Shown: positions 1 to 41,589 of the stretch, piece after piece
Position numbering within the stretch: position 1 is the stretch's first letter
Layout: every line of letters begins with the position of its first letter
Origin: Bacteroidota bacterium
GTDB lineage: Bacteria; Bacteroidota; Bacteroidia; JABEUT01
Length of the DNA stretch: 41,589 nucleotides
NCBI GenBank assembly: GCA_013289395.1
Contig: JABCZY010000008.1
Coordinates: forward strand, 1-41,589
Reading direction: 5' to 3'
Program-made: the position numbers and the translations under genes
The notes under the pieces: generated by a model
Told to the model about the DNA's origin: nothing
Seen by the model: only the letters and a program-made list of their open reading frames with translations
Databases searched by the model: none

Positions 1-18
1 AAGCAGCCTTTACCCGGC

Positions 19-2070
19 ATGAAACTTCTTTTAGTCTTCTTACTGCTAGGTATTTCATGTGCTGTTTTTGCTCAGCAAGACACTGCTAAACTCGATTCGA
101 ACGCTATTTATAATATGTCGCTTGAGCAACTGATGAACTTAAAAGAGACGGGTGTTTCAAGCCAGTTAGAAGCTCAAATAAACGCACTGATAGGAGTAGC
201 ATCAAAGAAATCGTTATCGCAACGTAAGTCGCCAAGTGTGGTAACGGTCATTAGCCAGGATGAAATTGAAAGATCTGGGGCACGTGACCTTATAGATGTA
301 CTCAGGCTTGTGCCGGGCATTGATTTTGCAGTTGATGTACAGGGCAACATAAGCATTGGTATGCGAGGCAATTGGGCTGAAGAAGGGAAGGTATTGTTGT
401 TGCTCGATGGTCAGGAGATGAATGAATTGATGTATTCTTCATTGCAGTTTGGTAACCATTTTGATGTAAGCCAGATAAAGCGAATAGAAATAATCCGTGG
501 GCCGGGCTCAGCTATATATGGCGGTTTTGCCGAGTATGGTGTAATTAGTATAATAACCAAGGACGGAGAAGACCTGAAAGGAATTTCTGTTAATGGTAGT
601 TACGGGCAAACAGCACGTGCATTGGGATACAGAGATATAAGTTTATCGGTTGGAGATAAAATAAAAGATTTTACCTATAGTCTTGCAGGGTTTTTAGGGC
701 AGGCCAACAGAAGCGATAATGCCTACACCGATTTTTATGGTACCAGTTATTCAATGATAAACAATTCAAATTTGAATCCAGCTTCACTTGATCTGAAAAT
801 GGCTTACAAAGGATGGAGCTTTAAAGGTATTTATGATGATTTTGACATGAGCACACGCGACAATTATGGTGTGCCGACTTCCAAGGCGTATACCGATGAT
901 TTTCTTTCAGAACTGTTCGAATTAAAATACGATTCTAAGCTTAGTGATAAAATTACGCTGACCCCATTACTAAGTTATAAATTTCAGAAACCCTGGAACT
1001 TCACGGGGAAAGTAGATTCTGCAGATGCTGCATATACTATTTATGATAAAGCTGTGCAACGGATAAAAGGTAATTTGACAATGATATATGATATTACCCA
1101 CCACATAAACCTGGTTGCCGGCGCCGAAGTATATAACGATAATGCGTCCTTAGGTATTGATACTACGTTATTCAGTAATGGTAAAGCGCATGTAAGTTAC
1201 ATGAACACAGCCGCATTTATGCAGGCCTTGTTCCGTTATAAAATAGCTAGTGTTACACTGGGTGCAAGGTATGATAACAATTCAGCATACGGTTCTTCAT
1301 TTGTACCAAGGCTTGGGATACTGAAGAAAGTTGATAAGTGGAACTTCAAATTATTGTACAGTAATTCATTCCGCGCGCCGGGAATAGAAGACATAAATTT
1401 TAGTTTCGATGGACATATAAAACCTGAAGATACCCAGGTAATTGAATTTGAGGTAGGTAGAGAAATAGCAACGGATATGTTCGTTACACTGAACGTATTT
1501 GATATAACTACTAAAAACCCGATAGTATACTACGTTGATAGCGTATTGAATTCGAATGGTACTTATAGCGAAGGATATAAAAACATGCATGAACAAGGTA
1601 CACGCGGTGCAGAATTTGATTATAAGGTTAAAGAAACATGGGGCTACGTTGATTTGAATTACGCATACTATACAGCGGCCGGTAAAACGGTAGTGTCTAC
1701 CTACCAGGTGCCGGGAGATAATTCAGCCACACTGGGTTTTGCATCTAATAAAGTGAATTTCTCGTTCAGCTATAATATTACACCGGGGCTAAGCATTACA
1801 CCTACTGTTTCGTGGATAGGCCAGCGTTACGGGTATGTGGATAGTAACAGTAGTGGTGTACCCGCCTTAAAGAAATTTTCGCCAACCACGCTGGCAAATA
1901 TTTATTTGATGTATAAGGTGAATAAATTGAAAATAGGTGTGGGCTGTTACAATATTCTGAATGCTGATTATGAATTCATCCAGCCATATAATGGTGGGCA
2001 TGCTCCACTGCCATCTATGTCAAGGGAATATGAAGTACGGGTATCATATGATCTAAATTTCAAGAAATGA
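19..2070 (+). CDS. TonB-dependent outer-membrane receptor
   Basis: A 683-aa outer-membrane receptor with a signal peptide ending near FAQ (residues 1-19). A lead-in segment with the VASKK...SPSVVTVIS pattern (about 60-78) opens the plug domain, which includes the LLLDGQEM and IEIIRGPGSAIYGG motifs (about 125-170). The rest is rich in alternating aromatic/polar strands typical of the 22-strand barrel. It lacks the carboxypeptidase-like N-terminal domain of SusC proteins, so it is a short TBDT of the siderophore/vitamin type or a signalling variant; the substrate cannot be read. The last residues are NFKK rather than a terminal aromatic. Its stop overlaps the ATG of the YfiR-like gene by 4 nt (ATGA), so the two are translationally coupled. 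Only 18 nt precede the start in this window, so the promoter and any upstream partner lie outside it. Confidence 0.93.
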   Translation: MKLLLVFLLLGISCAVFAQQDTAKLDSNAIYNMSLEQLMNLKETGVSSQLEAQINALIGVASKKSLSQRKSPSVVTVISQDEIERSGARDLIDVLRLVPGIDFAVDVQGNISIGMRGNWAEEGKVLLLLDGQEMNELMYSSLQFGNHFDVSQIKRIEIIRGPGSAIYGGFAEYGVISIITKDGEDLKGISVNGSYGQTARALGYRDISLSVGDKIKDFTYSLAGFLGQANRSDNAYTDFYGTSYSMINNSNLNPASLDLKMAYKGWSFKGIYDDFDMSTRDNYGVPTSKAYTDDFLSELFELKYDSKLSDKITLTPLLSYKFQKPWNFTGKVDSADAAYTIYDKAVQRIKGNLTMIYDITHHINLVAGAEVYNDNASLGIDTTLFSNGKAHVSYMNTAAFMQALFRYKIASVTLGARYDNNSAYGSSFVPRLGILKKVDKWNFKLLYSNSFRAPGIEDINFSFDGHIKPEDTQVIEFEVGREIATDMFVTLNVFDITTKNPIVYYVDSVLNSNGTYSEGYKNMHEQGTRGAEFDYKVKETWGYVDLNYAYYTAAGKTVVSTYQVPGDNSATLGFASNKVNFSFSYNITPGLSITPTVSWIGQRYGYVDSNSSGVPALKKFSPTTLANIYLMYKVNKLKIGVGCYNILNADYEFIQPYNGGHAPLPSMSREYEVRVSYDLNFKK

Positions 2071-2594
2071 AGATAGGCAGATCAATACTTATTTTTCTTG
2101 GAATCATATCCTGTTCAGCAGCGGTATTTGGGCAAACGCTTAATTATAAAATAGCGTCGGTGTATGTATATAATTTTACAAAATATATATCGTGGCCTAC
2201 TAATACTAAGTCAAGCGATTTTGTAATAGGCGTTTATGGAACTTCACCTATAACAGATGAGTTGAGAAAATTTTTAACGGGTAAGCACGTTGGAGAAAAA
2301 TCAATTACTGTAGAAAAGGTACTTACGGTTGATGAAGCTGCCGGATGTCAGATAGTGTTTGTTCCGCTTTCAGAAAGTGGAAACCTTAAAAAAATAAGTG
2401 ATCAACTTAAAGGCAAACCAGTATTGATAGTTTGTGAAAAAGAAGGCTTGAATAAAAAAGGTGCTTCAATAAGCATATACCTTGATGAAGATGATGACAA
2501 TAAGACCAAATTTGAAGTAAATCAAGGGTATATTAAGTATAACGGACTTTTTATATCTCAAAGTCTTATTACCCTGTCATCGGGCAATAATTAA
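2067..2594 (+). CDS. YfiR/HmsC-like periplasmic protein (DUF4154)
   Basis: A 175-aa exported protein with a signal peptide (cleavage near VFGQ, residue 23). The N-terminal YKIASVYVYNFTKYISWP stretch is the hallmark of the YfiR_HmsC/DUF4154 family, and the later segments CQIVFVP, PVLIVCE and the FEVN...GLFISQSLITL end also match. In Pseudomonas, YfiR is a periplasmic repressor of the diguanylate cyclase YfiN; in Bacteroidota, homologues are commonly found with TonB receptors and sensor kinases. No cyclase or kinase follows here, because the next gene is sodA with its own promoter. The role as periplasmic signalling partner of the overlapping receptor is inferred from translational coupling. 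Confidence 0.88.
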   Translation: MKIGRSILIFLGIISCSAAVFGQTLNYKIASVYVYNFTKYISWPTNTKSSDFVIGVYGTSPITDELRKFLTGKHVGEKSITVEKVLTVDEAAGCQIVFVPLSESGNLKKISDQLKGKPVLIVCEKEGLNKKGASISIYLDEDDDNKTKFEVNQGYIKYNGLFISQSLITLSSGNN

Positions 2595-2639
2595 CACGAT
2601 TTTTTTCAACATCTATTTGAACATTTATATCGAAAGTGC

Positions 2640-2671
2640 TTTACATTCGTATCAAAAAGTATATACCTTTG
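2640..2671 (+). promoter_or_regulatory. Predicted Bacteroidota-type promoter of sodA
   Basis: TTTA at 2640-2643, a 20-bp spacer and TACCTTTG at 2664-2671 fit the Bacteroidota -33/-7 consensus (TTTG, TAnnTTTG). The predicted transcript starts near 2678, giving a leader of about 40 nt that is A-rich before the ATG. The 122-bp gap between the YfiR-like gene and sodA holds no gene. Confidence 0.6.
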
Positions 2672-2716
2672 AATACTGAATTTATTAATTAAAACAAACA
2701 ATTAAACCCTATTAAT

Positions 2717-3322
2717 ATGGCTTTCACACTTCCTAAATTAGCTTACGATTACAAGGCACTTGAGCCTTACATTGATGCACAAACAATGGAAATTCACTAT
2801 AGCAAGCATCATCAGGCCTATGTTACAAACGTAAATAACGCAATAGCAGGCAAGCCTGAAGACAGTATGAGTCTTGAGGATATTCTGAAAAATATATCAA
2901 AACAACCACCGGTGGTGAGGAACAATGCAGGTGGAGTATTTAACCACAACCTGTTCTGGACAGTGATGAAACCGAACGGCGGCGGTGAGCCTTCAGGTGC
3001 TTTAGCTGATGCTATTAAGTCAACTTTCGGTTCTGTTGCCGATTTTAAAACCAAATTTGCTGAAGCAGGTGCAACACGTTTTGGATCGGGTTGGGCATGG
3101 TTATGTGTTACAGGTGGCAAACTGGCCATTTGTTCTACAGCAAATCAGGATAACCCGTTAATGGATATATCAGAATGCAAGGGTACACCAATATTGGGGC
3201 TTGATGTTTGGGAACATGCATACTACCTGAAGTATCAGAATCGTCGCCCTGAATACATTACCAATTTCTGGAACGTAATTAACTGGGACGAAGTTGCTAA
3301 GCGCTTAGACAACGCAAAATAA
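2717..3322 (+). CDS. sodA: Superoxide dismutase, Fe/Mn family
   Basis: A 201-aa cytoplasmic enzyme that dismutates superoxide to peroxide and oxygen. The four metal ligands are visible: H27 (MEIHYSKHH), H77 (GVFNHNLFW), D163 and H167 (DVWEHAYY). G73 together with Q144 (ANQDNP) follows the Mn-type arrangement, in which the outer-sphere glutamine comes from the C-terminal domain; Fe-types carry it near residue 69. Mn or cambialistic use is therefore more likely than strict Fe, but activity cannot be read from sequence. The length is normal for the family and there is no signal peptide. The TM2 gene begins 3 nt after the stop and is probably co-transcribed. Confidence 0.96.
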
Positions 3323-3325
3323 AGT

Positions 3326-3721
3326 ATGGGAAGGCTTTGCCTGGTTGCAATACTCTTTTTTATGGCATGTTTAAATGTGCAGGCGCATAAAGCAGAGCAC
3401 GAGTTATCGGGCAAAGTTTTTTTTCTTAAAGACACATTAAAAAATATTCAACCTGTTGCTGATAGTAGCACAACACATACTCGTAAGCACAGACTGGTAG
3501 CTGCACTTCTTGCATTTCCATTAGGTGTTTTTGGATTACACAGAATGTACCTTGGCAGTTCTGCCGGAATACCAATAGCTTACATTGCAACTTTTGGAGG
3601 CGGTTTTGGTGTTTTACCATTTATTGATTTTGTGCTGATACTTATCAATAAAGATGTAAATAACTACGCGCACAACCCACATATATTTATGTGGTCGAAG
3701 CCGAAAAGAAAAAAGAAATAA
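3326..3721 (+). CDS. TM2-domain membrane protein
   Basis: A 131-aa protein with an N-terminal signal sequence or membrane anchor (residues 1-20), a short polar stretch, then a TM2 domain: helix at about 56-71 (LVAALLAFPLGVFGLH), the linker RMYLG, and a second hydrophobic stretch at about 81-106 with the FIDF motif. The C-terminus is basic (KPKRKKK). TM2 domains are two-helix hairpins of unknown biochemical function, common in Bacteroidota. It starts 3 nt after sodA, so it shares that transcript, and it ends convergently 2 nt from the end of glmS. No terminator hairpin fits between them. Confidence 0.85.
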   Translation: MGRLCLVAILFFMACLNVQAHKAEHELSGKVFFLKDTLKNIQPVADSSTTHTRKHRLVAALLAFPLGVFGLHRMYLGSSAGIPIAYIATFGGGFGVLPFIDFVLILINKDVNNYAHNPHIFMWSKPKRKKK

Positions 3722-3723
3722 AT

Positions 3724-5562
3724 TTATTCTACCGTTACTGATTTAGCCAGGTTCCTTGGCTGGTCAACATTACATCCTCTCATAACAGCTATATGATACG
3801 AGAGCAGCTGTAAAGGAATAACGGTTAAAAGCGGGGCGAGGTGTTCATCGATCGGCGGTACCTCAATTACATAATCAGCCAATGATTTAACATGGGTATC
3901 ACCTTCCGTTACCACGGCTATAATTTTACCCTTACGCGCCTTCACTTCCTGTATATTACTTACAACTTTTTCATATGAAGTGCCTTGTGTAGCAATAACA
4001 AACACAGGCATATTTTCATCGATAAGCGCAATTGGCCCGTGCTTCATTTCTGCAGCCGGATATCCTTCAGCATGTATGTACGATATTTCTTTCAGTTTAA
4101 GTGCGCCCTCTAGTGCAACCGGGAACGTATATCCTCGGCCAAGATAAAGCGCATTGGGCGCATCTTTATAGATTTTCGCAATAGCCTCGATCTCTTTATT
4201 ACGCTCTAACACTGCCTGTACTTTATCCGGTATAGTATTTAATTCACTTATCAGCTCATGAAATTTGCCGCGCGGTAAGGTTCCTTTTTCCTGGGCAATT
4301 TGAAGCGCCATCAGGGTAAGTATGGTAATTTGAGCAGTAAAAGCCTTTGTAGAAGCCACGCCAATTTCCGGTCCGGCATGTGTGTATGAACCTGCATGAG
4401 TGGCACGTGGTATAGAAGAACCAACCACATTGCAAATACCTATAATGGTAGCTCCTTTACTTTTTGCCAACTCGATGGCTGCTAAGGTATCGGCTGTTTC
4501 GCCCGATTGAGAAATAGCTATTACAATATCATCTTCGCGAATTACCGGGTTACGGTAACGAAACTCCGATGCATATTCTACCTCAACAGGTATACGGGCA
4601 AGATCTTCAAAAAGGTATTCGCCAACAAGGCCTGCGTGCCATGATGTTCCGCAACCTATTATAATAATACGGCTGGCTTTTATTAAAGCATGTTCATAAT
4701 CGGCTATGCCGCCAAGTTTAACAATGCCTTTATTTACATTTAAACGGCCACGTAAACTATCGCGGATCGAACGAGGTTGCTCATATATTTCCTTTAACAT
4801 AAAATGCGGAAAGCCACCTTTTTCAAGTGTTTCCAGCTGCATTTCCAATTCTTCTATATAAGGTGTTTTAACCTTATTCTTAATGGTCTTTATTTTTATC
4901 TCCCCGTTTCTGTGAAGCACCGCTATCTCCTCATCTCCCAGGTATATTACATTTTTGGTGTACTCAACAATAGGTGTAGCATCTGAGCCAACAAAAAATT
5001 CTTTTTCTCCAACTCCTATTACAAGCGGGCTTCCCTTCTTTGCAGCTATCAGCTCATCGGGATTATCCTTAGCCATAACAACTATAGCGTACGCACCAAC
5101 CACCTGGTTTAATGCTATGCGAACAGCTTCTGCCAGTGAAACGCCTTCGTTATCCTTAATGTTTTCTATAAGCTGAACCAATACTTCTGTATCGGTTTCG
5201 CTGCGGAATTTATAACTACGTTTTTTAAGCTCTTCCTTAATAGGGCCGTAGTTTTCAATAATGCCATTATGTATAAGCACTATATTGCCCGATTGTGAAT
5301 AGTGTGGGTGTGCATTAACATCATTAGGCTCTCCATGTGTTGCCCAACGTGTGTGAGCTATACCAATATTGCCATGCTTGTCTTTATCCTTTGCAAATGC
5401 TTCCAGGTCGGCAACTTTGCCCTTGCACTTGTAAACATTTAAATCGCCATTTAATAATGCAACTCCTGCACTGTCGTATCCTCTGTATTCAAGTCGGTGA
5501 AGCCCCTTAATAAGAATAGGATACGCTTCTTTATTTCCAATATAACCTACTATACCACACAT
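3724..5562 (-). CDS. glmS: Glucosamine-6-phosphate synthase (isomerising)
   Basis: A 612-aa enzyme that makes glucosamine-6-phosphate from fructose-6-phosphate and glutamine, the first step to UDP-GlcNAc for peptidoglycan and lipid A. Cys2 directly after the start Met is the class-II amidotransferase nucleophile (MCGIVGYIG). RGYDSAG, the HTRWATHG loop and HNGIIEN mark the glutaminase domain (about 1-215). Two SIS sugar-isomerase domains follow (about 290-420 with SQSGETADT, and 460-600), and the tail ends KSVTVE. Length and motifs are complete. It lies 35 bp downstream of the DUF4270 gene, so it is probably the last gene of the GT5-DUF4270-glmS operon. An internal promoter is possible, since TAAATTTA-like DNA lies just before the ATG, but this is weak. 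Confidence 0.98.
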   Translation of the reverse strand: MCGIVGYIGNKEAYPILIKGLHRLEYRGYDSAGVALLNGDLNVYKCKGKVADLEAFAKDKDKHGNIGIAHTRWATHGEPNDVNAHPHYSQSGNIVLIHNGIIENYGPIKEELKKRSYKFRSETDTEVLVQLIENIKDNEGVSLAEAVRIALNQVVGAYAIVVMAKDNPDELIAAKKGSPLVIGVGEKEFFVGSDATPIVEYTKNVIYLGDEEIAVLHRNGEIKIKTIKNKVKTPYIEELEMQLETLEKGGFPHFMLKEIYEQPRSIRDSLRGRLNVNKGIVKLGGIADYEHALIKASRIIIIGCGTSWHAGLVGEYLFEDLARIPVEVEYASEFRYRNPVIREDDIVIAISQSGETADTLAAIELAKSKGATIIGICNVVGSSIPRATHAGSYTHAGPEIGVASTKAFTAQITILTLMALQIAQEKGTLPRGKFHELISELNTIPDKVQAVLERNKEIEAIAKIYKDAPNALYLGRGYTFPVALEGALKLKEISYIHAEGYPAAEMKHGPIALIDENMPVFVIATQGTSYEKVVSNIQEVKARKGKIIAVVTEGDTHVKSLADYVIEVPPIDEHLAPLLTVIPLQLLSYHIAVMRGCNVDQPRNLAKSVTVE

Positions 5563-5597
5563 ATGTATAAATTTAGTACAATTTAGGTAATCTTAAA

Positions 5598-7067
5598 TCA
5601 AGGTTTAAGGGGGGTGTAATAAAGTTTTAAACGCAAACGCTTGGTAGAAGGTCCGTTTCCTTTCCCTCCGTACCCTACAAACCTGTTAGCTGTTGCAACA
5701 GAATTGCCCGCTACAAGGTATAAGCCATGTGGAATGGTTTTGTGATTGAACACTTCCTGTATATACAATGGTATATCAAAAACATATTGTTGATTAAATG
5801 CGTCGTACGTACCACCATAGTAAACAGATCCCTGATCAGGTAATGTGAAGGTGGAAGTAGAAGCAACAGTAGAAGTATCGTTTATGCCAATGAGATAAAG
5901 CTGCGTTGGTACCGGAAAATTACCAATATCAGCTCCATCCACAGGAATCTCAACTTCGGCACGGTTAACAATTACTTTATTATTCTTCACCCAGTTCATA
6001 ATGTACGGGAAATCTATTTTGGTCATTACACCACCCATAGCCTGCACATAAATAAAGTTTGGTGAATAAACAGAGTCTTTTTTATTCTTAGGGCCATTAA
6101 ATACAGTTTTGGAATAATCGTGATCAAAATGGCTTACTGTAACGCAACTGGTATTTAAGCCAAAGTTTGTACTTACATACGATGTGTCGAAAGTTGAACC
6201 GCTTGGATTAATAATCCGGAAGTAGAAAATTATTCCCGAAACGGAGGTGTACGGGTCCATGTACCATAAGCCACCCTGCCCCGGAAATTGCATAGGGCTT
6301 GATGCTGTTATATATACACCCGGAAAATTACGTTGAAACGCGGCATTTGATAATACCATGGTATCATTTTGCGATACACTCATAAGGTTGGAGAATGTAC
6401 TTAGTCCTGCATCAAGCCATTGCTGACCCCAAGCTTTATTTAATGGTATCGTTAACCGAGGGTTTGAAACATAAGCAACAGTATTTGAAGGATATCTTAC
6501 AGAATCATTGGTAAGCATTTGCGGAAATACATTGCGTTCTCCAAGTAAGGTTTTGTGGGGTAATACTGCACTTGAATAGTATGCACTATCAGCCGTAAAA
6601 TGTGTTTTCGGGTCAAGTGCATATACTTGTATGGTTTGAGGCCCCAATTCACCATAATAGTTGTAGCCATTATAGCTTCCAAAAGGCAGCGCCATTACAA
6701 CAGAATCTAATATTACCTGTTTTGTATTTGTAGTTATAAGCCCACTTGCAACGAAAGGATTTGCCCCATCTCCGCCAGGCAAAATAAACTGAGTGTATAT
6801 AGAAGCCTTAGTTGGGCCAAAAACAGGATCGGTATAGCTACCCAACAAGTATTGTGAAGCATCATTTGCAATAACGGTGTCTTCTAAAACCAGTGAAGTA
6901 ACTACGGTAGAAGTATCTACAAAGTTGGCGCTGATCGAATTGGCCGGCAACACGTTTCTGCCAAGGCCACTATCCTGTGAGCAAGAGGTATAAAAGGCAA
7001 AGCCTGCTATTATGCAGGCTGTTGCCAAATAACCAGATCTGAAAGACCCTGAGAACAATTTATTCAT
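5598..7067 (-). CDS. DUF4270 family lipoprotein
   Basis: A 489-aa lipoprotein. The frame stays open further upstream (to 7193), but the ATG at 7067 is chosen because it gives MNKLF, a hydrophobic segment and a lipobox-like FYTSC; any longer form would put charged residues before the signal and overlap the upstream gene by more than 130 nt. The region after the Cys (GLGRNVLPAN, a DT..TSLVLEDT strand, then LLGSYTDPVFGPTKASIYTQF in two parts) matches the DUF4270 start. The function is unknown; the family is restricted to Bacteroidota and probably sits on a membrane surface. The start overlaps the upstream GT5-like stop by 8 nt, indicating translational coupling. glmS follows after 35 bp. Confidence 0.87.
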   Translation of the reverse strand: MNKLFSGSFRSGYLATACIIAGFAFYTSCSQDSGLGRNVLPANSISANFVDTSTVVTSLVLEDTVIANDASQYLLGSYTDPVFGPTKASIYTQFILPGGDGANPFVASGLITTNTKQVILDSVVMALPFGSYNGYNYYGELGPQTIQVYALDPKTHFTADSAYYSSAVLPHKTLLGERNVFPQMLTNDSVRYPSNTVAYVSNPRLTIPLNKAWGQQWLDAGLSTFSNLMSVSQNDTMVLSNAAFQRNFPGVYITASSPMQFPGQGGLWYMDPYTSVSGIIFYFRIINPSGSTFDTSYVSTNFGLNTSCVTVSHFDHDYSKTVFNGPKNKKDSVYSPNFIYVQAMGGVMTKIDFPYIMNWVKNNKVIVNRAEVEIPVDGADIGNFPVPTQLYLIGINDTSTVASTSTFTLPDQGSVYYGGTYDAFNQQYVFDIPLYIQEVFNHKTIPHGLYLVAGNSVATANRFVGYGGKGNGPSTKRLRLKLYYTPLKP

Positions 7068-7887
7068 CAACCAGAGCTTCTTCCATTTCAAGAACTTCGT
7101 CATAAAAGTTTGAGTAGGCATCCATATAATTCTCTTCAGTATGCTCGAGCACTGGTTTGCCCGACTTTTTAATATGCTTAAGTACGTCTGCATCTACATT
7201 AGGATCAACTTTTACTACTGCGTCCGACCAGTTAACGGCCAGCTTGGTTAAATTATTGTGGGTAGGCGATTTAATAACGGCAAGGTCATCAGCATCAATT
7301 CCATCCCAAACGGCTTTATCAGCAAGGCGTTTGTTCAATGCGCCTTCAAATTTGTCACCACATAAAGAATAAATAACCTTTGCATTTTCAAACAAAGGAT
7401 CTTCTTTACAAGCTTGTTTAATATATAATGGGAATAAACTGGTCATCCAGCCATGGCAATGAATAATGTCAGGGCTCCAGCTCAGTTTGCGCACAGTTTC
7501 AATAACTCCACGGCAAAAGAACACTGCTCTTTCGTCATTATCTTCAAAAAGCCTTCCCTGTTCGTCGGTAAAAGTAGCCTTGCGTTGAAAGTAATCTTCA
7601 TTATCAATGAAGTAAACCTGCATACGTGCACGTTGAATAGAAGCTACCTTAATAATAAGTGGATGATCGTCGTTATCTATAATAAGATTAATACCTGAAA
7701 GGCGAATTACCTCGTGCAGGCCATGGCGGATCTCATTGATGCAACCATAGCGTGGCATAAAGGTGCGTATTTCCTTACCCCTTTCCTGAATGCCTTGTGG
7801 CAGAAAGCGAGCAACATTTGACATTGTATTCTCTCCCATGTATGGAAATATTTCCTGGGAAACATAAAGCACCCTTGCTTTTTTCAT
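7060..7887 (-). CDS. GT5-type 'glycogen/starch synthase' N-terminal-domain protein
   Basis: A 275-aa protein that aligns with only the N-terminal Rossmann half (GT5 catalytic domain) of glycogen synthase: KKARVLYVSQEIFPY at the start, FMPRYGCIN, FIDNEDYF, and PDIIHCHGWMTSLFPLYIK around residues 140-158. A full GlgA is about 480 aa with a second GT1 domain, which is missing. The usual KxGGLxD loop is replaced by YMGENTMSNV (16-25), and HxHDW reads HCHGW. Similar short forms are conserved in Bacteroidota, so this is not a local truncation. Catalysis as an ADP-glucose transferase is doubtful. It is the first gene of the operon with DUF4270 (8-nt overlap) and glmS. The last 50 residues are acidic (EALVDE). 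Confidence 0.82.
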   Translation of the reverse strand: MKKARVLYVSQEIFPYMGENTMSNVARFLPQGIQERGKEIRTFMPRYGCINEIRHGLHEVIRLSGINLIIDNDDHPLIIKVASIQRARMQVYFIDNEDYFQRKATFTDEQGRLFEDNDERAVFFCRGVIETVRKLSWSPDIIHCHGWMTSLFPLYIKQACKEDPLFENAKVIYSLCGDKFEGALNKRLADKAVWDGIDADDLAVIKSPTHNNLTKLAVNWSDAVVKVDPNVDADVLKHIKKSGKPVLEHTEENYMDAYSNFYDEVLEMEEALVDE

Positions 7888-8002
7888 AGTATGAAAAATT
7901 TAGTTGGAAAATTACTGTGAGAATTGACTATCGGACGAAAAAATACCATTCTGTTCTTTAGCTTAGCAATAGGACCTTTTTCTTGTAACCTGAAATCATT
8001 TG

Positions 8003-8037
8003 CAAAGATAGTAAAAAAAAGCAAGATAGAAAACAAG
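8003..8037 (-). promoter_or_regulatory. Predicted promoter of the GT5-DUF4270-glmS operon
   Basis: Read on the minus strand, TATCTTTG (8010-8003) is a strong -7 element. The -33 element is less clear (GAAA/CAAG around 8029-8037 on the plus strand). The predicted leader to the ATG at 7887 is about 110 nt. The 276-bp divergent region 7888-8163 holds this promoter and the OsmC promoter and no gene. Confidence 0.5.
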
Positions 8038-8089
8038 TATTTGCCAATTTATCTTACAAAATAGCCTATTTTCAAGTTTAATATAAATT

Positions 8090-8123
8090 GTTGTGCGATA
8101 GGGTATTACTATGTGTAATTTTG
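8090..8123 (+). promoter_or_regulatory. Predicted promoter of the OsmC gene
   Basis: GTTG at 8090-8093, a 22-bp spacer and TAATTTTG at 8116-8123 resemble the Bacteroidota consensus. The leader to the ATG at 8164 would be about 35 nt. Confidence 0.5.
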
Positions 8124-8163
8124 CCTGTAAGCATAGGTTCAATAAAAACATATACTGCTGATA

Positions 8164-8634
8164 ATGAGCAACAAACATATTTTTAACACTTCTCTTGCCT
8201 GGACCGGTGCAAATGGAGTGGGAACAACTGATTACAGGGCATATAGCCGTAACCATATTATTTCGGGCAAGGGTAAGCCAGAGATCTCGGGTTCATCTGA
8301 CCCTGTTTTCAGGGGCGATGCCAGCCGGTATAACCCTGAGGAGTTGCTTATTGCGTCTCTTTCTTCATGCCATATGTTGTGGTACCTGCACCTGTGTGCC
8401 GATGCCGGGGTGGTTGTAACGGCCTATGAAGACCATGCCAGTGGCACCATGGATATAGATAAGGATGGAGGAGGAAGATTTTCTGAGGTAATTTTAAACC
8501 CCATAGTTACTGTAAAGGATAGTTCAATGGTAAAGGCCGCCATAGAATTGCACCATAATGCCCATAAAAAGTGCTTTATTGCCAATTCAGTTAATTTTCC
8601 GGTAAAGCATAACCCTACTATACGAATAGGGTAA
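8164..8634 (+). CDS. OsmC/Ohr family peroxidase-like protein
   Basis: A 156-aa cytoplasmic protein of the OsmC/Ohr superfamily, thiol-dependent reductases of organic hydroperoxides. The redox Cys pair is visible: C69 in ASLSSCHMLW and C137 in HKKCFIANS; E59/E60 in NPEELL and R25 are likely active-site helpers. The length is within the family range. The motif around C69 (SSCHMLWYLHLC) fits the broader OsmC group (YhfA/OsmC-like) more than strict Ohr. It stands alone, divergent from the GT5 operon and convergent with the DUF4184 gene, whose end lies 6 nt away. Reducing partner and substrate are not readable. Confidence 0.92.
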   Translation: MSNKHIFNTSLAWTGANGVGTTDYRAYSRNHIISGKGKPEISGSSDPVFRGDASRYNPEELLIASLSSCHMLWYLHLCADAGVVVTAYEDHASGTMDIDKDGGGRFSEVILNPIVTVKDSSMVKAAIELHHNAHKKCFIANSVNFPVKHNPTIRIG

Positions 8635-8640
8635 AGGAGT

Positions 8641-9429
8641 TTAGGCCCTCTTTCTTAGGATAAGCGGAGCTAACACCAATGATATAAGGAAAGCAGAAAA
8701 GAAGGTCATAATAAAATCATCGGCTGACCTGTGATTGAAAAAGCCTTTATAAAAATGAATTGTCAGTACATCTTTGAAGTGTTCCAGGGGTAGCCTGTGC
8801 ATAGTAATGTATAGACGCAGACTTACTATACCTACCATAATACATAATACTGTTGACCAATACCACAGAATGTTCTTTCTGTCAACTGTTCTGTCTTTAG
8901 GCAGCATAAATAAGGCATAAAACAAAAGAATTAACCCAACGGAGGAACTTACTACCTGAAGGATATAAAAGCGTACCTGGCCGATACCAAATATTTCAGT
9001 GTTTTTTAACAACCAGGGTATACGGGTTACAAAATAACCGGTGCGGTGCGTAAAACTATCCCATAGTATGTGTGTTGCAATACCTATAATAAGGCAGATC
9101 AATACTGACAGAAAATTCTGCTTTAAATGCCCGAACCAGTGTAGATCTTTAAAACGGCTAAGCCTTTGTCTGAACATAAGCGGCAAGTTATCGATCAGGC
9201 TGTTTTTTACAAATGCGTGGTAAATTAATGTCAATATAAAAGCAATTGGCAGATCGAACCAGAACAAGCCTGCCCAGGTATGGCCATATATGCCCAGGTT
9301 GCGCATGCGAAAGAAATATTCAAAATCGGGTGTCATGCTGCCTATTGCCAAGGCTGTATACGATATCCATTTCTTAGGAAAGTACTTTGCCGGTAATATA
9401 GCAGCAGGATGGGCGAATGTAAAAGGCAT
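8641..9429 (-). CDS. DUF4184 family integral membrane protein
   Basis: A 262-aa membrane protein. The N-terminus MPFTFAHPAAILP and the segment IGSMTPDFEYF (about 29-39) are the signature of DUF4184. About six hydrophobic helices follow, with a conserved-looking HILWDSFTHRTGYF stretch (about 122-135) that recalls the metal-dependent hydrolase-like HxxxDxxxH layout of YdjM/LexA-regulated membrane proteins. The biochemical role is unknown. It diverges from the acyltransferase gene across about 50-75 bp. The ATG at 9429 is preceded by AT-rich DNA without a clear ribosome-binding site, as usual in this phylum. Confidence 0.85.
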   Translation of the reverse strand: MPFTFAHPAAILPAKYFPKKWISYTALAIGSMTPDFEYFFRMRNLGIYGHTWAGLFWFDLPIAFILTLIYHAFVKNSLIDNLPLMFRQRLSRFKDLHWFGHLKQNFLSVLICLIIGIATHILWDSFTHRTGYFVTRIPWLLKNTEIFGIGQVRFYILQVVSSSVGLILLFYALFMLPKDRTVDRKNILWYWSTVLCIMVGIVSLRLYITMHRLPLEHFKDVLTIHFYKGFFNHRSADDFIMTFFSAFLISLVLAPLILRKRA

Positions 9430-9449
9430 AATTAAATATAAATGTAGTA

Positions 9450-9482
9450 TTTAAAACGGTAATTGCTGTTTCAGTATCTTTG
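9450..9482 (+). promoter_or_regulatory. Predicted promoter of the lipid A acyltransferase gene
   Basis: TTTA at 9450-9453, a 21-bp spacer and TATCTTTG at 9475-9482 give a close fit to the -33/-7 consensus. The -7 box covers the TTG at 9480 that would otherwise be a possible start, so translation should begin further down, at the GTG at 9504. Confidence 0.6.
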
Positions 9483-9503
9483 GCAATCATTATATTTTAC
9501 AAG

Positions 9504-10382
9504 GTGTCGGCAATAGCATTTTATCTTTTCCTTCCTTTTATATACCTTATTTCATTATTGCCATTTCCCTTATTATACCTCGTATCCGACGGATTTTATG
9601 TGCTTTTATATTACGTAATTGGCTACCGCAAAAAGGTGGTAATGGAAAACCTGCGTAATTCTTTTCCTGATAAAAGCGAAAAAGAAATAAAAAGGATATG
9701 CAAGGATTTTTACCATTACCTCTGCGATCTGTTCTTAGAAACATTTAAAACACTTACCATCAGCAAAACAACCATGCTGAAGCATTTTTACTTTGCACCG
9801 GGTGCTCAGGAAGTATTTGATAAACTGGCAAATGAAAAGAAATCGGTGGTGCTTGTAATGGGGCATTTAGGTAATTGGGAATGGGCCGGTAATACATTCA
9901 GTCTTCTGTGCAAACACCAGCTCTATGTAATATACCATCCGCTCAGCAACAAGTACTTTAATAAACTGATTTATGATATGCGCACCCGATTTGGTACCGG
10001 GCTAATTGCTATGCGTGAAACATTTAGGGAAATGGTTGTGAAACGCAATGAAGTTAGTGCAACGGCGTTTATTGCCGACCAAACACCTTCACCTGAGGGT
10101 GCATATTGGACAACATTCCTTAATCAGGACACCCCCGTATTTACGGGTACAGAACGAATTGCGAAGAAGATGGAATACCCGATCGTATACGCCTGTATTA
10201 AAAGAGTTAAAAGGGGTTATTATCAAATAGAGGCAGAGGTGCTTTGCATGAATCCGAAGGAAACGAAAGATGGTGAAATATCGGAAATGCATACCCGCAG
10301 GCTCGAAAAGGACATAATTGCCCAACCTGAGGTTTGGTTATGGTCTCACCGCAGGTGGAAACATAAACGAAAGGTTGCCTGA
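9504..10382 (+). CDS. Lipid A biosynthesis lauroyl/myristoyl acyltransferase (LpxL/HtrB-like)
   Basis: Adds a secondary acyl chain to lipid A at the inner membrane. The catalytic HX4E motif is present (HLGNWE, His at residue 121 from the GTG start). An N-terminal membrane anchor is followed by the family signatures YRKKVVMENLRNSFP and later ADQTPSPEGAYW. No in-frame ATG exists before the conserved region; candidates are TTG 9480 and GTG 9504. GTG 9504 is chosen because the predicted -7 box (9475-9482) overlaps the TTG, and because about 21 residues before LLPF agrees with my recollection of related proteins. This gives 292 aa. A desaturase gene follows 30 bp downstream, suggesting a lipid-modification pair. 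Confidence 0.9.
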   Translation: MSAIAFYLFLPFIYLISLLPFPLLYLVSDGFYVLLYYVIGYRKKVVMENLRNSFPDKSEKEIKRICKDFYHYLCDLFLETFKTLTISKTTMLKHFYFAPGAQEVFDKLANEKKSVVLVMGHLGNWEWAGNTFSLLCKHQLYVIYHPLSNKYFNKLIYDMRTRFGTGLIAMRETFREMVVKRNEVSATAFIADQTPSPEGAYWTTFLNQDTPVFTGTERIAKKMEYPIVYACIKRVKRGYYQIEAEVLCMNPKETKDGEISEMHTRRLEKDIIAQPEVWLWSHRRWKHKRKVA

Positions 10383-10389
10383 TTTGTCA

Positions 10390-10397
10390 TATCTTTG
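10390..10397 (+). promoter_or_regulatory. Possible -7 element before the desaturase gene
   Basis: TATCTTTG lies 15 bp before the ATG at 10413. No good -33 TTTG sits at the expected distance, so read-through from the acyltransferase gene is equally possible. Confidence 0.35.
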
Positions 10398-10412
10398 TTG
10401 TAAGTAAAAACA

Positions 10413-11378
10413 ATGTTAACAGGTAAGGAACTTATATTAGCCACCAGGCAATACGCTGTTGAGGATAAGGCCAAAAGCTGGTTCTATGTACTTTCTACGT
10501 TAATTCTTGCATCTGCAGCTTATGTGGGCGCAGCGCTTATTACAAATATTCCAATTCGTTTAGTACTTGGTGTTCTGGCAGGACTTATAACGGTAAGAAT
10601 GTTCGTGCTGTATCATGATTTTGAACACCATGCCATACTGAACAAGTCGGTTATTGGTAAAATAATTTTCTCGGCATTTGGTATTCTTTCACTTGCTCCG
10701 GTAAGCATCTGGAAGCGCTCACACGATTACCACCACAAGCATAATTCAAAACTATTTTCTTCAAGCATTGGTTCATATCTGATCATTACCCGCGAAAAAT
10801 TCGAGACGCTTTCACCTGCTGAAAAACGCAGTTACCTTTTGTCAAGGCATCCTATTACTATTTTCTTTGGGTACTTTACTATGTTCTTTTATGGTATTTC
10901 AATGCGATCGTTTTTGAATAATCCGAAAAAGCATTACGATTCACTCATCGCTATGATCATTCATATTGCGCTTATTGTTACTGTAATATACTTTTTGGGG
11001 TGGCAAACCTGGCTTTTCTCAATGTTCGTGCCATTCTTTATCTCCGGCTTCTTTGGCGACTACCTGTTTTATGCTCAGCACAATTTCCCCGATGTTACAT
11101 TCCATAATAATGAGGAGTGGGCTTATGAAAAGGCTGCGCTGGAATCATCGAGCTTTATGGATATGGGCCCAATAATGAACTGGTTCACAGCTAATATTGG
11201 TTACCATCATATTCACCACATGAATTCACGCATTCCATTCTATCGTTTGCCTGAAGTAATGGCAGCGTTTCCTGAGCTACAGCATCCTAAAAGAACTTCA
11301 TTGGCGCCAAAAGATATTATTGCCTGCCTTAAATTAAAGGTATGGGATTCTGCCCAAGGCAAAATGGTTGGGGTTTGA
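10413..11378 (+). CDS. Membrane acyl-lipid fatty acid desaturase (DesA type)
   Basis: A 321-aa integral membrane di-iron desaturase. All three histidine boxes are present: HDFEHH (68-73), HDYHHKH (104-110) and HHIHH (265-269). The QHNFPDV...NEEWAYEKAALESSSF segment and WFTANIGYHHIHHMNSRIP resemble the Bacillus DesA-type acyl-lipid desaturases more than acyl-CoA enzymes. Four hydrophobic segments lie between the boxes. It probably introduces a double bond into membrane phospholipid or lipid A acyl chains; regiospecificity cannot be read. It follows the lipid A acyltransferase by 30 bp on the same strand. The promoter of the next gene overlaps its last codons. Confidence 0.92.
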   Translation: MLTGKELILATRQYAVEDKAKSWFYVLSTLILASAAYVGAALITNIPIRLVLGVLAGLITVRMFVLYHDFEHHAILNKSVIGKIIFSAFGILSLAPVSIWKRSHDYHHKHNSKLFSSSIGSYLIITREKFETLSPAEKRSYLLSRHPITIFFGYFTMFFYGISMRSFLNNPKKHYDSLIAMIIHIALIVTVIYFLGWQTWLFSMFVPFFISGFFGDYLFYAQHNFPDVTFHNNEEWAYEKAALESSSFMDMGPIMNWFTANIGYHHIHHMNSRIPFYRLPEVMAAFPELQHPKRTSLAPKDIIACLKLKVWDSAQGKMVGV

Positions 11379-11404
11379 TTTGCCCGCCTATTTTCGTAAA
11401 TTTG
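11374..11404 (+). promoter_or_regulatory. Predicted promoter of the small lipoprotein gene
   Basis: TTTG at 11374-11377, a 19-bp spacer and TAAATTTG at 11397-11404 match the consensus exactly. It overlaps the desaturase stop (11376-11378) and rules out the upstream start at 11368 for the next gene. Confidence 0.7.
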
Positions 11405-11418
11405 TGTTAACCCCAAAA

Positions 11419-11826
11419 ATGAAAACCATGAAAAAACTCGCGTTTATTTTAGCCATATTTATTACCGGATGCACTTCAGTAATGAAGCTTGATCAGCAAA
11501 AAGCAAAAGACCTTGTTGAAGCACTTGAACAGAAGATAAACTCGGGAGACTACGCAGGCACAACTCAATATTACGATGAGGTAATGAACAGGAATCAAAC
11601 CCCTGAACAGCGTGCTGAAAATTTTAGGAAATTACGTGCCGCAGTTGGTGATTTTGTCTCGATGGAATGCACTTCAATTAAGAATGGAACGGATGAGAAC
11701 GATATGCCTTGCGTGAACTTGGTGTACAAAATAAAACACACCAAAATAAATACTATTGAAAGCTTTACTGTTATACGCAACGAGGGCGGCTATAAGGTAT
11801 CGGTGCACGACATAATACAGGGATAG
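11419..11826 (+). CDS. Small lipoprotein, possibly DUF4019/NTF2-like
   Basis: A 135-aa lipoprotein. The frame is open from 11368, but the perfect promoter at 11374-11404 and the signal peptide place the start at ATG 11419 (MKTMKK) or ATG 11428 (MKKLAF). The lipobox is FITGC, followed by a mature domain of about 115 residues beginning DQQKAKDLVEALEQKINSGD, with alternating helix and strand, a pattern like DUF4019 or other NTF2-fold secreted domains. I do not firmly recognise the family. One Cys pair (MECTS, MPCVN) remains in the mature part. It is convergent with the next minus-strand gene, 14 nt away. Confidence 0.75.
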   Translation: MKTMKKLAFILAIFITGCTSVMKLDQQKAKDLVEALEQKINSGDYAGTTQYYDEVMNRNQTPEQRAENFRKLRAAVGDFVSMECTSIKNGTDENDMPCVNLVYKIKHTKINTIESFTVIRNEGGYKVSVHDIIQG

Positions 11827-11840
11827 AGCTGTTGCCAGGT

Positions 11841-12419
11841 TTATTTCCGTGAATAGGTCTTTATTACTTTTTCATGCTTCAGGTTCTCATATTGAATCTG
11901 AACTTCTGTATCAGTTAAACTTGTCACTTTCCAGCAGAAGCAACAGAAACAAGGCGTATTGGTAGGTGCAGGAAAATACTCGGCATTATTTGTTTTGGTG
12001 TTGAACAGCACAAGTTTACCGCGGCCCTTGCCATACAAGCCATCGAACATTAGTAACTTCTTAACCGTGTCTTTATAAAAAACAGATTGCCCGTATAGTA
12101 TTGTTTGCCCCGTAGCTTTTTCAATCACCTCAAACTTCACCGGGTCGGCTTCCAAGTGGGTAGCCATAATGTAGGTCTTTTCGAAGTCGGCATATACATA
12201 GCCAAGCGCAGCAAGTCCTAAGCTTTTTTCTGCTGAGTTAAGCATGTTGCTGTCCTTGCCATGAATCAATACCACTGCGTTTGAATCGGCCCGCAAGCTT
12301 TTAACTTGCACTATGTAGCCACCTTTCAGGTTGTAGGTTTTGTAAACACTATCCTTAGGGCTTTTGGCGAAGCAAGTGAAGGATAAAAGAATTAAACTAA
12401 TTCCCAGTAGTTTATTCAT
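11841..12419 (-). CDS. Secreted protein of unknown function with CFCCFCW motif
   Basis: A 192-aa exported protein with a signal peptide ending near CFAKS (residues 1-18). The body is beta-rich with alternating hydrophobic residues (GGYIVQVKSL, NAVVLIHGK, GKLVLFNTK), suggesting a small beta-sandwich or barrel. Near residue 160 it carries NTPCFCCFCWK, four cysteines within six residues, which could bind a metal or form disulfides in the periplasm. I do not recognise a family. On the minus strand a possible promoter overlaps the CGCAAAG repeats: TACTTTG at 12446-12440 with TTTG elements further upstream. It is divergent from aspS. Confidence 0.7.
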   Translation of the reverse strand: MNKLLGISLILLSFTCFAKSPKDSVYKTYNLKGGYIVQVKSLRADSNAVVLIHGKDSNMLNSAEKSLGLAALGYVYADFEKTYIMATHLEADPVKFEVIEKATGQTILYGQSVFYKDTVKKLLMFDGLYGKGRGKLVLFNTKTNNAEYFPAPTNTPCFCCFCWKVTSLTDTEVQIQYENLKHEKVIKTYSRK

Positions 12420-12437
12420 CGGTATAAAACATTTTAC

Positions 12438-12477
12438 CGCAAAGTACGCAAAGAAAATTCACGCAAAGAACACAAAG
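12438..12477. repeat. Short CGCAAAG direct-repeat cluster
   Basis: Three copies of CGCAAAG (12438, 12447, 12462) and one CACAAAG (12471) are spaced 9, 15 and 9 bp apart in the gap between the two divergent genes. Read on the minus strand each unit contains TTTG, the Bacteroidota promoter hexamer core. Confidence 0.6.
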
Positions 12478-12484
12478 AAATAAA

Positions 12485-12516
12485 GTCCTCCCTAGCGGGG
12501 AGGATTTAGGTGGGGC
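12485..12516. repeat. Dispersed intergenic repeat, copy 1 (GTCCTCCC...GGTGGGGC)
   Basis: GTCCTCCCT, then a GGGGAGGA arm forming a small hairpin, then AGGTGGGGC. A second copy with the same order lies at 36880-36913. This copy sits directly upstream of the putative aspS -7 element (TAATTTCG, 12526-12533). Confidence 0.6.
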
Positions 12517-12551
12517 TTTTATTTGTAATTTCGCAACCTTAAGAAAAAACA

Positions 12552-14306
12552 ATGCTTAGAACACATACTTGCGGAGAACTAACGCTAAAGAACGCAGGCC
12601 AGGAGGTAACCCTCAGTGGCTGGGTGCACAAGAACAGAGAAATGGGTGGGTTGACCTTTGTCGATCTGCGCGACCGTTATGGAATTACACAGTTGGTATT
12701 CGATGCAAATAAAGATAAAGAGCTGGGAGAAAAAGCTGCAAAACTGGGCCGTGAATTTGTTATTAAAGCAAGCGGTAAAGTAGTTGAAAGAAGCAGTAAG
12801 AATGCAAAAATTACTACTGGCGAAATAGAGATTATTGTTACATCATTCGAAATATTAAATGCTTCGAAAACTCCACCGTTTACATTAGATGAAAATACGG
12901 ACGGAGGCGAGGAACTCCGTATGAAATACAGGTATCTGGACCTTCGCCGCGAACCAATTAAAAATAATTTGCTGAATCGCCACAAGGTTGCAAAAGCCGT
13001 TCGCGAATATTTAGATAGCAAAGGTTTTGCTGATATTGAAACACCGTTTTTAATTAAGAGCACGCCTGAAGGTGCCCGAGATTTTATTGTTCCATCGCGT
13101 GTTAACCAGGGTGAGTTTTATGCATTGCCACAATCGCCACAAACATTCAAACAAATATTAATGGTGGCTGGTTTCGACCGCTATTACCAGATCGTAAGAT
13201 GTTTCCGCGATGAGGACTTGCGTGCCGACAGGCAACCTGAGTTTACACAGATAGACTGTGAAATGGCTTTTGTAGAACAGGAAGATATTCTGCAAATGTT
13301 TGAGGGCATGGTGAAGCATGTTTTCAAATCAGTTAGAAATATTGAGATGGGAAATTTCCCTCGCATGACCTATGCAGATGCCATGAAGTATTATGGTAAC
13401 GATAAGCCCGATACCCGCTTCGGTATGCTTATTCACGATATTACATCTGCAGTAAAAGGCAAAGGGTTTAAGGTATTGGATGATGCTGAAACGGTAGGTT
13501 GTATCTCTGTTCCGAATGCTTCGGAATATTCCAGAAGCCAGACTGATGAATTGATAGAATTTGTAAAGCGCCCGCAGATAGGCGCTAAAGGATTGATATA
13601 TGTAAAGTATGGAGCGGATGGTTCATTAAAATCGTCGGTAGATAAATTTTACACACCGGAAGATTTAAAGAAATGGGCCGATGCTGCTGAAGCAAAACCC
13701 GGCGATCTGATTTTAGTCGTTAGTGGTCCGGCTGCTATTACACGTCGTGCATTATGTGAATTGCGCTTAGAGATGGGCACACGTTTGGGCTTACGTTCAA
13801 AGAGTGTGTATAATCCACTGTGGGTTATAGATTTTCCATTGCTGGAAGAAGATAAGGAAGCGGGCCGCTGGAATGCTTGTCATCATCCGTTTACATCGTG
13901 GAAGAAAGAAGATGAGCACTTTTTTGAAACAGGCGAATTAGGAAAGATACGTGCCAATGCGTATGACTTAGTCATTAACGGGGTTGAAGTAGGTGGCGGT
14001 TCTATTCGTATACATGACCGAAAGAACCAGGAGAAAATGTTCAATACTCTTGGGCTTAGTAAAGAAGAAGTAGAACTGAAATTTGCGTTTATATTAAATG
14101 CCTTTGAATACGGTGCACCTCCGCATGGTGGGCTTGCATTTGGCTTAGACCGTTTTGCATCTATGACCATAGCAAACGAAGAAAACATTCGTGAATTTAT
14201 TGCTTTCCCTAAAAATAATGCCGGCCGCGATATGATGATGGATAGTCCGTCTACCATTGATGCCGCACAATTAAAAGAATTGGGAATTAAAATAGAGGTG
14301 AAGTAG
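12552..14306 (+). CDS. aspS: Aspartyl-tRNA synthetase
   Basis: A 584-aa class II tRNA synthetase charging tRNA-Asp. It has an N-terminal OB-fold anticodon-binding domain ([20 protein letters not shown], about 22-41), the catalytic core with motif 2 ([18 protein letters not shown]) and the bacterial GAD insertion (about 290-420). Motif 3 near the end reads GLAFGLDR. The length is the bacterial norm, and the full GAD domain argues against the archaeal type. Whether it is discriminating or also charges tRNA-Asn cannot be decided here, since no gatCAB or asnS is in the window. The start [10 protein letters not shown] is the usual one. It is followed by a 281-bp repeat-rich gap. Confidence 0.97.
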
Positions 14307-14356
14307 TATTGTAGTTCCATTAAAGAGGTCTTACTGCTAATTCGTAATTAATTCTT

Positions 14357-14440
14357 GGGCGTTCCCCTAGGGGTCGGGCTATCCGCTGCAAGTCCTCGCT
14401 GCGCTGTGGGCTTTACGCTACTATCCCTAACGCTGGGCTA
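14357..14440. repeat. Structured intergenic repeat-like element
   Basis: Starts with GGGCGTT, contains the palindrome CCCCTAGGGG (14364-14373), then GGGCTATCCGCT and ends near CTACTATCCCTAACGC. The order of elements resembles a GC-rich mosaic I recall from intergenic regions of many Bacteroidota genomes. It contrasts with the AT-rich gaps around it. Only one copy is seen in this window. Confidence 0.5.
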
Positions 14441-14459
14441 CGTGTTATTTGAACTAGGT

Positions 14460-14524
14460 AAAAGGTGGGCGCGGGTTAGCTGCTCATGATGCGAGTATAG
14501 GAAATACAGGCAAGCAGGGAGCAA
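14460..14524. repeat. 65-bp dispersed intergenic repeat, copy A
   Basis: Matches 37189-37253 with 62 of 65 identical bases and no gaps (counted by eye). The differences are TC versus AA in the middle and one T/C. Its core reads AAAAGGTGGGCGCGGGTTAG near the left end and CAGGCAAGCAGGGAGCAA near the right end. It lies in the aspS/DUF922 gap. Confidence 0.8.
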
Positions 14525-14587
14525 GAGCCGCCCAGAAGATTTAACGCCCCTTTAAAAAGTTTGGGTCTGATGAAACTGATAATTACT

Positions 14588-15169
14588 CTACTTCACAATA
14601 TTCACCTCAGTATTACTGTAGGCATCAAGTGCATCGAGCTGTGATTTTATATTATCGTTCCATTCCTGCTGGCGTGCAGCATTGAGTCCATGATTGGTTT
14701 CATCATCGTATTTCTGTTCTGTTCTTTCCCATTCCTGTTCAACCTTATTGTACATATTCTGAATCACCTGGTTCATGTTGCTCACCTTCTTAAAATCTTT
14801 ATCCGCTATCATTTTTCTGAGCTTGCGTGCATATAGTTCAGTTATGTTGAAATGCAATTGCTCATGCTTTAGTACATATTCAGAATATTGAACAATGTAT
14901 GATTTCGATTTTAAAAAAAGCGCCTCTACTTCAAATACAAGTTGTCCGTTATTTTCGTTCGTGTAAAAGAAAATACTGGAAACAGTAAAACCTAATGGTC
15001 CACCCTGATGTGGTTTTGCCTTAAAATCGTCTTTGGTAAGTAAAGAGTCTTTTCTCCAGACAATGGTATCGCCTTGTAGTTTTTTAATATTCGGGGCAAG
15101 GCTCGAGCGTTGTGTGAAACCAGTTATATAAATACTTAAGAATAACAGTAATACAAGCGGTTTTCGCAT
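14588..15169 (-). CDS. Secreted putative zinc metallopeptidase, DUF922-like
   Basis: A 193-aa exported protein (signal peptide to about FTQ, residue 20). The HEQLH motif (102-106) followed by FNITELYARKLRK fits DUF922, a family of predicted secreted Zn-dependent proteases, in which an HExxH helix is followed by a conserved AR. The first half carries WRKDSLLTKDDFKAKP, the usual entry strand of the family. The C-terminal third is helical and charged, with heptad-like spacing (VEQEWERTEQKYDDETNHG). No third zinc ligand is certain. It stands alone between two gaps; TAAATTTG (minus strand, 15194-15187) gives a likely -7 box 18 bp before the start. Confidence 0.75.
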   Translation of the reverse strand: MRKPLVLLLFLSIYITGFTQRSSLAPNIKKLQGDTIVWRKDSLLTKDDFKAKPHQGGPLGFTVSSIFFYTNENNGQLVFEVEALFLKSKSYIVQYSEYVLKHEQLHFNITELYARKLRKMIADKDFKKVSNMNQVIQNMYNKVEQEWERTEQKYDDETNHGLNAARQQEWNDNIKSQLDALDAYSNTEVNIVK

Positions 15170-15186
15170 AATAAGGAATTGTATAA

Positions 15187-15194
15187 CAAATTTA
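15187..15194 (-). promoter_or_regulatory. Predicted -7 element of the DUF922-like gene
   Basis: Minus-strand TAAATTTG, an exact TAnnTTTG match, 17 bp before the ATG at 15169. The -33 element is not clear. Confidence 0.45.
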
Positions 15195-15311
15195 GCATTT
15201 TATACTAGTTTTTTCTGATATTAAAGTTTTTGCCATTTTTTTGCCTAAAAGCCATATTTTTTACGAAAAAGGCATATATTCGCCATTCTTAAACCTAAAA
15301 AAACAATCAAT

Positions 15312-16583
15312 ATGTCATATTTTTTCACTTCCGAATCTGTATCAGAGGGGCATCCTGATAAAGTAGCTGACCAAATTTCTGATGCTATTCTTGATGCTAT
15401 ACTGGCACAAGATCCGAATTCAAAAGTTGCTTGTGAAAGCTTTGTTACCACAGGCCTTGCGGTTGTAGGCGGTGAAATTAAAACCAAGGCGTATATAGAT
15501 GTACAAAAGATTACCCGCGATGCAATTCGCAAAATAGGATACACCAAGGCTGAATATATGTTCGATGGTGATTCTTGCGGTGTTATTTCAACTATACACG
15601 AACAATCTCCTGATATTAACCAGGGCGTTGAAAGAACCAAGGAAGAAGACCAGGGTGCCGGTGACCAGGGTATGATGTTTGGTTACGCTTGTACCGAGAC
15701 AGATAATTACATGCCATTGGCAATAGAAATGGCTCACTTATTGGTAAAGGAATTAGCGGCGATTCGCAGAGAAGGTAAGAAAATGAAATACTTAAGGCCT
15801 GATGCAAAATCGCAGGTTACCATTCAATATAGCGACAAAGGCAAGGCTGAACGTGTTGATACCATTGTGGTTTCTACCCAGCACGATGATTTTGATACCG
15901 AAGCGGCAATGTTAGAGAAGATTAAAGATGATGTACGAAACATCCTTATTCCTCGCGTTAAAAAACAACTTCCTGCTAAGGCAAGAAAACTGTTAAAGGA
16001 CGATATTAAATACTTTGTGAACCCTACCGGAAAGTTTGTGATCGGTGGACCACATGGTGACACCGGCCTTACCGGAAGAAAAATTATTGTTGATACCTAT
16101 GGCGGAAAATGTGCGCACGGTGGTGGTGCGTTCTCTGGTAAAGATTCTTCAAAAGTTGACCGCTCAGCTGCATACGCAGTGCGCCATATAGCTAAGAACT
16201 TAGTTGCAGCAGGGGTATCTGCCGAAGCTGAAGTGCAGGTAGCATATGCTATTGGTGTTGCACAGCCGGTGTCTATTTATGTAGATACTAAAGGTACATG
16301 CAAGTTGCGCGATAAGGAAGGCAAGAAATTAAGCGATGGCGAAATATCTAAACGCGTTGCAAAGTTATTCGATATGCGTCCGGCTGCTATTGTAAAGCGC
16401 TTTGGCTTACGCAACCCAATATTTTCTGAAACTGCAGCATACGGACATATTGGCCGCATACCTGGTACAAAGGAAGTAAACGGTAAAAAGTATGAAACCT
16501 TTACATGGGAAAAACTTGACTATGTAGATGCCGTTAAGAAAGAGTTTGCTATAACCGAGCACAAAGAGGCCACAATAGCGTAA
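15312..16583 (+). CDS. metK: S-adenosylmethionine synthetase
   Basis: A 423-aa enzyme forming SAM from methionine and ATP. Signatures present: the N-terminal [15 protein letters not shown] (ATP-binding loop), and the phosphate-binding glycine-rich loop [15 protein letters not shown]. It is slightly longer than the E. coli enzyme (384 aa) through inserts in the central domain, as is usual in Bacteroidota. The 142-bp gap upstream has TATATTCG (15275-15282) as a weak -7 candidate. No SAM riboswitch fold was found in it. A clear terminator follows at 16605-16636. Confidence 0.98.
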
Positions 16584-16604
16584 CAGAATTCTCATTTTAT
16601 CTCT

Positions 16605-16636
16605 AAAAACAGCTCCCTTTCAGGGGGCTGTTTTTG
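16605..16636 (+). terminator. Rho-independent terminator of metK
   Basis: The left arm AAAACAGCTCCC pairs with GGGGGCTGTTTT (one G-T wobble) across a TTTCA loop and runs into a T5 tract. It lies 22 bp after the metK stop. Confidence 0.88.
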
Positions 16637-16661
16637 TTTATAGGCGCAGGAAAGGCTCATT

Positions 16662-16693
16662 TTTGTTTATGTGGATAAGATTTTGTAACTTTA
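16662..16693 (+). promoter_or_regulatory. Predicted promoter of the large CHU_C surface protein
   Basis: TTTG at 16662-16665, a 20-bp spacer and TAACTTTA at 16686-16693. It implies transcription from about 16700, supports the ATG at 16723 and rules out the TTG at 16663. Confidence 0.5.
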
Positions 16694-16722
16694 TGAGTTC
16701 GTATATATCGTTTTTAAATGAA

Positions 16723-19700
16723 ATGAGTAATAAGTACAAAATAATTCCTCTTATTGTTTTTCTCTTTTGGGGGGCTTATTTTGGAATTGCTCAGACCCAG
16801 GTAGTTCATCCAACCCCAACTCATATAGCTGTAAATAATTCTATAACGCAAACCTTAGCCACTACTAATTCCTATATAAATTATGTTGAAAATAAGGGGC
16901 AATGGTATAATAAAGTGTTGTACCAGGGTGATTTTAACGGAGGTAGGATATTCCTTGAAAAGAATGCCTTAACTTATTTATTTTTTCCTCCGGGCGGGCT
17001 TGAGAGGCTACACCCCAACCCTAATGGTAACCCGCAGGACTTTGTAAGTTGTAGTATGACCTTTCAGGCCGTGCGAATGGAATTTGAGAATAGCTTGCCT
17101 GCAACTGTTGAAGGCGGAGGCCGTAAGGAATTTTACAATAACTATTTTGTTGGAAGTGATAGAAGCAAGTGGGCATCGGGCGTAGGGGTTTTTGGAGAAG
17201 TGAACTACAATAGCATATATCCTGGTATTTCAGTAAAGGTATTCAGTGATCTCAACAATGTACGGTATGACTTTTTTGTTGCCCCGCATGCTGATATTAC
17301 AAATTTGAAAATGCGTTTTACCGGGCAGAACTATTTATCGGTTAAGAACGGACAACTTGTTATACATACTGAAATTGGTGATATAGCACAGGCAAGGCCT
17401 ATAGCCTACCAGGAAGTAAATGGTAAAAAAGTGAATGTAGATTGTGATTTTGTACTGAATAAAGATGAACTGAGTTTCAATCTAAAAGGTTCATATGATG
17501 CTTCGTTGCCTTTGGTAATTGACCCTACACTAGTGTTTGCAACGTTTAGCGGTTCTACAGCCGATAACTGGGGAATGAGTGCAACATACGATGCTATGAG
17601 CAATGCATATACTTCAGGGATTGCATTTAGTGCAGGTTACCCGGTAACACCGGGTGCTTTCCAGGTTACTTTTCAGGGCGGTGGTACCGGTGGTGGTAAC
17701 AACTGGCCTACACCTGATAACAATGGATACGATATAGTAATTTCTAAATTTAATCCTACCGGAACGACATTATTATTTTCTACTTACCTTGGTGGAAGTG
17801 ATAATGAAGAACCTCAAAGCTTAGTGGTAGATAACACAAATAATTTGCTTGTGTTAGGCCGTACGTACTCTAAAAATTTCCCTACAACACCTGGAGCATA
17901 CAGCACTACATCTGGTGGAGGCGCCGATCTGAGCATTACAAAATTCGATTCAAGCGGTGTATTACTGGCCTCAACTTATGTTGGTGGTTCCGGCGATGAT
18001 GGTGTAAATATTTCAGCCATAGAAACGTTTTTAGGTTCACTTAAATTTAATTATGCTGACGATGGACGAGGAGATATTGTAGTAGATAATAACAACAATG
18101 TGTACGTGGCTTCATGTACTTCTTCTCCTAATTTTCCAACCACTGCCGGAGCTGTTCAAGCTTCCTCGCAAGGCATGCAGGATGGATGCGCATTTAAAAT
18201 GAGCTCTAACTTAAGCACAATGTTGTGGGGCACATACCTTGGTGGCGGTTCAGATGACGCAGCGTATAATATTGCCTTAAACTCAAAGAACGAGGCTTAT
18301 GTAGCAGGCGGTACATCAAGCTCAAATTTCCCTACCACTCCTACAACCCTGCAACCTGCTTATAGCGGTGCAATTGATGGATTTGTAGTTCATCTTTCCA
18401 CAACAGGCACATTATTACAATCTACCTATTTGGGTACCAGTGGCTACGACCAGGCCTTTTTTGTACAGACGGATAAGTATAACAATGTATATGTATATGG
18501 CCAGACGAGTGGAAACTACCCGATAACTGCCGGCGTGTATTCTAATCCGAACAGCGGTCAGTTTATTCATGAAATGGACCCAACGCTTTCCAAAACTATT
18601 TTTTCTACAGAGTTTGGTTCAGGCCGTGGTGTGCCGGATATTGCTCCATCTGCTTTCCTGGTTGATAATTGTTTGAATATTTACATTTCGGGTTGGGCAG
18701 GAGATCTGTATGGGTATAACGGACATTCAAGCAGTAGTATAGGATTGCCGGTTACTGCCAATGCATACAGAAGTGTACCCAATGTATTGAATAACCCGCA
18801 GACGGGTAATATTAATAATGGCGAGGATTTTTACTTTATGGTAATGCAAAAGCAGGCCTCTACCTTATGGTACGCAACATTCTTTGGCAGCACTGGAGGA
18901 AACAATGGAAGCCTTGCGCATGTGGATGGAGGAACAAGCCGGTTTGATAAAAGAGGTGTAATATACCAGGCTATTTGCGGCGGTTGTCAAGGTTATTCTG
19001 ATATTCCTACAACACCCGGTGCATGGTCAGCTACCAATAAAGGTCCTAATTGTAATAATGCATTGGTAAAATTTAAAATGGACCTGTTGGAAACAATAGC
19101 TTCATTTATTATCAGCCCTAATGTTACAGCAGGTTGCGCCCCATTCGCTGTTAATTTTAAAAATATTACAACCTACGGACATGCATTCCGGTGGTTCTTT
19201 GGAAATGGGGATACCTCCTCTGTTGTTTCTCCTACATATACCTACACTAAGCCCGGTACTTATAAAGTAATGCTTATTGCAACCGATTCTACTACCTGTA
19301 ATGTTACTGATACGGGATATGCTACCGTAAGGGTAGTTGTACCGCTTACATTCACTGCACCATCAACATTTGTTTGTTTGGGTGATAGTGTTGCATTAAC
19401 CACCACCACTACAGGTGCAATAGGTGCAGCTAAATATACCTGGTCACCTTCCAACGGATTGAATGATACCAATACAGCATCACCTCACGCTGCACCACTG
19501 GGTTCTGCAACCTATTATGTAAGTGCAAAAGATAGCTTCTGTACTGTTATAGATACAGTACATGTTCAGGTATATACAAACACAACTAAAATTATTCCGC
19601 GCAATGATCAGCTATGCCTGGGCGATTCACTTGCCTTGAAAACCGACAGTAGTTTTGTGTCGTATGTATGGTCAACAGGATCGACGGCCTCATCAATAGA

Positions 19701-20514
19701 AGCGCGCAACGGCGGACCTTATTTTGTTGCTACTACAGATAAACATGGTTGTAAAGGAAAGGATAGTGTAGAAGTCCTGGCATTTTCGAAAGTACCGCTT
19801 ACAGAATTTGATACTACCATTTGCCTGAATACGGTTATTCATTTGTATGCTGATAGTGGCAATTATAAATACAGCTGGGAACCCTCATATGGGCTAAGTG
19901 CATATAACATTTATAACCCGGTTGCTAAGCCTTACGGAAGTGTTACCTATACGGTTACGGTTACAAATGGGCCCTGCGTAAGCAAAGATTCCAGTATTAT
20001 AAAAATAAAACCAATGCCTATTGTTCAAGCAATGCCCGATAGTATGATGGTTTTACCGGGACAGGTTGTAACCCTGAATGCAGTGGGTACGCCACCTTTT
20101 ACATGGAGCCCAACTGCTGAATTGAGTTGTACTGTGTGCGCAACAACGGTTGTAAAAGTAGATAGTAATACTGTTTTTTATGTTCAGGTGGCTGATAGCG
20201 ATGGCTGCAAGGCAATAGATTCTGTAATTGTAGATGTGTTACCTACCATGTATATACCCGATGCCTTTACCCCGAATGGTGATGGACTGAATGATGTATT
20301 CAGGCCTAAATTTACCGGGTACAGTACTATAGAGGTTTATATATTCGATCGCTGGGGCCAGCTTATTTATCACTGGAACACATTAGATGGTGGCTGGGAT
20401 GGAACCATGGGTGGCAAAAAGGTTGAAGAAGATACCTACGTATATATGTTAAAGGCTGTCACTTATTTCAACCAGGTTTTCCAGAAGATCGGCAGTGTTA
20501 CTGTGATCAGGTAA
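16723..20514 (+). CDS. Large T9SS-exported SBBP/PKD protein with CHU_C (gliding-motility type) C-terminus
   Basis: A 1263-aa surface or secreted protein. The start ATG at 16723 gives MSNKYK plus a hydrophobic signal ending near GIAQ. Domains in order: an N-terminal DUF7948-like region beginning ENKGQWYNKVLYQGDF; SBBP beta-propeller repeats (STYLGGSGDD-like units with NFPTT spacers, about 260-780); a PKD domain (CAPFAVNF...FGNGDTSSVVSPTYTY, about 805-885); several Ig-like/PKD-like modules with GDS..L strands; and the C-terminal CHU_C domain (IPDAFTPNGDGLNDVF...FDRWGQLIY), a type B T9SS sorting signal. Function is probably adhesion or matrix. Codon use looks like its neighbours. Confidence 0.92.
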   Translation: MSNKYKIIPLIVFLFWGAYFGIAQTQVVHPTPTHIAVNNSITQTLATTNSYINYVENKGQWYNKVLYQGDFNGGRIFLEKNALTYLFFPPGGLERLHPNPNGNPQDFVSCSMTFQAVRMEFENSLPATVEGGGRKEFYNNYFVGSDRSKWASGVGVFGEVNYNSIYPGISVKVFSDLNNVRYDFFVAPHADITNLKMRFTGQNYLSVKNGQLVIHTEIGDIAQARPIAYQEVNGKKVNVDCDFVLNKDELSFNLKGSYDASLPLVIDPTLVFATFSGSTADNWGMSATYDAMSNAYTSGIAFSAGYPVTPGAFQVTFQGGGTGGGNNWPTPDNNGYDIVISKFNPTGTTLLFSTYLGGSDNEEPQSLVVDNTNNLLVLGRTYSKNFPTTPGAYSTTSGGGADLSITKFDSSGVLLASTYVGGSGDDGVNISAIETFLGSLKFNYADDGRGDIVVDNNNNVYVASCTSSPNFPTTAGAVQASSQGMQDGCAFKMSSNLSTMLWGTYLGGGSDDAAYNIALNSKNEAYVAGGTSSSNFPTTPTTLQPAYSGAIDGFVVHLSTTGTLLQSTYLGTSGYDQAFFVQTDKYNNVYVYGQTSGNYPITAGVYSNPNSGQFIHEMDPTLSKTIFSTEFGSGRGVPDIAPSAFLVDNCLNIYISGWAGDLYGYNGHSSSSIGLPVTANAYRSVPNVLNNPQTGNINNGEDFYFMVMQKQASTLWYATFFGSTGGNNGSLAHVDGGTSRFDKRGVIYQAICGGCQGYSDIPTTPGAWSATNKGPNCNNALVKFKMDLLETIASFIISPNVTAGCAPFAVNFKNITTYGHAFRWFFGNGDTSSVVSPTYTYTKPGTYKVMLIATDSTTCNVTDTGYATVRVVVPLTFTAPSTFVCLGDSVALTTTTTGAIGAAKYTWSPSNGLNDTNTASPHAAPLGSATYYVSAKDSFCTVIDTVHVQVYTNTTKIIPRNDQLCLGDSLALKTDSSFVSYVWSTGSTASSIEARNGGPYFVATTDKHGCKGKDSVEVLAFSKVPLTEFDTTICLNTVIHLYADSGNYKYSWEPSYGLSAYNIYNPVAKPYGSVTYTVTVTNGPCVSKDSSIIKIKPMPIVQAMPDSMMVLPGQVVTLNAVGTPPFTWSPTAELSCTVCATTVVKVDSNTVFYVQVADSDGCKAIDSVIVDVLPTMYIPDAFTPNGDGLNDVFRPKFTGYSTIEVYIFDRWGQLIYHWNTLDGGWDGTMGGKKVEEDTYVYMLKAVTYFNQVFQKIGSVTVIR

Positions 20515-20535
20515 AGACCTTTTTCCTTCATTTCC

Positions 20536-20565
20536 TTTGTTAATTGCCTTGAATGAGTATTTTTG
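20536..20565 (+). promoter_or_regulatory. Predicted promoter of ricT
   Basis: TTTG at 20536-20539, an 18-bp spacer and TATTTTTG at 20558-20565. The leader to the ATG at 20587 is short, about 15 nt. Confidence 0.5.
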
Positions 20566-20586
20566 CTCTTCAGCTAACAAGAAAGC

Positions 20587-21804
20587 ATGGGATGTAGTGG
20601 TTGTTCGACAAACAGAGGGAATACAAGCGGTGGAGGTTGCTCTACCAAAGGTGGAGGCTGCAATAAGCTTAATGTGTTCGATTGGCTTGCCAATATGGAA
20701 CTACCAGCCGGCCAAAAACCTTTTGATATTGTTGAAATACGATTTAAGAACAGCCGCAAGGAGTTTTTCCGCAACCGTAATGGCCTGCAATTATTAGTAG
20801 GTAATATTGTGGTAGTAGAAGCTGCCAGTGGGTATGATGTAGGTGTTATTTCTATTTCAGGCGAACTGGTGCGTTTACAAATGCGTAAAAAGAAAGTTGA
20901 TCCAGCTGATCCTGCAATTAAAAATGTGTTACGAAAAGCTACTCCTGCCGACGTAGAAAAATGGCGTGAGGTGCAGGCCCTGGAACCAAAAATTCTGGTG
21001 CGTGCCCGCATACTGGCATCGAGCATGAAGCTTGATATGAAGCTGAATGATATTGAATACCAAGGCGATAAATCGCATGTTTCTTTTTACTATACTGCAC
21101 CGGGCCGCGTAGATTTCCGCGAGCTTATTAGGGCATTTGCATCTGAATTCAGGGTGCGTGTACAAATGTGGCAGATAGGTGAAAGGCAGGAAGCAGGCCG
21201 CTTAGGTGGTATTGGTTCTTGCGGAAGAGAATTATGTTGCTCTACCTGGCTGACAGATTTTCGCTCGGTAAGCACTACTGCTGCACGTTACCAGCAATTG
21301 GCATTGAACCCGGTTAAGCTGGCAGGCCAATGTGGTAAACTTAAATGTTGTTTGAACTTTGAATTAGATAGTTATTTAGATGCCCTGAAAGACTTGCCTC
21401 AACCTACAGAACTGGAATCGCAGAAGGGTAGGGCATTCCATCAAAAAACAGATATTTTCAAGCGTATTCTTTGGTACACCTATTCCGATGCACCGACTAA
21501 TTTCATGGCATTAAGTGTAGACAGGGTTAAGTATGTTATGGATATGAACAAGAACGGCAAGAAACCTGCTGAACTTGAAGAAACAAAGGTTGAAGAAAAG
21601 AAAGAAGTTGGCTATGTGGTAGGTGGAGTTCCATCAACACTTAAACAACAGCCACGCCGCCAGCAGCAACCGCGACGCAGGCCTCAGAATAATCAGAACC
21701 GGCCTAACAATCCTAATAAGCCGAATAATCCTAACAGGCCAAATAATCCGAATCAGGCTCGTCCTAATAAACCGGGTAATACTCCCCCTCCTCCTAAGGA
21801 ATAA
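20587..21804 (+). CDS. ricT: RicT/YaaT-like PSP1-domain protein
   Basis: A 405-aa protein with a PSP1 C-terminal domain. Two cysteine clusters, GSCGRELCC (C212, C217, C218) and GQCGKLKCC (C249, C254, C255), match the Fe-S-binding region of RicT, which in Bacillus forms a complex with RicA and RicF and modulates RNase Y. The N-terminus has its own Cys/Gly-rich stretch (C3, C6, C18, C25) before NKLNVFDWL, typical of the Bacteroidota form. Residues about 360-405 are a low-complexity Pro/Asn/Arg tail with NPN-type repeats. No ricA or ricF homologue is nearby. A terminator follows. Confidence 0.88.
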   Translation: MGCSGCSTNRGNTSGGGCSTKGGGCNKLNVFDWLANMELPAGQKPFDIVEIRFKNSRKEFFRNRNGLQLLVGNIVVVEAASGYDVGVISISGELVRLQMRKKKVDPADPAIKNVLRKATPADVEKWREVQALEPKILVRARILASSMKLDMKLNDIEYQGDKSHVSFYYTAPGRVDFRELIRAFASEFRVRVQMWQIGERQEAGRLGGIGSCGRELCCSTWLTDFRSVSTTAARYQQLALNPVKLAGQCGKLKCCLNFELDSYLDALKDLPQPTELESQKGRAFHQKTDIFKRILWYTYSDAPTNFMALSVDRVKYVMDMNKNGKKPAELEETKVEEKKEVGYVVGGVPSTLKQQPRRQQQPRRRPQNNQNRPNNPNKPNNPNRPNNPNQARPNKPGNTPPPPKE

Positions 21805-21829
21805 ATTTAATTTGGAAATCCTTTGACAG

Positions 21830-21854
21830 ACTCAGCAGAAAGCTGAGTTTTTTT
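21830..21854 (+). terminator. Rho-independent terminator of ricT
   Basis: ACTCAGC pairs with GCTGAGT across a five-base AGAAA loop and is followed directly by T7. On the other strand no T-run follows, so it serves the plus strand only. Confidence 0.88.
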
Positions 21855-22803
21855 ATTTGCTTTTGCCAAATACCCAGGCTTCTTCCTGAACATTTTTGCG
21901 GAAGCTATCCAATTGTGATTCAGCTTCGCTATATGAGTTGTATTTGCCACAGCCCACTATATATAAACCATCCGGAGTTTTTCCTACAATAGCTCCATCC
22001 ACATTTTTCTTTTTCAGTATTGCGATCATATTCTGGGCATTCTCATAAATGCGGAAACAACCTGCAACAATATGATAAGATGCTGATGTAATGTCAATGT
22101 TCTTTACGGCTGGAGCTTCTTTTACATAAATAGTCAAACTATCTTTTGCAATGGGTGCATTTAACTTAGCAAGAGAATGGTCAGGTGAATACACATACGT
22201 AGGTGCTTCCTTCTTTCCGAACATATTCAGGCTTGCGTAGTTACTCAAATTGGTTTCATTTATGGTAAACCAAAAAGTTGATGTAACCAATGCACTGATT
22301 GCAGCAGCTATAGCATACGGGCGTAAACGAGATCTTTCTTTATGCAATTGTACAACAGTACTTTCTTTTTCTTCCGTTTTTTCCTGTTCAACAGGCAAGC
22401 GATAGAAAGCCGAAAGACCAAATGCCTCGGGTAAATAATTTACTTTTTCATCGGGTTGAAAAGCAACATTATTGCTTTCATCCATATATAATACGCCAAT
22501 GTTCTCGAACACTATGCGCTTATTATTCTTTAATTCATTGCGGTAACGGCCAACTTCACCTGCTATCTGCTTAAGTGCTTCGGCATAGGTAAGTTGCTCA
22601 CGTATAGACATATGATTGGCAAGCAAGCCATCATTTTGCGTAAGCCCTTTATTGAAGAGTATCTTTTTACGTGGTGGTTCAAAAAGGTGCTTTACTTCAT
22701 CAACTTTGGCAGGGGAATAGTTACCAATGAATCCGCCAAAATCGGGCACAATAACACAGTCGTGTTCAAATAACAATTCGCTAATGTGTTCTTCTATGCG
22801 CAT
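21853..22803 (-). CDS. HU-CCDC81-like and SPOR domain membrane protein
   Basis: A 316-aa protein. Residues 1 to about 130 look like the two HU-CCDC81 modules found in Bacteroidota (IEEHISELLFEHDCVIVPDF, FGGFIGNY, ENIGVLYMDE). One membrane helix sits at about 160-180 (YAIAAAISALVTSTFWFTI). A C-terminal SPOR domain (about 240-312: YHIVAGCFRIYENAQNM, then GLYIVGCGKYNSYSEAE) faces the periplasm and should bind denuded septal glycan. The HU-like part would lie in the cytoplasm and might contact DNA, so the protein could link the cell-division site with the nucleoid; this is inference. It is the last gene of a cinA-kdsB-SPOR transcript, 22 bp after kdsB. Confidence 0.83.
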   Translation of the reverse strand: MRIEEHISELLFEHDCVIVPDFGGFIGNYSPAKVDEVKHLFEPPRKKILFNKGLTQNDGLLANHMSIREQLTYAEALKQIAGEVGRYRNELKNNKRIVFENIGVLYMDESNNVAFQPDEKVNYLPEAFGLSAFYRLPVEQEKTEEKESTVVQLHKERSRLRPYAIAAAISALVTSTFWFTINETNLSNYASLNMFGKKEAPTYVYSPDHSLAKLNAPIAKDSLTIYVKEAPAVKNIDITSASYHIVAGCFRIYENAQNMIAILKKKNVDGAIVGKTPDGLYIVGCGKYNSYSEAESQLDSFRKNVQEEAWVFGKSK

Positions 22804-22825
22804 ACGTGTTTCGGTAGCCTCAAAA

Positions 22826-23557
22826 TTAACGAATCTTTTGTAAATCTTCAGGGGTATCTATAGATATTGCTTCTTTATCTGTAATATCTACAAAAATAGG
22901 GTATCCGTTCTCCATCCAACGCAATTGTTCCAATGATTCAGCAAGCTCTAAGGCCGAAGGAGCCAGTTTTACTACTTTCTTAATAACCTCAGCCCTGAAA
23001 GCATAAATGCCTATATGTTTAAGGTATGGGTGTTTTTTTACCCATTCCTCTCCTTTTGCATCGCGGTAAAATGGTATGGCAGAGCGGCTGAAATACAAAG
23101 CCTCTCCATTTGCCTTACGTACCACCTTTATAGTTGAAGGGTTATTCAGTTCTTTTTCTTCTGCCAGTAAACGGGCAAGCGTTGCTATCTGAACAGAATC
23201 ATTCTTAAAACAAGCCACTACCTTATCTATTTGTTCGGGATGTATGAAAGGTTCATCGCCTTGAATGTTAACAACCACATCCCATTGGTTTTGAGTCGAT
23301 TTCTCTAATGCCTCAACACAACGCTCGGTACCATTTTTGTGATGTGCGGCCGTCATAACCACTTTACCGCGAAAGCTTTCCACTTCTTTGTAAATACGTT
23401 CGTCGTCGGTAGCCACAACTACTGCAGTAAGCGCCTTGCTTTGCATGGCTTGCTCATATACGCGGCGAATCATTGTCTTGCCTTGTATATCAACCAAGGG
23501 CTTACCCGGAAAGCGGGTAGAAGCAAAGCGTGCTGGTATAATGCCAATTGCATTCAT
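22826..23557 (-). CDS. kdsB: 3-deoxy-manno-octulosonate cytidylyltransferase
   Basis: A 243-aa CMP-Kdo synthetase, which activates Kdo with CTP before transfer to lipid A. The family motifs are complete: PARFASTRFPGKPL (about 8-21), ATDDERI, the NGTERC loop, VNIQGDEPFI (about 95-104), HIGIYAFR and the terminal DTPEDLQKIR. Its length is typical (about 245 aa). It sits 21 bp after cinA and 22 bp before the SPOR-domain gene. Together with the lipid A acyltransferase at about 9.5 kb, it shows that the organism makes a Kdo-containing lipid A. Confidence 0.97.
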   Translation of the reverse strand: MNAIGIIPARFASTRFPGKPLVDIQGKTMIRRVYEQAMQSKALTAVVVATDDERIYKEVESFRGKVVMTAAHHKNGTERCVEALEKSTQNQWDVVVNIQGDEPFIHPEQIDKVVACFKNDSVQIATLARLLAEEKELNNPSTIKVVRKANGEALYFSRSAIPFYRDAKGEEWVKKHPYLKHIGIYAFRAEVIKKVVKLAPSALELAESLEQLRWMENGYPIFVDITDKEAISIDTPEDLQKIR

Positions 23558-23578
23558 AGCTACAAAAATAAGGTTTGT

Positions 23579-24826
23579 TTACTCTGAAGCAAGTATTTCC
23601 TTGCGCAGCATATTTAAGGCCGTAAGGCCGGTAACAATAATATTCCTTTCGCGGTTGCCGCCAAACTGAAAGCACTTACTGAAAACCCTTTCGGGTGTTG
23701 CAATAGCTATCCAAACTGTTCCGACAGGTTTATCAAGTGTTCCTCCGCCTGGCCCGGCAATGCCCGATGCTGCAATAGAGTAATCTGTTTTCATTTTTAT
23801 TCGTACTGCTTTTGCCATTTGTTCCACTACCGGTTGTGAAACAGCTCCGTGTGTTTTTAATATTTCTTCACTTACTCCAAGCTCTGTGGTTTTTACATCA
23901 TACGAGTAACTGATAATAGCCCCCGTAAAATAATCGGAGCTACCTGCTACCGATGTAATGCGGTGTGCAATGTATCCGCCCGTGCAACTCTCTGCCGTAG
24001 ATACTTTCTGTTTTCTTTGCTTCAGCAGGTCACCGACAATTCCCTCAAGCGTTTGATCATCGTAGCCAAAAATATGCTGGCCTGCAATCTTTTTCAACTC
24101 TTCAATTTTCCTGGCAATTTTTTCCTGCATCGTCTTTTCATCACTTCCGCTTATGCTGAGCCGTAACCTTACCATAGAAGAAGATGGCAGGTAGGCCAAT
24201 TTTATTTCTTCTTTGGCCAGCGATGTTTCCCAGTCTGATATTAGCTCGGAAAGAACCGATTCACCAATGCCTTGTGTAAGTACATTTTTGTGTATAATAA
24301 CAGGCAGGGTAAATTTCTTTTTCAGCCTTGGAATTACTTCATCTGTCATAAGTGCCTTCATTTCAAAAGGCACACCAGGCATCGAGGCATATATTTTTCC
24401 ACTCTCTTCAAACCACATACCCGGTGCAGTACCGTTTTTATTATGCAGGGGTGTACAGTTCTCAGGGATCTCCGCTTGCTTTCGGTTTATAGGTGTTACA
24501 TCTCTTCCGAACCTTTTAAATAGAGCAGTGACATCTGCTAATACACTTTCATCGAACCGAAGTTTTACATTAAAGTATTCGCAAATAGTATGTTTGGTAA
24601 TATCATCGCGTGTGGGTCCGAGGCCACCGGTAATCAGAATGATATCCACTCTGTTACTTGCCTCTTTCAGTGCGGTAAGTATATGCTCACGGTTATCCGA
24701 TACCGATGTTATTTGATGAACTTTTATTCCATGTTCATTCAATACAGTACCCATCCATGCGGAGTTGGTATCTACTATTTGCCCGATGAGGATTTCATCG
24801 CCTATGGTTATTATTTCTGCTAACAT
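23579..24826 (-). CDS. cinA: CinA family protein (competence/damage-inducible; nicotinamide-nucleotide amidase)
   Basis: A 415-aa two-domain protein. The N-terminal MoaB/MogA-like domain (about 1-170) has IGDEILIGQIVDTNSAWM and ITGGLGPTRDD. The C-terminal CinA domain (about 255-413) has the STAESCTGGYIAHRIT start and the SGIAGPGGG and PVGTVWIA motifs of NMN deamidase (PncC). In characterised homologues the C-terminal domain hydrolyses NMN and the N-terminal domain has ADP-ribose pyrophosphatase activity. Length and order are standard. It is the first gene of the cinA-kdsB-SPOR run and divergent from the esterase gene. Confidence 0.95.
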   Translation of the reverse strand: MLAEIITIGDEILIGQIVDTNSAWMGTVLNEHGIKVHQITSVSDNREHILTALKEASNRVDIILITGGLGPTRDDITKHTICEYFNVKLRFDESVLADVTALFKRFGRDVTPINRKQAEIPENCTPLHNKNGTAPGMWFEESGKIYASMPGVPFEMKALMTDEVIPRLKKKFTLPVIIHKNVLTQGIGESVLSELISDWETSLAKEEIKLAYLPSSSMVRLRLSISGSDEKTMQEKIARKIEELKKIAGQHIFGYDDQTLEGIVGDLLKQRKQKVSTAESCTGGYIAHRITSVAGSSDYFTGAIISYSYDVKTTELGVSEEILKTHGAVSQPVVEQMAKAVRIKMKTDYSIAASGIAGPGGGTLDKPVGTVWIAIATPERVFSKCFQFGGNRERNIIVTGLTALNMLRKEILASE

Positions 24827-24884
24827 AATTATACAAGTTTAGAAAAAAAGTAACTTGCCGGGGCAATTGATTAATGAACAGCCT

Positions 24885-26339
24885 ATGAACAAGTACAATA
24901 TCTATATTTTGGGAGCCATAATGCTATGGGGTTGTCATGGAAATCCTAAGGCCGCAGGCAACGACAATACTAGCCAAACAGCTGTAGACACTGTAAAACA
25001 CAGCCATGCCGAATTGAAGCCTTTAGATAAAGGTGTTATAATCGATACTATCCATTGCATTGATGTACCCACTGAGAAATATGCTGTGTATGTTCCCACT
25101 AAGTATACATCAACAAAAAAATGGCCTGTTATTTATTTTTTTGACCCACACGGAGTAGGAAATTTGCCCTTGAAGTTATATAAGGACCTTGCAGAGAAAT
25201 ATGGTTTTATTATTGCGGGTACCTATGGCTCCAGGAATGGTATGCAAATGGATGAATCGGCAAAAGCGGCCCAGGCATTTATGTCAGATGTATCGCAACG
25301 ACTTTCGATAGATAATGCACGGTTATATGTTTTTGGTTTTTCAGGTGGTGCACGGGTAGCCTGTTCATTGGCACTGAATGGTGGCATTGCAGGAGTGGTT
25401 GCATGTGGTGGTGGATTTCCACAAGAAGTACCGCAGATAACCCAGCCATTTTCAATTATAACATTTGTTGGGGAAAGGGATTTTAACTTTGTTGAACTGA
25501 AGAACCTGGACAGACAGTTAGACCAGAGCCCGCTCACTCACCAATTAGTAGTTTTTCATGGCAAGCATCAATGGCCACCTGTGGCAGATATTGAACAGGC
25601 ATTTCAGTGGATGGATCTGTGTGCCATGAGAAATAATACCATGACTAAAAACGATTCGATAATAAAGGTTGTTGAACAGGAACTTGTATTGGAAGCAGGT
25701 AAAAAAAGCACCCAGGATAAGGATATACACGAATATTTTACAAATAAAAAAGCATTGAATTTTTTACGTAGCTTAACTAATGTAGATAAATACGTGGCCG
25801 CAGTGCAAGACATGGAAAAATCGGGCAAGGTAGCTAAGTACCTGAAGGATGAACAGGCAAGCGAGATTGAGGAGGCTAAAATACAAAGACAATATATTGA
25901 CGACTTATCAACTCAGAACCAGGGGTGGTGGCAGGACAAGGTGAAGGCAATGAATACGCTGGTTAAAAAGGATTCCAGCTCACCGGTCAGCATACAAACA
26001 CAACGATTAATGAGCTTCCTTAGTCTTGCTGTTTACATGGGTGCTTCGCATTCATTCAAATCAACTGACGATGCAGCCACAGCACACTTTTTGAACCTGT
26101 ATGGCTTAATAGATCCTACTAATCCTGAGCATAGTTATTTGTTTGCAGGATTGTATGCACGTGAAAACAACTCCGAAAAAGCTATAAGCAGTTTACGTGA
26201 CGCAATGCGTTTAGGGTTTACAGATATTAAAAGGCTTGAAGCAGATTCTAATTTTAATGCTATAAGGAAGCAGGCAGGTTATAAAGATATTATTGCGAAG
26301 ATAGCTGCCATGCCAGCGAAGATAGATGTAACGCAGTAA
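24885..26339 (+). CDS. Lipoprotein alpha/beta-hydrolase (esterase-like) with helical C-terminal domain
   Basis: A 484-aa lipoprotein. The ATG at 24885 is chosen over the TTG at 24855 because it directly precedes a signal peptide with lipobox-like MLWGC. An esterase domain covers about 35-235: IYFFDPHG entry strand, the nucleophile elbow GFSGGAR with S153, and a likely catalytic H228 (HGKHQWPP); FVGERDF may hold the acid. The remaining 250 residues are helical, with a TPR-like segment near the end (YLFAGLYARENNSEKAISSL). The arrangement fits a surface or periplasmic phospholipase/carboxylesterase; the substrate is unknown. It ends 3 nt from the convergent L,D-transpeptidase gene. Confidence 0.8.
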   Translation: MNKYNIYILGAIMLWGCHGNPKAAGNDNTSQTAVDTVKHSHAELKPLDKGVIIDTIHCIDVPTEKYAVYVPTKYTSTKKWPVIYFFDPHGVGNLPLKLYKDLAEKYGFIIAGTYGSRNGMQMDESAKAAQAFMSDVSQRLSIDNARLYVFGFSGGARVACSLALNGGIAGVVACGGGFPQEVPQITQPFSIITFVGERDFNFVELKNLDRQLDQSPLTHQLVVFHGKHQWPPVADIEQAFQWMDLCAMRNNTMTKNDSIIKVVEQELVLEAGKKSTQDKDIHEYFTNKKALNFLRSLTNVDKYVAAVQDMEKSGKVAKYLKDEQASEIEEAKIQRQYIDDLSTQNQGWWQDKVKAMNTLVKKDSSSPVSIQTQRLMSFLSLAVYMGASHSFKSTDDAATAHFLNLYGLIDPTNPEHSYLFAGLYARENNSEKAISSLRDAMRLGFTDIKRLEADSNFNAIRKQAGYKDIIAKIAAMPAKIDVTQ

Positions 26340-26342
26340 TAG

Positions 26343-26368
26343 TTACCGGAAGCTATATTCTCCGGTAA
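26343..26368. other. Inverted repeat at the convergent gene ends
   Basis: TTACCGGA and TCCGGTAA form an 8-bp stem with a 10-base loop. It covers the last codons and stop of the minus-strand L,D-transpeptidase and lies just after the esterase stop. No T-tract follows on either strand, so a terminator role is uncertain. Confidence 0.35.
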
Positions 26369-27092
26369 GATTTATACTTACCTCCGGTAAAGTTTTTTTA
26401 GTTTCAAAATAGTCATATCCTTTCTTCAGGTTTTTCCAGAAGTCGAGCAGGGTTTTATCAGGGTTTGATTGTTGTAAAAATGTCATTCCTTCATTGTTCA
26501 TATGTGTAGGGAAAATATGAATAGGAATATTCTGTTCTCCATGGTTTCGGGCTTCAACAGCCATAATGTATATCTCTTTTATTTTATCATCCGTCATGGG
26601 TATGCAGCCAATAGTAACACAATTACCATGAATCATAATATCTCCGCCCGGACTTTTTTTGTCCCCGTTTATACGGTCGGCTTTATTGGGATAGCTAACA
26701 CCTAAGGCAAGATAAAATTCACTTGCAGGTTGAAATACACTTACCGAATAAAATCCTTCAGGCACCTGGCCATCGCCTTCTCTGCGTTTTGGACCAAGAT
26801 TGCCTGATGATTGGCAAATAGTATATGAATCTACCAAGGCAAACTGCTTGCCGGTGCCTGATCTTGCCCAGACTTCAAGCTTGGCATCATTTTTGAAAAC
26901 ACGAATGAATACTTCAAAATGCGAAGTATCAATACCGGCCTTTGTTAGTTTATCTTTAACTGTTTGCCATTTTTCTGTGTATGCAGTGTTAACAGTTTTG
27001 TACTTTAATTGTTCTTGCTTAAAACCCTCAGGCTTAACGAAACCGAGGCATAAGGCCGAAAAAAATAAAATTGCAAAACGGTTCTTTTTCAT
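26343..27092 (-). CDS. L,D-transpeptidase (YafK/YkuD family)
   Basis: A 249-aa exported protein. The start at 27092 (MKKNRF) gives a signal peptide; a longer frame up to 27125 would begin inside the terminator hairpin of the upstream gene and is rejected. The YkuD catalytic motif is clear: H155-G-N-C-V-T-I-G-C163, with C163 as nucleophile, followed by IPMTDDKIKEIY. Upstream are CQSSGNLGPKRREGDGQVPE and the EGFYSVSVFQP strand of the YafK subgroup, whose members in E. coli cut or form peptidoglycan-lipoprotein links. Length and motif order are normal. Confidence 0.9.
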   Translation of the reverse strand: MKKNRFAILFFSALCLGFVKPEGFKQEQLKYKTVNTAYTEKWQTVKDKLTKAGIDTSHFEVFIRVFKNDAKLEVWARSGTGKQFALVDSYTICQSSGNLGPKRREGDGQVPEGFYSVSVFQPASEFYLALGVSYPNKADRINGDKKSPGGDIMIHGNCVTIGCIPMTDDKIKEIYIMAVEARNHGEQNIPIHIFPTHMNNEGMTFLQQSNPDKTLLDFWKNLKKGYDYFETKKTLPEVSINLTGEYSFR

Positions 27093-27100
27093 GCATATGT

Positions 27101-27136
27101 TATAAAAAAATCCCCTGAAGAACATTCAGGGGATTT
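27101..27136 (-). terminator. Rho-independent terminator of the BNR-repeat gene
   Basis: On the minus strand AAATCCCCTGAA pairs perfectly with TTCAGGGGATTT (12 bp) across a five-base loop and is followed by T-rich DNA (T7 at the arm end). It lies 23 bp after the stop at 27160 and just before the L,D-transpeptidase start. Confidence 0.92.
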
Positions 27137-27159
27137 GAAATAATACTTGAAATTTCTTA

Positions 27160-30100
27160 TTAATAGAGCATTATCTTTTTCACTCCACTTGAGGAATTTC
27201 CTTTAATAGATAAGAAATAAACCCCTTTACTCAAGCCATCCATATTAATGTTGCGGGTTGTTTTTCCTTCAATATGCATTTTATCTGAATAGACTGTTTG
27301 GCCTAATACGTTAGCAACAGAGAGTTCATAGTCTCCGCCATTTGGCAGATCAAATTCAACCTGGAGGTTTCCGGTAGTAGGGTTCGGATACGCGTTGATA
27401 AAGTCATTGAGCGAAATTTCGTTAATGCCAATAATAATACTTACTACTAATTGTCCGTAGGTACCGCATCCGTCACTGTCACTTACATACACTCTATAAA
27501 CACCGGTAGTATTGATAGTTAAACGCGACGAGGTTGCACCTGGTATTCCAACACCCTTTAGTTCCCACTGATAGAAATTGAAAGTAGCCGGTGTGCAGAA
27601 GAGCGTATCGCCACTTTGTTTTATTGTAGTAGTAGGTGGTGCAGGGTTTACCGTAATGTAACTATTTACTGTAACTGAGTCACTTCCTATTCCATTCGAT
27701 ACAGTTTCAGACACGGAATATTTACCACCGGCAGCATAGGTTACTATCGGGTTTTGTAAAATAGAACTGCTAGGAGTTCCACCCGGAAATTTCCAAGACC
27801 ATACAGTAGGCAGATTAGATGAAGTATCGGTAAACTGTACTGTATAATTTGATCCTGCACAGACTGTAGTTGGGTAAGCTGTAAACTTTGCTACAGGGGC
27901 TACGCTTGCAGCCTGGTACAAAGGAACTTGCCATGTACCGCGGCCATATGTAGCTGCCCTTAAAATACTTCCCGGTGCATATATTTTTAAATCAGCAATT
28001 TCAACATTAGGTAAGCCTGTGTTGTATGATACCCAGTTTCCTGCTGTATTAGTTGTATCACGGTAATAAACGCCAAGGTCTGTTCCAACGTACATTGCAT
28101 CTATTCCGTTGCCCTGGTATGCAATGCAATTAGCAGGCAGGTTAGGCAAGCCGGAAGAAATATTTGTCCATGTGTTTCCGCCTGTAGAGGTCATGTATAC
28201 CTTTTGATTAGCCGTAAAGCCTGAAATGGTTGCAAACACACGCAATGGATTAGCAGGGTCAACAATAATATTGCTGATGTTGCCCGGTAAATTACCCAAT
28301 ACATTGTTCCAGGTAGTTCCTCCATTGGTTGTAGCATACAATGCACTGGTTTCGGAGGCATATATATATTGATCGTTTGAAGGTGCTACAGCAATTGAGT
28401 TAATGGTACTGGTACCATTTGCAAACGTGCTTATAGCTGTCCAATTGCTGCCTCTGTTGGTTGATTTCCAAACATTACTTATACCGGCAAACAAAGTTGA
28501 TGCATTTTGCGGATCACATAACCATGGAGTAACCCATGCACCTGTTTCACTAATACCATTTGTTATGCCTCCCCAGCTTGCGCCTCCGTTCGATGACATA
28601 TTAAATGAGCCATTGTACTGCTCACCATACATGTAATTATTGTTTGAAAAGTCAATAAAGCACATCATGCCATCACCACCTAATGGCTCTGACCATGAAC
28701 CACTGCTTGCCAGGTTTGTTCCGTTATCCTGCCAGCCGGTTATCCATAAGTTTGCATTACTGCCCGAAAGCCCAATGCTGTATTGTTCAGCTATTTCAAG
28801 ATTACTGCTCAGATCTGACCAGGTGCTGCCTGTATTTGTTGTTTTATTAATTCCACCATCATCACTTGCATAAATGGTTGTACCGCTACCTTGCAGGAAA
28901 GTGAGGGAATGTATATCTGCATGTACGTATGGCCCTCCACCACCGGTCCATGAACTTATTTTTGACCATGAAGTGCCACTGTTTGTTGATTTCCAGACAT
29001 TAACCCCGCCCACAACCAATGTGGTAGCACTGGTTTGAGAAACAGCTATAGATAGAGTATACCATCCCTGCCCTTGAGTTGCATCGCCACCTGTACCATT
29101 GTTGAACCCTAAAAGGTTAGGTGTTGTAGCCTGCAGTTTAAATGTGTTACCCGTATCGGTCGAAAGCCAGACACCAAAGAATGCGTAATTACTGTTATCT
29201 GCTAGTACATAAACATATTTAGGATCGGCAGGTGTAACTGCAACTTGCATTCTTCCAGCTCCGGAAGAGGAAGGTAATGCAACTGCTTTGAAAGATAAAC
29301 CACCATTTGCTGAACGATAATATCCTCCGGTAGCGCTTGTAGCATATGCAACCTTAGGGTTACCCGGTTCAAATTCAACACTTTTTATATTGCCGCCTTC
29401 CACCGATATCCAACTAATTCCGCCATTACTGGTATAGTATAAACCACCTGATGAAGCAGCCAGAATTACATTTGTATTTTTTGGGTCCATAGCAAGTTCG
29501 TTAACTGTCAAACGCCCCGGACCGCTTGATTGTAATGTATAGTTTAAGCCTGTTTGTTGCCAGGTAACACCTCCGTCGGTACTTTTAAGCACACCAATTG
29601 TAGAAGGGGTTCCGTAGCTGCCACCAATACCATCGCCATCGCCTGTAGCTAAATACAGAACATTTGAACTAGTCGGGTCAATAGCCACGTCGCTGGTTCC
29701 TATACCTAAAAGTTTGTCGGTTAGAGGGGCCCATGAGCCACCTCCGTTTGTAGATTTCCATAAACCACCTGAAGGAGAGCAGGCGTACAAAATGCTTGTA
29801 TTATTCGGGTCTATTCGTATTCGGTTTACCCTGCCGCAGTCTCCACCATTAGGAATACTTGTATTTCCTGCATAGGTCCATGTAGCGGTAGATTGCAATT
29901 TATGCGAACTTTTCTTATTGTTCTGGTTATTTAAAAAGTCCTGGTATTCTTTTGTAATTGCAGCTACATCGGGCATTTTACCTGTAGGGTATGTACGCGG
30001 CTGCATCATATATTCCCATCTTTTGTATAACAGGTAATTTCCATCTTCTTCATGCTCTTCCCCTGGTTTTATAGCATCTTTATCATCATCTACCTCAGGT

Positions 30101-30249
30101 TTATGAATAGCGTACCATTTATTAAATGCGGCCTGAACGTCATAAAAATTTGCATTAGGGTCATGCATCATTTTTACCCAATCCTGAGCAAAAACATTTA
30201 TATTGAATAATAGAAAGGAGAGAGCAAAGGTTAGGGAAAGCTTTTTCAT
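27160..30249 (-). CDS. T9SS cargo with BNR/sortilin-type propeller and PKD domain
   Basis: A 1029-aa secreted protein. The start at 30249 (MKKLSL) gives a signal peptide ending VFAQ; the longer frame from 30330 runs through the promoter and is rejected. Residues about 120-720 carry at least ten BNR-type repeats of the pattern W-K-S-T-N-G-G-x-S-W (also LKSTDGGVTW, YATTNGGTTW, YMTSTGGNTW), typical of sortilin/VPS10-like or glycosidase-associated propellers. A PKD domain follows (about 770-855: FTDTSSNLPTVWSWKFPGG), then an Ig-like stretch. The type A T9SS sorting domain at the end contains AYPNPTTGNLQVEF, VLGQTVY and KGVYFLSI. The ligand is unknown; no sialidase Asp-box catalytic set was established. 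Confidence 0.9.
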   Translation of the reverse strand: MKKLSLTFALSFLLFNINVFAQDWVKMMHDPNANFYDVQAAFNKWYAIHKPEVDDDKDAIKPGEEHEEDGNYLLYKRWEYMMQPRTYPTGKMPDVAAITKEYQDFLNNQNNKKSSHKLQSTATWTYAGNTSIPNGGDCGRVNRIRIDPNNTSILYACSPSGGLWKSTNGGGSWAPLTDKLLGIGTSDVAIDPTSSNVLYLATGDGDGIGGSYGTPSTIGVLKSTDGGVTWQQTGLNYTLQSSGPGRLTVNELAMDPKNTNVILAASSGGLYYTSNGGISWISVEGGNIKSVEFEPGNPKVAYATSATGGYYRSANGGLSFKAVALPSSSGAGRMQVAVTPADPKYVYVLADNSNYAFFGVWLSTDTGNTFKLQATTPNLLGFNNGTGGDATQGQGWYTLSIAVSQTSATTLVVGGVNVWKSTNSGTSWSKISSWTGGGGPYVHADIHSLTFLQGSGTTIYASDDGGINKTTNTGSTWSDLSSNLEIAEQYSIGLSGSNANLWITGWQDNGTNLASSGSWSEPLGGDGMMCFIDFSNNNYMYGEQYNGSFNMSSNGGASWGGITNGISETGAWVTPWLCDPQNASTLFAGISNVWKSTNRGSNWTAISTFANGTSTINSIAVAPSNDQYIYASETSALYATTNGGTTWNNVLGNLPGNISNIIVDPANPLRVFATISGFTANQKVYMTSTGGNTWTNISSGLPNLPANCIAYQGNGIDAMYVGTDLGVYYRDTTNTAGNWVSYNTGLPNVEIADLKIYAPGSILRAATYGRGTWQVPLYQAASVAPVAKFTAYPTTVCAGSNYTVQFTDTSSNLPTVWSWKFPGGTPSSSILQNPIVTYAAGGKYSVSETVSNGIGSDSVTVNSYITVNPAPPTTTIKQSGDTLFCTPATFNFYQWELKGVGIPGATSSRLTINTTGVYRVYVSDSDGCGTYGQLVVSIIIGINEISLNDFINAYPNPTTGNLQVEFDLPNGGDYELSVANVLGQTVYSDKMHIEGKTTRNINMDGLSKGVYFLSIKGNSSSGVKKIMLY

Positions 30250-30267
30250 AGTTGTTGTATTGAAGAA

Positions 30268-30299
30268 CAAATATATGAAAAAATGCCTGTTAAACCAAA
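30268..30299 (-). promoter_or_regulatory. Predicted promoter of the BNR-repeat gene
   Basis: Minus-strand TTTG (30299-30296), a 20-bp spacer and TATATTTG (30275-30268) match the Bacteroidota consensus exactly, 18 bp before the ATG. Confidence 0.7.
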
Positions 30300-30335
30300 T
30301 ATTGACGCTTATAACCGAAGCAGCCTTCAACGGAT

Positions 30336-30365
30336 GTTACAGCATTTTAATTTAGCTTAGCTTTG
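30336..30365 (+). promoter_or_regulatory. Predicted promoter of rimO-bshC
   Basis: GTTA at 30336-30339, an 18-bp spacer and an exact TAGCTTTG at 30358-30365. The -7 box covers the TTG at 30363 and so argues for the TTG at 30384 as the rimO start. Confidence 0.55.
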
Positions 30366-30383
30366 CACCTATTTTACTGTGAA

Positions 30384-31694
30384 TTGAAGACTAAGACGAT
30401 AAAGAAGAACAGAGTAAATGTAGTTACCTTGGGTTGTTCGAAAAACCTGGTTGATTCTGAGGTGCTTATGGCACAATTGAGAGCGAACAATTATGAAGTA
30501 AAACATGAAGAAGGCGATGCACCTATTGTAGTAATAAATACATGCGGCTTTATTGATAATGCCAAGCAGGAAAGTATCGATACCATTTTGCGTTACGTTG
30601 AAGCCAAGAAGAATGGCGAAATTGATAAGGTATATGTTACAGGTTGTTTGAGCCAGCGTTACAAACCTGAACTGGAAAGAGAGATACCGCAGGTTGATGG
30701 CTATTTCGGTACGCGCGATATGCCACGCTTGCTTAAAACATTGAAAGCAGACTATAAGCACGAATTGGTGGGTGAGCGCTTGCTTACCACACCAAATCAT
30801 TATGCCTATGTAAAAATATCAGAAGGGTGTGACCGTAAATGCTCTTTCTGTGCAATTCCATTAATGCGCGGCGGGCATATATCAGTGCCAATGGATAAAC
30901 TGGTGACGCAGGCACAGGGCCTTGTTAAGCAAGGGGTAAAGGAAATTATGCTTATTGCACAAGACCTTACCTATTACGGACTTGATATGTATGGCAAGCG
31001 CAATGTAGCCGAGCTGATACATAAACTTGCAGATGTTGACGGGCTCGACTGGATACGTTTGCATTATGCATTCCCAAGTGGTTTCCCTATGGATATTATT
31101 GATGCTATAAAGGAGCATCCGAATGTGTGTAATTACCTGGATATGCCACTGCAGCATGTTTCAGACAATGTGCTTAAAGCTATGCGCAGGGGAATTACCA
31201 AAGAAAAATCGACACGATTAGTAGAAACGATACGTGAAAAAGTGCCTGGTATTGCTATGCGTACCACCTTCTTAGTTGGTTACCCTGGCGAAACAGAAAA
31301 AGATTTTGAACAGCTTGTTAGCTGGATACAGGAAATGAAATTCGACAGGCTTGGTGTGTTTACCTATTCGCACGAAGAGGATACACATGCACATAAAGCG
31401 GTAGATGATGTTTCGGCTGAAGTGAAGAAAATGCGTGCCAAAATTTTAATGGATGCACAGCGAGAAATTTCTCAGGAACTGAATAAAAAGAAAGTGGGTA
31501 AAACCCTGAAAGTATTATTTGACCGCAAGGAAGGAGAATATTTTGTGGGCCGTACCGAATACGATTCGCCGGAAGTTGATAACGAAGTACATGTAAAGGC
31601 CGACAACGATACCTATGTGCGTGTGGGCGATTTTGCAAACATAAAAATAACCTCTGCTGAAGAGTACGACCTGTTCGGCAAACCTGTTAAATAG
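30384..31694 (+). CDS. rimO: Ribosomal protein uS12 methylthiotransferase
   Basis: A 436-aa radical-SAM enzyme that methylthiolates an Asp of ribosomal protein S12. The N-terminal UPF0004 domain has the three cluster cysteines C18 (VTLGCSKN), C54 (NTCGF) and C88 (GCLSQ). The radical-SAM motif is C149-DRK-C153-SF-C156. The C-terminal TRAM domain begins near LKVLFDRKEGEYFVGRTEYD. No ATG precedes the conserved region; TTG 30384 yields MKTKTIKKNRVNVVTLGC, the usual beginning of Bacteroidota RimO, while TTG 30363 lies inside the predicted -7 box. SKNLVDSE and the DYD-like QDLTYYG distinguish it from MiaB. bshC starts 5 nt after its stop. Confidence 0.96.
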   Translation: MKTKTIKKNRVNVVTLGCSKNLVDSEVLMAQLRANNYEVKHEEGDAPIVVINTCGFIDNAKQESIDTILRYVEAKKNGEIDKVYVTGCLSQRYKPELEREIPQVDGYFGTRDMPRLLKTLKADYKHELVGERLLTTPNHYAYVKISEGCDRKCSFCAIPLMRGGHISVPMDKLVTQAQGLVKQGVKEIMLIAQDLTYYGLDMYGKRNVAELIHKLADVDGLDWIRLHYAFPSGFPMDIIDAIKEHPNVCNYLDMPLQHVSDNVLKAMRRGITKEKSTRLVETIREKVPGIAMRTTFLVGYPGETEKDFEQLVSWIQEMKFDRLGVFTYSHEEDTHAHKAVDDVSAEVKKMRAKILMDAQREISQELNKKKVGKTLKVLFDRKEGEYFVGRTEYDSPEVDNEVHVKADNDTYVRVGDFANIKITSAEEYDLFGKPVK

Positions 31695-31699
31695 TAAAT

Positions 31700-33289
31700 A
31701 TGAACTTTAAGAAAACGTCTATCTCTTTCGAAGAAACAGGTTTCTCAAAAGTATTTACCGATTACATAAAAGGCGAAAATTATCTCGCCCCTTTCTATAC
31801 CTACCAGCCTTCATTAGCCGGATTTAAAAAAGCAATTGAAGATAGAAGCAATGCAAATTGTGACCGAAGTGTTTTAGTAAAAGCATTAAAGGGAAGGTAT
31901 AAAAATGCATCAGATGCTACTCAAAAAAATATTGCACTGCTTGACGAAAAAAAAACATTTACCGTTACAACAGGCCACCAGTTATGCCTTTTCACAGGCC
32001 CGCTCTATTTTATTTATAAAATAGTTACCGTTATAAATTTAGCAGAAGCATTAAAGAAAGAATACCCGCAATACAATTTTGTACCGGTGTATTGGATGGC
32101 AGGTGAGGACCACGATTTTGCAGAAATAAACCACACATACCTGTATGGCAAAAAGGTAGAGTGGAGTGCTGATAGCCTTTCCGGAGGGCCTGTTGGAAGG
32201 ATATCGATCGAGACGCTGGCGCCTGTGTTAGAAGGACTTTTTTCGATAATGGGTGAAAACGAAAAAGCAATCGAACTAAAGAAAATATTGGCTGAAGCAT
32301 ATAGCGGAAAAAAGAATTTAGGTGATGCAACATTTGATTTTGTAAACTCACTTTTCGGAAAGTATGGCCTCGTAATAGCTGACCCCGATAATGCTGAACT
32401 GAAGAAACTATTTGTACCTGTAATAACCGATGAGCTTATTAACCAGGGCTCATTTAAAGCAGTAACAGCAACCGATAAGCAACTTGCAGCGTTTGGTATT
32501 GAACCGCAAATACATGCCAGGGAAATAAATCTTTTTTATGTAAATGAAAAGGGACGTAACCGTATTGAAAAGCAGGGAGAGAATTACCATGTTGTAAATG
32601 CAGGACTGAATTTTACAAAAGAACAGATACTTACAGAAGTGCAACAGAACCCTGAACGGTTCAGCCCGAATGTTGTGCTGCGCCCAGTATATCAGCAAAT
32701 CATTTTGCCTAATATTGCTTATATAGGCGGCCCGGCCGAAGTGGCTTACTGGCTGCAATTAAAAGCAAGTTTCGATTATCATAAAGCGCAATTTCCGGTG
32801 CTTATGCCACGCAACTTTGCCATGATAATTGATAAAGGTACTGCAAGCAAAATGGAGAAACTGAAACTGAATGCGAAAAGTATTTTTGGTGATACTGAAG
32901 AACTGGTAAAGGGATTTGTGACAGGAAATAATGCAATGGATTTTGAACAAGAGAAGGAAAAACTGAAAGGTGTATATGACACTATAGCAGAAAAAATAAA
33001 GACTATTGACCCTACGCTTGTTGCAACGGCTGATGCCGAACTGCAAAAACAGTATAACGCTTTAAAGGTTATTGAAACCAAACTTGTTCGTGCGCAAAAA
33101 CAAAAGGATGAAACCTCTGTTAACCAGATACGGAAGATCAAAGAAAAACTTTTCCCTGATGGATCTTTACAGGAACGACACGATAGCTTTATTCCGTTTT
33201 ACCTGCAATATGGTGCAGAGTTTATAGACTTGCTCAGAAAGGAATTTAACCCTTTTGAGTACAAAATGGCAGTAATAACTGAGGAATAA
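31700..33289 (+). CDS. bshC: Bacillithiol biosynthesis cysteine-adding enzyme BshC
   Basis: A 529-aa protein of the BshC (YllA) family, which joins cysteine to glucosaminyl-malate in the last step of bacillithiol synthesis. Signatures: TGHQLCLFTGPLYFIYKI (about 92-109), VPVYWMAGEDHDFAEINH (about 128-145) and RPVYQQIILPNIAYIGGPAE, followed by a long coiled-coil segment (about 420-500: KIKTIDPTLVATADAELQKQ) characteristic of the family. Length is typical. It lies 5 nt after rimO and is co-transcribed. bshA and bshB are not in the window. Confidence 0.95.
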   Translation: MNFKKTSISFEETGFSKVFTDYIKGENYLAPFYTYQPSLAGFKKAIEDRSNANCDRSVLVKALKGRYKNASDATQKNIALLDEKKTFTVTTGHQLCLFTGPLYFIYKIVTVINLAEALKKEYPQYNFVPVYWMAGEDHDFAEINHTYLYGKKVEWSADSLSGGPVGRISIETLAPVLEGLFSIMGENEKAIELKKILAEAYSGKKNLGDATFDFVNSLFGKYGLVIADPDNAELKKLFVPVITDELINQGSFKAVTATDKQLAAFGIEPQIHAREINLFYVNEKGRNRIEKQGENYHVVNAGLNFTKEQILTEVQQNPERFSPNVVLRPVYQQIILPNIAYIGGPAEVAYWLQLKASFDYHKAQFPVLMPRNFAMIIDKGTASKMEKLKLNAKSIFGDTEELVKGFVTGNNAMDFEQEKEKLKGVYDTIAEKIKTIDPTLVATADAELQKQYNALKVIETKLVRAQKQKDETSVNQIRKIKEKLFPDGSLQERHDSFIPFYLQYGAEFIDLLRKEFNPFEYKMAVITEE

Positions 33290-33357
33290 GCTCCTTTCTG
33301 TCGCAAATCGTAACTTTATTAGGCTTAGCTGCGTTTTATGAGGTAGTAAAACCCCGC

Positions 33358-34749
33358 ATGAGAAAAAGTACATTCATTTATTGTATTCTTTTTCTTTCTC
33401 CATCAATCTTATGGTCGCAGGTTGAGTATGTGCTGCCGGTTGGCTCAGCAAAAAGCGGAGCTATTACGGCCATGGCAAATGACTGGGAAGCTATTGGTGT
33501 AAATCCTGCTAATATGGGTTGGCAAAGTACCGACTTGGTTTCATTCTCTTTGCTTGACCTTGGTGTGGGTTTACAATCTGCTGGCATGAATATGAAGGGC
33601 ATACATACCATGTTGCGCAGTGGCGATACCAATCAGCCCAGTACTGCCAAACAAATATTAAATGTAAACCACGGCATAAACCTGTTCGCCGATATGAACT
33701 GGTTTGCTTTCTCGTTAAAAGTAAATAAGATAGGAACCTTTGCCATAAGCGTGAATGATAAGCTGGTAAGTAATTTCAGTATTAGTCCGAGCGGCGCTAC
33801 ACTTATTACGCAAAAGGGGCATATAAGCGACTCTACTGCGTTGCGAAAACTAATTGGTACATCACTATCACTCTATCAGTACAGGGAGTTTAATTTGGAT
33901 TTTGGCAGACAGCTCTTTGAGATCGGCGGAGCAGACAAAGCCAATGAAGATTATTATGTAAACTATAATGTGCGTTATTTAAATTACCTGGGGCAAGGCA
34001 ATGATACAGTCCAGAAAGCCGATAGCAATGCCTTTAAAGTATACGGAGGTATTGGCCTTAAATACATTTGGGGTGAAACTTATTTCAATGGCAATGTAGA
34101 TAACGAAGGTATAAATGCCGATTATGCGGTGCAACAAAATTTTCCGGCGTTTACACCTTTATCAGCAACAAACCCGGGCCATGGGCTCGCGGCTGACCTG
34201 GGGCTAAGCGCTACTTACAAAAAATGGACGTTCGGGGTTTCGGCAACCGATATAGGTTCTATTACATGGCACCAAAGCTCCTTTACCATTGCCGACACAG
34301 CCATATTTGGCCTTAATAATTTTGGCAAGGTCATAGATAAAATTGATAGCAATAAAATAATTGATTTTAAAAAGAACAGTAATGTAACTATGATGTTGCC
34401 AACCAAGTTACGTTTTGGAGCAGCATATCAAGTTTCGAAGCGGGTAGCCCTTTCATCCGATATTATTTTTCCTCTCAATAATGCTATAGGCAATTTAGCC
34501 GGGCCTTATTTTGCATTTGGTACACAACTATGCGTTTGGAAAGTTCTGATATTTAATATTGGCATTGCCACTACTACCTATTACGGAACATCGGTTCCGC
34601 TTGGCGTTTCACTTTGTGCAGGCCATACCGTACAAATGTATTTCGGTACTACCGATGTACTTACCCTTTTAGGTAAACCTACCAATGGTAATGTATCGGC
34701 TGCCTTTGGATTGATTCGGATTAATATCAGGGGGAAGAAACAAGCCTAG
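33358..34749 (+). CDS. Outer-membrane beta-barrel protein (DUF5723/OMPP1-like)
   Basis: A 463-aa outer-membrane protein with a signal peptide ending near LWSQ (residue 21). The start of the mature part, SAKSGAITAMANDWEAIGVNPANMGW, has the NPAN element seen in FadL-like and PorV/DUF5723 barrels. The remainder has alternating strands with Gly and aromatic girdle residues, and the last strand is SAAFGLIRINIRGKK. The exact family is uncertain. The leader holds TAACTTTA (33311-33318), a weak -7 candidate 40 bp before the ATG. Confidence 0.75.
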   Translation: MRKSTFIYCILFLSPSILWSQVEYVLPVGSAKSGAITAMANDWEAIGVNPANMGWQSTDLVSFSLLDLGVGLQSAGMNMKGIHTMLRSGDTNQPSTAKQILNVNHGINLFADMNWFAFSLKVNKIGTFAISVNDKLVSNFSISPSGATLITQKGHISDSTALRKLIGTSLSLYQYREFNLDFGRQLFEIGGADKANEDYYVNYNVRYLNYLGQGNDTVQKADSNAFKVYGGIGLKYIWGETYFNGNVDNEGINADYAVQQNFPAFTPLSATNPGHGLAADLGLSATYKKWTFGVSATDIGSITWHQSSFTIADTAIFGLNNFGKVIDKIDSNKIIDFKKNSNVTMMLPTKLRFGAAYQVSKRVALSSDIIFPLNNAIGNLAGPYFAFGTQLCVWKVLIFNIGIATTTYYGTSVPLGVSLCAGHTVQMYFGTTDVLTLLGKPTNGNVSAAFGLIRINIRGKKQA

Positions 34750-34796
34750 TTGAGATACCGATTATTACAATCTAATGCGTAGCGTTGAGATTAACG

Positions 34797-34804
34797 TAAA
34801 TTTG
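34797..34804 (+). promoter_or_regulatory. Predicted -7 element of the frameshifted T9SS gene
   Basis: TAAATTTG, an exact match, just upstream of the ATG at 34809. It makes the ATG at 34848 the more likely start. No good -33 element was found. Confidence 0.4.
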
Positions 34805-34847
34805 TAATATGAAGGGTAGCAAATTTTACGGACAAACTGAGTATCTC

Positions 34848-35654
34848 ATGAGGAAAATAGTAATTGTCGTTTGTATCTTATTTGTCGCTTCTTATGACTT
34901 AATTGGTCAAACCTGGGTGCCAGTAGGTAGTGGTGTAAATAATACTGTAAATGCATTGGATAGTGTTAATGGCGTACTTTATGTTGGTGGCGACTTTGAT
35001 TCAGCAGGGGGAGCTCCGGTTCACTACATTGGAGCCTGGAATGGAAATTCATGGTCTGCGTTGGACAGCGGATTGAATAGTAACGTATATGCTTTAGCAG
35101 AATATAAGGGGAATCTGATTGCTGCGGGAGGTTTTACAAAGGCAGGAGGAATTACAGCAAATAAAATAGCTATGTGGAATGGCTCTACATGGTCAGCTCT
35201 AGGTACTGGCTTGAATAATACAGTTTATTCTCTGACCGTTTACAATGGCAATTTAATTGCATCAGGAGATTTTACCACGGCAGGGGGCGTTGCAGTCAAT
35301 CATATAGCAAGTTGGAATGGCACATCCTGGGATTCTCTTGGAGGAGGTTTAAACAGCTTTGCGGTTTTAGCTGTTTTTGACAGCTGCCTGTATGCAGGTG
35401 GCAGGTTTACAATTGCGGGTCACGATTCCGCCAAGCTAATTGCAAAATGGAACGGCACGTCCTGGGATTCCTTGGGTGGAATAACTATTCATCCTCCAGG
35501 GTTCTGTGGCCCGGAAGATTATGTAGGAGCCTTAGGTGTTTATCAAAACCAACTTTACATGGGGAGGCCAGATACACCTACCGTATGGAATGGTAATTCA
35601 TGGAATTTTTCTGTAGGTCCCATGTATTATACAGACGTTTTTTTTTCCTTATGA
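34848..35654 (+). CDS. T9SS beta-propeller protein, N-terminal fragment (frameshifted)
   Basis: The first part (268 aa) of a gene that is split by a frameshift. The start at ATG 34848 (MRKIVIV) gives a signal peptide ending LIGQ. The body is built of five to six repeats of about 43 residues with the pattern WNG-x-SW-x-x-LG-x-G-L-N, VYALAEYKGNLIAAGGFTKAGG and IAxWNG, a kelch- or Rax2-like propeller. The frame ends with VFFSL-stop directly after a T9 run (35638-35646). Removing one T joins it to the next frame (VFFPYEGVFLDGGG) and restores the propeller and sorting domain. Confidence 0.82.
   Translation: MRKIVIVVCILFVASYDLIGQTWVPVGSGVNNTVNALDSVNGVLYVGGDFDSAGGAPVHYIGAWNGNSWSALDSGLNSNVYALAEYKGNLIAAGGFTKAGGITANKIAMWNGSTWSALGTGLNNTVYSLTVYNGNLIASGDFTTAGGVAVNHIASWNGTSWDSLGGGLNSFAVLAVFDSCLYAGGRFTIAGHDSAKLIAKWNGTSWDSLGGITIHPPGFCGPEDYVGALGVYQNQLYMGRPDTPTVWNGNSWNFSVGPMYYTDVFFSL
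35638..35646 (+). other. T9 homopolymer at the frameshift point
   Basis: Nine T in a row inside the propeller gene. With eight T the upstream and downstream frames join. The run could be a sequencing or assembly error, or a slipped-strand switch. Confidence 0.85.
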
Positions 35655-35658
35655 AGGA

Positions 35659-36180
35659 GTGTTTCTGGATGGAGGCGGATATGGTATAGGAGGATGTAGC
35701 AATACAACTGGAGGAGGAATAAATATTTGCATGAATTGCGGGCCTTGTGCGGGGAATACACCACTATTCTTTATATACGCCATTGCAGGGTATAACGGAC
35801 ATATATATGCAGGTGGTAATTTTCTTGCGTCGTATAGCAGCACACCTTACGGTAATTTTTCCAGTACAGGCAATCCTGCCAGTTACCTTGAAGAGTACAC
35901 GGGCATTGTTGGTATAAATGAAATGAATAATATCAGCAGAAAGATTTCAATATTCCCTAACCCAAGCAAAGGCATTTTCAATATTCAATTACAGGGAATA
36001 AATGAGAAAACGGAAATTCATATTTATAACTTGCTTGGTGAGAATATTTGCAATACCCAAATTAACACCAACACAACCAAAATTGATTTGACTAGTCAAC
36101 CTCCAGGTACTTATTTATACCGTATAGTTTCTGAAAAAGGAGAAGCAATTGGAAGCGGTAAGCTTATAATTAGCCAATAA
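35659..36180 (+). CDS. T9SS beta-propeller protein, C-terminal fragment with sorting domain
   Basis: The downstream part (173 aa) of the frameshifted gene; the frame is open from before 35647 and the first possible start codon here is GTG 35659. It holds a Gly/Cys-rich stretch (GGCSNTTGGGINICMNCGPC), one more propeller strand (AIAGYNGHIYAGGNFL), and a complete type A T9SS sorting domain: ISIFPNPSKGIFNIQL, IYNLLGENI and PPGTYLYRIVSEKG. Alone it has no signal peptide, so it could be exported only when fused to the upstream fragment. Confidence 0.8.
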   Translation: MFLDGGGYGIGGCSNTTGGGINICMNCGPCAGNTPLFFIYAIAGYNGHIYAGGNFLASYSSTPYGNFSSTGNPASYLEEYTGIVGINEMNNISRKISIFPNPSKGIFNIQLQGINEKTEIHIYNLLGENICNTQINTNTTKIDLTSQPPGTYLYRIVSEKGEAIGSGKLIISQ

Positions 36181-36308
36181 AAACCTGCCTTTTCGTTACC
36201 AATAAATTTTAGTAAATGAAAATGCTTTAAAGCGCTTGATAATCAAATACTTGAAAAATATTGACTGTGGATTTTAGCAATTGAGGTCATTGTATTTTAT
36301 TGTTATTA

Positions 36309-36337
36309 TCAATGGAAGCGAAGCTTCCATTGATTTT
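36309..36337 (+). terminator. Perfect hairpin, possible terminator
   Basis: TCAATGGAAGC and GCTTCCATTGA form a perfect 11-bp stem with a GAA loop, followed by TTTT on the plus strand. It lies 129 bp after the T9SS gene. The 284-bp gap 36181-36464 holds this hairpin and a -7 box, and no gene. Confidence 0.5.
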
Positions 36338-36390
36338 CGGGTTGTTGAAAACCCTATCACTATTCCGAAATAAAAAGGTAGCCCTGCAAC

Positions 36391-36398
36391 TAACTTTG
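36391..36398 (+). promoter_or_regulatory. Predicted -7 element of the DUF5681 gene
   Basis: TAACTTTG, an exact TAnnTTTG match, 66 bp before the ATG at 36465. The -33 element is not clear. Confidence 0.4.
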
Positions 36399-36464
36399 TA
36401 TTATTAAATCCACTCAATAAAGCAGAATCACCCGATTCGCTTTATGACAAGAAAATAAAATACA

Positions 36465-36803
36465 ATGCCATTTACAAAAGGAGAATCAGGCAACCCTGAA
36501 GGCAGGCCTGTAGGTTCGCAGAACAAAAGGAAAAAGCAATTACGGGAAATGATAGAGAATTTCCTGGTCAATAATTTTGAAGCCGTAGTAGAAGAAATAA
36601 ACACCATGTCCAGCAAGGACAAAATAAAATTCTACGTTGAGATGTTACCCTATGGCCTTGGGAAAGTCCGCGCCGAAAGCGGCGATATCAATCTTGATCG
36701 CCTTACCGAGCAGGAGATAGATGAGATATTTGAGAAACTCAAAGATGTTGCTACCAAAACCATTGAGGAAACTACGAGGAGTTATGCGATTAGGCCAGGA
36801 TGA
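36465..36803 (+). CDS. DUF5681-domain protein (phage terminase-associated type), orphan
   Basis: A 112-aa cytoplasmic protein. The N-terminal FTKGESGNPEGRPVGSQNKR is the hallmark of DUF5681, a basic motif frequent in small proteins next to phage terminase or transposon genes. The rest is helical and acidic (LTEQEIDEIFEKL). No terminase, portal, integrase or transposase lies nearby, so it appears as an orphan. It is flanked on the right by a 567-bp repeat mosaic, which suggests accessory DNA. The role is unknown; DNA binding through the Gly/Arg/Lys motif is a guess. Confidence 0.75.
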   Translation: MPFTKGESGNPEGRPVGSQNKRKKQLREMIENFLVNNFEAVVEEINTMSSKDKIKFYVEMLPYGLGKVRAESGDINLDRLTEQEIDEIFEKLKDVATKTIEETTRSYAIRPG

Positions 36804-36879
36804 GGCGAAAACAAATGCTGAATGTTTAATTTTTAATGTTGAATGAAAGGACTGAGGATGTTAGATAGATAAAAGTAAC

Positions 36880-36913
36880 GTCCTCCCTTTTAGGGGAGGA
36901 AATGAGGTGGGGC
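36880..36913. repeat. Dispersed intergenic repeat, copy 2 (GTCCTCCC...GGTGGGGC)
   Basis: GTCCTCCC, TTTTA, GGGGAGGA, AATG, AGGTGGGGC: the same element order as 12485-12516, with changes mainly in the loop and the short linker. Confidence 0.6.
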
Positions 36914-37188
36914 GGTAAAAGAAGGCCTTCGACCACCGAGGATTCGGGACAGGCAAGCTAAGGGTGGTTAGCTGCAATTTATTTGTTCTTTTATCTTGAT
37001 ATAAAAGAACCAAAAGATCAAGACAGCCGAAGGTGATCCTGACTTTAAGGTCAGGACCGAATCATGAACAGCAGCCCAGCCAAAGCGCTGGATATTTCGC
37101 CGCTGCTTCCTGATTCTTCACTGACGCCTGTCTATTCTTCTCCTTTTGGGAGAAGTAAAACGTAATCTCACTGTATTTGGAAATAGGC

Positions 37189-37253
37189 AAAAGGTGGGCG
37201 CGGGTTAGCTGCAAATGATGCGAGTATAGGAAACACAGGCAAGCAGGGAGCAA
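37189..37253. repeat. 65-bp dispersed intergenic repeat, copy B
   Basis: Differs from copy A (14460-14524) at three of 65 positions, same orientation, about 22.7 kb away. The similarity fades on both sides, although a TATTTG-like left flank is shared. Confidence 0.8.
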
Positions 37254-37370
37254 ATGACGCCCCGCCTAAGGAAGCCCCAAAATAAAGAATGATGTTGGGG
37301 TAGCAGAAGCCCAAAATTTTAGGTAAGAAATAGCCATTTTAATTGCATATTTGCAGCCCAAAACGCCCTG

Positions 37371-38909
37371 ATGCAAGAAAGCATTTTAATACTCGATTTC
37401 GGTTCGCAATTTACCCAGCTGATAGCCCGCAGGGTACGTGAGCTAAATGTGTATTGCGAAATACACCCCTTTAACCACTTTGATAAGGCTATGAAAAGCA
37501 TGCCCAATATAAAAGGCATAATACTTTCCGGTAGCCCTTTTTCGGTGCATGATAAGGATGCTCCTTCGGTACAACTCAACGATATACGCGGCAAGCTTCC
37601 ACTATTGGGAGTATGCTACGGTGCACAATTAATGGCCTATCAGTGGGGTGGTAAAGTAGGTAAGAGCAGCAGCAGGGAATATGGCAGGGCACATTTGAAA
37701 CTGGTTGACGCGAAAAATGAACTGGTTACTGGCCTTAGCGCTCAAACACAGGTATGGATGTCGCATGGTGATTCAATATTACAATTGCCCGAAGGAGCTA
37801 AATTAACGGCCAGCACAGAAGATGTGGAGGCGGCAGCCTTCTCATTCAATGGCGAAAAGGCATACGGCATACAGTTCCACCCTGAGGTGTACCATACAAC
37901 TGAAGGTACCAAGCTGTTGAAGAACTTTGTAGTTAGTATTTGTGGCTGCAAGCAGGACTGGACATCGGCATCGTTTATAGATACAACCGTAAAAGAACTG
38001 AAAGATAAAATTGGTAATGATAAGGTAGTACTTGGCCTATCGGGTGGGGTAGACTCATCGGTGGCAGCGGTATTGCTGAATAAGGCAATAGGTAAAAACC
38101 TGTACTGCATTTTTGTAGATAATGGCTTATTGCGCAAGAACGAATTTGAAAGCGTACTGGAATCATACAAGCACATGGGCCTGAATGTGAAGGGTGTTGA
38201 TGCAAAGAAACACTTTTACGAAGCCCTTGCCGGTATTGAAGATCCGGAGAAAAAGCGGAAAGCCATAGGCCGTGTTTTTATAGAAGTATTTGACCGTGAG
38301 GCGCAGCAGATACAGGATGTGAAGTGGCTGGCGCAAGGCACCATATACCCCGATGTTATTGAATCGGTGAGTATAAAAGGCCCGTCGATGACCATTAAAT
38401 CGCACCACAACGTTGGTGGCTTGCCTGATTATATGAAGCTTAAAATTGTTGAACCGCTCCGTTCTCTTTTTAAAGATGAGGTGCGCAGAGTAGGCAAAAC
38501 ACTCAATATGGATGAGAACCTGATTGGTCGTCATCCTTTCCCGGGGCCTGGTTTGGCTATTCGTATCCTGGGAGATATTACACCTGAAAAAGTGGCTCTG
38601 CTGCAGGAAGCCGATGCGGTATTTATACAAAACCTGAGGTCTGCAGGGTTATACGATAAGGTTTGGCAGGCCGGTGTTATATTATTACCGGTGCGATCGG
38701 TAGGTGTAATGGGCGATGAACGTACATATGAAAATGTAGTTGCACTGCGTGCTGTTAGCTCAACCGATGGAATGACGGCAGATTGGTGCCACTTACCATA
38801 CGAGGTACTGGCTAAGATATCGAACGAGATAATTAATAAGGTTAAAGGTATTAACCGTGTGGTGTACGACATAAGCTCGAAGCCGCCAGCAACTATTGAG
38901 TGGGAATAG
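37371..38909 (+). CDS. guaA: GMP synthase (glutamine-hydrolysing)
   Basis: A 512-aa enzyme converting XMP to GMP. The class-I amidotransferase triad is visible: C82 (GVCYGAQ), H170 and E172 ([10 protein letters not shown]). The ATP-pyrophosphatase P-loop is SGGVDSS (224-230), and the dimerisation domain ends TIEWE. Length and order are standard. The LysM-protein gene starts at the stop codon (TAGTG), so they form one transcript. The region just before the ATG has CATATTTG (37346-37353), a weak -7 candidate. Confidence 0.98.
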
Positions 38910-40738
38910 TGAGGCGAATTAAATTCATACTATTTATTCTTGTTCTGTTAGCGGGGCAAGCCTTTGCGCAGAACGCAGATGACAAAAGCGTTACGGTAAA
39001 TGGTAAGAAATTCTACCAGCACATTGTAAAAAAAGGTGAAACGGTTTATGGTCTTTCGAAAGATTATAATGTAGCGGCACGCGATATTGTAATGGAGAAT
39101 CCTAAAGCAATGGAGGGCATTTCTTCAGGCGATACTTTGCGGATTCCATTGGCTTCGGCATCAACTGCGCTTCCTGAGGCAAGCGGAGATAAAACACAGG
39201 GAGGATATATTTACCATAAGGTTATTGCAAAGGAAACATTGTACTCATTAAGCAAGCAATACAATACCCGCATTTCGTTATTAGATAGCCTTAATCCTGA
39301 CCTGAAGGCAAAGGGTTTATTAGTAGGGCAAAACCTGAAGATACCTGCTCCACATAGTCCACCACAGCAAACAGTTCAAACACCAACACCAGTTGTAACT
39401 CCAACCGTTACACCTGTTCAGAAGACCACTATGCAGACTGCGCCACCAAAGGATACAGCCAAAGAAAGACAAGCATTTAAGAATCTGTTAAACCAGCAAC
39501 ATATTGATACTACAAAGAAAGGGGTGGTAAATAATCAACCAATTGTAATGCCGCCAAACCCTGCATTGACACAAACTGTAACACCAACGCCAATAGCTGC
39601 AGTTGACAGATCTAAATTAAAGAGCAGGTACAATGTAGCGCTTATAATGCCATTTACATCTGAAAATGCTGATACTATTAAAATGAATCGTCTGCTTGAT
39701 GGCACGGAGCAACTGCCATTATATTGTCAAATATCATCGGACTTTTACCAGGGCACTATGATTGCCCTTGATTCATTGGAGAAGAAAGGAGTACGCGTTG
39801 ACCTGCATATGTACAATATAACTTCAACAGCCGATACTTCAGCATACAGGCTCGATTCAATTTTGAAAGACCCGGCCTTTGCCTTGTCCGATCTCATTAT
39901 TGGCCCTCCTTCAACGGCGCACTTTAAAAAGGTTGCCGCCTACGCAGCGTTGCATAACAAACCTATTGTGTCGCCGATTGTATCAGATAATATAGTGGTG
40001 CAAACCAATGCGTTTGCCAGCAAGGTAACCCCCTCGTCAGTTACTGAAATTGAAAAGATGGCTGATTTTGTTACCGCCCATTACAGTAAGAGCAACGTGA
40101 TTCTGCTACATCACAGGGATGCAGCGGATGAAGTTTATTTTGAGAACTTCAAAAAACGCTTTACGGCTAATATGCAGGTATATGGCGAGAAAGACTCTGT
40201 AACTGTTGCCGATTATTCAGATAACCTTGAAATAATGGGTAAGAAGATTCAGCCAAACAAAAACAATGTAATTGTGGTTCCTTACCAGGGCGCTTCGTTT
40301 GTGGCTAAACTTGTAAATAAGCTTGCTAATTCAAAGTATGCCGATGATGACTCAATAGTATTGTTTGGTATGCACAACTGGCTCAATAACGATAACCTCG
40401 ACATGGCCGATCTTGATACCCTGAACTTTCATTTCCCGTCAAATGACTATGTAAACTATTCTGATTCCTGCACTAAGGGATTCATAAAGAAGTACCGAAG
40501 TAACTACTATACAGAACCGAGCTATTATGCTTGCCAGGGTTTTGACTTAGCTTATTTTTATGTTGGGTTGCTGGGTAAATATGGCACTGATATGCAGAAT
40601 CACCTATCAGATGCGAAGTATAATGGAGTGCATACCTGTATTGATATGAAACGAGTGGGAGATACAGGCGGCTATGATAACAAAGCCATCTATATATTAG
40701 AGTACAGAAACTACGCTGTATTTAAGAATGCCCAATAA
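38909..40738 (+). CDS. LysM and periplasmic-binding-like (LpoA/ABC-substrate-type) protein
   Basis: An exported protein of about 609 aa. The start is a GTG: either 38909, overlapping the last base of the guaA stop (TAGTG), or 38900; the first gives a compact signal peptide (RRIKFILFILVLLAGQAFAQ). Two LysM domains (about 35-80 with VKKGETVYGLSKDYNV, and 98-145 with KETLYSLSKQYNTRI) should bind peptidoglycan. A Pro/Thr-rich linker (about 147-190) leads to a type I periplasmic-binding-like domain (about 240-600: YNVALIMPF, DLIIGPPS, KPIVSPIVS), similar to Leu/Ile/Val-binding proteins and LpoA. It may regulate wall synthesis, but this is inference; no ABC transporter genes are adjacent. Confidence 0.87.
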   Translation: MRRIKFILFILVLLAGQAFAQNADDKSVTVNGKKFYQHIVKKGETVYGLSKDYNVAARDIVMENPKAMEGISSGDTLRIPLASASTALPEASGDKTQGGYIYHKVIAKETLYSLSKQYNTRISLLDSLNPDLKAKGLLVGQNLKIPAPHSPPQQTVQTPTPVVTPTVTPVQKTTMQTAPPKDTAKERQAFKNLLNQQHIDTTKKGVVNNQPIVMPPNPALTQTVTPTPIAAVDRSKLKSRYNVALIMPFTSENADTIKMNRLLDGTEQLPLYCQISSDFYQGTMIALDSLEKKGVRVDLHMYNITSTADTSAYRLDSILKDPAFALSDLIIGPPSTAHFKKVAAYAALHNKPIVSPIVSDNIVVQTNAFASKVTPSSVTEIEKMADFVTAHYSKSNVILLHHRDAADEVYFENFKKRFTANMQVYGEKDSVTVADYSDNLEIMGKKIQPNKNNVIVVPYQGASFVAKLVNKLANSKYADDDSIVLFGMHNWLNNDNLDMADLDTLNFHFPSNDYVNYSDSCTKGFIKKYRSNYYTEPSYYACQGFDLAYFYVGLLGKYGTDMQNHLSDAKYNGVHTCIDMKRVGDTGGYDNKAIYILEYRNYAVFKNAQ

Positions 40739-40747
40739 TTGCTGCTC

Positions 40748-41533
40748 TTACTGAGCGTTCAATATTTTGAACAGCTCGTTTAACTTAGGTGTAAGAATAA
40801 TGTCGGTTCTGCGATTCTTTTTGCGTGCATCAGTACCGCTACCAGCATCAACCGGGTCATATTCACTAACACCTGATGCTGAAATGCGATGCGGATCAAC
40901 TTTAGAATCCTGTAACAATATCTTAACTACTGATGTGGCACGCATAACGCTTAGGTCCCAGTTGTCTTTTATTTCACCTGAGCCGTGCATAGCCTGATCG
41001 TCAGTATGGCCTTCTACATTTATGTTTATATCAGGATTATTTTCAAGGGCTTGTGCAAGTTTTTGTAATGCTTTTACACCACCAGCCTGCACTTCTGTTT
41101 TACCACTGGCAAATAACAGGTTCTCATCCATTGATACATATACCTTTCCATTTTTCTCGTACACCGTAATGCCATCATTTGCATAGCCTACAAGCGCATT
41201 CTGTATCATGTGTTTTAATGAATCTACTGCAGCATCCTTTCTCTTCAAGATGCTTTGCAATTCATTTACCTTAGCTTCTCTTTGTTGCAGTTGAATGTTA
41301 AGAGAATCGAGGTGAGCCTTTTCCTTATCAAGCTGCACTTGCAAGGCATTAAGCTGATCTTGCTTTTGTAATAATTGGGTTTGGGTCAACTGCAATTGGC
41401 CGGAAAGCTTTTGGGCATCATCCTGGCTACCCTTCAGCATCTGGTTATATTTTGAAAGAAGCTCTTCGTTTATCTGGTTAAGCTTATCATATTTCGATGT
41501 CATATCGCGATAACTGGTTCCACACATAGCCAT
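40748..41533 (-). CDS. OmpA-family protein with coiled-coil (possibly partial at the right edge)
   Basis: 261 aa as written from ATG 41533. A long coiled coil (about 10-110, with Q/L heptads such as LQLTQTQLLQKQDQL) precedes an OmpA C-terminal peptidoglycan-binding domain (about 125-255): NVEGHTDDQAM, the NWDLSVMRA and KKNRRTDIIL motifs that contact diaminopimelate. The mature protein probably starts at the Cys in MAMCGTSYRD (a lipoprotein), but no signal peptide precedes it in this frame. The frame stays open to the window edge (41589), so the real start may lie outside. A signal-like stretch exists in another frame (41586 leftwards: basic ERKRKG, then IIYYLML), so an indel is possible. Confidence 0.88.
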   Translation of the reverse strand: MAMCGTSYRDMTSKYDKLNQINEELLSKYNQMLKGSQDDAQKLSGQLQLTQTQLLQKQDQLNALQVQLDKEKAHLDSLNIQLQQREAKVNELQSILKRKDAAVDSLKHMIQNALVGYANDGITVYEKNGKVYVSMDENLLFASGKTEVQAGGVKALQKLAQALENNPDININVEGHTDDQAMHGSGEIKDNWDLSVMRATSVVKILLQDSKVDPHRISASGVSEYDPVDAGSGTDARKKNRRTDIILTPKLNELFKILNAQ

Positions 41534-41589
41534 TGTAGCATTAGGTAGTATATTATACCTTTCCTCTTGCGTTCCACAAAATGCATTGA

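Follow-up and report, generated by a model that had tools for sequence, protein, structure and literature searches.

Positions 34848-36180 of the window (the whole 41,589-nucleotide stretch of DNA analysed, which is all of contig C8 in a draft assembly, from an uncultured Bacteroidota bacterium, of 1.87 Mb, 112 contigs and 52% completeness) hold one gene for a 443-aa T9SS cargo protein, composed of a predicted signal peptide, a seven-bladed propeller and a C-terminal Por_Secre_tail domain, and split by a +1 shift into two overlapping frames. The reading that we favour, with moderate confidence, is that this single propeller gene is out of frame (OFF) in the consensus through a recent and in principle reversible slip at a run of nine T residues (T9). 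The features of the locus are as follows.

34848 to 35654, + strand: frame A, with the signal peptide, blades 1 to 5 and the first part of blade 6 (ORF list, Pfam and paralogue alignment)
34848 to 34907, + strand: predicted Sec signal peptide, MRKIVIVVCILFVASYDLIG, read by eye from the translation
35617 to 36180, + strand: frame B, which continues blade 6 and adds blade 7 and the T9SS sorting domain (ORFs and blade map of a paralogue model)
35617 to 35651 (35 nt), + strand: the sole stretch open in both frames, frame B opening at 35617 and frame A stopping at 35652
35638 to 35646, + strand: T9 homopolymer, presumed to be where the slip occurred; it lies in the V-F-F codons of blade 6, first strand
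35950 to 36171, + strand: Por_Secre_tail (PF18962), type A T9SS sorting domain (Pfam 5.6e-14)

Frame A begins with an ATG at 34848, ends at a stop codon at 35652-35654 and matches the Rax2 propeller in Pfam (4.2e-8); frame B, which lies at +1 relative to frame A, is open from 35617 to a stop codon at 36178-36180 and holds the sorting domain, scored at 52.6 bits against a Pfam cut-off of 27. The N-termini of the paralogues carry similar hydrophobic leaders, which end before (A/G)Q-W in the alignment. The locus resembles known T9SS type A cargo (Por_Secre_tail, PF18962 / TIGR04183) in having a signal peptide, a surface-type domain and a C-terminal sorting domain above cut-off; it differs in that signal peptide and export signal lie in different frames of the consensus, where no single protein contains both (frame A stops at 35652), whereas intact paralogues unite the two. 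A second lesion was not found: neither fragment has an extra stop or frame break, the sorting domain is full length, and the paralogue alignment shows conserved motifs retained in both halves. The first-pass annotation had likewise placed signal peptide and propeller in one frame and the sorting domain in the next, and its view that both fragments are otherwise intact and decay is not advanced agrees with these results. Downstream of the gene, the stretch 36181-37370 is ORF-poor except for a lone DUF5681-domain ORF at 36465-36803.

The same genome contains at least eight paralogous propeller loci, and the T9SS-tailed paralogues are single frames of 441-462 aa in this genome and 437-460 aa in its relatives, spanning both parts with about equal spacing between homologous blocks. 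Because full-length paralogues of 437-462 aa exist intact, the window locus must be a single gene. Read through the run, it gives a 443-aa product that aligns with the paralogues from end to end, and homology continues up to the T run and restarts directly beyond it (WNGNSWNF / VFFPYEGVFLDGGG versus WNGTSWSA / VYALTVYNGNLIVGG). A structure model of a paralogue (pLDDT 88) comprises seven four-stranded blades, the last of which is closed by the N-terminal strand, and on this model the break falls in blade 6, at its first strand. Fragment B accordingly comprises the greater part of blade 6 together with blade 7 and the sorting domain, about two blades rather than the single last propeller strand initially assigned to the downstream frame. 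Rax2/kelch-like propellers and PorZ are likewise multi-bladed with four-stranded blades, and the best structural match is the T9SS component PorZ (PDB 5m11); with TM-scores of about 0.5 and identity under 20%, this is a fold-level match, and identity as PorZ was rejected. The closest relatives found are paralogue-like copies that are about 50-56% identical. A scan of genome contigs for propeller relatives returned only distant ones (24-45% identity), a synteny search for an orthologue located relatives of the upstream DUF5723 gene in most of the genus with no propeller in the adjacent ~1.5 kb examined, and no internal split was seen in the other sampled copies of the propeller family. The assembly of the window genome (G000; half-complete, 1.9 Mb) also encodes about 90 Por_Secre_tail proteins above cut-off, an unusually large T9SS cargo set.

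The break must fall within 35617-35651, because the two frames overlap only there. As frame B is at +1 of frame A, deletion of one T joins both, and removing one T from 35638-35646 does fuse them into 443 aa, as had been proposed. With 22 runs of at least nine A or T residues in the 1.87-Mb assembly, the chance that such a 35-nt zone contains one is about 3e-4; chance co-location would be expected only about three times in 10,000, and the T9 run is therefore very probably the place where the break arose. In this respect the locus is as expected of an SSR contingency gene, in that a one-base change in repeat length would switch the reading frame, the T9 being situated in the only possible break zone.

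A break at a homopolymer in an assembly that is draft and incomplete (112 contigs, 52% complete) could reflect an error in sequencing or assembly, the true gene being in frame, since homopolymers are the commonest site of indel errors; the GeneTack authors regard singleton frame transitions in conserved genes as products of sequencing error and not as real indels (PMC3711429). The behaviour of comparable runs in the same genome makes this explanation less probable. Within 559 kb, 66 of 67 in-ORF A/T runs of at least 8 keep frame and only the window T9 breaks it (1/67; 95% interval 0.04-8%), the in-frame set consisting of 56 8-mers, nine other 9-mers and one 10-mer, so that every other in-ORF 9- or 10-mer is in frame. 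The nearest control is the following.

31947 to 31955, + strand: A9 in the intact bshC gene (31700-33289), whose BshC Pfam domains cover residues 5-527 of 529 aa

This run lies 3.7 kb from the window T9 and keeps frame, and 9- and 10-mers are also intact in an ECF sigma factor, RecJ, an O-antigen ligase and a CoaBC-type flavoprotein. Two further apparent splits at 8-mers in this genome (L247 and L320) were rejected as low-complexity or short spurious ORFs. Because 66 in-gene runs keep frame, the assembly is not generally poor at A/T runs, and gross assembly error at such runs is unlikely. T9SS genes make up roughly a tenth of the genome (a rough estimate from the approximately 90 tails), and a random error hitting one of them would be mildly unlikely. 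Sequencing error, put forward at first as the simplest alternative, has thus become less likely, although a single error may have occurred at this run.

If the break is a real slip, the T run would be one base off its in-frame length, most likely through a recent replication slip; the slip is called recent because the fragments bear no further lesions and the sorting domain is complete. Translation would end after blade 5 and the start of blade 6, giving a product that retains the Sec signal peptide and lacks both the closed propeller and the C-terminal sorting domain. Because the signal peptide is kept and the sorting domain lost, this product should enter the periplasm without then being exported by the T9SS, and would probably be degraded. 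The sorting domain is what is lost, in line with the first-pass suggestion that a slip would separate the protein from its export signal. Another one-base slip would restore the frame, and since a one-base change is reversible, ON and OFF cells could coexist; RNA polymerase may also slip at the T9, yielding some full-length protein even in the OFF state. The probabilities given to the readings overlap, as a real slip includes both a selected switch and plain decay, and transcriptional slippage can add to either.

Plain decay is the strongest competitor, less probable than a reversible slip taken as a whole and more probable than the other readings: the gene may be a pseudogene, redundant within its large T9SS family, that took a recent unselected frameshift and is heading for loss. 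Such redundancy is suggested by the at least eight paralogous loci and by the approximately 90 T9SS tails of an assembly that covers half the genome, and in the genus some T9SS genes are broken at sites with no homopolymer (L113, L114 and L115, and further short tails). Given these tract-free breaks, decay of a dispensable copy would also fit the locus, which weakens the favoured reading. Against decay stand the absence of a second lesion and the conserved motifs in both halves, and the break, because it is located at the T run, is still revertible.

Rescue by transcriptional slippage would leave the gene productive in its present form, with the T9 giving some transcripts one base shorter and hence full-length protein from an out-of-frame gene. 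Selection against slippage has been found in many bacteria at a length of nine A or T residues, and in ‘pseudo pseudogenes’ a frameshift turns 8 A into a slippery 9 while the product is still made (Baranov et al. 2005, PMC1088944). The run at the break has exactly this slippery length, and, as in the published cases (A8 to A9), the frameshift would have extended an A/T run to nine. In-frame 9-mers in other genes of this genome, however, carry no obvious penalty, and we regard such rescue as unlikely.

A wider view of the locus comes from poly-G tracts in eleven genomes of the genus, with a single genome for each species, in which 8 of 17 in-gene sense-strand G runs of at least 9 lie at a frame break. 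The corresponding figure is 39/2785 for random coding positions (p about 7e-11) and 2/30 for A/T runs (p about 0.002), the latter being an unmatched comparison in which the A/T sample covers the window genome and two relatives and the G sample all eleven genomes. The eight broken genes comprise six T9SS cargo genes, found in four relatives, and two RHS-like genes; they are listed with two G tracts of the window genome itself.

G004:C10 (L111:818-1850): T9SS type A cargo, split at G10
G007:C56 (L243:3113-4907): T9SS type A cargo, DUF7948/SBBP, split at G9
G003:C18 (L242), - strand: T9SS type A cargo, split at G9
G003:C12 (L241), - strand: T9SS type A cargo, split at G10
G005:C121 (L227:3584-4728): T9SS type A cargo, split at G9
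G007:C17 (L229:1939-5860): SprB-repeat/PKD protein with CHU_C T9SS tail, split at G10, SprB repeats on either side
G007:C71 (L215): large RHS/YD-repeat-like secreted-type protein, broken at G10
G003:C35 (L220): large RHS/YD-repeat-like secreted-type protein, broken at G9
G000:C25:12123-12132 (L175): G9 in frame in a propeller paralogue of the window genome, codons of a conserved blade GGG
G000:C14 near 7908 (L323:15-894): GT17-type glycosyltransferase of the window genome, beside a GT2-like gene, out of frame at G7

In the five type A cargo genes (G004, G007:C56, both in G003, and G005), the signal-peptide frame and the sorting-domain frame part exactly at the G9-G10 tract. On their contigs the six cargo tracts stand at 43426 (G004:C10), 7866 (G007:C56), 30990 (G007:C17), 7655 (G003:C18), 48274 (G003:C12) and 14190 (G005:C121). 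With six cargo genes broken at G9-G10, the T9SS cargo class of the genus is prone to homopolymer frame breaks. Within G003 and G007, a tract is present in about 3/8 broken versus about 1/166 intact T9SS genes (p about 3e-4, a rough value, the broken set having been judged by hand); this contrast shows that the tracts cause breaks in T9SS genes and says nothing on selection keeping them. G tracts could also be more error-prone in sequencing. Compared with synonymous shuffles, which predict about 1 per Mb for the sense strand, G runs of at least 9 are not in excess overall, and because that excess is absent, the argument for switching rests on the frame breaks and not on tract counts. Several candidates were set aside during this survey: L252, split at an A/T run, consists of two adjacent similar genes; L259, likewise at an A/T run, consists of short spurious ORFs; L286, a PMT-type glycosyltransferase, is probably truly broken, though probably not at its A9; and L219, with a G10 at the extreme end of a DUF2807 gene, was omitted as doubtful. 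G/C tracts of 9-12 also occur shortly upstream of large secreted or T9SS-tailed genes (L239, L240, L244 and L212) and could be promoter-spacing tracts.

From these genomic patterns, poly-G switching of T9SS cargo looks plausible in the genus, and the pattern suggests, falling short of proof, that surface proteins are switched on and off. The further step, that the window T9 is itself a contingency tract selected to switch its propeller as one of a homopolymer-switched T9SS cargo set, is doubtful. It draws on the 8/17 G tracts at frame breaks, on the secreted or surface type of all eight broken genes, on four intact cytoplasmic or phage genes with G tracts, on in-frame G tracts in other T9SS genes, including the propeller paralogue L175, and on the GT17 glycosyltransferase of the same genome that is out of frame at G7. 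On the other side, the contrast between surface genes and the four intact non-surface genes with tracts of at least 9 is by itself not significant (p = 0.077), the window tract is T and not G, and the other family copies sampled have no internal split. A/T runs in the whole assembly fall off geometrically with length (163 of 8, 20 of 9 and 2 of 10) and show no length excess; the T9 is an ordinary run length for this genome, not the unusual length expected of a contingency tract, and the propeller family (55 ORFs) has no excess of homopolymers over synonymous-codon shuffles. Selected phase variation at the T9 tract, raised when the split was first noticed, is not supported. Only tentatively can it be proposed that the genus runs homopolymer phase variation over its T9SS surface proteome, propellers and SprB-repeat proteins among others, mostly through poly-G of at least 9, with the window T9 as a less typical switch.

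Phase variation in Bacteroidota is best known from DNA inversions. The window gene resembles the SSR surface genes of Neisseria and Campylobacter, in which a surface-protein gene is switched by a one-base change in a homopolymer within its coding region. Poly-G of at least 9 is typical of those genes, as it is in the relatives of the window genome, whereas the window tract is a T9 of ordinary length read from one consensus, and its cargo is T9SS-exported and belongs to Bacteroidota. No account of T9SS cargo that varies in phase through homopolymers turned up in a search of the open literature, which is weak evidence of novelty, most subscription journals lying outside the coverage of that search.

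The split of the window gene by itself is ordinary. In annotation, split genes of this kind show up as two pieces, one with the signal peptide and the other a sorting domain on its own, which serves as a warning to annotators. If T9SS cargo is indeed switched by homopolymer slips in free-living Bacteroidota, draft assemblies would contain many T9SS ‘pseudogenes’ that are OFF alleles and not products of decay, and surface diversity in these bacteria would arise by the route used by host-adapted pathogens.
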